From Burkholderiales bacterium (GTDB taxonomy: Bacteria; Pseudomonadota; Gammaproteobacteria; Burkholderiales; Burkholderiaceae_C), in NCBI GenBank assembly GCA_947508055.1, contig CANNRR010000011.1:1-42205 (forward strand): a DNA stretch of 42,205 nt, read 5' to 3'. This document shows positions 1-42,205 of this stretch, piece after piece. The position numbers and the translations under genes were made by a program. The stretch's first letter is position 1. Every line of letters begins with the position of its first letter. The notes beneath the pieces are model-generated. The model was not told where the DNA came from. It did no database searches and saw nothing but the letters and a program-made list of their open reading frames with translations.

Positions 1-224
1 GGGCGTATTTCTGCCATGCCCTTGAGCATGGCGCGAAAATTGGGTGTAGCGCCCTCTTCTCGGTACTGGTCTCGCAGGTAGTTCACCACTTCCCAGTGTG
101 CATCGGTCAATTCGATGTTCTCGGAGGCGGCTATGACGCGCACCGCCTCGTCATCAAATACTGCCTCCAACAGATAACCCTGATCGTCGGCTTCCAGTTC
201 TACGCCGTGGACGTTGTACATCAT
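1..224 (-). CDS. TusE/DsrC-family sulfur-relay protein (C-terminus outside window)
   Basis: About 74 residues are visible and the gene runs off the left edge. The translated text contains LTDAHWEVVNYLRDQYREE, which matches the helix-turn-helix-like core of DsrC/TusE proteins (compare SDNHWEVINFLREYYNEY in the dsrC of this window). DsrC and TusE carry persulfide sulfur on a C-terminal cysteine, in sulfur oxidation or tRNA 2-thiolation respectively. The C-terminus is missing here, so I cannot tell whether the one or two functional cysteines are present or whether it is a cysteine-free regulatory relative. Two ATGs are adjacent, and GGAG lies 9 bases before the first, at 224-222, which I take as the start. 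It lies 35 bases after the Cas6-like gene on the same strand, so co-transcription is likely. The family call is firm; the subtype is open. Confidence 0.85.
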   Translation of the reverse strand, partial: MMYNVHGVELEADDQGYLLEAVFDDEAVRVIAASENIELTDAHWEVVNYLRDQYREEGATPNFRAMLKGMAEIR

Positions 225-259
225 CGCTTTTGCTCCATTGTTTAAGTCAAAAAAAGAAT

Positions 260-880
260 CTAGCCACCCACCGCCGCCGCCGACTTGTGGGGCACAAATA
301 TCCCACAGCCCAGCAACCGGTGCGGCCCCAGCCCCCGCTCTTGCAGGCGCAATGACTGCTCCGGAACCAGCCCATGCAGCATCATGCTGAAGGTGGCCAT
401 TTCGAACCCATCCACCAGCACGCTTTGGCGCTTGCCGCAAACCCGCTCACCCGCTATAGCCAACGCCGCCAGTTCGGCTTCCATGATTTGCATGAATGCG
501 GGTTCGTCGACACCCATGGCCGCGACCCGGTAGGCATACAGCGTGGCATGTGATTGCAGCACACGCAGGTGCACCGCCCCCAGCCGCAGCGCGTGTCCTG
601 CCACGTTCAGTTCTACGCCGGCCAAGGCTTGCAGTGCCTCCAGTCGGTTGCCATTAACCCGCAAGATCAAACGTGTACGTCCTGACAAAAGGGCGAGGCG
701 TTCGGGGCCGGACACCAACTTCAGCGGGTGGATACCGGCACCTGCGTCGCTGCTCAACCAAGGTAACCGTTCCGTCAGAGCGTGCTGCAATGCCTGCGCG
801 TGCTCACGCGGCAAAGCTTTTCCCTCCAGCGGAAAGACCGCCTCCACCAGCATGCCCTGATGCGCAAAAACCGCCGTCAC
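260..880 (-). CDS. orphan Cas6/Cmx6-like RAMP protein
   Basis: The 206-aa product resembles the Cas6/Cmx6 family described from type I-MYXAN CRISPR systems. It has a VEAVFPLEGKALPREH start, then LPWL, an IHPLK segment, a second ferredoxin-like half, and a C-terminal glycine-rich loop GLGPHRLLGCGIFVP, the hallmark of RAMP RNA-binding proteins. Family members cut CRISPR precursor RNA, but no CRISPR repeats or other cas genes are visible in the window. I chose GTG at 880 as start: it overlaps the upstream gene's stop as GTGA, has AGGAG 5 bases before it, and puts the first beta strand at the N-terminus. A longer ATG form from 925 would overlap that gene by 49 bases. A TusE/DsrC-like gene follows. 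I infer an RNA-binding or RNA-cutting role outside CRISPR; the substrate is unknown. Confidence 0.8.
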   Translation of the reverse strand: MTAVFAHQGMLVEAVFPLEGKALPREHAQALQHALTERLPWLSSDAGAGIHPLKLVSGPERLALLSGRTRLILRVNGNRLEALQALAGVELNVAGHALRLGAVHLRVLQSHATLYAYRVAAMGVDEPAFMQIMEAELAALAIAGERVCGKRQSVLVDGFEMATFSMMLHGLVPEQSLRLQERGLGPHRLLGCGIFVPHKSAAAVGG

Positions 881-1092
881 TTTGGCTCCTGCGTCTGTGC
901 CCAGCGCAACAAGGCCTCGCCCCACAGTCGTGCCGACCCGGGGTCAATCTCAAACACCGTGAAACGGCTCTTTTCGCGTATGCGCGTGCGCAACAGGCTC
1001 ATACCCCCCGCTTCGTAGTCAAGTTGCTGCAATTCAATGACCTGCCCACCCAGGGGAATGGTCAGCTTTTCAATGGGTGTAACGATGGCCAT
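877..1092 (-). CDS. 71-aa conserved-looking protein of unknown function
   Basis: I do not recognise a named family. The small acidic/basic protein has a beta-rich first half (IPLGGQVIELQQLDYE) and a central RTRIREKSRFTVFEIDP stretch, then a WGEALLRWAQ helix. It has no cysteines, no signal peptide and no membrane segment. Its stop overlaps the GTG start of the Cas6-like gene by four bases, a sign of translational coupling, and it is the first gene of the minus-strand operon divergent from dsrA. That linkage suggests it works with the RAMP protein and the TusE/DsrC-like protein, but nothing in the sequence gives a reaction. A coding role is supported by the tight overlap and the SD-bearing neighbour rather than by homology. 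Confidence 0.65.
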   Translation of the reverse strand: MAIVTPIEKLTIPLGGQVIELQQLDYEAGGMSLLRTRIREKSRFTVFEIDPGSARLWGEALLRWAQTQEPK

Positions 1093-1145
1093 GGTGCGTG
1101 TTGGTTGGTAGCGCTATTGGGCGCAATGACCGGCACTGCCGTCTA

Positions 1146-1184
1146 TCACCGGGAAGGGTGGGCTCGTATAGCCCAAATGGGTAG
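1146..1184. promoter_or_regulatory. candidate NarL-type operator between the cas6-like operon and dsrA
   Basis: Positions 1169-1184 read TAGCCCAAATGGGTAG, whose reverse complement occurs exactly at 16990-17005 upstream of soeA. A weaker copy of the same pattern (TCACC, five bases, GGGTG) lies at 1146-1160, one 23-base step away. ATGGGTA is the complement of TACCCAT, which fits the E. coli NarL heptamer TACYYMT. The site lies 120 bases before dsrA and about 77 bases before the divergent 71-aa gene, so it could serve both. The NarL-like regulator at 14992-15690 is the natural candidate to bind it. This is inference; no promoter elements were firmly identified. Confidence 0.5.
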
Positions 1185-1303
1185 CCCCCAATACTCAACG
1201 AGGGTGATAGCTACAGCGCCCATGGGCCCTTACGATTCACCCCAGAAACAGCACCTACGACCGATTACCGCGTTCTAAAAAGCGCGCTGACAGGAGACAC
1301 ACG

Positions 1304-2584
1304 ATGAGCAAGAAACAACACGACACCCCCATGCTCGACCAGCTAGAAGCCGGTCCGTGGCCCAGCTTTGTCACAGGCCTGAAGCGCCTGGCCAAAGACA
1401 GCGACTACATGACCGACTTGATGGGTCAGCTGGAACACTCCTACAAAACCCGCAAGGGCTACTGGAAGGGCGGCACGGTCGGCGTGTTTGGCTACGGCGG
1501 CGGTGTGATCCCTCGATTCTCCGAAGTGGCCGAGATGTTCCCGGCGTCCAAGGAATTCCACACCCTGCGCATTCAGCCACCCGCCGGTATGCACTACAAC
1601 ACCGACGTGTTGCGCAAAATGTGCGATATCTGGGAAAAGCATGGCTCGGGCCTGATTGCCTTTCACGGTCAGTCTGGCGACATCATGTTCCAGGGTGCCA
1701 GCACGGCCAATGTGCAAGGCGCGTTTGACGAATTGAACGAGCTCGGCTTTGACCTGGGCGGCGCCGGTCCTGCGGTTCGTACCAGCATGTCTTGCGTTGG
1801 CGCTGCACGCTGCGAGCAATCCTGCTTTGACGAGGCACGTGCACACCGCCAGGTGGTCAATACCTTCCTGGACGACATGCACCGCCCGGCACTGCCGTAC
1901 AAATTCAAATTCAAGTTTTCGGGCTGCCCCAATGACTGCATGAACTCCATCCAGCGTGCCGACATGGCCGTCATCGGAACCTGGCGCGACAACATGCGCA
2001 CCGACGAACCGTTGGCACGCAAGTGGTTCGCCAAGCACGGTCTCACGGAACTGGTCAACGATGTGGTGAGCCGTTGCCCCACCAAGGCCATCATGCTCAA
2101 GGAGACGAAGGATGTCTCCAAGGGAGCAAAAATCACCAGCGTAGCGCTGAACGACACCCAGTCACTTGAAATTGACAACAGCAACTGCGTGCGCTGCATG
2201 CACTGCATCAACGTCATGACCGGCGCCCTGGCAACCGGTACCGACAAGGGTGTTACGGTGCTGATGGGCGGCAAGCGCACCCTGAAAATTGGCGACCTGA
2301 TGGGCACCGTGGTCACGCCCTTCATGCCCATGAAGACCGACGAAGACTACCAGGCACTGGTGGAGCTGGCGCAGAAATCAATCGACTTCTTCGCCGAGAA
2401 CGCGCTGGAGCATGAGCGCACCGGCGAGATGATTGAACGCATCGGCCTCATCAATTTCCTGGAAGGCATTGGCCTGGAAATCGACCCCGCCATGGTGTCC
2501 ACCCCCCGGACCAATCCGTACGTACGCACCGATGGCTGGGATGACGAAGTCGCCAAGATCAACGCCCGCAAAGCAGCAGCCTGA
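1304..2584 (+). CDS. dsrA: reverse dissimilatory sulfite reductase, alpha subunit
   Basis: With DsrB this 426-aa cytoplasmic protein forms the siroheme enzyme that, in sulfur oxidisers, oxidises DsrC-bound sulfane sulfur to sulfite with release of six electrons. Siroheme-[4Fe-4S] cysteines are visible at about 164, 170, 208 and 212 (SCVGAARC and SGCPNDC). A ferredoxin-type domain follows with C258 and C295, C298, C301. The start has AGGAGA at good spacing. It heads the dsr operon, 25 bases before dsrB. The oxidative (rather than reductive) type is inferred from the dsrEFH and dsrL genes downstream. It is preceded by a 211-base divergent region holding a candidate operator. No truncation is seen; the length is usual. 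Confidence 0.97.
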   Translation: MSKKQHDTPMLDQLEAGPWPSFVTGLKRLAKDSDYMTDLMGQLEHSYKTRKGYWKGGTVGVFGYGGGVIPRFSEVAEMFPASKEFHTLRIQPPAGMHYNTDVLRKMCDIWEKHGSGLIAFHGQSGDIMFQGASTANVQGAFDELNELGFDLGGAGPAVRTSMSCVGAARCEQSCFDEARAHRQVVNTFLDDMHRPALPYKFKFKFSGCPNDCMNSIQRADMAVIGTWRDNMRTDEPLARKWFAKHGLTELVNDVVSRCPTKAIMLKETKDVSKGAKITSVALNDTQSLEIDNSNCVRCMHCINVMTGALATGTDKGVTVLMGGKRTLKIGDLMGTVVTPFMPMKTDEDYQALVELAQKSIDFFAENALEHERTGEMIERIGLINFLEGIGLEIDPAMVSTPRTNPYVRTDGWDDEVAKINARKAAA

Positions 2585-2609
2585 AACAACCGAACACAGG
2601 AAGACAACC

Positions 2610-3680
2610 ATGGCAACCATGCGCACCCCCATCGAGAGCGGCGTACCAGACAACAAGCAGTACCTGCATCCCCTGATGCACAAGAACTACGCCAACTGGA
2701 AATTCCACGACCGCCCACGTCCCGGTGTTCTGCACCACGTCTCGCACTCAGGTGACGAAATCTGGACCGTGCGCGCTGGAACACAGCGCCAGATGGACCT
2801 GTTCACCATCCGCAAGCTGTGCGACATTGCCGACACCTATGCCGATGGCCACGTGCGCTTCACCATCCGCTCCAACATCGAATACATGGTCTCCGACGCT
2901 GCCAAAGTTGCGCCGTTGATTGAATCACTGACCAGTAGCGGCTTTCCGGTGGGCGGCACGGGCAACTCGGTGTCGGCCATTGCCCACACCCAGGGCTGGC
3001 TGCACTGCGATATTCCCGGCACCGATGCCTCGGGTGCGGTCAAAGCCCTGATGGACGACCTGCACGCCGAGTTCATCCAGGAAGAAATGCCCAACCGGGT
3101 TCACCTGTCCACCTCCTGCTGTGAGATCAACTGCGGTGGTCAGGCCGATATTGCCATCATCATCCAGCACACCAAACCACCCAAGATCAACCATGATCTG
3201 GTGGCCAATATGTGCGAGCGTCCGACTGTCGTCGCGCGCTGCCCGGTGGCGGCAATTCGCCCGGCCATGGTCAACGGCAAACCGTCTTTGGAAATTGACG
3301 AAACCAAATGCATGTGCTGCGGCGCCTGCTACCCACCCTGCCCTCCCATGCAGATCAATGACCCCGAGCACAGCAAGCTGGCGATCTGGGTTGGCGGCAA
3401 GAACTCCAATGCCCGCGGCAAGCCGACCTTCATGAAGATGGTGGCCTCGGGTCTGCCCAACAACCCGCCCCGTTGGCCTGAAGTGTCGGCCATGGTCAAG
3501 AAGATCTTGTACACCTACAAGGAAGACGCACGCTCCTGGGAGCGGGTATCCGACTGGATCGAGCGTATCGGCTGGCCCGCATTCTTCGAGAAGTGCGACC
3601 TACCGTTCACCAAGTACCTGATTGACGACTGGCGCGGTTCGCGCTCCAGCCTGAACGCTTCGACCCATATCCGTTTTTGA
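2610..3680 (+). CDS. dsrB: reverse dissimilatory sulfite reductase, beta subunit
   Basis: A 356-aa partner of DsrA in the alpha2beta2 enzyme. Siroheme/cluster residues lie in STSCCEINCGG (C170, C171, C175) and C211. The ferredoxin domain has CMCCGACYPPC at about 234-244. The reading frame is open further upstream, through the end of dsrA, but ATG 2610 follows the dsrA stop and has AGGAAG just before it, and the protein then begins MATMRTPIES as expected for DsrB. After dsrB comes a 68-base gap holding a long palindrome (3685-3738) before dsrE. All cofactor cysteines of the family appear present, so the enzyme should be active. Confidence 0.97.
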   Translation: MATMRTPIESGVPDNKQYLHPLMHKNYANWKFHDRPRPGVLHHVSHSGDEIWTVRAGTQRQMDLFTIRKLCDIADTYADGHVRFTIRSNIEYMVSDAAKVAPLIESLTSSGFPVGGTGNSVSAIAHTQGWLHCDIPGTDASGAVKALMDDLHAEFIQEEMPNRVHLSTSCCEINCGGQADIAIIIQHTKPPKINHDLVANMCERPTVVARCPVAAIRPAMVNGKPSLEIDETKCMCCGACYPPCPPMQINDPEHSKLAIWVGGKNSNARGKPTFMKMVASGLPNNPPRWPEVSAMVKKILYTYKEDARSWERVSDWIERIGWPAFFEKCDLPFTKYLIDDWRGSRSSLNASTHIRF

Positions 3681-3684
3681 AACT

Positions 3685-3738
3685 TTGCGGGTCAGACCAA
3701 GATTTGCGCAGCAAATTTGCTCTGACCCCAACTGACTA
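3685..3738. repeat. palindromic dispersed repeat, long variant, between dsrB and dsrE
   Basis: TTGCGGGTCAGA begins the element and TCTGACCCCAACTGACTA ends it; arms GGGTCAGA (3689-3696) and TCTGACCC (3721-3728) pair perfectly. The middle has its own near-palindrome (GATTTGC and GCAAATTTGC). Shorter relatives lie at 4114-4151, 40434-40471 and 40481-40518. In the transcript it would fold into a stable hairpin and could set dsrAB apart from downstream genes in mRNA stability. Confidence 0.8.
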
Positions 3739-3748
3739 GAGAAGAAAA

Positions 3749-4108
3749 ATGAAATTTGGTTTACTTGTCAGCGAAGGGCCCTACACGCACCAGGCGTCCG
3801 ACAGCGCCTACCAGTTCGTGGTGGCCGCTTTGGCCAAGGGCCATGAGATCCAGCGCGTATTTTTCTACCATGACGGCGTCAACAACGCGACTCGCCTCAC
3901 CGAGCCGCCGCAGGACGACCGCCACGTGGTGAACCGCTGGTCGGCACTTGCTGCAGACCACAAAGTAGACCTAGTGGTCTGCGTGGCGGCGGCTTTGCGC
4001 CGCGGCATCAAGGATGAAGTGTTGGCCCCCGGCTTTCGCATTTCCGGCCTGGGCCAGTTGGTGGACAGCGGGATAAAGGCAGACCGCCTGATCACGTTTG
4101 GTGACTAA
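3749..4108 (+). CDS. dsrE: sulfurtransferase subunit DsrE
   Basis: A 119-aa TusD/DsrE-fold protein; in Allochromatium DsrE2F2H2 takes sulfane sulfur (from rhodanese/TusA) and hands it to DsrC. The active cysteine sits in LVVCVAAALRRG at residue 78, the same position described for Allochromatium DsrE. This separates dissimilatory DsrE from unrelated DsrE-fold proteins. GAGAAGA precedes the ATG. The gene stands between two copies of a palindromic repeat, with dsrF next. The presence of the active cysteine in an EFH set is a strong mark of oxidative sulfur metabolism. Confidence 0.95.
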   Translation: MKFGLLVSEGPYTHQASDSAYQFVVAALAKGHEIQRVFFYHDGVNNATRLTEPPQDDRHVVNRWSALAADHKVDLVVCVAAALRRGIKDEVLAPGFRISGLGQLVDSGIKADRLITFGD

Positions 4109-4113
4109 AGACA

Positions 4114-4151
4114 TTGCGGGACAGATCTTCAGCTCTGTCCCCAACTAATTA
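4114..4151. repeat. palindromic dispersed repeat, short variant, between dsrE and dsrF
   Basis: Starts TTGCGGGACAGA and ends CAACTAATTA. Arms GGGACAGA (4118-4125) and TCTGTCCC (4134-4141) are perfectly complementary. It fills nearly the whole dsrE-dsrF gap and is a close relative of the tandem pair at 40434-40518. Confidence 0.8.
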
Positions 4152-4161
4152 TGAGTAACCC

Positions 4162-4557
4162 ATGAGCGAACAACAAGCAGCACCCGCCGGCGGCCCCAAA
4201 GTGAAGAAATTCATGTTTGTCAACCGCAAGGCTCCCTACGGAACCATCTACGCCCTGGAAAGTCTGGAGGTGGTCTTGATCACCGCTACGTTCGACCAGG
4301 ACGTGAGCCTGGTCTTCATCGACGACGGCGTATACGAACTGGTCAAGGGCCAGCAGACCAAGGGCATTGGTATCAAGAACTTTTCTCCCAGCTACCGTGC
4401 ACTGGATGGCTATGACGTGGAGAAGCTCTATGTGGACCAGGCCTCAATGGCACAGCGCGGATTGACCGAGAAAGACCTGCTGGTACCGGTGGAGGTGCTC
4501 GATGCCCAACAAATGGGCCAGTTGATGGCGCAACAGGACGTGATCCTGAGCTTCTGA
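4162..4557 (+). CDS. dsrF: sulfurtransferase subunit DsrF
   Basis: A 131-aa TusC/DsrF homologue, the middle subunit of the DsrEFH hexamer. It shows the family fold in FMFVNRKAPYGTIYALESLEVVLITATF and the FIDDGVYELVKGQ segment. DsrF in this complex has no catalytic cysteine, and none is visible here, which fits. The ribosome site is weak (GAGTAAC), perhaps because a repeat element was inserted just upstream at 4114-4151. An N-terminal extension of about 14 residues (SEQQAAPAGGPK) looks disordered. dsrH follows 18 bases later. Confidence 0.93.
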   Translation: MSEQQAAPAGGPKVKKFMFVNRKAPYGTIYALESLEVVLITATFDQDVSLVFIDDGVYELVKGQQTKGIGIKNFSPSYRALDGYDVEKLYVDQASMAQRGLTEKDLLVPVEVLDAQQMGQLMAQQDVILSF

Positions 4558-4575
4558 GAAAAAGGACAAAACCCC

Positions 4576-4875
4576 ATGTTGCACATCGTCAATAAATCCC
4601 CCTTTCAGACCAGCACGCTCGACACATGCTTGCGCATGGCCCAGCCGGGCAATGCCCTGCTGCTGATCGAAGACGGCATCTACGCAGCCACCGTCGGTAG
4701 CGCGACCGAGGAACGCATACGGGCCTGCTGCGCCACGTTGAAGGTCTATGCACTGCAACCCGACATGGACGCCCGCGGCGTGACGGCGAAGGTGATCGAC
4801 GGTGTAACGTTGGTCGACTACGGTGGTTTTGTCGACCTGACCCTGGAACACAGCACATCCCACTCGTGGTTGTGA
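4576..4875 (+). CDS. dsrH: sulfurtransferase subunit DsrH
   Basis: A 99-aa TusB/DsrH homologue, the smallest DsrEFH subunit. The conserved cysteine is at residue 18 in TSTLDTCLRMAQPG, close to the position known in the family, and LLIEDGIYAAT matches the DsrH core. AAGGA lies before the start. It follows dsrF and is 29 bases before dsrC, consistent with an EFH-C sulfur-transfer module in which DsrEFH delivers persulfide to DsrC. Confidence 0.93.
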   Translation: MLHIVNKSPFQTSTLDTCLRMAQPGNALLLIEDGIYAATVGSATEERIRACCATLKVYALQPDMDARGVTAKVIDGVTLVDYGGFVDLTLEHSTSHSWL

Positions 4876-4904
4876 TTTGAATTAACTAATTACTGGAGAA
4901 GAAA

Positions 4905-5237
4905 ATGAGCTTTGAAATCAATGGCACGACCTACGAAACCGACGAAGAGGGCTACTTGCTCAATCTCGCTGAATGGACCCCTGAAGCTGCCGTTTACCTG
5001 GCAGAAGAAGAAAAAGTGCCACTCAGCGACAACCACTGGGAAGTCATCAACTTCTTGCGCGAGTACTACAACGAGTACCAGATTGCGCCGGCCGTGCGGG
5101 TGCTGACCAAGGCCATTGGTAAGCAATTCGGCGAAGAAAAGGGCAACAGCAAGTACCTTTATGACCTGTTCCCCTATGGCCCAGCCAAACAGGCATGCAA
5201 AATTGCGGGCCTGCCCAAGCCCACCGGTTGCATCTAA
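4905..5237 (+). CDS. dsrC: DsrC sulfur-carrier protein, complete with both cysteines
   Basis: A 110-aa protein ending KQACKIAGLPKPTGCI. The penultimate cysteine C109 (CysA) and C98 eleven residues before it (CysB) are both present, so this is true DsrC, not TusE. DsrC carries sulfane sulfur to DsrAB and leaves as a trisulfide or disulfide form that DsrMKJOP processes. GGAG precedes the ATG. It is one of three DsrC-family sequences in the window: the others are the partial gene at the left edge and the C-terminal domain of DsrN. This one is the canonical substrate protein. Confidence 0.97.
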   Translation: MSFEINGTTYETDEEGYLLNLAEWTPEAAVYLAEEEKVPLSDNHWEVINFLREYYNEYQIAPAVRVLTKAIGKQFGEEKGNSKYLYDLFPYGPAKQACKIAGLPKPTGCI

Positions 5238-5258
5238 ACCTATTCACCAGGTCTGACG

Positions 5259-5993
5259 ATGTCGCTGCTGACCATTTTTTATTCGGCATTGTTCTACCTG
5301 GCCACAGGGGTGTTCGTCATCGGCTTGGGCCTGAAGATTCGCGGCTACGCCAAAACGCCTGCTCCGCTGAAAATTCCGACCACACCGTCCCCCATCACCA
5401 TGGGGGGGGTGCGCTGGCGCATGGCGCGTGAGGTGGTTTTCTTTGAGAGCCTGTTCAAGTCCAGCAAATGGACCTGGATTTTTGGCTGGACTTTTCACAT
5501 GGCGCTGCTGCTGGTAGTGTTGCGCCACCTGCGCTACTTTCAGGAACCGGTTTGGCTGCCTGTCGTGTTGATTCAACCGTTTGGCACCTACGCCGGTTTT
5601 GCCATGGTTGCAGGGCTGGGCGGTCTTTGGGCTCGGCGCTGGCTGGTCGACCGGGTACGCTATATCTCCACTCCGTCCGACCATCTGATGCTGGCATTGT
5701 TGGTGGCCATTGGGGTCACCGGCCTGGGTATGCGCTTTGTTGCACACACCGACATCGTTGCGGTAAAAATGTTCGCCCTGGGGCTGATGCGGCTGGACTG
5801 GCAGAGCCTGCCCGCCGACCCCGTGCTGCTGGTGCATCTGGCTTTCGTGGCCGTGCTCATGCTCATCTTTCCCATCAGCAAGCTGTTGCACGCCCCCGGT
5901 CTGTTCTTCAGCCCCACCCGCAACCAGGCGGATAACGCCCGCGAAGTGCGCCATGTATCCGCATGGGCAGCTGCGCTGGACAAGCGTCCCTGA
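5259..5993 (+). CDS. dsrM: membrane cytochrome b subunit of DsrMKJOP
   Basis: A 244-aa integral membrane protein of the NarI/DsrM type, with about five or six hydrophobic helices starting at MSLLTIFYSALFYLATGVFVIG. Histidines likely to bind heme b occur in GWTFHMALLLV, LRHLRYF, LLVHLAFVAV and KLLHAPG. In sulfur oxidisers DsrMKJOP moves electrons between DsrC thiols and quinone or periplasmic cytochromes. A run of eight G (5402-5409) lies in codons 48-51 without breaking the frame. The start at 5259 has AGGT upstream. It is followed 17 bases later by dsrK. Confidence 0.95.
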   Translation: MSLLTIFYSALFYLATGVFVIGLGLKIRGYAKTPAPLKIPTTPSPITMGGVRWRMAREVVFFESLFKSSKWTWIFGWTFHMALLLVVLRHLRYFQEPVWLPVVLIQPFGTYAGFAMVAGLGGLWARRWLVDRVRYISTPSDHLMLALLVAIGVTGLGMRFVAHTDIVAVKMFALGLMRLDWQSLPADPVLLVHLAFVAVLMLIFPISKLLHAPGLFFSPTRNQADNAREVRHVSAWAAALDKRP

Positions 5994-6010
5994 GAACCGA
6001 CACACCCACC

Positions 6011-7504
6011 ATGGCCACCGCAGCGTTCGAAACCCCCAAGCTCAAAAGCTATCCCGTAATCCCCTTGGTGCAGGTGGGTGCCACGTCGCACCTCAAACCA
6101 TTTATAGCTTCGGCGCCGATCCAGAAGGCAGTCGGATTTCCCGAGGCGTTGGTTGAAGACTGGCAAGCCAAGGCCATTGCAAAGATGGGCGAGTTGTTGG
6201 GTAAATACCGCTCGTTGCAAGTCTACATGGACGCTTGCGTGCACTGTGGCGCCTGCTCTGACAAATGCCATTACTTCTTGGGCACGGCAGACCCAAAGAA
6301 CATGCCAGTTGCGCGCCAGGACCTGATGCGCAAGATCTACCGACGCTACTTCACTTTTGCCGGCAAGTATTTCCCCAAATTGGTAGGCGCAGTGGATCTG
6401 ACCCGCGAAGTGCTGGACGAGTGGTACAGCTACTTCAACCAATGCTCAGAATGCCGCCGCTGCTCGGTTTTCTGCCCTTATGGCATCGATACGGCTGAGA
6501 TTACCATGGCGGCCCGCGAGATCATGGACTCCATCGGCATGGGGCAAAAGTACTCGAACGAGATCATCGGCAAGGTGCATCGCATCGGCAATAACCTGGG
6601 CATCCCCGGCCCAGCATTGGAAAACACGCTGGAAGGACTGGAAGAAGATACCAAAGACGATACCGGCCTGGACATCAAGTTCCCGCTTAATGTAAAGGGG
6701 GCCGAAGTCCTGCTGATCACCCCATCGGCCGACTTTTTCTCAGAGCCCCATGTGGAAAGTCTGATCGGCTACGCCAAGGTATTCCATGCGGCGGGCATCA
6801 GCTGGACCTTGAGTTCGCACGCTTCGGAAGCCGGCAACTTCGGCATGTTCATTGGCAACTACGAGCAGATGCGCAACATCTCCATGCGCGTGCGTGAGGC
6901 AGCACTGGAGCTGGGTGTCAAACGCATCGTGGTGGGCGAGTGCGGTCACGCCTGGCGAGTCGCCTACAGCTTCTGGAACACCCTGATTGGCCCCTTTGAC
7001 TACCTGGACCCACGCTACCCGGTGCCCCAGCACATATGCGAAGTCACCGACGATTTGATTCAACGCGGCGTACTGCAATTTGACAAAGAGGCCAACGACA
7101 GCCGCATCATTACTTTTCATGATTCCTGCAATGTGGCAAGGGCCTCGCGCATGGGCAATATGCCGGGCGGGCAGTTCGTTATCCCGAGGCGCATCATTAC
7201 CTCAGTTGCCAACCACTTTCATGACATGGCACCACAAACCATACACGAAAGTACCTTTTGCTGTGGCGGTGGTGGCGGCTTGTTGACCGACGACCTGCTG
7301 GAGTTGCGCGTCAAGGGTGCCCTACCCCGCATGGAAGCATTGAAACACGTAGTCGATGACCACGGCGTGAATTTCATGGCCACGATTTGTGCCATTTGCA
7401 AAGCCCAGTTCACCAAGGTACTGCCCTACTACGGCTTCAACATGGGCATGGTGGGCGGTGTCCACCAATTGGTCAGCAAGGCGATTCGCCTGGGCGACAA
7501 ATAG
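6011..7504 (+). CDS. dsrK: HdrD-like iron-sulfur subunit of DsrMKJOP
   Basis: A 497-aa cytoplasmic catalytic subunit, thought to reduce or oxidise DsrC disulfide at a special [4Fe-4S] centre. Two ferredoxin motifs are visible: C76, C79, C82, C86 and C145, C148, C151, C155. The CCG-type region follows with DSCNVARASRMG, TFCCGGGGGLL and TICAICKAQF. The frame is open 48 bases upstream into dsrM, but ATG 6011 gives the usual MATAAFETPK start; no clear ribosome site is seen there, so coupling to dsrM translation is likely. Confidence 0.95.
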   Translation: MATAAFETPKLKSYPVIPLVQVGATSHLKPFIASAPIQKAVGFPEALVEDWQAKAIAKMGELLGKYRSLQVYMDACVHCGACSDKCHYFLGTADPKNMPVARQDLMRKIYRRYFTFAGKYFPKLVGAVDLTREVLDEWYSYFNQCSECRRCSVFCPYGIDTAEITMAAREIMDSIGMGQKYSNEIIGKVHRIGNNLGIPGPALENTLEGLEEDTKDDTGLDIKFPLNVKGAEVLLITPSADFFSEPHVESLIGYAKVFHAAGISWTLSSHASEAGNFGMFIGNYEQMRNISMRVREAALELGVKRIVVGECGHAWRVAYSFWNTLIGPFDYLDPRYPVPQHICEVTDDLIQRGVLQFDKEANDSRIITFHDSCNVARASRMGNMPGGQFVIPRRIITSVANHFHDMAPQTIHESTFCCGGGGGLLTDDLLELRVKGALPRMEALKHVVDDHGVNFMATICAICKAQFTKVLPYYGFNMGMVGGVHQLVSKAIRLGDK

Positions 7505-7555
7505 CCCCCGCCCGCACGGCCCTGGCAACCCAATAAATATCAGGAGACTCCCCCT

Positions 7556-9514
7556 ATGTCCGCCCCCAACGAAACCGTCACCGTCAAACCGCTCAACTTT
7601 CGCCGCTACAAAGACGGCGACAGCAAGGTCAAGTCCTTTCAGAAAGACATTTTTGATGCCGGGCATTCGCACAAATGCCCCACCTACATTCAAAGCACGC
7701 CTCCCTGTCAGGGTAGTTGCCCGGCCGGTGAGGACATTCGAGGCTATCTCAACATCGTGCGCGGCATCGAAAAACCGCCCACCGGCATGGTGTGGCAGGA
7801 GTACGCCTTTCGCCGTTTGACCGAAGCCAATCCATTTCCATCGGTCATGGGTCGCGTATGCCCTGCACCCTGTGAGTCAGGTTGCAACCGTAACCAGGTG
7901 GAAGACTTTGTCGGAATCAATTCGGTAGAACATTTCCTGGGCGACTATGCGATTGCGAAGGGCCTTGCCTACAACAAGCCCGCGACTGCCTCCGGCAAAA
8001 CGGTTGCCGTGATCGGTGGTGGACCTGCCGGGCTGTCGGCGGCCTATCAGTTGGCTCTTAAGGGCCATACCGTCACGCTGTTTGACGAACGTGCCGAGCT
8101 CGGCGGCATGATGCGCTACGGCATTCCCGGTTTCCGCACGCCGCGTGATGTGCTGGACGCTGAAATTCAACGCATTCTGGATTTGGGCGTCACCACACGC
8201 ATGAACTGCCGCATCGGCACCGACATCACCATGGCGCAGGTTCGCGAGGAGTTTGACGCCGTGTTTCTGGGCCTGGGCGCGCAGGCGGGCCGTGCACTAC
8301 CGGTTGAGGGGGCCGACGCACCTAACTGCGTGACCGCCACGTCCTTCCTCAAGGCCTTCAATGACGGTCGCCTGCGCCATGTCGGAAAGCGCGTGGTAGT
8401 GGTCGGTGGTGGCGACACTTCCATTGACGTGGCAACCGTGGCACGCCGCCTGGGACACATCGACAGGGTCAATGAGTCGGATCGCCCAGAGCATGCCATT
8501 GCCGGCCATGTGGCGCATGACGTCGCAGCCGCCTCCGTTCGCCAGGGTGCCGAGGTCACATTGACCACCATCTTTACCATCGACAAGATGCAGGCCACCA
8601 AACACGAGGTAGAGCATGCCTTGTCGGAGGGCATCACCATCAAGGGTGGAATGGCACCCGTGTGTGTGGTGCGTGGACCGGACGGTCGGGCCACCGCATT
8701 GCGTATCGTACGCTGCGAGGCCAAGATCGTGGGTGGACGTCTGGACATCAAAAACATAGAAGGTACTGAAGAAGATATTCCTGCCGACCTGATCGTCTCG
8801 GCCATCGGGCAAGCGGTGGACTTCACTGGCCTGGAGGAATTCAATAACGGCAAGGGCGCCATCAACAGCGACAAGAACTACCAGGTGCAAGGGCAAGCCG
8901 GCTTCTTTGTAGGCGGCGATGTGGTACGCCCGCACTTGCTCACGACCGCCATCGGGCACGGTGCCATTGCAGCAGACGGGATTGACCGCTTCCTGCAGAA
9001 CGAAGCGCTTGAAAAACGTCCCAAGATTGACGTGCATGCCTTTGATCTGAAACGCAAGATGCTGGAAAAGGGTTACACCTTCAGCGAAGTTCACGAGCCG
9101 ATTCGTGGCACCGACAAGAACCCGGTCGCCATTCACAACTTTGACAACCGGTCCGACCGCTACGTGATTTCCCACAAAGAGTTGTTTCTGGGGCACTTTC
9201 CATTTGTAAGCCGCAACCGCCGGGGTATCACATCACTGACGGCTGAACAGGCATTGGATAACTTTGAAGAACGCCTGCAACCCCTGCTGGAAACCCAAGC
9301 CATTGCCGAAGCCAAGCGCTGTATGAGTTGCGGCCAATGCTTCGAGTGCGACAACTGCGTGGTCTATTGCCCCCAGGTTGCAGTATTCAAGGTCCCCAAA
9401 GCCAAAGCCACCATGGGCCGCTACGTTGACACGAACTACAACAAGTGCATTGGCTGCCACATTTGTGCCGAGGTCTGCCCCACTGGCTACATCCAGATGG
9501 GTCTGGGGGATTAG
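7556..9514 (+). CDS. dsrL: DsrL, NAD(P)H/flavin iron-sulfur oxidoreductase
   Basis: A 652-aa GltD-like flavoprotein. In sulfur oxidisers DsrL is the redox partner of DsrAB, passing electrons to NAD(P)+. The N-terminal half has cysteines for Fe-S clusters (CPTYIQSTPPCQGSCPAG and CPAPCESGC). A FAD-binding AVIGGGPAGLSAA lies at 151-163 and a second nucleotide-binding VVVVGGGDTSIDVA near 280. A C-terminal ferredoxin domain has CMSCGQCFECDNC and CIGCHICAEVCP. AGGAGA precedes the start. dsrL marks the oxidative direction of this operon. It is followed by dsrJ two bases after its stop. Confidence 0.95.
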   Translation: MSAPNETVTVKPLNFRRYKDGDSKVKSFQKDIFDAGHSHKCPTYIQSTPPCQGSCPAGEDIRGYLNIVRGIEKPPTGMVWQEYAFRRLTEANPFPSVMGRVCPAPCESGCNRNQVEDFVGINSVEHFLGDYAIAKGLAYNKPATASGKTVAVIGGGPAGLSAAYQLALKGHTVTLFDERAELGGMMRYGIPGFRTPRDVLDAEIQRILDLGVTTRMNCRIGTDITMAQVREEFDAVFLGLGAQAGRALPVEGADAPNCVTATSFLKAFNDGRLRHVGKRVVVVGGGDTSIDVATVARRLGHIDRVNESDRPEHAIAGHVAHDVAAASVRQGAEVTLTTIFTIDKMQATKHEVEHALSEGITIKGGMAPVCVVRGPDGRATALRIVRCEAKIVGGRLDIKNIEGTEEDIPADLIVSAIGQAVDFTGLEEFNNGKGAINSDKNYQVQGQAGFFVGGDVVRPHLLTTAIGHGAIAADGIDRFLQNEALEKRPKIDVHAFDLKRKMLEKGYTFSEVHEPIRGTDKNPVAIHNFDNRSDRYVISHKELFLGHFPFVSRNRRGITSLTAEQALDNFEERLQPLLETQAIAEAKRCMSCGQCFECDNCVVYCPQVAVFKVPKAKATMGRYVDTNYNKCIGCHICAEVCPTGYIQMGLGD

Positions 9515-9516
9515 AT

Positions 9517-9963
9517 ATGGCAACCCCCTGTGTCGCCTTCGGCGCCTCCCCCCAGCGGGGGGCGACACCAGCGGCCCGGCAAAGCCGGTTCCGCGGTGTC
9601 CCACGATTGGGTGCACTGGTATGTCTGCTGATCGGGGGGGTTGTCCATGCGGGTGAGGCATCGGCATCGCGGGTGCCGCAACCGGTGGTTGAGAGCGCCC
9701 GTGGTGGTCAATGCGTCGAGGACCCTGCCTTCATGCGGCGCAACCACATGAAGCTGCTCAAGCACCAGCGCGACGACACGCTCAGGGGGGGGGTGCGAAC
9801 CGGCAAATACAGTCTGAAGGAATGCATCGATTGCCATGCCAGCAAGACCACCAACAGCGTTGCCGCAGCGGACACCAATTTTTGCCAAAGTTGCCACAAC
9901 TACGCAGCCGTAAAGATTGACTGTTTCGAGTGCCACACCAACAAACCACAGGTCAAGCCATGA
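9517..9963 (+). CDS. dsrJ: periplasmic triheme cytochrome c of DsrMKJOP
   Basis: A 148-aa exported cytochrome with three heme motifs, CIDCH, CQSCH and CFECH. The hydrophobic signal region LGALVCLLIGGVVHA is preceded by an unusually long N-terminal stretch of about 30 residues. Its codons come from a palindromic repeat (9530-9588) of the kind seen between genes in Comamonadaceae. ATG 9517 has GGGGGA upstream, and no other in-frame start leaves a positively charged signal peptide, so I keep it. A run of nine G at 9785-9793 codes for G-G-V in frame. dsrO starts inside the stop (ATGA). The function call is firm; the N-terminus is less sure. Confidence 0.9.
   Translation: MATPCVAFGASPQRGATPAARQSRFRGVPRLGALVCLLIGGVVHAGEASASRVPQPVVESARGGQCVEDPAFMRRNHMKLLKHQRDDTLRGGVRTGKYSLKECIDCHASKTTNSVAAADTNFCQSCHNYAAVKIDCFECHTNKPQVKP
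9530..9588. repeat. REP-like double hairpin inside the dsrJ signal-peptide region
   Basis: GTGTCGCC (9530-9537) pairs with GGCGACAC (9561-9568). Inside lies CCCCCC-AGC-GGGGGG (9548-9562). A second hairpin CCGGC-AAA-GCCGG sits at 9576-9588. The layout matches intergenic palindromes I recall from Comamonadaceae genomes, here lying in a reading frame. No second copy is visible in the window. Confidence 0.7.
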
Positions 9964-10739
9964 CGCCAGACCCCACATCTCAAGCTAACGAAACGGGTGA
10001 GACAAAGTCCGGTCGCCGTGGATTCATGGCCTTTGCCGCCGCCGGCATTGCGGGCATCATGATTGCACCCGGCGTGCGGCTTATCGAAATTGCACAAGCT
10101 GCCCCCGCTACGGGCACAGCAAGCTCAGGTGCCAGCAGCAAAGTTCGCTGGGGCATGCTGATCGACAGCACCAAGTGCGCCAGCGGCTGCACGGATTGTG
10201 TGACCGCCTGCAACACCGAAAACGGGCTGTCCGGCGGCACCAAAGCCACCGATTCGCAATGGATTCGCAAGATCGAAATCAAGGAAGTGCGCACCGGCAA
10301 GACCCAGTCCCTGCCCATGATGTGCCAGCATTGCGCCGAGCCGCCCTGCGTCGACGTGTGCCCCACTGGAGCATCATTCAAACGAGCAGACGGCATCGTG
10401 CTGGTGGACAAGCACACCTGCATCGGCTGCCGCTACTGCATGATGGCCTGTCCGTACAAAGCACGGTCGTTTGTGCATTCACCGCAGACCAACCAGAAGC
10501 CTGATGTGCCGCGTGGCATGGGAACGGTAGAAGCTTGCACCATGTGTGTTCACAAGGTGGATAAGGGTGAAATGCCTGCCTGTGTAAGTGCCTGTGCCAG
10601 TGCCGGGCACGAAGCCATTCTATTTGGCGATCTCAACAATCCTGAGAGCGAGATTTCCAAGCGCATTGCCAGCTATCCCAGCCGTCAGATTCGGGAAAAC
10701 CTGAACCTGGACACTGGCGTGCGTTATCTCGGCATTTGA
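9960..10739 (+). CDS. dsrO: periplasmic ferredoxin-like subunit of DsrMKJOP (Tat exported)
   Basis: A 259-aa iron-sulfur protein. The twin-arginine signal is SGRRGFMAFAAAGIAG at residues 17-32, with a likely cleavage near AQAAPA. Four cluster motifs follow: CASGCTDCVTAC, CQHCAEPPCVDVCP, CIGCRYCMMACP and CTMCVHKVDKGEMPAC. The frame is open 30 bases further upstream, but ATG 9960 overlaps the dsrJ stop and starts directly before the Tat signal. It would link DsrJ with the membrane protein DsrP on the outside of the membrane. Confidence 0.95.
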   Translation: MTPDPTSQANETGETKSGRRGFMAFAAAGIAGIMIAPGVRLIEIAQAAPATGTASSGASSKVRWGMLIDSTKCASGCTDCVTACNTENGLSGGTKATDSQWIRKIEIKEVRTGKTQSLPMMCQHCAEPPCVDVCPTGASFKRADGIVLVDKHTCIGCRYCMMACPYKARSFVHSPQTNQKPDVPRGMGTVEACTMCVHKVDKGEMPACVSACASAGHEAILFGDLNNPESEISKRIASYPSRQIRENLNLDTGVRYLGI

Positions 10740-10759
10740 AGCTAAAGAGGCTCTGATCC

Positions 10760-11983
10760 ATGAAAATTGAACTGCGTCCGTTGCAGGGCACAAGCCCCGG
10801 TTATTACCTCCTGATGGGTGGCATGGCACTGGCTGCACTGATTGGCCTGGCCGCAGTGTGGTTCATGGAGCACAACGGCCACATCGTGACCGGCATGAAC
10901 AACCAGATTGTCTGGGGCCTGCCCCACGTGTTCGCCGTGTTTCTGGTGGTGGCTGCATCGGGCGCACTGAACGTGGCCTCCATGGCATCGGTGTTTGGAA
11001 AAACAGACTACAAGCCGTTGGCGCCGTTGTCAGGCTTGCTGGCGATTGCGCTGCTCCTGGGTGGTCTGACCGTGTTGATGCTGGATTTGGGTCGCCCCGA
11101 CCGGCTGATCGTGGCCATGACGCATTACAACTTCAAGTCCATCTTTGCGCTCAATATTTTCCTGTACACCGGTTTCATGGGCTTTGTCATCGTTTACCTG
11201 TGGACCATGATGGAACGCCAAATGAACCGCTTCACACCCGTGGCGGGTTTATTCGCCTTCATTTGGCGCATGGCACTCACCACAGGAACCGGTTCGATTT
11301 TTGGTTTCCTGGTGGCCCGGCAAGCCTACGACTCCGCCCTGCTGGCGCCCCTGTTTATTGCGCTCTCGTTCAGCTATGGTTTGGCGGTATTCCAATTGGT
11401 GTTGATGCTGGCCTGCAAAGGCAGTGGTCGCCCCGTGGGTGATGCGCTGATGGCCAAGTTTGCCCGCCTGCAGGTGATCTTTATTTCGGCCGGTCTCTAC
11501 TTTGTAACTGTCTACTACCTGACCAATCTATATTTCACCCGGCACCATGCATTTGACCGCTTCATCCTGGTGGATGGTGGCATTTACACCCTGCTTTTTT
11601 GGCTCGGCCCCGTGATTCTGGGCGGTGTGCTGCCGCTGGTTTTGCTACTGCACCCCCGCATTGGGCAGATGCGCCGGCGTATCACAATATGTGCGGCGTT
11701 GGTGATAGGCGGGGGCTTTGCTCAGATGTACGTCACCATCATTGGCGGGCAGGCATTCCCGCTGGTGATCTTCCCGGGTCGACAGGTCAGCAGCAGTTTT
11801 TCGGACGGTGTGATCAACAGCTATTCGCCCAGCCTGCCAGAGTGGCTCCTTGGTTTTGGCGGTGTTGCCATCGTGGGAATCATTGTCATGGTGGCGCTCA
11901 AGGTGATGGGCTTTTTGCCCGAGCGTCTGGACGACGAGGCCATGCAAAGCCATGCAGCAGCCCTTGCCGTAGCGCACGTCTGA
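10760..11983 (+). CDS. dsrP: NrfD/PsrC-type membrane quinone subunit of DsrMKJOP
   Basis: A 407-aa integral membrane protein with about ten hydrophobic helices, such as GMALAALIGLAAVWFM and VFAVFLVVAASGALNVA. The family exchanges electrons between quinone and a periplasmic iron-sulfur partner, here DsrO. The motif LDLGRPDRLIVAM near the third helix is typical of NrfD-like subunits. AAGAGG precedes the start. It is 20 bases after dsrO and 12 bases before dsrN, all in one transcript. Confidence 0.95.
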   Translation: MKIELRPLQGTSPGYYLLMGGMALAALIGLAAVWFMEHNGHIVTGMNNQIVWGLPHVFAVFLVVAASGALNVASMASVFGKTDYKPLAPLSGLLAIALLLGGLTVLMLDLGRPDRLIVAMTHYNFKSIFALNIFLYTGFMGFVIVYLWTMMERQMNRFTPVAGLFAFIWRMALTTGTGSIFGFLVARQAYDSALLAPLFIALSFSYGLAVFQLVLMLACKGSGRPVGDALMAKFARLQVIFISAGLYFVTVYYLTNLYFTRHHAFDRFILVDGGIYTLLFWLGPVILGGVLPLVLLLHPRIGQMRRRITICAALVIGGGFAQMYVTIIGGQAFPLVIFPGRQVSSSFSDGVINSYSPSLPEWLLGFGGVAIVGIIVMVALKVMGFLPERLDDEAMQSHAAALAVAHV

Positions 11984-11995
11984 GGCAATTTCCCC

Positions 11996-13762
11996 ATGTC
12001 GGGCCTTCTGATTTCGGCAGCACACAAGTCGTCGGGCAAGACCACGATTTCTGTCGGCCTGTGCGCCGCATTGTCCGCTCAGGGGATGGTGGTGCAGCCC
12101 TTTAAAAAGGGACCAGACTACATTGACCCGATGTGGCTGGGCGAGGCCAGCGGGCGCGACTGCTTCAACTTGGATCCCTATTTGATGACGTCCCAGCAGA
12201 TCACCACCTGCTTTGCACGCAACGCTGCGACGGCTGACATCTGCATCGTTGAAGGCAACAAGGGCTTGTACGATGGACTGGCACTGGACGGCAGCAACAG
12301 CAACGCCGCCTTGGCACAAGTGCTGGATCTGCCTGTGGTCCTGGTGCTCGATGCACGCGGCATGACACGCGGCATTGCCCCACTGATTCTGGGCTACCAG
12401 GCGTTTGACGCACGCATTCGTATTGCGGGAGTGATCCTGAACCAGTTGGGCGGAGCCCGCCACGAATCCAAGCTACGGGCTGTAATCGAGCACTACACCA
12501 ATGTAGCGGTTCTGGGGGCGATTGCCCATGACCCCCGGTTGACCGTAGTAGAGCGCCATCTGGGGTTGATGCCCAACCATGAACTCGATGATGCAGCCCA
12601 ACGTGTACGTGCCATGGGCCAGTTGATTGCACAGCAGGTCGACTTATCACGCGTTCGACAAGTAGCCCAAAGCGCTGGTCCGGTTGCGCCAGCACCTAGC
12701 CCGCAGCAGGTATTGCCATTGCCACGCTCAAGGGCTGCAACCGAGTCCATGTCTCCGATTCGCATTGGAGTGGCACGCGACAAGGCATTTGGTTTCTATT
12801 ACCCTGATGATCTGCTGGCGCTGGAGCAGGCTGGCGCATCGATCGTGCCGGTGGACACGCTACACGACACACAGTTGCCTGCAATGGATGGCCTGTTCAT
12901 TGGGGGCGGTTTCCCCGAAATGTTCATGGCCGAGTTGCAGGCCAATACTGCCATGCGCAGCAGCATCCATTCAGCCATTGAAGCGGGCCTGCCGGTCTAC
13001 GCCGAGTGTGGTGGCCTCATGTACCTGGCACGCACCCTGCGTTGGAAAGATCAGGTCTACACCATGGTGGGCTCCATACCCGCCGATGTGGTAATGCATG
13101 AGCGCCCCGTTGGGCGCGGCTACGTTGAGTTGCAGGCAACGGGCGATGCGCCCTGGTTCGCGCTGGGTAGATCGGACCCGGCGACCATACGCGGACACGA
13201 ATTCCATTACTCCAGCCTCGAAAACATGCCGCCCGACCTGACATTTGCCTATCGCGTGCTGCGCGGCCACGGGGTGGATGGCCAGCGCGACGGCATCGTG
13301 TACCGCAATGTGCTTGCATCGTATGCCCATCTGCGCAACGGGGCAGGATCAGGCTGGGCAGACGCGTTTGCTGCTTTTATTCGGGCTAGAAAGGCTGTGC
13401 AAAAACAGCTATCCAATGAACCAGCACGCACGGCTCATGCGAACGTGTTCCCCATGGCTACCGATGTTGAAGGCTATCTGAAGAATGTTGACGAATGGAC
13501 AGAGGACTTCGCCCGCGCGCGAGCAAAAATTGAAAATCTGGAGCTGACCGAAGCGCATTGGCAAGTTATCACCTTTTTGCGGGACTATTTCGAAGAGCAC
13601 CGGGTACAAGCACAAGTGCGTGCCATGATCTGGCACTTCGCAAAAGTATGGGGTCCCGAGCTTGGCAACAACCATCACCTGCACACTTTATTTCCTATCG
13701 GCGGCCCGCAAAAGCAGGGCAATCGGCTGGCCGGACTTTTAAAAACCAAAGGTGAACATTGA
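11996..13762 (+). CDS. dsrN: DsrN siroheme amidase with a fused DsrC-like C-terminal domain
   Basis: Residues 1 to about 475 are a CobB/DsrN-type glutamine-dependent amidotransferase. They have an N-terminal P-loop (SAAHKSSGKTTISVGLC), the KKGPDYIDP motif and a glutaminase-like part with YAECGGLMYL. It amidates siroheme for DsrAB. Residues 487-588 are extra: LTEAHWQVITFLRDYFEEHR is a plain DsrC/TusE core. The C-terminus GLLKTKGEH has neither the CysA nor the CysB of DsrC. The frame is open throughout. An internal ATG at 13454 could start the domain separately, but I see no ribosome site there. Usual DsrN ends near residue 475, so this is a fusion, like the cysteine-free RspA branch joined to DsrN. 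Confidence 0.9.
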   Translation: MSGLLISAAHKSSGKTTISVGLCAALSAQGMVVQPFKKGPDYIDPMWLGEASGRDCFNLDPYLMTSQQITTCFARNAATADICIVEGNKGLYDGLALDGSNSNAALAQVLDLPVVLVLDARGMTRGIAPLILGYQAFDARIRIAGVILNQLGGARHESKLRAVIEHYTNVAVLGAIAHDPRLTVVERHLGLMPNHELDDAAQRVRAMGQLIAQQVDLSRVRQVAQSAGPVAPAPSPQQVLPLPRSRAATESMSPIRIGVARDKAFGFYYPDDLLALEQAGASIVPVDTLHDTQLPAMDGLFIGGGFPEMFMAELQANTAMRSSIHSAIEAGLPVYAECGGLMYLARTLRWKDQVYTMVGSIPADVVMHERPVGRGYVELQATGDAPWFALGRSDPATIRGHEFHYSSLENMPPDLTFAYRVLRGHGVDGQRDGIVYRNVLASYAHLRNGAGSGWADAFAAFIRARKAVQKQLSNEPARTAHANVFPMATDVEGYLKNVDEWTEDFARARAKIENLELTEAHWQVITFLRDYFEEHRVQAQVRAMIWHFAKVWGPELGNNHHLHTLFPIGGPQKQGNRLAGLLKTKGEH

Positions 13763-13781
13763 TTCACACATGGAGATCTAT

Positions 13782-14159
13782 ATGTTTTCATTAACCCCCG
13801 CTGCTGCACAGCAAATTCAACAATCTGCCAACGCAAGTGGCGCCGCCGAGTTGGCTCTGCGCATTGCCGCAAAAGTCGACCCAGACGGATCCCTGCAATA
13901 CGGTATGGGATTCGACGAACCCAAGGACGAGGATATGCGCCTCGATCTGGGCGGCATCGCCGTGGTTATCGGCGGTGAGTCCCAAGAACTGCTCTTTGAC
14001 ACGGTGCTCGACTATGTTGAACTGAACCCCGGTGAGTTCAATTTCATTTTCAGTGAAGGCAGTGATTCGGCCTGCGCCACCGCAACGGATGCCTCCAGTG
14101 GTTGCGGCAGCACCGGCTGTGGCAGTGGCAGCTGCGCATCCAAAGGCCGCACCCATTGA
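13782..14159 (+). CDS. dsrR: DsrR, A-type iron-sulfur-carrier-like protein with Cys-rich tail
   Basis: A 125-aa IscA/HesB-fold protein ([34 protein letters not shown]). DsrR of Allochromatium is needed for DsrA production and lacks the IscA cysteines. Here the fold core also lacks the first IscA cysteine, but the tail has a cluster of four cysteines in [13 protein letters not shown] plus one more upstream (DSAC). GGAG at 13772-13775 decides the start at 13782; the frame is open 30 bases further upstream to 13752, where it overlaps the end of dsrN. The tail could bind metal or a cluster, or be a flexible extension; I cannot say which. Confidence 0.85.
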
Positions 14160-14179
14160 AGGCCGATGTGGTGAAGCCC

Positions 14180-14938
14180 ATGCCCCTTTGCGGAAAAGTC
14201 TATCTGGTGGGTGCAGGCCCCGGGGACCCCGAACTGTTAACGCTACGTGCCGTGCGCCTGCTCGAAAAAGCCGATGTGGTGGTCTATGACCACCTGGTTT
14301 CGAGCGCAGTGCTGGATTTTGTCTCGCCAAATACTGAACGGATTTACGCCGGCAAGCGCCGCAACGAGCACACCATGCGCCAGGAGCAAATCAATGCCCT
14401 GCTGGTCAAACTCGCGCAAGAGGGCAAACAGGTTGTCCGGCTTAAAGGTGGGGACCCCTTTATTTTTGGCCGGGGTGGCGAGGAGTTGCAAACCCTGGCG
14501 GACCAGGGTGTTGCCTTTGAAGTAGTTCCCGGTGTGACAGCTGCATCAGGCGTATCCAGTTATGCGGGTATTCCACTGACCCACCGTGACTATGCCCAAA
14601 GTTGCATCTTTGTAACCGGTCACCTGAAGGACGGCACCGCCGATCTAGACTGGCCAAACCTGGTCCGGCCTCGGCAAACCGTGGTAATTTATATGGGTTT
14701 GGGAGGCTTACCTGAAATTTGCCGGCAAATGATATTGCACGGGGCATCGCCGAACTTGCCCATCGCCGTGGTGCAAGATGGCAGCATTGAGACCCAAAAG
14801 GTGGTCACCGGCACACTGGCAGACATGCCAGAGCGAGTGGTGCAAGCCGGTCTGAAATCGCCCTGCCTGACCCTCATTGGTGATGTCGTCAAACTACATG
14901 CATCCCTGGCATGGTTTCAAACCAAAATTATCGCTTAA
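14180..14938 (+). CDS. cobA: uroporphyrinogen-III C-methyltransferase (SUMT)
   Basis: A 252-aa SAM-dependent methylase making precorrin-2, the first step toward siroheme, which DsrAB needs. Signature segments are [18 protein letters not shown] at the N-terminus, [18 protein letters not shown], and [20 protein letters not shown]. It lacks the CysG dehydrogenase/chelatase half, so later steps must be encoded elsewhere. The frame opens upstream of dsrR's stop. I chose ATG 14180 (GAAG three bases before it). GTG 14168 with AAGG at better spacing is an alternative and would add four residues. It ends the dsr operon, facing the response regulator gene. Confidence 0.93.
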
Positions 14939-14972
14939 ATAGACATCCAGCCCTTATGGACATTGCGTTAGC

Positions 14973-14991
14973 AGCTATCAAATAGATAGCT
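14973..14991. terminator. inverted repeat between convergent cobA and response regulator genes
   Basis: AGCTATC (14973-14979) and GATAGCT (14985-14991) form a perfect 7-bp stem with a 5-base loop. It sits in the 53-base gap of two convergent genes and touches the regulator's stop codon. A bidirectional terminator is likely by position, but there is no long T run. Similar stems lie at 40555-40571 and 41823-41839. Confidence 0.55.
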
Positions 14992-15690
14992 CTACATTTT
15001 TACCCGGTGCCCTCCCTCGCCTGCCGCCTTAACGCCCTCGGGGGAACTGCCGTACTCAAATGCAAACACGGCGGCTTCTACGCGTGAATGCAGATTGAGC
15101 TTGTCCATGATGTGGCGCACATGCAGTTTGACCGTGTTGTGGCTGATATCCAGCGCCTTGGCGATGACCTTGTTGCTCTGACCGCGTGCCACGTGGTTAA
15201 GCACTTCGCGCTCCCTTTCGGTAAGCGAAGCCACCAGATCTCCCATCACCGATACCTTGGGCCCGGACTGGAGAATCTGTGCCAGTTTCAAGGTCATGGC
15301 CGAGGCCACCACCATCTCGCCACGGGCGGCACGACCGATGGCATCAATCACTTCTTCAGGCTCCATGTCCTTGAGCAAATAGCCGCGTACCCCTGCGCGC
15401 AGCGCCGCCGCCATGTCGTCTTCGCTGTCGCTCATGGTCAGAATCACGATCGGGGTTTCACACCCCTCATTGCGGACCAAGCGCAGCACGCTGAGTCCGT
15501 CGATCTTGGCCAGGCGCAGATCCAGCACCATCAAATCAGGCTTGTGCTCGCGTAACAACGGCACGACCTGTCCAGGGTCTCCAGTGGCGACCACTACATC
15601 CATGTTGCCCCGGTGCTCCAGCAGTTCCGTCAAGCCACTGCGGCACAAGGCGTGATCGTCAACCAGCATGACGCGTGTTTTGGGAGTCAT
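14992..15690 (-). CDS. NarL/LuxR-family response regulator
   Basis: A 232-aa two-component regulator. The receiver has D11/D12 and the phospho-acceptor D57 in PDLMVLDLRL. A C-terminal GerE-type helix-turn-helix is LTEREREVLNHVARGQSNK with recognition helix NTVKLHVRHIMDKLN, closely like the DNA-contacting helix of E. coli NarL (TVKVHVKHMLKK). Its start overlaps the kinase stop by four bases (ATGA), so the pair is one transcript. The pair lies between the dsr and soe operons, both of which carry a NarL-heptamer-like sequence upstream. I infer it regulates both; the signal is unknown. Regulation of unlinked genes is possible. Confidence 0.93.
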   Translation of the reverse strand: MTPKTRVMLVDDHALCRSGLTELLEHRGNMDVVVATGDPGQVVPLLREHKPDLMVLDLRLAKIDGLSVLRLVRNEGCETPIVILTMSDSEDDMAAALRAGVRGYLLKDMEPEEVIDAIGRAARGEMVVASAMTLKLAQILQSGPKVSVMGDLVASLTEREREVLNHVARGQSNKVIAKALDISHNTVKLHVRHIMDKLNLHSRVEAAVFAFEYGSSPEGVKAAGEGGHRVKM

Positions 15691-16898
15691 ATGCCGCCAA
15701 CTCCTTGCTTGGCAGCCACTACCGGCAGCCGCAAGCGGACCTGGGTTCCCCCACCATCATTGGGGCCCACGACAAGACTGCCACCGAGTCGCTTGGCACG
15801 ACTCTGCATAATTTCCAACCCAAAATGGTTGGAGGGCGCCAAACCTTTGGCCAGAGTCACAAGCGTTGAAACAGAAGGTTCATCCATGCCCAGACCATCG
15901 TCTTCAATTCGGAACTCCAGTTGCTGACCGTCCCTTGCAATAGAAACAATGGCACGTCGCGCCATAGAATGCTTTGCAATATTGGCCAGTGCTTCCTGAA
16001 TAATGTAGAACACCTGCACTTCCTGTTCATCGTTGAGGTTCAGGCCGTTCGCTGAATTCCTGATTTCCAGCGAGATGCCAACCCGGTCAAAATATCCGTC
16101 CGCAACGCCCTGCAACGCGTGCAACAAACCCAGAGGATCCATCCGTGTGCGGAAATAGGTCATGACTTCGCGCAATTTATCATGCACTTCTCCAACGCCA
16201 TTCTTGACATCGAAAAAATATTTGAGCGAACGTTGGTCATCGTGTGCCAGCATGGCTTCGTTCAGCAGTGGTAGCCGCATTCTGACGTAAGCAAGCGTCT
16301 GCGCAATAGTGTCATGTACCTCGTTGACCATCTCTTGGCGCTCTTTCATCACTGTAACGCGTAATCGCTCACGCTCGATCCTGGCATTGTGCAAAGCCTG
16401 GCCCAACATTTGCCCTATCAGCCGCAACATGGTCTCCATTTGCGGATCAATACTGGCGTTGGAATCAAAAAACAGGTTGTAAATACCCAAAACCTGACCG
16501 CCATGGGGCAATGAAATAGCCAGCACTCGCTGGCACTTTATCCCAAAATACGCGTGATCGGTGTGCTTGCCGCAGGTTTTGACATCCTCCACCCAACCTA
16601 ACACATCGGACCCCGACGCAACGCCACACATACCGCAGTCGCGCGCAACCAGCCGTTCTGAACTTTGTATGTTCGCTGGCAAGCCTTGCTGTGCAACCAA
16701 ACGCATCGACTTGCCGTCATCGGTCAACGTTCGAACTGCGCCCGCCTGCGCACCCGCCATTGCAAGGATGGCAATCAGAAAGCGCTCAAGTAATGGTGCC
16801 AAATCACTGTCGGCCGCTAGCTCTGCGGTCAACCCTGGAACACCAGCGCCCATGTCCATGGGAACTTTGGGCTGAAGTGGGGGGTTTGGGGGTGTCAT
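15687..16898 (-). CDS. soluble NarX-type sensor kinase with cysteine-bearing GAF region
   Basis: A 403-aa histidine kinase. Residues about 30-170 look like a GAF domain. They hold four cysteines: C88, C91 (DCGMC), C109 and C122. The HisKA_3 phospho-acceptor is H195 in NEVHDTIAQTLAYVR. The ATPase part has QEALANIAKHS, DDGLGM and HFGLEIMQSRAKRLGG. There is no signal peptide or membrane helix, so it senses a cytoplasmic cue. The cysteine set suggests a redox, persulfide or Fe-S sensor, by analogy with cysteine-based kinases such as NreB; this is inference. No good ribosome site is seen before ATG 16898; starts at residues 14 or 16 are possible. It diverges from soeA. Confidence 0.9.
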   Translation of the reverse strand: MTPPNPPLQPKVPMDMGAGVPGLTAELAADSDLAPLLERFLIAILAMAGAQAGAVRTLTDDGKSMRLVAQQGLPANIQSSERLVARDCGMCGVASGSDVLGWVEDVKTCGKHTDHAYFGIKCQRVLAISLPHGGQVLGIYNLFFDSNASIDPQMETMLRLIGQMLGQALHNARIERERLRVTVMKERQEMVNEVHDTIAQTLAYVRMRLPLLNEAMLAHDDQRSLKYFFDVKNGVGEVHDKLREVMTYFRTRMDPLGLLHALQGVADGYFDRVGISLEIRNSANGLNLNDEQEVQVFYIIQEALANIAKHSMARRAIVSIARDGQQLEFRIEDDGLGMDEPSVSTLVTLAKGLAPSNHFGLEIMQSRAKRLGGSLVVGPNDGGGTQVRLRLPVVAAKQGVGGI

Positions 16899-16989
16899 GA
16901 TGCGAAAGGGTGAGCACCGATGCTATTACATAATCGACTGCTAATAAATCGTAGAAACCCGGGGGATACGCACCGCGGTTGCGCAGACA

Positions 16990-17005
16990 CTACCCATTTG
17001 GGCTA
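16990..17005. promoter_or_regulatory. candidate NarL-type operator, strong copy, soeA/kinase intergenic region
   Basis: CTACCCATTTGGGCTA is the exact reverse complement of 1169-1184 before dsrA. TACCCAT fits the NarL heptamer TACYYMT, followed after one base by TGGGCTA in the inverted sense. It lies about 98 bases before soeA and 92 before the divergent kinase gene, so it may control both. Confidence 0.55.
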
Positions 17006-17013
17006 CATCAAAT

Positions 17014-17028
17014 TACCCGTGTCGGCTA
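17014..17028. promoter_or_regulatory. candidate NarL-type operator, second copy
   Basis: TACCCGTGTCGGCTA shares both five-base ends (TACCC and GGCTA) with the copy at 16991-17005. The two start 23 bases apart, about two helical turns, so two dimers could bind the same face of the DNA. Confidence 0.5.
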
Positions 17029-17041
17029 TAGACGCATATGG

Positions 17042-17066
17042 GTGCCCCTGCCTCTAATAGGGGCAC
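17042..17066 (+). promoter_or_regulatory. perfect hairpin in the soeA leader
   Basis: GTGCCCCT (17042-17049) and AGGGGCAC (17059-17066) are perfectly complementary with a 9-base loop. It ends 36 bases before soeA. It might be a protein site in DNA or a leader hairpin; there is no T run to make it an intrinsic terminator. Confidence 0.45.
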
Positions 17067-17102
17067 TCTGCACCCGTCCTGCTCGCAAGAAAAACATTAC
17101 GC

Positions 17103-20018
17103 ATGCCCGTCATACCGATTCACGATCCCACCCGCCCCGCCCTGGCCAACGCCGTCGACGAGATGCGCACCACCACCTGCTACATGTGCGCCTGCCGCTG
17201 CGGCATTCGCGTGCATTTGCGCAACGGTGAAGTCCGCTACATCGAGGGCAACCCGGACCACCCTCTCAACCAGGGCGTGATCTGTGCCAAGGGCTCCTCA
17301 GGGATCATGAAACAGTATTCGCCAGCACGGCTCACCAAGCCCCTGCTGCGCAAGACTGGCAGTGAACGTGGTGCCGGTGAATTTAGTGAAATCGAGTGGG
17401 ACCAAGCCTTCTCCATACTGGAAGAGCGGCTGAGAAAAATCCGCGCTACCGACCCCAAGAAGTTCGCCTTATTCACCGGTCGTGACCAGATGCAGGCCCT
17501 GACGGGCCTGTTCGCGCGTCAGTTTGGCACCCCCAACTACGCCGCGCACGGCGGCTTTTGCTCGGTCAATATGGCCGCCGGAATGATCTACACCATCGGT
17601 GGCTCGTTCTGGGAGTTCGGCGGACCGGATCTGGAGCGCGCCAAGCTATTCGTAATGCTGGGCACGGCCGAAGACCATCATTCCAACCCGATGAAGATCG
17701 CCATCAGCAAATTCAAACGCGATGGCGGGCGTTTCATCTCGATCAATCCGGTGCGCACCGGCTACTCTGCCATCGCCGACGAATGGCTGCCGATCAAACC
17801 CGGCACCGACGGCGCGCTCTTGCTGGCCCTGATTCACGAACTGATCGCGCTGGGTCTGTATGACCGAGATTTTCTCGTGCGCTATACCAACTCCGGCCAA
17901 CTGGTCAATATGAATGAGGCAACCGACGAGTTCGGTATGTTCGTACGCACCGAAGTGCCCGAGGAAGAAGGCTGCTTCGACCCGCAGAACAAGCTCTGGT
18001 GGGATCGTGTAAGCAACAAACCGGTCGTGACGCACACCGAGGGCTGCGACCCGTTCCTGCTCGGTGATTTCATGCTCCAAGACGGAACCGCCGTCAAACC
18101 CGCCTTCCAACTGCTCAAGGAACGGGTTGAGGCTTACACCCCCGACTGGGCGGCCGGGATCACCGGCATTCCGGCAGAAGCGATCCGCCGCCTTGCACAT
18201 GAGATGGGTATCACTGCGCGTGACCAGAAAATCGAGTTACCCATTGCCTGGACCGATTCCTGGGGCAAGGAGCATGACACGGTGACCGGCAACCCGGTCG
18301 CCTTCCACGCGATGCGCGGGCTGGCAGCACATTCCAACGGCTTTCACACCACACGCTCGCTGGCCATCCTGATGACGCTGCTGGGCACCATCGACCGCCC
18401 CGGCGGCTTTCGCCACAAGGCACCGTTTCCGCGCCCGATCCCCCCCTGCGCCAAGACGCCAAACACGCCGCTTGCCATTAAGCCCAATTCGCCGCTCGAT
18501 GGGCTGGGACTGGGTTGGCCAGCCGAACCGGATGACCTGTTTGTGGACGATGACGGCAAGCCGGTGCGCATTGACAAGGCCTTCTCGTGGGAGTATCCAC
18601 TTTCGGTACACGGCATGATGCACAACGTCATCACCAATGCCTGGCGCGGTGATCCGTACCCGATCGATACGCTCTTGCTGTTCATGGCGAACATGGCCTG
18701 GAACTCGACCATGAACACGTCGGAAGTGCGCAACATGCTCAACGACAAGCGCGAGGACGGCGAGTACAAGATTCCGTTCCTCGTCGTCTGCGACGCCTTC
18801 CAGTCTGAGACCACCGCCTTTGCCGACCTGGTACTGCCCGACACCACTTATCTGGAGCGCCACGACGTGATGTCAATGCTGGACCGGCCGATATCAGAGT
18901 TCGACGGGCCGGTCGACGCGGTGCGCATCCCGGTGGTACCGCCCACAGGAGACTGCAAGCCGTTCCAGGAGGTACTGATCGAACTTGCCGGTCGCCTCAA
19001 ATTCCCTGCCTTCGTGCGCCCGAGCGGCGAGCGCAAATTCCGAGACTACCCTGACTTCATCATCAACTACGAAACCGAACCCGGTTCCGGCATCGGCTTT
19101 TTATCGGGCTGGCGCGGCAAGGGTGGCGAGAAATTCATGCGCGGCGAGCCCAACCCGCGGCAGTGGGAGATGTACGCACAAAACAACTGCGTCTATCACC
19201 ATAAGCTACCCGCCTCCTACCAATACATGCGCAACTGGAACAAAGGTTACCTTGAATGGTCGCAACGCAACCGGATCCAGCGCTACGCGGAGCCAATCAT
19301 CATTCACCTGTATTCAGAAGTGCTGCAGAAATTCCGCACCGCGGCGCAAGGCAAGGGCATATCGCGCAAGCCACCAGAGCATTTGAGGAAGCGCATCGAG
19401 ACCTACTTTGACCCCCTGCCCTTCTACTACGAGCCGCTGGAATCGCAGCAGACCGACCAGGTGAAATACCCGCTCAACGCGGTGACGCAACGGCCGATGG
19501 CGATGTACCACTCGTGGGATTCTCAGAATGCCTGGTTGCGCCAGATCCACGCGCACAACCATCTGCACTTGAATCCGAACACCGCACGCGCTGCCGGCAT
19601 TGAAGACGGTGGCTGGATGTGGGTCGAGTCGGAATGGGGCAAGGTACGCTGCATGGCGAGCTATTCCGAAGCGGTAGAACCCGGAACGGTCTGGACCTGG
19701 AACGCCATTGGCAAGGCGGCTGGCGCCTGGCATCTGGCGCCCAACGCCAACGAGTCCCAACGTGGCTTCCTGCTCAACCACCTGATCAGCGAGGAACTAC
19801 CTGGCAAGCCGGGCGAAGGCAGCATATCGAATTCCGACCCGGTTACGGGCCAGGCGGCCTGGTACGACGTACGCGTGCGCATCTACAAAGCCGAGGCGGA
19901 CGAGCCGAAGGTTACCTGGCCGCAATTCGCGCCCGTGCCGCCTGCACCTGGCACTGCGGCGACTTTGCCACGCTGGCAGGCATTTTTTGCAGGCCGCGGT
20001 GAGTGGAAAAAATCATGA
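17103..20018 (+). CDS. soeA: sulfite dehydrogenase SoeA, molybdopterin catalytic subunit
   Basis: A 971-aa molybdopterin oxidoreductase of the SoeA type, which oxidises sulfite directly to sulfate in the cytoplasm. The N-terminal [4Fe-4S] motif has C26, C29, C33 and C61. No Tat signal is present, which separates it from periplasmic relatives such as thiosulfate or polysulfide reductases. The length agrees with SoeA. The ribosome site is weak (AAGAAA). soeB and soeC follow, and sat/apr genes come next, which supports the sulfite role. A polysulfide/thiosulfate reductase-like activity cannot be fully excluded from sequence alone. Confidence 0.88.
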   Translation: MPVIPIHDPTRPALANAVDEMRTTTCYMCACRCGIRVHLRNGEVRYIEGNPDHPLNQGVICAKGSSGIMKQYSPARLTKPLLRKTGSERGAGEFSEIEWDQAFSILEERLRKIRATDPKKFALFTGRDQMQALTGLFARQFGTPNYAAHGGFCSVNMAAGMIYTIGGSFWEFGGPDLERAKLFVMLGTAEDHHSNPMKIAISKFKRDGGRFISINPVRTGYSAIADEWLPIKPGTDGALLLALIHELIALGLYDRDFLVRYTNSGQLVNMNEATDEFGMFVRTEVPEEEGCFDPQNKLWWDRVSNKPVVTHTEGCDPFLLGDFMLQDGTAVKPAFQLLKERVEAYTPDWAAGITGIPAEAIRRLAHEMGITARDQKIELPIAWTDSWGKEHDTVTGNPVAFHAMRGLAAHSNGFHTTRSLAILMTLLGTIDRPGGFRHKAPFPRPIPPCAKTPNTPLAIKPNSPLDGLGLGWPAEPDDLFVDDDGKPVRIDKAFSWEYPLSVHGMMHNVITNAWRGDPYPIDTLLLFMANMAWNSTMNTSEVRNMLNDKREDGEYKIPFLVVCDAFQSETTAFADLVLPDTTYLERHDVMSMLDRPISEFDGPVDAVRIPVVPPTGDCKPFQEVLIELAGRLKFPAFVRPSGERKFRDYPDFIINYETEPGSGIGFLSGWRGKGGEKFMRGEPNPRQWEMYAQNNCVYHHKLPASYQYMRNWNKGYLEWSQRNRIQRYAEPIIIHLYSEVLQKFRTAAQGKGISRKPPEHLRKRIETYFDPLPFYYEPLESQQTDQVKYPLNAVTQRPMAMYHSWDSQNAWLRQIHAHNHLHLNPNTARAAGIEDGGWMWVESEWGKVRCMASYSEAVEPGTVWTWNAIGKAAGAWHLAPNANESQRGFLLNHLISEELPGKPGEGSISNSDPVTGQAAWYDVRVRIYKAEADEPKVTWPQFAPVPPAPGTAATLPRWQAFFAGRGEWKKS

Positions 20019-20046
20019 TCCAGCTCGAAAATATGGAGGGTTCGCA

Positions 20047-20778
20047 ATGACACAACTGGCGTTGGTCATCGACCTCAATGTGTGTGTGGGTTGCCACGCC
20101 TGTGTGACCAGCTGCAAGCAGTGGAACACTTCGGGCACCGCCGGGCCACTGGCCGACTTCAATCCCTATGGTGACGACCCGACTGGCACATTTTTCAATC
20201 GCGTGCAGACCTTCGAGATCGGCGAATACCCGAGCACGCAGACGGTGCACTTCCCAAAGTCCTGCCTGCATTGCGAAGACCCGCCCTGCGTACCGGTGTG
20301 CCCTACCGGCGCGAGCTACAAACGCGCCGAAGACGGTATCGTTCTGGTCGACTCCGACAAATGCATCGGCTGCAAATACTGTTCCTGGGCCTGCCCTTAT
20401 GGCGTGCGTGAACTCGACGAGAAAAGCAAGGTGATGACCAAATGCACGTTGTGCGTGGACCGCATCCATGACACCACGCGCCCCGAGCGCGAGCGTAAAC
20501 CTGCGTGTGTGTTGGCCTGTCCGACCAGTGCTCGCCTGTTCGGCGATATTCACGATCCAGAGTCGGTTGTCTCGACCGCCATTCGCGAGAACGCGGGGTA
20601 CGCGTTGATGCCGGAATGGGGGACTCATCCTTCGAACCATTACCTCCCGCGACGCAAGACACCGATGCACATCCACATGGACGAGCTCACCCGCACCGAC
20701 AACCCCTTGAAGATCGACGGCCTGCTACCTAAACCAGCCAAGTCCGAGCCGTCGCTTGACGACGTGATGTCCTGGTAA
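20047..20778 (+). CDS. soeB: sulfite dehydrogenase SoeB, iron-sulfur subunit
   Basis: A 243-aa DmsB/NrfC-like ferredoxin protein with four [4Fe-4S] motifs: CVGCHACVTSC, CLHCEDPPCVPVCP, CIGCKYCSWACP, and CTLC with a later CVLACP. It carries electrons from SoeA to SoeC. ATG 20047 is chosen because GGAGGG lies seven bases upstream; the frame is open 60 bases earlier, inside soeA. No signal peptide is present, matching a complex that faces the cytoplasm. soeC begins 12 bases after its stop. Confidence 0.92.
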   Translation: MTQLALVIDLNVCVGCHACVTSCKQWNTSGTAGPLADFNPYGDDPTGTFFNRVQTFEIGEYPSTQTVHFPKSCLHCEDPPCVPVCPTGASYKRAEDGIVLVDSDKCIGCKYCSWACPYGVRELDEKSKVMTKCTLCVDRIHDTTRPERERKPACVLACPTSARLFGDIHDPESVVSTAIRENAGYALMPEWGTHPSNHYLPRRKTPMHIHMDELTRTDNPLKIDGLLPKPAKSEPSLDDVMSW

Positions 20779-20790
20779 GCCCTGACCACC

Positions 20791-21771
20791 ATGAATCCAG
20801 CATTTTCAGTCATCTTCCTCACCACCCTGATCGGCGCCGCACAGGGGCTGTTTCTAGCCCTGTTCACCGCTCAGTCCTACGCCCTGTTCAATCTGCTGCC
20901 AATGCAAAGTAGCCGGGCCTTCTACGCTGCTGGCGTGCTGATGGTACTGGCCTTGAGCGCACTTGGCCTGTTCAGTTCGCTCTTTCATCTGGGACGTCCC
21001 GAGCGCGCTTGGCGCTCCGCTGCAATGTGGCGCACCTCGTGGCTGTCGCGCGAAGTCATCGTGCTGCCAGCATTCATGGGCGTGGTGTTGCTCTACGGTC
21101 TTGCCCACTTGACGGGGTGGAATCCGGTCGTGTCCACTCTGGCCGATGGGATCCTGATCGACGCCAGCGTGGTTCTGGGCATCCTGGGCACCTTGCTCGC
21201 CTTTGCACTTTTTGTGACCACGGGGATGGTCTATGCCTGTATGCGCTTCATGCAGGAGTGGCACAGCCCGTTGACGGTGATCAATTACATCCTGTTGGGC
21301 GGCGCATCCGGCTTCACGCTGGCAGCGGCCTTCGCAAGCCACAGCGCCCCAGAGCTGGTACGATTTTTCACGCTCTGGGCACTCATCATCACCCTGCTGG
21401 CCTGCGTCAGCCGTAGCGCCTCATTGCTGCGCAATCGGGGCCTGCGTCCAATGTCAACGCTGCAAACCGCCATTGGCATCAAGCACCCTCGCATCACTCA
21501 GAAATCGACAGGCTTTATGGGCGGCTCATTCAACACACGGGAATTTTTCCACGGTCAGTCACGCGCCACCTTGCGGTCGGTCAAGTGGGTGTTTTTAGCC
21601 GCCGTTTTTGCCTTACCCGTGATGCTGCTGGCCACCAGTTTGTGGACAGGTTCACCGGGTGTTCTGGCACTCGCCTTTGTCGTGCAATACCTCGGATTAC
21701 TGGCTGAGCGGTGGTACTTCTTCGCCCAGGCAAACCATCCCCAGAACCTCTACTACCAGGCAGTAGCCTGA
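20791..21771 (+). CDS. soeC: sulfite dehydrogenase SoeC, membrane anchor
   Basis: A 326-aa DmsC/NrfD-type membrane protein with about eight hydrophobic helices (VIFLTTLIGAAQGLFLALF at the N-terminus). It would pass electrons from SoeB to the quinone pool. The segments SLFHLGRPERAWRSAAMWRT and VTTGMVYACMRF match DmsC-like anchors. It closes the soeABC set and is followed after 39 bases by sat, so sulfite oxidation and APS turnover may be co-transcribed. Confidence 0.9.
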   Translation: MNPAFSVIFLTTLIGAAQGLFLALFTAQSYALFNLLPMQSSRAFYAAGVLMVLALSALGLFSSLFHLGRPERAWRSAAMWRTSWLSREVIVLPAFMGVVLLYGLAHLTGWNPVVSTLADGILIDASVVLGILGTLLAFALFVTTGMVYACMRFMQEWHSPLTVINYILLGGASGFTLAAAFASHSAPELVRFFTLWALIITLLACVSRSASLLRNRGLRPMSTLQTAIGIKHPRITQKSTGFMGGSFNTREFFHGQSRATLRSVKWVFLAAVFALPVMLLATSLWTGSPGVLALAFVVQYLGLLAERWYFFAQANHPQNLYYQAVA

Positions 21772-21810
21772 GCCTGCGACGCACATTGAACCAGACAAAG
21801 GACCAGAGCC

Positions 21811-22986
21811 ATGGCTTTAGTTGAACCACACGGCGGCGGCAATTTGTTGCCACTACTACTCGAAGGTGACGCGCTTGCCCGTGAGGTCACGCGCGCAGCC
21901 ACCCTTTCAAAGCTGCGCGTGAGTTCACGCGAAAAAGGCGACCTGATCATGCTGGGCATTGGGGGTTTTACGCCGCTGCAGGGGTTCATGTCGCACGCCG
22001 ACTGGAGCGGTGTGTGCGACGACATGAAACTGGCCAACGGCCTGTTCTGGCCGATTCCCATCACGCTCTCGGCAACGTCAGCAGAAGCCGATGCCATCCA
22101 GACTGGCAGCGAGATCGCCCTCACCGACCCTGACGACGGCACGGTGCTCGCAACCATGCAGGTGACCGAAAAATACGGCATTGACAAGCTGCATGAATGC
22201 TCGAAAGTATTCTGCACCACCGACTGGGAACACCCCGGCGTCAGGCTGGTGATGCGCCAGGGCGATGTCAATCTGGCGGGCCCGGTCAAGGTCCTGTCCA
22301 CCGGCGGATTCCCCGAAAAATACGGTGAACTATTCAAGACCCCCCAACAGACGCGTGCCATGTTCAGCACGCTGGGCTGGTCCAGGATCGCGGCGTTCCA
22401 GACGCGCAACCCGATGCACCGTTCGCACGAGTACCTGGCCAAAGTGGCCATCGAAACCTGCGATGGGGTGCTGATCCATTCGCTGCTAGGCAATCTCAAA
22501 CCGGGCGACATTCCGGCGGACGTACGTGCCGAGGCGATTGGCACCCTGGTTGACCACTACTTCGTCAAGAACACCATCGTGCAGGCCGGCTACCCGCTCG
22601 ACATGCGCTACGCGGGCCCGCGCGAGGCGTTGCTGCACGCGCTGTTCCGCCAAAACTACGGCTGTTCGCACCAGATCGTCGGGCGCGACCATGCCGGCGT
22701 GGGCAGCTATTACGGGCCGTTTGATGCCCACCATATTTTCGACAAGTTGCCCCCAGACGCCCTGCAGACGCAGCCGCTCAAGATCGACGTTGCATTCTGG
22801 TGCTACCAGTGCGGCGGCATGGCCTCAGGGCGAACCTGCCCGCACACCGACGCCGACCGACTACAGGTCTCTGGTACACAGTTGCGCAAATCGCTGTCCG
22901 AAGGATCGGAGGTACCGCCTGAGTTCAGCCGACCCGAAGTGCTCGCCATCCTGCGCAAGTACTACGCCAGTCTCGATGTCAAGTGA
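21811..22986 (+). CDS. sat: dissimilatory ATP sulfurylase
   Basis: A 391-aa Sat-type enzyme; in sulfur oxidisers it runs APS + PPi to ATP + sulfate, giving substrate-level ATP. The nucleotide site is visible in [16 protein letters not shown] and the second conserved stretch in [22 protein letters not shown] cluster of cysteines in [18 protein letters not shown] probably binds zinc, as described in some bacterial Sat enzymes. AAGGA precedes the start. Its place directly before aprBA supports the oxidative role rather than assimilation, which would use CysDN. Confidence 0.95.
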
Positions 22987-23025
22987 ATCCCGTTAACCCA
23001 AAACCCTGAAAAAGGAGATCAAATA

Positions 23026-23502
23026 ATGCCAACCTATGTGAGAACCGACAAATGCGACGGATGCAAGGGTCAGGATAAGACTGCCTGCATGTACATCTGC
23101 CCGCACGATCTGATGGCGCTGGACAAGGATGGTTCGCAAACAGGACACGCGATGAAGGCGTGGAACCAGGAGCCAGAGCAGTGCTGGGAGTGTTATTCCT
23201 GCGTCAAGATCTGTCCACAAAACGCCATCGAAGTGCGCCACTACGCCGACATCGTGCCTTTGGGGGGCTCGGTACAGCCACTGCGCGGCTCAGATTCGAT
23301 CATGTGGACGATCAAATTCCGCAACGGAACGCTGAAACGCTTTAAATTTCCGATTCGTACGACCGCTGAAGGCTCGATCAATCCGTACGGGGGCAAGCCC
23401 ATGCCAAAAGTCGCTGAACTCAGTACCCCGGGCGTATTCACCAAGGAAATGATGGGTGGCTACCGGGCAGGCCGCCCTGACGAACTGATCCGCCGCAAGT
23501 AG
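23026..23502 (+). CDS. aprB: APS reductase beta subunit (iron-sulfur)
   Basis: A 158-aa ferredoxin-like protein with two [4Fe-4S] clusters: CDGCKGQDKTACMYICP and CWECYSCVKICP. The C-terminal tail (VFTKEMMGGYRAGRPDELIRR) wraps around AprA in known structures. AGGAG precedes the start. With AprA it makes APS from sulfite and AMP in oxidisers. The gene is 39 bases after sat and 31 before aprA. Confidence 0.96.
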   Translation: MPTYVRTDKCDGCKGQDKTACMYICPHDLMALDKDGSQTGHAMKAWNQEPEQCWECYSCVKICPQNAIEVRHYADIVPLGGSVQPLRGSDSIMWTIKFRNGTLKRFKFPIRTTAEGSINPYGGKPMPKVAELSTPGVFTKEMMGGYRAGRPDELIRRK

Positions 23503-23533
23503 TCGACCACACAACGTAATTGGAGTGAATAAT

Positions 23534-25567
23534 ATGGCACAAGGTACTTTTGAAAATCCTACCATCGTCCAGGAAGAACTGGACATCCTGTTGATCGGCG
23601 GTGGCATGGCCTGCTGCGGCGCCGCTTATGAAATGATGCGCTGGGCTGAGGCGGTCAAGGCCGAATCCGGCGTAGACCTCAAGATCAAACTGGTCGACAA
23701 AGCTGCAATGGACCGTTCCGGTGCCGTGGCACAGGGTCTATCGGCGATCAACACCTATATCGGCCCGGACCTCGATCCAGCCGATTACGCCCGCATGGTT
23801 TCGAACGACCTGATGGGCATCACGCGCGACGACCTGACCTACGACATCGGCCGCAACGTGGACGACTCGGTGCACCTGTTCGAGGAGTGGGGACTGCCGA
23901 TCTGGAAGACCGATGCCGACGGCGTGCGCCATGACGGAGCCGAGTCGCAAAAGGAAGGCCTGCCACTGTTGAAGGACGGCGGCAAGCCGGTACGGTCGGG
24001 CAAGTGGCAGATCATGATCAACGGCGAGTCCTACAAATGGATCGTTGCCGAAGCCGCAAAGAAGGCGCTGGGCCTGGCGCGCATCGAAGAACGCATATTC
24101 ATCGTCAAACTTCTGAACGACAAAAACGATCCGTCACGCATCGCTGGCGCAGTTGGATTCTCGGTGCGCGACAACACGATCCATGTCTACAAGGCCAAGG
24201 CTGTCCTGCTGGCAGCCGGTGGCTGCGTGAACCTGTTCCGTCCGCGCTCGGTAGGTGAAGGCGCCGGCCGTGCCTGGTACCCGGTTTGGAACGCCGGCTC
24301 TACCTACGCCATGGCGGCAGAAGCTGGTGCCGAGATGACGATGATGGAAAACCGCTTCGTGCCCGCCCGCTTCAAGGATGGCTACGGCCCCGTGGGTGCC
24401 TGGTTCCTGCTGTTCAAGGCCAAAGCCACCAACGCCTATGGTGAAGATTACATGGTCAAGAACAAGGAGATGCTAAACGACTACCCGCCCTATGGCCAGG
24501 CCGCCGTTCCCGCCTCCTGCCTGCGCAACCACCTGATGCTCCATGAGATGAAGGAAGGCCGCGGCCCGATCTACATGGACACCGTCACCGCGCTGGCCAA
24601 ACTGCGCGAAACCCTGTCTCCGAAAGAAGTCAAACACCTCGAAGCTGAAGCCTGGGAAGACTTCCTCGACATGTGCATCGGTCAGTGCGGCATCTGGGTT
24701 GGTGAAAACATCGAGCCTGAGAAGAAGAACTCCGAATTGATGCCCACCGAGCCCTACCTGCTGGGTTCGCACTCCGGTTGCTGCGGCATCTGGGTCTCCG
24801 GACCTACCGACCTGGGTGCGCCCACGGCGGACGAGGGCGACTACGATGGCGTACCCGCACATCTGCCACGCGGCTGGAACTGGGGCTATCGCTCGATGAC
24901 CACGGTGAAGGGTTTGTTCACCGCCGGCGACGGCGTGGGCGCGTCTGGCCACAAGTTCTCGTCGGGGTCGCACACCGAAGGACGTCTTGCATCCAAGGCC
25001 ATGATTCAGTACGCACTGGATAACAAGGACTGGAAGCCTGAACTCGACACTTCGGTGGAACAACTGGCAGAAGAGATATACAAGCCGGTGCGTACCTTTT
25101 TGGAGCACAAGGACTACACCACCGCCATCGATGTCAACCCGCACTACATCACGCCCAAGATGCTACAGATGCGCTTGCAGAAGATCATGGACGAATATGT
25201 TGCAGGAACCTCCACGTACTACAACACGAATGAGAAAATGCTCGCTGTGGCGGAAGAGAAACTGGGAATGCTCAAAGAAGACTCGCTTAAGCTGCGAGCG
25301 AAGGACCTGCACGAACTGCTGCGCGCGTGGGAAAACTACCATCGCATCATCACGGCCGAAGCCCACATGAAGCACATCCAGTTTCGGGAAGAGTCCCGCT
25401 ACCCCGGCTTCTACTACCGCACTGACAAGAATTTTGTCGATGAGGAAAACTGGCATTGTTTCGTCAATTCCATCTATGACAAGAACACCAAACAGTGGAC
25501 CTGCTTCAAACGCAAGCATGTTGATTTGGTGGACAAGTCGAAATTGTTCAAGGCGGCGGCACACTGA
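23534..25567 (+). CDS. aprA: APS reductase alpha subunit (flavoprotein)
   Basis: A 677-aa FAD protein of the succinate dehydrogenase fold. The FAD site is LLIGGGMACCGAAYEMMRWA near the N-terminus. Conserved DRSGAVAQGLSAINTY and HKFSSGSHTEGRL segments are present. It oxidises sulfite plus AMP to APS and passes electrons through AprB. GGAG at 23522-23525 favours ATG 23534; a GTG at 23525 would add three residues and overlap that ribosome site. The gene is followed by a strong hairpin terminator. The electrons probably go to QmoAB-HdrBC, encoded in the opposite direction. Confidence 0.96.
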   Translation: MAQGTFENPTIVQEELDILLIGGGMACCGAAYEMMRWAEAVKAESGVDLKIKLVDKAAMDRSGAVAQGLSAINTYIGPDLDPADYARMVSNDLMGITRDDLTYDIGRNVDDSVHLFEEWGLPIWKTDADGVRHDGAESQKEGLPLLKDGGKPVRSGKWQIMINGESYKWIVAEAAKKALGLARIEERIFIVKLLNDKNDPSRIAGAVGFSVRDNTIHVYKAKAVLLAAGGCVNLFRPRSVGEGAGRAWYPVWNAGSTYAMAAEAGAEMTMMENRFVPARFKDGYGPVGAWFLLFKAKATNAYGEDYMVKNKEMLNDYPPYGQAAVPASCLRNHLMLHEMKEGRGPIYMDTVTALAKLRETLSPKEVKHLEAEAWEDFLDMCIGQCGIWVGENIEPEKKNSELMPTEPYLLGSHSGCCGIWVSGPTDLGAPTADEGDYDGVPAHLPRGWNWGYRSMTTVKGLFTAGDGVGASGHKFSSGSHTEGRLASKAMIQYALDNKDWKPELDTSVEQLAEEIYKPVRTFLEHKDYTTAIDVNPHYITPKMLQMRLQKIMDEYVAGTSTYYNTNEKMLAVAEEKLGMLKEDSLKLRAKDLHELLRAWENYHRIITAEAHMKHIQFREESRYPGFYYRTDKNFVDEENWHCFVNSIYDKNTKQWTCFKRKHVDLVDKSKLFKAAAH

Positions 25568-25600
25568 GTCTCTTTCGCGCCTGATCGCGTAAAGTAGCAA

Positions 25601-25636
25601 GGGCCGGGCGCCGCAAGGCGTCCCGGCCCATTTCTT
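25601..25636 (+). terminator. hairpin terminator after aprA
   Basis: GGGCCGGGCGCC (25601-25612) and GGCGTCCCGGCCC (25617-25629) fold around a GCAA tetraloop, followed by ATTTCTT. Strong stem, modest T tract. It probably ends the soe-sat-apr transcript. Confidence 0.75.
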
Positions 25637-25690
25637 GACAACAACGTTTTCAGATACCTTATCCTGTGGATTTACGACGAGGCAACCGCA

Positions 25691-26590
25691 ATGCAAGACG
25701 ACAAGGTCCAGAATCTGCCCTTCCCCGGCAACCCAGTGGTGCCACAGACCTTTGATGACAGCAAGGTCATCCAGTTCCAGTGCAACAAAGGCATTGCCTG
25801 CTGGAACGCCTGCTGCAGCAACATTGACATCTCCCTGACCCCCTATGACATCCTGCGTCTGAAGCGCCGTTTCGACACCAGCTCAGGGGAATTCTTGCAG
25901 ACGTACACCGTTCCGTACGAGATGGAACAAAATAGCATCGCTGGCGTCAAACTGCGTCCCGTCGCCAACGGCACGGCCTGCCAGTTCATGACCCCGCAAG
26001 GTTGCAGCGTTTACGAAGATCGGCCAACGGCCTGCCGCTATTACCCCGTCGCCCTCCTGTCGCTGCGCCGCCAGGACGAATATACCGACCACGCGTCCTA
26101 CGCCCTGATCGAAGAGCCTCACTGCCTGGGCCATAAGGAGCCGCGCCAGATCAGCGTTGCCAACTACCGCAAGGAACAGGGACTCGAACCCTACGACGAC
26201 CTGGCGCGCGGCTGGCGTCAGTTGATTCTGAAGAAGAAATCATCGGGTCCGAGCATCGGCAAGCCCTCCAAGCGCAGCCTCGAACTGTTCTTCATGGTCT
26301 GCTACGACATCGACCGCTTCAGCCAGTTCGTCGCCAGCGATGGCTTCAGCGATATCTATGACCTGCCCACTGAAGAATTAAAAAACATCCTTTGCGACGA
26401 CGTGGAACTGATGCAGTTTGGCTTCCGCTTTCTGCGGCAGGTGCTGTTTGGCGAGGAGTCAATTGCGCTGCGAAAGGAAGCGACCGAAGAACGCCGGGTG
26501 AGGCTGCAGGAAAGGCAGCAGCGACTCGAGACCGAGGCAACCGCGCGGCGTGCCATGGAACAGGACGAAATGTACGACCCGGAGGAATAA
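25691..26590 (+). CDS. YkgJ-type CxxC zinc/iron-chelating domain protein
   Basis: A 299-aa cytoplasmic protein. The family pattern is visible: C31, C37, C41, C42 in CNKGIACWNACC, then TACQFMTPQGCSVYEDRPTACRYYPV, which gives further metal ligands. Such proteins are thought to bind an iron-sulfur or metal centre, and their reaction is unknown. The C-terminus (RLQERQQRLETEATARRAMEQ) looks like a coiled coil. The gene lies 123 bases after aprA behind a terminator, so it likely has its own promoter. Linkage to apr suggests maturation or protection of the sulfur enzymes, which is inference only. Confidence 0.85.
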   Translation: MQDDKVQNLPFPGNPVVPQTFDDSKVIQFQCNKGIACWNACCSNIDISLTPYDILRLKRRFDTSSGEFLQTYTVPYEMEQNSIAGVKLRPVANGTACQFMTPQGCSVYEDRPTACRYYPVALLSLRRQDEYTDHASYALIEEPHCLGHKEPRQISVANYRKEQGLEPYDDLARGWRQLILKKKSSGPSIGKPSKRSLELFFMVCYDIDRFSQFVASDGFSDIYDLPTEELKNILCDDVELMQFGFRFLRQVLFGEESIALRKEATEERRVRLQERQQRLETEATARRAMEQDEMYDPEE

Positions 26591-26647
26591 TTTGGTGTGG
26601 TACTGCGCCCGTCTGGCCGCAGATACCGTGTCTTGCGCGGATAGACG

Positions 26648-27037
26648 TCAGAGTTGTCGCCAAGGCAATGCACACTTGCGCCAACCACCCAGGGTACCGC
26701 GGTGGTGCTCGGCGTCGAGTTCACCTTCAAAGCCCTCGAGCACGTTGCGCACATCGGTGAAACCGTGACTCTCCAGCGCCATTCCTGCATCCACTGACCG
26801 CTTTCCACTGCGGCAGATCAGAATGATCGGTCGATCCTTGCGTCCGGCCATGCGCAGGGCCGCATCACAGAAATGCGGATTAACTTCGTAATCCGGTTCA
26901 GTGTTCCACTCGATGTTGACTGCATCGGTCGGATGTCCAACGTAGTAAAACTCGGCTTCGGTGCGGCAATCGATCAACAAGACATTAGGTTTAGCCTGCA
27001 GTTCATCGTAGGCCTGCTGCGGGGTGATATGGTCCAT
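26648..27037 (-). CDS. single-domain rhodanese sulfurtransferase
   Basis: A 129-aa rhodanese with one domain. The persulfide cysteine lies in the active loop ILICRSGKRSVDAG. The N-terminus (ITPQQAYDELQAKPNVLLIDCRTEAEF) is typical of GlpE-like forms. AAGGAG is placed well before the ATG. It is the last gene on the minus strand here, 159 bases after hdrB, and may be expressed on its own. It could supply sulfane sulfur to DsrEFH or DsrC, or be unrelated. It is convergent with the YkgJ gene. Confidence 0.9.
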   Translation of the reverse strand: MDHITPQQAYDELQAKPNVLLIDCRTEAEFYYVGHPTDAVNIEWNTEPDYEVNPHFCDAALRMAGRKDRPIILICRSGKRSVDAGMALESHGFTDVRNVLEGFEGELDAEHHRGTLGGWRKCALPWRQL

Positions 27038-27196
27038 AGGTAACTCCTTGGACCGAATTGTGCTGCTTTAATCGATGGTGGCAAACAACAATTTGGCTAT
27101 ATCCATATAACATGGGCCAAGACTGCAGGGGCCTCGCTTGTTGCCGGGCGAGCATGGCGGCAGCACCGACCGACAGCGAAACAGATGTCGAGAAGG

Positions 27197-28099
27197 CTAT
27201 TTCTTGGATGCGATTTCCTGCAGCCGAGTCGGTTGAATCAGATGCCCATCCAGTCCTGCCTCCTTGACCGAACCCCCGTAGGCAACGGTCATCAACTGCG
27301 AGTAATAGAGCACCGGCATGTTGAACTTCGTGCCCTGCTTGCGGTTGATCTCCGACTGGTAGACCTCGACATTGGCCTGGCACAGCGGGCAAGGCGTGAC
27401 AATCATTTCTGCGCCGTGGTCGTAGGCAGACTCCACAATGTCCCGAATCTGTTTCTGACTTTTCTCCGGCTCGGAAAAAGCCAGAGCACCGCCGCAACAG
27501 GTCACCTTCTGGTCATAGGAAGTCAAGGCCTCGCCGCCCGCAGTTTCTACCAGCTTGTCGAGGTACATCGGGTTTTCGAACGACTCACCCGCAATGCCGA
27601 AGGGCCGATTGGTCTGGCAACCCACATAACCGGCAAACTTGACGCCTTCGAGCGATTTGACCATCGGCTTCTTGAGTTCGTCGTATCCGAAGTCCTCAAT
27701 CAAAACTTCGACCATGTGACGCACCGGTGAACTTCCGGTGTAGGTCAGCCCAGCTTCCTTTAACGCTTGGTTGGTATCGGCGAGCAGTTGCGCGCTGCCG
27801 TCGAGTTTTTCCTTGGACTCGCGCGCATTGAGCCAACACGCAGCGCAGGTGGCCACGATATCCTGGCCGGGCAGGTGCGTTTCCGCCAGTGTGAAATTGC
27901 GTGCGTTCATGACCAAGCGTTCTAGCTGGTTGCCAGCAGCGTAACTGATGGAAGCGCTACAGCAATTCCAGTCGGGAATGGCGGTCAGCTTGACGTCCAG
28001 CGTCTTGCACATGGAGTTGACGGACGTCAAATAGTTGGCGGCGGAAGCCTTGAGCTGCGACGAGCAGCCGGGGTAGAAAGCGTATTCTTTTTTGGCCAT
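27197..28099 (-). CDS. hdrB: HdrB-like CCG-domain subunit linked to QmoAB
   Basis: A 300-aa protein with two CCG-type regions: PGCSSQLKA with DWNCCSAS and CAACWLN, then VGCQTNRPFG with VTCCGGALAF and PCPLCQANV. In methanogen heterodisulfide reductase HdrB binds the catalytic noncubane [4Fe-4S] pair. In Qmo clusters without qmoC, HdrB and HdrC fill its place. There is no membrane helix, so the complex would be soluble unless other proteins anchor it. The stop is followed by a 159-base gap to the rhodanese gene. The start is ATG 28099, 18 bases from hdrC. Confidence 0.9.
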   Translation of the reverse strand: MAKKEYAFYPGCSSQLKASAANYLTSVNSMCKTLDVKLTAIPDWNCCSASISYAAGNQLERLVMNARNFTLAETHLPGQDIVATCAACWLNARESKEKLDGSAQLLADTNQALKEAGLTYTGSSPVRHMVEVLIEDFGYDELKKPMVKSLEGVKFAGYVGCQTNRPFGIAGESFENPMYLDKLVETAGGEALTSYDQKVTCCGGALAFSEPEKSQKQIRDIVESAYDHGAEMIVTPCPLCQANVEVYQSEINRKQGTKFNMPVLYYSQLMTVAYGGSVKEAGLDGHLIQPTRLQEIASKK

Positions 28100-28117
28100 T
28101 GTGGACTATTCCTTAAG

Positions 28118-28771
28118 TCAGTTGGTGCCGGTGCTGGCCCGCTTGCGCTGCTCGTCAATTTCCCTGGCTTTCTTCAGCATCGCTGCAATCCCCTTCTGGT
28201 CCTTGCAGCGGTGGCCACCGAACAGTTCGAACGGGTTGAGCCGCCCAGCCCGCACCAAACCAAATGCAGCGTTACGCATGTTCCAGCCCTTTTTTATACC
28301 TTCCACCAGGCCGTCCTTGAAGTACAGCCCCATGGTCAGTTTGAGTTCGTTGACGCGGCCACTTTGGGTGGCGTTCCTCCAGAACTGGATGGAAAAGTCG
28401 CGCGTGGGCTGCATTTTGGGCGCCAGTCCGAGCTTTTGCGCATAGCTGGCGATACCGTGCATGATTTGGGTGATCGGCAGTTTGCGCGGGCAGCGCACCA
28501 CACAGTTGTAGCAGGAGGTACACATCCACATCGCGTCGGAGCGCAATACTTCTTCGCGCTTGCCAGCGCGGATCATCATGAAAATCTTTTGCGGCGTGTG
28601 CTCCCAGTGGGAACCCAGCGGGCAGGAACCGGCACAGACGCCGCACTGCATGCACATCTTGACCCACTCGCCATCGTCGACATGCGCCTCGACTTCCTTG
28701 AGAAAGTTGTTGCGGTAGCGTGCCGTGGCATCGGCATTGGCCCGGTTGCCAGTTGTCTGCAATGCGTCCAT
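28118..28771 (-). CDS. hdrC: HdrC-like ferredoxin subunit linked to QmoAB
   Basis: A 217-aa protein with two [4Fe-4S] motifs: C40, C43, C46, C50 and C84, C87, C90, C94, each closed by CP. It matches HdrC of heterodisulfide reductases and the cytoplasmic part of QmoC, but it has no b-type membrane helices after residue 100. Its ATG overlaps the qmoB stop by one base (TGATG), so translation is coupled. It probably relays electrons between QmoB and HdrB. Confidence 0.9.
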   Translation of the reverse strand: MDALQTTGNRANADATARYRNNFLKEVEAHVDDGEWVKMCMQCGVCAGSCPLGSHWEHTPQKIFMMIRAGKREEVLRSDAMWMCTSCYNCVVRCPRKLPITQIMHGIASYAQKLGLAPKMQPTRDFSIQFWRNATQSGRVNELKLTMGLYFKDGLVEGIKKGWNMRNAAFGLVRAGRLNPFELFGGHRCKDQKGIAAMLKKAREIDEQRKRASTGTN

Positions 28772-30975
28772 CAGTTGAACCCCTTCATCGGCGACATGCC
28801 AATTTTTTTGATCGTCTCGGCGTACTCGTTGATCAAAGTGGCCACCCGCTGACTGTCGGTGATCGCCACTTCAAAACTGATCACGCGCTCCTTCTCCATG
28901 CTGAGCTGCTTGAGTGTGTCGTCGATCTTGCTCATTCGGTAGTGCGCCAACTCCGAACCCTTGACGAAGTGACACTGGTAGTCATCACCCTTCTTGCATC
29001 CCATCATCATCACGCCGTCCCACCCGCTGTTGAGCGCATCGGTGAGCCAGATCGTGTTGACCGAACCAAGACAACGCACCGGAATAGCGCGTACAAAGGC
29101 AGAGTAAACGGTTCGCGACACTCCGGCCATATCGAGCGCCGGGTAGGCGTCGTTCTCGCAGGCCAGCAGCAGAATGCGCGGCTTTTCCGAAAACTCGTCC
29201 GGCATGTCGAGCGCTTTAATCTGGCTGCCCACCGTGTCCACCGAATAGTTCTCGAACGAAATCACGCGTACCGGACAGGCACCCATGCAGGTTCCGCAGC
29301 GTCTGCAACGCGATTCGTTAAAAACCGGAAAACGCCGTTCGTCCTCGTCAATGGCTCCGAACGGGCACTCCACCGTACAGCGCTTGCATTGGGTACAGCC
29401 TTCCAGGCGAACGATCGGATACGACAAGTCGCCCGAACGCGGGTGCGCGGCGCGCCCCTGCGAGGCGTTCTCGACCGCCTGTATGGCCTTGAGCGCAGCA
29501 CCCGTGGCGTCATCGGTGGCCTGCAACAGGTCCATCGGACGGCGCACCGGGCCGGCGGCATAAATGCCGGTGCGGCGCGTCTCGTAGGGAAAGCAGATGA
29601 AGTGCGAATCGGTCAGGCCCGCCTTCATCTGAGGCAGATCCTTGCCCTGGCGGTAGGTCAGGTTGAGGATCGAAATGGGCTTGGACTCGGGCTGCTGATC
29701 CTCGGGAATGTCAATATTGACGCCGGAGTTTGGCACCTGGCCGGTGGCCAGCACCACCAGATCGGCGGCCACTGTCGCGTCTTCGTCCAGGATCAGGTCG
29801 CGAAAGTTCACGCTGCAGCCCTGGCCCTCGGCCTTCACCGTGCTGACCTTGCCCTTGGTGAAAATCACGCCTTTTTGCTGCGCGCTTCGGTAGAAGTCCT
29901 CGCCCATGCCGGGCATGCGCAGGTCGGTGTAAAGCACCACGGTGTCAACATCCGGATTGGCGTCCTTGAAATACATGGCCTGCTTGATGCTAGTGGCGCA
30001 GCAGTGGCCCGAGCAATACGGCAAATGCTTGCCTGTTTCGTCACGCTGGCCGGCGCACTGAACGAACACCACGCTTTGCACCGGACCGCCATCGGGGCGT
30101 TGAATGGCACCACCCTTGGCCGCGCAGGCCAATGCTTCCAAGCCGGCCTGATCTACCACGGCCGGGAGACCACCGCCGAGTTCCGGCAGCTTGGCCACGT
30201 CATAGGTCGCAAAGCCGCTGGCCTGGATGATGGCGCCCACGGTTTCTTCGGCGATGGCACCGCTGTCCTGCGCGATCTTCACCGCAAAGCGGCCCGGTGC
30301 CCCACTTGTCTCCGCAAGGGTCGCTCCCAGATGCACGCTGACCTTCGGGTGTGCCATAACACGCGCAATGAGTTCCGCCACGCCCGAGTCCTGTGGTTCG
30401 GCATAGGGCTGGCGAAAGGGCACGCGCTTGTGCAACTTGGCGGCCCAACCACCGAGCTGGTTTTTGCTTTCGACGATCAGTACCTCGTAGCCAGTTTCAG
30501 CCGCCTCAATGGCGGCCGTCAGGCCCGACATGCCGCCGCCAACGACCAGGATGCGTTTGTTCGAAGCGCGGTTCGGGTTACCTGCGGGCACCGCCATTTT
30601 CTTGAGCTCGGCACAACCCATGCGAATATAGTCGTCAGCCATTTCCTGTCGCACTTCGTCATGGTCAGCTCCCTGAGCCACGATCCAGAGCACGCCTTCA
30701 CGCAAGTTGGCGCGCGACACGGCCACATCCGGAAAACCGAAGGCTTCGGTCTTGGCACGGCGCGAGCAGGCGCCGATCATTACATGGGTGACGCCTTCGT
30801 TCGCGATGTCGTCTCGGATGGTCTGCACGCCTTCAGCACTGCAAAGAAAGTCGTGGCGCTTGACCACCTGCATCTTGCCTTCGCGCTTGGCCACCTTTTC
30901 CATCGCTCCAAGATCGAGCACATCACCCAAACCACAGCCGGCGCAAAGATACGCGGCGAATTTATTGTCTGCCAC
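28771..30975 (-). CDS. qmoB: QmoB flavin/iron-sulfur subunit of the Apr electron-acceptor complex
   Basis: A 734-aa HdrA-like flavoprotein. FAD site ILVVGGGMSGLTAAIEAAETG is near residue 143, and two ferredoxin motifs (CTQCKRCTVECP and CRRCGTCMGACP) lie near residue 530. The C-terminal 150 residues resemble the MvhD domain (ACENDAYPA, MMGCKKGDDYQC), which accepts electrons in Hdr complexes. The N-terminal part has its own cysteine motif (LCAGCGLGD). The start is GTG at 30975, overlapped by the upstream gene's ribosome context. It takes electrons from AprAB. The 764-codon open frame on the other strand is a shadow. Confidence 0.93.
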   Translation of the reverse strand: MADNKFAAYLCAGCGLGDVLDLGAMEKVAKREGKMQVVKRHDFLCSAEGVQTIRDDIANEGVTHVMIGACSRRAKTEAFGFPDVAVSRANLREGVLWIVAQGADHDEVRQEMADDYIRMGCAELKKMAVPAGNPNRASNKRILVVGGGMSGLTAAIEAAETGYEVLIVESKNQLGGWAAKLHKRVPFRQPYAEPQDSGVAELIARVMAHPKVSVHLGATLAETSGAPGRFAVKIAQDSGAIAEETVGAIIQASGFATYDVAKLPELGGGLPAVVDQAGLEALACAAKGGAIQRPDGGPVQSVVFVQCAGQRDETGKHLPYCSGHCCATSIKQAMYFKDANPDVDTVVLYTDLRMPGMGEDFYRSAQQKGVIFTKGKVSTVKAEGQGCSVNFRDLILDEDATVAADLVVLATGQVPNSGVNIDIPEDQQPESKPISILNLTYRQGKDLPQMKAGLTDSHFICFPYETRRTGIYAAGPVRRPMDLLQATDDATGAALKAIQAVENASQGRAAHPRSGDLSYPIVRLEGCTQCKRCTVECPFGAIDEDERRFPVFNESRCRRCGTCMGACPVRVISFENYSVDTVGSQIKALDMPDEFSEKPRILLLACENDAYPALDMAGVSRTVYSAFVRAIPVRCLGSVNTIWLTDALNSGWDGVMMMGCKKGDDYQCHFVKGSELAHYRMSKIDDTLKQLSMEKERVISFEVAITDSQRVATLINEYAETIKKIGMSPMKGFN

Positions 30976-30976
30976 C

Positions 30977-32257
30977 TTATGCTTCCTCCCTGGCTGTCTG
31001 GTAAATCACCTTGATGGCGCGCAAGGCAGCACCGGTGGAACTTTGTACCGAACGGTTCACGTCCAGCGGACCGGACGCGGATCCCGCACCGCACATGCCG
31101 CCGTCAGGGGTGCCTTCTATAAACCCTGAAGAATCAGTGATCAGGTCACCCGGCAACTTGATGCCATTGGACTCGGGCTCCATACCAACGGCCAGCACCA
31201 CCAGATCATGTGCGGTGGCGTAGCGGTGGTAGCCCTCAGTGTCGACCCCGTGCAGGATCGGATCGCCGTTGTCGGCCACCGCGATGCGCGCCACCTTGGA
31301 TTTGACAAATCCCACCGTCGAATCCCGTTGCACCATCTGGTAGAAATCCTCAAAACGGTCAATGGCCCGAATATCGATGTAGTAAATAGTGGACTTGGCG
31401 CCGTCACCATGTGCTTCGCGCACGTACTGGGTCTGTTTCAGCGAGGCCATGCAACAGATGCGTGAGCAGTGGCGTAAATGGTTCTCGTCGCGCGAACCGG
31501 CGCACTGGATGAAGGCGATGTTCTTCGCCTCCTTGCCGTCCGAGGGCCGCAGCAGTTTGCCACCGGTCGGCCCGCTTGGGTCGGCCAGACGCTCGAACTC
31601 CAGGCTGGTAATGACGTTCGGGAAACGGCCGTAACCATAGGGCTGTATCTTCGCCGCATCGTAGGGCTTCCAGCCGGTCGCCCAGACCACGGCACCGACA
31701 GAGAGTTCGACTGTTTCTTCCTGCATCGCCAAATCAATAGCGCCTACCCTGCACGCCGCTTTGGCTTTATCGGCATCGGCTGTGCCGATCACCGACGGGT
31801 CAAGCACATAGCACTGCGGATACGCCATGGCGTGCGGCAGGTGGGCAACCTTGATCTGGTCCAGACCGTAGTTGTAGGGATTGGGAATTTCGGCGCTGAC
31901 GGCTGTCGCGCAGTCGCCGCAGGCGGTGCAGCTTTCATTGACGTAGCGCGGCCGGATTTTCAGCTTGGCCACATAGGCCCCACGCTGCCCTTCAATACCA
32001 ACCACTTCGGCCATGGTCAGCACACGCACCCGATGATTGCCCTTGAGCCGCCGCAGATTAATCTCAAGCCCGCAGGTCGGATGGCACATCTTCGGAAAAT
32101 AGCGGTAGAGCAGCGCCGTGCGCCCACCCAAAGTGGGGCCCCGCTCCACCAGGACAACATCACGGCCGCACTCCGCCGCCTCGAGCGCTGCCGTCATGCC
32201 GCTGATGCCTCCACCGACGACAAGAATAGTCTGACTGGTCGCGATAGAAGCCGTCAT
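30977..32257 (-). CDS. qmoA: QmoA HdrA-like flavoprotein
   Basis: A 426-aa FAD protein with ILVVGGGISGMTAALEAAECG at the N-terminus, a cluster motif CTACGDC near residue 110, and IQCAGSRDENHLRHCSRICC near 260, all typical of QmoA. QmoA and QmoB are thought to dock to AprAB and pass its electrons on. Here the quinone-facing QmoC is replaced by HdrC and HdrB. The stop is one base before the qmoB start. The 107-base region before its start to the metallophosphatase stop has no gene; a small promoter there is possible. Confidence 0.94.
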   Translation of the reverse strand: MTASIATSQTILVVGGGISGMTAALEAAECGRDVVLVERGPTLGGRTALLYRYFPKMCHPTCGLEINLRRLKGNHRVRVLTMAEVVGIEGQRGAYVAKLKIRPRYVNESCTACGDCATAVSAEIPNPYNYGLDQIKVAHLPHAMAYPQCYVLDPSVIGTADADKAKAACRVGAIDLAMQEETVELSVGAVVWATGWKPYDAAKIQPYGYGRFPNVITSLEFERLADPSGPTGGKLLRPSDGKEAKNIAFIQCAGSRDENHLRHCSRICCMASLKQTQYVREAHGDGAKSTIYYIDIRAIDRFEDFYQMVQRDSTVGFVKSKVARIAVADNGDPILHGVDTEGYHRYATAHDLVVLAVGMEPESNGIKLPGDLITDSSGFIEGTPDGGMCGAGSASGPLDVNRSVQSSTGAALRAIKVIYQTAREEA

Positions 32258-32364
32258 GAAATCCCCACTGCGTTACAAGTTATAAACTGCGGCGGGCATG
32301 ATGAATGTCCTGCCGACCATGGTGCACACAAGGCGATGAAGAAGACATTACCCATGTTGGCAGG

Positions 32365-32874
32365 TCAGTCCAGTCGCCTAATCTCAAAGCCGAAACTGAT
32401 GAGATCGGCCAAAAGCCAGGTCGCAGGAGCGCCGAGCCCTCCCACACTCCCCGGATTCACCAGCCACGTCATGCCCCCGGTTATGGTCGGCTGCTCCACG
32501 ACGCTGGCGCTGTGAGAATGCCCACAGCAGACGATGTCGTAGTCACCCGTGCAAGCCAGCCCGCGCCCGTAGTGCGGATAGTGTGTGGCAAATAACCGGC
32601 GTCCGTCCAGCGTCAGGTCGATATCGGCACCGTGGTATCTGATTAGTCCATTCGAAGCGCCACACAAATTCCACAACGCCACCGGATCTCCCAGATTGTT
32701 GCCGTGCACCACATGGACCGGCAAACCGATCTGAATCAACGGGCGCAAGGTCATGGCTCCGATCAGGTCGCCGCAGTGGACAACGGCTTCGGCCCCGGCG
32801 TCCTTCGCGGCGGCAACCGCTGCCGCCAGCATGGGCGCACGGTCATGGCTGTCCGAAACAATACAAATCTTCAT
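32365..32874 (-). CDS. YfcE/MJ0936-type metallophosphoesterase
   Basis: A 169-aa calcineurin-like phosphatase. The metal ligands are visible: D8 and H10 in IVSDSHD, VHCGDLIG, VVHGNNLGD and CCGHSHSASVVEQ. Members hydrolyse phosphodiesters, and some act on small nucleotides. The substrate is unknown here. It lies between the unknown 138-aa gene (10-base gap) and qmoA, so it probably belongs to the same transcript. A role in degrading or recycling APS or AMP would be neat but is a guess. Confidence 0.88.
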   Translation of the reverse strand: MKICIVSDSHDRAPMLAAAVAAAKDAGAEAVVHCGDLIGAMTLRPLIQIGLPVHVVHGNNLGDPVALWNLCGASNGLIRYHGADIDLTLDGRRLFATHYPHYGRGLACTGDYDIVCCGHSHSASVVEQPTITGGMTWLVNPGSVGGLGAPATWLLADLISFGFEIRRLD

Positions 32875-32884
32875 GGGGCAGGCT

Positions 32885-33301
32885 TCATATCACCAACGGC
32901 CCGTGGTAGTCATCGGCATCCGACTGGGCCGAGAGATCGGCCGCCGTCGCCCCGCTGGAAACACCGGCACTCTGGCTTTCATGGTCAGCCTGGACTCTAA
33001 GCAGCGTCAGCACGCAGCGCCGCAAATCGGTGTATCCGTCATGACCGGTCCCGTACTGGTCGGCGTCAGCATAGAAAAACTGGCAACGGTAGCGCAACTC
33101 GGCCACCTTGCACACGACGAAATGGGCACCACGCTCGCTCCAGTAGAGCGTCGGGCAAACGGTCATCAGGTCACTGACAGGGTCCAGCTTAAGTTCGCAA
33201 TCGGCCAACTCTGGCAAAACAGGCCGGTTGTAGCGTTGCTGCAAAAGCTCTTCCACGAGTTCACGCTCGGCTTGTGAAAAATCAGGAACCGGAATGGACA
33301 C
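32885..33301 (-). CDS. 138-aa protein of unknown function in the qmo operon
   Basis: I do not recognise a family. Five cysteines lie at 35, 49, 64, 73 and 96, in VCPTLYWSERGAHFVVCKV and YRCQFFYADADQYG, which look like a compact metal or disulfide fold. The last 40 residues are serine/alanine-rich and probably flexible. There is no signal peptide. It is the first gene of the minus-strand set that leads to qmoAB-hdrCB, 10 bases before the metallophosphatase. The divergent region before it carries a candidate NarL-type site. It may help the Apr/Qmo system, but the reaction is unknown. Confidence 0.7.
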   Translation of the reverse strand: MSIPVPDFSQAERELVEELLQQRYNRPVLPELADCELKLDPVSDLMTVCPTLYWSERGAHFVVCKVAELRYRCQFFYADADQYGTGHDGYTDLRRCVLTLLRVQADHESQSAGVSSGATAADLSAQSDADDYHGPLVI

Positions 33302-33611
33302 CCAGAAACCCCACGTAGAAAGTCAACATCATCGGCACAATTTGCTTAGCGCAACCCAAGGCCACTCGGCATTATTGCGGGCAGTATGCGTGAAATCCCC
33401 ACGCACCCTAACTACCCATATGGATTATTTGCCCCCCTCCATCACGGTAATGGACGATCCAGCCTGCCGGTCCAAAAATCAAACAGCACGACATTGGCAA
33501 TGCGCCCCCTATTTTCGACCCCTCGATTTCATGCCCCTACAGTTCGTTCAGTGGCCAATCCGGTTTTCAGGTTGGTCACTCACCCATGTCACGACCACCT
33601 TCAGGAGTTTG
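33302..33611. other. 310-base divergent intergenic region, qmo operon versus tauE
   Basis: No credible gene is seen: the plus-strand frame is open through this stretch as an upstream extension of tauE but starts without a ribosome site. It contains TACCCATATGGATTA at 33413-33427. Nothing else with clear structure was found. Confidence 0.6.
33413..33427. promoter_or_regulatory. candidate NarL-type operator, third site
   Basis: TACCCATATGGATTA matches the soeA site TACCCATTTGGGCTA at 12 of 15 positions and keeps the full TACCCAT heptamer. It lies about 112 bases before the 138-aa gene on the minus strand and about 185 before tauE. Weaker than the first two, but well placed. Confidence 0.4.
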
Positions 33612-34598
33612 ATGGTCGGGGGGCTAAGCGTGCGCGTGCGCGCCGCTGTTTCGTCATTCAAAACCATGAAACAGGCATGGTTGCTGTTGTCCCTCTTTCT
33701 GCTGCTGATCGGTCCCGCGTTCGCCGCCGACAGTGTGGTGCCCGCCAGCCCTCTGGCGTGGTGGTTCTGGCCGCTGGCATTGTTCATTACCTGCTTCTTC
33801 ATTGGCATTGTGGCGGTGCCAGCCGGCATTGGCGGCGGCACGCTCTTTGTGCCCATCATTGGTGGATTCTTTCCGTTTCATCTGGATTTTGTGCGCGGTG
33901 CCGGTTTGCTGGTAGCGTTGGCCAGCGCGCTTGCCGCCGGGCCCATGCTGCTGCGCGGCGGGCTGTCCAGTCTGCGTTTGGCGCTCCCGCTGGCATTGCT
34001 GGCATCCATGAGTTCCATTGTGGGTGCCTTGCTGGGGCTTGCTTTACCGGCCTCGGTCATTCAGACCGCGCTGGGCCTTATCGTGCTGGGCATCGTGACG
34101 CTCATGCTGTTCTCCAAAAAATCAGAATTCCCCCACGTCGCACAGCCAGACAGCCTGTCATCAGCCTTGGGCATTCACGGCGTATTCATTGATGGCGCGT
34201 CCGGACAGGCCATTAACTGGCAAGTGCATCGCACGCCGCTGGGGTTGGTTATTTTCCTGGCCATCGGCGTCATGGCTGGCATGTTTGGTATCGGCGCAGG
34301 CTGGGCCAATGTGCCAGCGCTCAACTTGCTGATGGGGGCTCCGCTGAAGGTGTCTGCCGGTACTTCAGGATTGGTGCTGTCACTGGTCGATTCGTCAGCT
34401 GCATGGGTTTACTTGAACCGTGGCGCCGTACTGCCAATGATTGCCGTGCCATCGGTTGTTGGCATGATGCTGGGTGCGCGCATCGGCGCTCGCTTGTTGC
34501 ACGTGCTCAAAGGTTCGGTCATTAGGAAAATGGTCATCACACTCCTGCTGTTTGCCGGCATCCGTGCCCTGCTCAAGGGCCTGGGCATTTGGGTCTGA
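33612..34598 (+). CDS. TauE/SafE-family anion (sulfite) exporter
   Basis: A membrane protein with a leader-like segment, MKQAWLLLSLFLLLIGPAFA, then about eight helices. The two glycine-rich repeats are PAGIGGGTLFVPIIGGFFPF and FGIGAGWANVPALNLLMG, the usual inverted-repeat marks of TauE. The family exports sulfite, sulfonates or related anions; sulfite is inferred from the cluster. I took ATG 33612 because AGGAG lies four bases before it (328 aa). ATG 33666 would begin exactly at the leader but has no visible ribosome site, so it is a real alternative. The next gene starts 10 bases after the stop. Confidence 0.85.
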   Translation: MVGGLSVRVRAAVSSFKTMKQAWLLLSLFLLLIGPAFAADSVVPASPLAWWFWPLALFITCFFIGIVAVPAGIGGGTLFVPIIGGFFPFHLDFVRGAGLLVALASALAAGPMLLRGGLSSLRLALPLALLASMSSIVGALLGLALPASVIQTALGLIVLGIVTLMLFSKKSEFPHVAQPDSLSSALGIHGVFIDGASGQAINWQVHRTPLGLVIFLAIGVMAGMFGIGAGWANVPALNLLMGAPLKVSAGTSGLVLSLVDSSAAWVYLNRGAVLPMIAVPSVVGMMLGARIGARLLHVLKGSVIRKMVITLLLFAGIRALLKGLGIWV

Positions 34599-34608
34599 AA
34601 GCTGCTCC

Positions 34609-35040
34609 ATGACCAATACAACCCCGACAACCACCGCACAACAGCAGCAACTCGAAGCGTTGCGTTACGCCAATTTGCTGGATTGGGGTGCACGTCTTGG
34701 CGTGGTGGCCCTGATTGTCAGCTTTGCAGCCTACGCGTTCGGCCTGCTGACACCGCATGTACCGCTAGAACAACTCCCAACCGTCTGGAACCTGCCGGTT
34801 GGCGCTTATTTGCAGCAAACCGCCACGCCCACCGGATGGGGGTGGTTGGCCCTGGCGCACAAAGGAGATTTGTCGGGACTCATTGGTATTTCGATATTGG
34901 CAGGTTGCTCGCTCCCGCCCCTACTGGGTTTGATCCCTCTGTATCTGAAACAGCGCGACTATGTCTATGCGGTAATCTGCAGCATGATCATGGCGGTATT
35001 GATTCTCGCCGCTTCCGGCATCTTGACGGGAGGGCATTGA
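34609..35040 (+). CDS. small three-helix membrane protein next to tauE
   Basis: A 143-aa protein of unknown function. An N-terminal tail of about 25 polar residues is followed by helices in LGVVALIVSFAAYAFGLL, LIGISILAGCSLPPLLGLI and VYAVICSMIMAVLILAASGI. Small membrane proteins of this size (DUF1634-like) often sit beside TauE/SafE genes, and I think this is one, though I cannot prove the family. It lies between tauE and the Usp gene with gaps of 10 and two bases, so it is in the same transcript and may form a complex with the exporter. Confidence 0.75.
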   Translation: MTNTTPTTTAQQQQLEALRYANLLDWGARLGVVALIVSFAAYAFGLLTPHVPLEQLPTVWNLPVGAYLQQTATPTGWGWLALAHKGDLSGLIGISILAGCSLPPLLGLIPLYLKQRDYVYAVICSMIMAVLILAASGILTGGH

Positions 35041-35042
35041 CC

Positions 35043-35891
35043 ATGGCAGAGCTTTTTACCCGCCTTTTGCTGGCCACCGAAGGCAGTGAATTTGACACGG
35101 GCGCAGAAAAGATGGCATTCGCTTTGGCTCAGCGTTGCCAGCTACCACTGGCCACGGTTGTGCCGCTGGTCAGCAACCCCGAATATGAATCGCTTGCCCC
35201 ACAACTGGCGGCGCGGGCTGAGCAAGAGGCCGCCTTGAAAATAGCCAAGTTACGAGACCAGGCGAACGCCGCACATGTGGCAATTGAACTGCGGGTGCGC
35301 CGTGGTGAAGAGCCGTATCTCGAAATCATTGAAGAGGCCCGGGCCATCAACTCCGAAATGATCGTCATCCGCCGCAGGGGCAAACGCGGACTGCTTGCCA
35401 ATTTGCTAGTCGGAGAAATGGTGAGCAAAGTGGTGGCCCATGCGCCATGCCATGTGTTGATCGTGCCGCGTGAAGCCGCCATGTGGAGCAAGCGCGTGCT
35501 TGTGGCTGCAGACCCGACTGAAGACGGACGCTCCATAGTAGCCATTGCAGCCGGTGTTGCAGCGCAATGCGGATTGCCCCTGCACGTGGTCAGCGTCGTG
35601 ACCGCAGAAGGGCTGCGCGCGCAAGCGCAATCGTTTGTCACCCAACTCATAGAAATGGCGCAACACACTGGCGTGATGGCGCAAGGCGAGGTGCGCATCG
35701 GCAAACCTTTCACCGAAATTCTGGCAGCACGGGAAGCCAGCGACTCTGACTTGATCGTCATGGGCAGTCGCAGTGACCACCGCATCGGCCGTGCACACGT
35801 TGGTGGTGTGGCACAAAAGGTCATGGGGCTATCTGAGCACCCGGTGATGGTCTTGCACTTTCAACCGCAAAAGGGCATACACACACTATGA
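35043..35891 (+). CDS. tandem universal stress protein
   Basis: A 282-aa protein of two Usp domains. The first begins FTRLLLATEGSEFDTGAEK and the second SKRVLVAADPTEDGRSIVA. The second ends with the nucleotide-loop pattern LIVMGSRSDHRIGRAHVGGVAQKVM, close to the ATP-binding G-2x-G-9x-G form. The first domain has RRRGKRGLLANLLVGEMVSKVV. It overlaps the next gene by four bases (ATGA), so it belongs to the tauE transcript. The role in sulfur stress is inferred from place only. Confidence 0.92.
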   Translation: MAELFTRLLLATEGSEFDTGAEKMAFALAQRCQLPLATVVPLVSNPEYESLAPQLAARAEQEAALKIAKLRDQANAAHVAIELRVRRGEEPYLEIIEEARAINSEMIVIRRRGKRGLLANLLVGEMVSKVVAHAPCHVLIVPREAAMWSKRVLVAADPTEDGRSIVAIAAGVAAQCGLPLHVVSVVTAEGLRAQAQSFVTQLIEMAQHTGVMAQGEVRIGKPFTEILAAREASDSDLIVMGSRSDHRIGRAHVGGVAQKVMGLSEHPVMVLHFQPQKGIHTL

Positions 35892-36547
35892 GCGACGCAC
35901 TGAATTACCTGCTGAAGGCACGCCCTGACGCGCTGGGTCACTACTTTGCTTTCCTGAAAGATGCTGGCAAGCACCTCGACCCAAAAACACGCAACCTGAT
36001 ATCGGTCATTACCAAGGTACATGCACAAACTGACCGTGGCCTGCGCCAGTACCTTCGGCGTGCCCTGCGCGAAGGCTGTACTCCGGTGGAAGTTCTGGAC
36101 GCCCTGCTGATGGCATTTCCTGCACTCGGATTGGCCAAAATCATTTGGGCCGTTGACATCATTCTGGACATGAAGCTGCCAGAGTTTCAAGATGAAGCGG
36201 TATTCGCAAATATCCCCGTACCGACAGCCAACACAACTCATACTGCGAGTTGGCATGATGTTATGGCCAGCACCGCAGCCACGGACGGCCAGGTGCAGCG
36301 CACCGTTTGCGATGGCTTTGGCCTGTTCATCTACCGTGAGAAAAAATCGATTTCCGTCTTTGACAGCCGCTGCCCGCACCAAAGTACCGACATACCCGAA
36401 CTGGCGCTGCGTGGCAGCACACTGACCTGCCCAAAACACCAGTGGGAGTTTGACGCAAAGAGTGGCGACTGCATCAAGAAAGGCGGCAGCCCGCTCAAAC
36501 GCATCGAATCGAAAGTCGTAAAAGGCCGCTTGTTGGCTTTCTGGTGA
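35888..36547 (+). CDS. AhpD-like domain fused to a Rieske [2Fe-2S] domain
   Basis: A 219-aa two-domain protein. Residues 1 to about 100 have the helical carboxymuconolactone decarboxylase/AhpD look (RNLISVITKVHAQTDRGLRQY, REGCTPVEVLDALLMAFPALG), but without the CxxC of active AhpD. Residues about 120-219 are a soluble Rieske ferredoxin with C162-x-H164 (RCPHQ) and C181-x2-H184 (CPKHQW). The Rieske part likely gives electrons to a partner. The joining of the two domains is unusual to me. It is coupled to the Usp gene and followed by the FadL-type porin gene. Confidence 0.85.
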   Translation: MSDALNYLLKARPDALGHYFAFLKDAGKHLDPKTRNLISVITKVHAQTDRGLRQYLRRALREGCTPVEVLDALLMAFPALGLAKIIWAVDIILDMKLPEFQDEAVFANIPVPTANTTHTASWHDVMASTAATDGQVQRTVCDGFGLFIYREKKSISVFDSRCPHQSTDIPELALRGSTLTCPKHQWEFDAKSGDCIKKGGSPLKRIESKVVKGRLLAFW

Positions 36548-36582
36548 TCACACACCTTGCTCCCGAACATTCCAAATTCCCT

Positions 36583-36624
36583 ACCCTTCACCCTTCACCC
36601 TTCACCCTTCACCCTTCACCCTTC
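36583..36624. repeat. heptanucleotide tandem repeat upstream of the FadL gene
   Basis: Six exact copies of ACCCTTC, 42 bases, followed by a partial ACC. The tract ends 25 bases before the FadL-type start codon, next to the ribosome site GGAG (36640-36643). A 7-base unit changes spacing when slippage adds or removes copies. Confidence 0.95.
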
Positions 36625-36649
36625 ACCACTAAAACTAACGGAGACAACC

Positions 36650-39302
<2,653 letters not shown>

Positions 39303-39334
39303 CTTGCGCCAAGCCTGCACCCATACCGACTTCC

Positions 39335-39370
39335 AAAAGTCCCTCGTCTTTCGATAGACGAGGGACTTTT
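39335..39370. terminator. bidirectional intrinsic terminator between sqr and fba
   Basis: Perfect 14-bp arms AAAAGTCCCTCGTC (39335-39348) and GACGAGGGACTTTT (39357-39370) with an 8-base loop, followed by T-rich DNA on the plus side and A/T ends on both. It lies between convergent genes and should stop both. Confidence 0.9.
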
Positions 39371-39373
39371 TTC

Positions 39374-40411
39374 TTATGCGTAACGCTTGGCCATCGCCTC
39401 CAGCGACACGGGCTTGATCTTGCCGCCCATGCCAGCGCAGCCAAACGCCTCAAAGCGCGCCTTGACAATGCCGCGTGCGGCGTTCTTCGCAGCCAACAGC
39501 GCCTTGCGCGGATCGAACTCGCTGGGCTGCTGGGCGAACACCTGGCGCATGGCGCCAGTCATGGCCAGGCGAATGTCGGTGTCGATGTTGATCTTGCGCA
39601 CGCCGCTTTGGATACCGCGCTGGATTTCTTCCACCGGCACGCCATAGGTCTCCTTGATGTCGCCACCAAACTGGCGAATGATGGCAAGCCACTCCTGCGG
39701 CACACTGCTGGAGCCGTGCATCACCAAGTGGGTGTTAGGAATCTGCGCGTGGATGGCGACGATGCGGTCCATCGCCAGAATATCCCCCGTGGGCTTGCGG
39801 GTGAACTTGTACGCGCCATGGCTGGTGCCAATGGCAATGGCCAGTGCGTCGACGCCGGTTTTGGCCACAAAGTCTTTGGCCTGCACGGGGTCGGTCAGCA
39901 TCTGGTCGTGGCTGAGTTTGCCCTCAGCGCCGATGCCGTCTTCTTCGCCGGCATCGCCCGTTTCCAGACTGCCCAGGCAGCCCAGTTCGCCCTCGACCGA
40001 CACACCGATCGGGTGCGACATCTCGCAGACGCGCCGGGTGATATCCACGTTGTAGTCATAGCTGGCGGGGGTTTTGCCGTCGCTCATCAGTGAGCCATCC
40101 ATCATGACGCTGGTAAAACCCGATCGAATCGACTGCTGACACACCGCAGCCGAGGTACCGTGGTCCTGGTGGACGACCACCGGAATGTCGGGGTGCGACT
40201 CGACCGCCGCCAGCATCATGTGGCGCAGATAGGCTTCACCGGCGTATTTGCGGGCACCGGCGGAGGCCTGCAGAATGACCGGGCTGTCGGTCTCCTGCGC
40301 GGCCTCCATGATGGCGATGATCTGCTCCAGATTGTTGACGTTGAAAGCGGGCACGCCGTAGCCGTTTTCAGCAGCGTGGTCCAGCACCTGACGAAGGGAA
40401 ACAAAAGCCAT
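39374..40411 (-). CDS. fba: class II fructose-bisphosphate aldolase
   Basis: A 345-aa zinc aldolase of the long class II type common in proteobacteria, interconverting fructose 1,6-bisphosphate with DHAP and G3P. Zinc-site and loop segments include [38 protein letters not shown] and [18 protein letters not shown] precedes the ATG. It runs toward the sulfur genes and is separated from them by a terminator. Tandem repeats lie between it and pgk. It could serve glycolysis or, in an autotroph, the Calvin cycle; the window does not show which. Confidence 0.95.
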
Positions 40412-40433
40412 GAAAATCTCCTTTATTGAAACC

Positions 40434-40471
40434 TTGCGGGACAGACCTTTAGCTCTGTCCTCAACTGATTA
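40434..40471. repeat. palindromic dispersed repeat, first of a tandem pair
   Basis: TTGCGGGACAGACC to CAACTGATTA, with GGACAGA and TCTGTCC arms. Same family as 3685-3738 and 4114-4151. Confidence 0.8.
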
Positions 40472-40480
40472 GGGGTGTCA

Positions 40481-40518
40481 TTGCGGGACAGACCTTTAGC
40501 TCTGTCCTCAACCAATCA
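40481..40518. repeat. palindromic dispersed repeat, second of a tandem pair
   Basis: Begins 47 bases after the first copy, with the 18-base core GACAGACCTTTAGCTCTG identical in both. The end differs (CAACCAATCA). Lies between pgk and fba. Confidence 0.8.
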
Positions 40519-40554
40519 AATAGGCCTATAGCCCCCTTACAGCATGCGCGAGCA

Positions 40555-40571
40555 GCTATAGAAAAAATAGC
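40555..40571. repeat. small AT-rich stem after pgk
   Basis: GCTAT and ATAGC around an A-rich loop, just past the pgk stop. Similar stems lie at 14973-14991 and 41823-41839, all near gene ends. Confidence 0.5.
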
Positions 40572-40574
40572 AAA

Positions 40575-41768
40575 TTACTCGGCAGCGCGCTTCTGCAAAA
40601 TCTCGAATGCGGGCAAGGTCTTGCCTTCGAGCACCTCCAGAAAGGCCCCGCCACCGGTGGAGATGTAACCCACCCGGTCCTCAATGCCGTACTTGGCAAT
40701 GGCCGCCAGCGTGTCACCACCGCCAGCAATGCTGAATGCGCTGGACGCGGCAATAGCCTGGGCAATCACCTTGGTCCCGTTCTCGAACGCGGCAAACTCG
40801 AACACGCCCACCGGGCCGTTCCAGACGATGGTGCCCGCTCGCATGAGTTGCGCGGCCAGTTTGGCAGCCGTCTCGGGTCCAATATCCAGAATCAGGTCAT
40901 CATCCGCCACGTCGGTCGCCGCCTTGACGGTTGCCACGGCATCAGCGCTGAAGGTTTTGGCAGTCACCACGTCAGTCGGAATCGGCACCTCAGCACCACG
41001 CGCCTTCATCGCATCAATCACGGCTTTGGCGTCATCCACCAAACTCGGCTCAGCCAGACTTTTGCCAATACTCAGACCGGCGGCCAGCATGAAGGTGTTG
41101 GCAATGCCGCCGCCCACAATCAATTGGTCCACATTCTTGGCAAGGGCTTGCAGGATGGTGAGTTTGCTCGACACCTTGCTGCCGGCCACGATAGCCACCA
41201 GCGGGCGCTTCGGGCTAGCCAGAGCTTTGCTGATGGCGTCAATCTCGGCCGCCAGGAGCGGGCCAGCGCAGGCAATCGGCGCGTATTGGGCGATGCCGTA
41301 GGTGGTGCCTTCGGCGCGGTGCGCGGTGCCAAATGCGTCGTGGACAAAAATATCGCACAGCGCGGCCAATTTGCGCCCCAGAGCCTGGTCGTTCTTCTTT
41401 TCGCCGACGTTGACACGGCAGTTTTCGAGCATCACGATCTGGCCGGGAGCAACCGTCACCCCGTCGACCCAGTTGGCCACCAGTGGCACCTCACGGCCCA
41501 GCAACTCGCCCAGGCGTTTGGCCACCGGGGCCAGAGAGTCAGCTGGCTCGAACGCCCCTTCTGTGGGGCGCCCCAGATGGCTGGTAACCATGACCGCCGC
41601 ACCGGCGTTCAACGCCATCTGGATGCAGGGCACGGAGGCCCGGATGCGGGTGTCCTCGGTAATCTGGCCGGCCGCATCCTGCGGCACATTCAGGTCAGCG
41701 CGAATGAAAACACGCTTTTGATCGGCAAAGCCGCTAGAAATGACGTCGGCGAAGCGCAAGACTTTCAC
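40575..41768 (-). CDS. pgk: phosphoglycerate kinase
   Basis: A 397-aa Pgk of normal length. N-terminal [12 protein letters not shown], substrate region TSHLGRP, and the C-terminal nucleotide loop NGPVGVFEF with [12 protein letters not shown] are visible. AAGGAGA lies before the ATG. It makes ATP from 1,3-bisphosphoglycerate, or the reverse in carbon fixation. A small hairpin (GGGGC-CTA-GCCCC, 41791-41803) lies in its leader. It is followed by repeats and then fba; the pyruvate kinase gene often found between them in related bacteria is not here. Confidence 0.96.
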
Positions 41769-41822
41769 AGTGAATCTCCTTAATGAAAATGGGGCCTAGC
41801 CCCCGTAAATAATGCGTACATA

Positions 41823-41839
41823 GCTATTATTTCAATAGC
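41823..41839. repeat. small AT-rich stem at the gph stop
   Basis: GCTATT (41823-41828) and AATAGC (41834-41839) with a 5-base loop overlap the gph stop codon. Probably a weak terminator; related stems lie at 14973 and 40555. Confidence 0.5.
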
Positions 41840-42205
41840 ACAGAACAATCTGCAATGACCCGATCCGGCGCGCATGTCGCGATGGGCTGGCCCATGTTGT
41901 AACCGTAGGGCAACGCCCAGACGCTGACCCCCGCGTTGCGTGCGGTGGCTACGTCGATGCTGGAATCCCCGACAAACAGCGCACGCTCGGGCGGCACGCC
42001 AAACTGGCTCAGACAGCTGTGGATGCCGGTCGGGTCCGGCTTTTTTGCAGGAAAGGTGTCTCCGCTAACCACTACGTCGAGCAGTGGCGTCAGACTGTGG
42101 GCGTTCAGCACCGTGGTGGTGTAGCGAGCCTCCTTGTTGGTGACCACGGCCAGCTTGACACCCTGCTGGCGCAGGACGGTCAGGGTTTCCCGCACCTGGG
42201 GGTAA
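41827..42205 (-). CDS. gph: phosphoglycolate phosphatase-like HAD hydrolase (N-terminus outside window)
   Basis: The visible 125 residues (YPQVRETLTVLRQQG to CSVLLK) are the C-terminal part of a HAD phosphatase. Motif II is VVTNKEARYTT, motif III lysine lies in FPAKKPDPTG, and motif IV is FVGDSSIDVATARNAG. The catalytic aspartates of motif I are beyond the right edge. Gph removes phosphoglycolate, made from DNA repair or from RuBisCO oxygenase. The GTG at 42195 is not the start, because coding frame continues to the edge. It leads into pgk on the same strand. Confidence 0.88.
   Translation of the reverse strand, partial: YPQVRETLTVLRQQGVKLAVVTNKEARYTTTVLNAHSLTPLLDVVVSGDTFPAKKPDPTGIHSCLSQFGVPPERALFVGDSSIDVATARNAGVSVWALPYGYNMGQPIATCAPDRVIADCSVLLK

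Follow-up and report, generated by a model that had tools for sequence, protein, structure and literature searches.

A Cas6-fold protein encoded divergently from dsrA in Gammaproteobacteria, a probable helper or regulator of sulfur oxidation

It is well supported that a Cas6 fold has been repurposed in gammaproteobacterial reverse Dsr (rDsr) metabolism, and the Cas6-like protein described here probably helps or regulates sulfur oxidation, in a role not described before. A more specific proposal, judged as likely to be true as false, is that Gammaproteobacteria, taken widely as in GTDB, use it as a CRISPR-independent rDsr accessory which acts mainly by binding and together with a cysteine-less DsrC paralog. 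No published link between Cas6 and dsr was found among the matches listed in the literature search, as judged from titles, abstract beginnings and retrieved passages.

The window, i.e. the whole analysed stretch of 42,205 nucleotides, starts at base 1 of contig C11, with nothing on the contig to the left of the DsrC/TusE-like gene. The genes of the locus are listed in Table 1. The GTGA overlap described in the sequence-only reading was found where the DUF6967 gene and the Cas6-like gene are joined, and the 71-aa protein, unnamed there, belongs to DUF6967 (PF22295). The Cas6-like stop and the start of the DsrC/TusE-like gene (224) are separated by 35 bases.

Table 1. Features of the Cas6-like operon and the adjoining dsrA gene in the window
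Feature	Position	Strand	Evidence
DsrC/TusE-like gene, 5' part, 74 residues, ended by contig end	3..224	-	PF04358 E 1.4e-18
Cas6-fold protein of dsr-linked clade, 206 aa, GTG start	260..880	-	PF09559, TIGR02807
DUF6967 protein, 71 aa, first operon gene	877..1092	-	PF22295 E 1e-25
Divergent region common to operon and dsrA	1093..1303		Alignment of 17 close loci
dsrA, first gene of dsr operon, divergent from Cas6-like operon	1304..2584	+	TIGR02064 534 bits, cut-off 392.85

The linkage with dsrA was followed in a named set (the best 80 of 100 relatives from a genome scan), in a class sample of 276 evenly drawn genomes, the class being, to judge by how the relatives are named, Gammaproteobacteria in the GTDB sense, and in an order sample of 200 genomes, which shares part of its genomes with the class sample. 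The operon faces dsrA, as was claimed from the letters of the window, and in 78 of the 80 named loci dsrA is upstream of the Cas6-like gene and encoded on the other strand, the remaining two (L020, L056) beginning too close to the gene; in 76 of the 80 the Cas6-like gene is immediately preceded by DUF6967. PF09559 was detected in 92 of the 276 class-sample genomes and dsrA in 91 (89 over the cut-off and fragments in G194 and G234), both being present together in 88 (Fisher p 6e-63, a value not corrected for phylogeny). PF09559 occurs alone in G059, G080, G110 and G263, where the gene is at most 2.6 kb from a contig end on the upstream side, and dsrA alone in G094, G106 and G185, where 150 to 1880 bases of contig precede dsrA; because contig ends lie near the genes on the relevant side, these seven exceptions may be assembly gaps. 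The two genes share a contig in 67 of the 92 genomes and are within 5 kb of each other in 66 of these 67. The order sample holds PF09559 in 37 genomes and dsrA in 40 (in one as fragments), both in 37, and in all 37 the two genes are divided between the strands and separated by 416 to 833 bases. It can be said that the conserved linkage with sulfur genes, suggested at the outset as a check, was recovered, and that both the linkage and the co-occurrence with dsrA expected of an rDsr accessory are found, within the class only. Most genomes of the sampled class with a PF09559 “Cas6” carry dsrA too (88/92), and therefore automatic names and CRISPR surveys have been misled. If the rDsr accessory proposal is true, a CRISPR-family fold has been domesticated into core energy metabolism and is retained even at 1.0-1.1 Mb: four genomes of this size with no cas1 match (G035, G125, G225 and G253, i.e. 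loci L120, L157, L189 and L195) keep the Cas6-like gene, the DsrC-like gene with a GGY ending and dsr together. In G093 and G200 the Cas6-like gene lies apart from dsrA and the remaining operon genes.

The identification as a Cas6/Cmx6-like protein was borne out. PF09559 (E 1.8e-53, 181.8 bits, cut-off 26.7) and TIGR02807 cas6_cmx6 (146.8 bits, cut-off 98.85) both match the 206-aa protein over its whole length, the equivalog cut-off of the latter being passed, and the glycine-rich loop is kept. The predicted structure has the tandem ferredoxin-like fold of Cas6 with the C-terminal glycine-rich loop, and RNA-binding Cas proteins rank first among the fold matches; this comparison used the highest-scoring matches, and families absent from the list may still match. 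With type I-MYXAN Cas6/Cmx6 (TIGR02807, PF09559) the protein thus shares the whole-length match, the predicted fold, the loop and R74, whereas the dsr-linked proteins have no cas operon or array found nearby. The Cas6 of type I-B CAST (PDB 8fcj, 8fcu) is a subunit of Cascade, in contrast to the protein studied here, which adjoins dsr genes. The search of viral contigs returned 24 pattern stretches, none of them a relative.

The CRISPR-linked comparison set comprised the best 120 of 524 matches to one cyanobacterial query, and what is invariant in it therefore holds for this branch; cas context was read for three plasmid loci, one of them the query itself. These cyanobacterial-type relatives were aligned with 170 dsr-linked proteins (two of 172 having been dropped by length), that is 81 from the named set (counting the window copy) and 89 from the class set; the named set is mostly betaproteobacterial, and the two are collections rather than clean taxa. 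Identity to the cyanobacterial-type CRISPR set is 25-30%, many of the residues invariant there are missing from the dsr-linked proteins, and the median pI is lower (6.45 and 5.93 in the two dsr-linked sets vs 9.16). In the numbering of P0123, Y34, H48, Y89, R163, K164, K167 and K169 are lost or variable; R74 and the glycine-rich GCG[IL]F loop are kept in both groups, and the dsr-linked proteins have near-invariant residues of their own (R68, E126, G149, H198, K199). H27 (=H32) is present in 98% of the class set vs 60% of the named set, and eight loci (L039, L048, L049, L058, L062, L071, L073, L078) have neither H27 nor H51. The candidate catalytic histidine of the family is assigned by analogy. 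In a tree for which the 120 CRISPR-set proteins were thinned at random to 40, these 40 and the full 170 dsr-linked proteins fall on either side of a split with support 1.0. Since CRISPR-set residues are lost or variable and both histidines are missing in eight loci, a conserved nuclease activity is unlikely on the basis of the alignment. The ability to bind RNA, or even to cut it, may have been retained, because the loop, R74 and, in 98% of the class set, H27 are kept, the window protein has a pI of 8.76 and 43 of the 170 dsr-linked proteins have a pI above 7. The same features, i.e. the Cas6 fold, the loop and R74, speak for the main rival explanation, a post-transcriptional regulator whose Cas6 fold would recognise hairpins in dsr mRNA and, by binding or cleaving RNA, process or stabilise segments such as dsrEFH and dsrC; the loss or variability of R163, K164, K167, K169, H48 and Y34 and the eight loci without either histidine speak against it, and it is regarded as possible but rather improbable. 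According to the rDsr accessory proposal the Cas6 fold would have been recruited and its crRNA-processing residues lost, the present action being mainly binding, not cutting, exerted jointly with the cysteine-less DsrC paralog.

A quite different role would be that of a working crRNA-processing Cas6 which serves arrays elsewhere in the genome, since the Cas6 equivalog cut-off is passed and the genome of the window has a CRISPR array of its own. This array, nine copies of a 37-nt repeat at a spacing of 66 bases, sits beside Cas9 (1015 aa, 617 bits) and a type II Cas1 in a type II locus (L208, contig C131 of G000, 760-5717); the PF01867 search gave one Cas1 in this genome, scoring best as the type II form. 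Type II CRISPR systems are known to work without Cas6. The genome is a draft (91.8% complete, 389 contigs), and another CRISPR locus could therefore have been missed. The window contains no CRISPR array, in agreement with the sequence-only reading, the only close direct repeat being a 2-copy 32-mer at 40434, and no CRISPR-like array was found in 171 neighbourhoods (80 named and 91 class-sample, 2.65 Mb). Among three plasmid I-MYXAN controls the array script detected the array in two, and it also detected that of the type II locus of the genome itself; the third control was missed, either because the script falls short of full sensitivity or because the array of this control sits elsewhere. The neighbours of the Cas6-like gene are dsr genes, and the left side of the window is the contig end. 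In the class sample cas1 was present in 43 of 92 PF09559 genomes and in 69 of 184 others (p 0.15, not corrected for phylogeny), and the gene is kept in genomes with no cas1 match. A Cas6 working for a distant array was rejected, as the own genome offers a type II locus only and PF09559 is not associated with cas1; this role is strongly disfavoured and extremely improbable, and the Cas6-like gene seems to be no part of a CRISPR system.

The partner gene was read at first as TusE or DsrC, placed 35 bases on. The spacing and the family hold: the 74-residue fragment in the window is matched by PF04358 (67.8 bits) and TIGR03342 (56.8 bits). The name TusE does not, as the relatives belong to a paralog family which lacks the terminal cysteine. 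A close full-length relative in L002 (3748-4074) ends in GKGGY and is without the DsrC cysteines; the window copy stops before the C-terminus, and the search of its own genome gave no second place at high identity. A complete DsrC-like gene lies at most 2.5 kb downstream of the Cas6-like gene in 141 of 171 loci, and in 139 of these 141 it ends in GGY or AGY, the cysteine at the inner position being kept in only 14 of the 139. By comparison, 119 of 122 complete DsrC-type proteins encoded on the dsr strand end in GC[VI]. The partner is thus like DsrC/TusE in its profile match and, in many named loci, in the kept C-terminal arm AGLPxPxG, and unlike it in the GGY or AGY ending; from these endings, therefore, the partners are taken as DsrC paralogs with the DsrC shape and no sulfur-carrying terminal cysteine. 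Cysteine-less DsrC homologs have been called “RspA”, a name which the literature search did not confirm. Four extra DsrC/TusE genes of open function are described for A. vinosum (PMC3368242).

The earlier idea of a link to tRNA thiolation through a TusE partner is unsupported for the same reason. Membership of the neighbour in the DsrC/TusE family and the TusD/TusC-type DsrE and DsrF of the dsr operon in the window would fit it, but the neighbour family has no terminal cysteine, as needed for persulfide transfer, and the Cas6-like gene tracks the presence of dsrA, so thiolation appears highly improbable. In the rDsr accessory proposal, the paralog, which retains a large part of the C-terminal arm of DsrC (AGLP onward), could for this reason plug, or keep a place in, the channel of DsrAB that takes DsrC, and the Cas6-like protein would be the partner of this plug candidate; under sulfur scarcity, rDsr assembly or activity would in this way be held back or tuned. 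If true, this points to an unstudied layer of control or assembly in the reverse Dsr pathway, which oxidises stored sulfur. Elsewhere in the window (11996-13762), a DsrN-type amidase (GATase_3 and CbiA domains) is fused to a C-terminal DsrC domain which ends in TKGEH and misses the terminal cysteine; a DsrC-like C-terminus with nearly the same TKGEH-type ending is present in six further loci (L031, L045, L051, L056, L062, L068).

The region shared by the operon and dsrA was previously called an operator. Conserved blocks are present in the 17 close loci at 1141 (GTCTAT), 1177 (ATGGGTAGC, also given as ATGGGTAG), 1196 (CAACGAGGGTGATAGC) and 1231 (TACGAT), and 41 of 79 named-set loci have the 8-mer ACCTACCC in the 200 bases that precede dsrA, the maximum for any 8-mer in ten shuffles being 8. 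A conserved sequence and a putative operator are therefore supported, which falls short of a proven binding site. A histidine kinase with a GAF domain and a LuxR-type response regulator are encoded close to the dsr operon (window 14992-16898), and relatives of one or both are near the Cas6-like gene in several loci (e.g. L042, L071, L144, L151). The ATGGGTA at 1177 resembles the NarL heptamer, and by this likeness the kinase and regulator pair may act on the shared divergent region.

As to RNA structure, z was computed for gaps of 35-300 nt between dsr genes. Values below -2 were obtained for dsrA-dsrB in 42 of 73 gaps, dsrB-dsrE in 15 of 30 and dsrC-dsrM in 58 of 106, and for dsrK-dsrL in 11 of 73. 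Such frequently unusual structure favours the post-transcriptional regulator, as do the dsrEFH and dsrC transcripts of A. vinosum, which on sulfide are above dsrA (PMC3397948). On the other hand, z falls below -2 in only 12 of 144 cases upstream of dsrA and in 2 of 10 dsrE-dsrF gaps, no hairpin conserved in sequence is evident in the dsr gaps of the 18 loci viewed, and the dsrC-dsrM hairpin is weak or absent in several close relatives (L005, L008, L009, L014). A conserved hairpin substrate in the dsr operon was thus tried as a candidate and found unsupported, the structured gaps having no evident common sequence in these 18 loci. The tRNA or mRNA cleavage which had been suggested for the protein becomes doubtful with the loss of CRISPR-set invariant residues, the eight loci without either N-terminal histidine and the want of a conserved hairpin in the gaps viewed. 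An unlikely but related idea joins the two partners in a sulfur-responsive ribonucleoprotein switch, where the cysteine-less DsrC look-alike would sense Dsr occupancy and the Cas6-derived protein would bind dsr RNA, with no need of cutting, so that transcript fate is tied to sulfur flux. The Rfam scan over the window gave no family reaching its gathering score. Short palindromes of the form GGG[AT]CAGA...TCTG[AT]CC are present in the window between dsr genes at 3689-3728 and 4118-4141 and as a tandem pair at 40434-40512, with similar ones in L004; the dsrB-dsrE and dsrE-dsrF hairpins of the window look like this dispersed palindromic repeat.

Beyond the class the Cas6-like gene was absent from the dsrA genomes sampled. 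In a phylum sample of 199 genomes dsrA was over the cut-off in 32 and PF09559 was found only in G000 and G447, leaving 30 out-of-class dsrA genomes without it; Dsr can therefore run without the Cas6-like protein. Five of these 30 were read upstream of dsrA: G366, G430 and G456 have a TauD-like gene, a gene for a protein of about 63 aa and DUF6967 with no Cas6-like gene, and in G280 and G305 none of the four was seen. In the order sample 3 of the 40 dsrA genomes are without PF09559: G577 has DUF6967 followed directly by a DsrC-like gene with no Cas6-like gene between, G533 has DUF6967 and then a TusA-like gene (by reading of the sequence), and in the one stretch of G586 that was read, nothing but a weak match of 74 residues was seen, on the other strand. 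In view of the DUF6967-type operons without a Cas6-like gene (G366, G430, G456, G577, G533), the latter seems to have joined an already existing dsr-divergent operon at a later time, and it may be missing.

The other members of the operon recur as well. Within 5 kb upstream of the Cas6-like gene, the class-sample loci have a TauD-like dioxygenase in 62 of 91, the protein of about 63 aa in 74 and one of about 235 aa in 31, and a protein of about 67 aa is found downstream in 49 of 91. The TauD-like gene was named by Pfam; representatives of the three others gave no Pfam match above the cut-off. A TauD-like gene divergent from dsrA is called dsrQ, the name being credited to Lenk et al. 2012 in PMC7596348, and the Cas6-like gene is alike in having such a gene upstream; a word search of the text of PMC7596348 did not return Cas6. 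DUF6967 and the protein of about 63 aa were tried as one family, for which the hhalign result (E 0.037, probability 1.4) is too weak; the two stand side by side in out-of-class loci. DUF6967 is found in G090 and G197 of the class sample without PF09559 and without dsrA over the cut-off, so that its tie to dsr is not strict. The out-of-class dsr loci L219 and L220 have, after DUF6967, a gene with a start that by eye resembles the siroheme synthase CysG.
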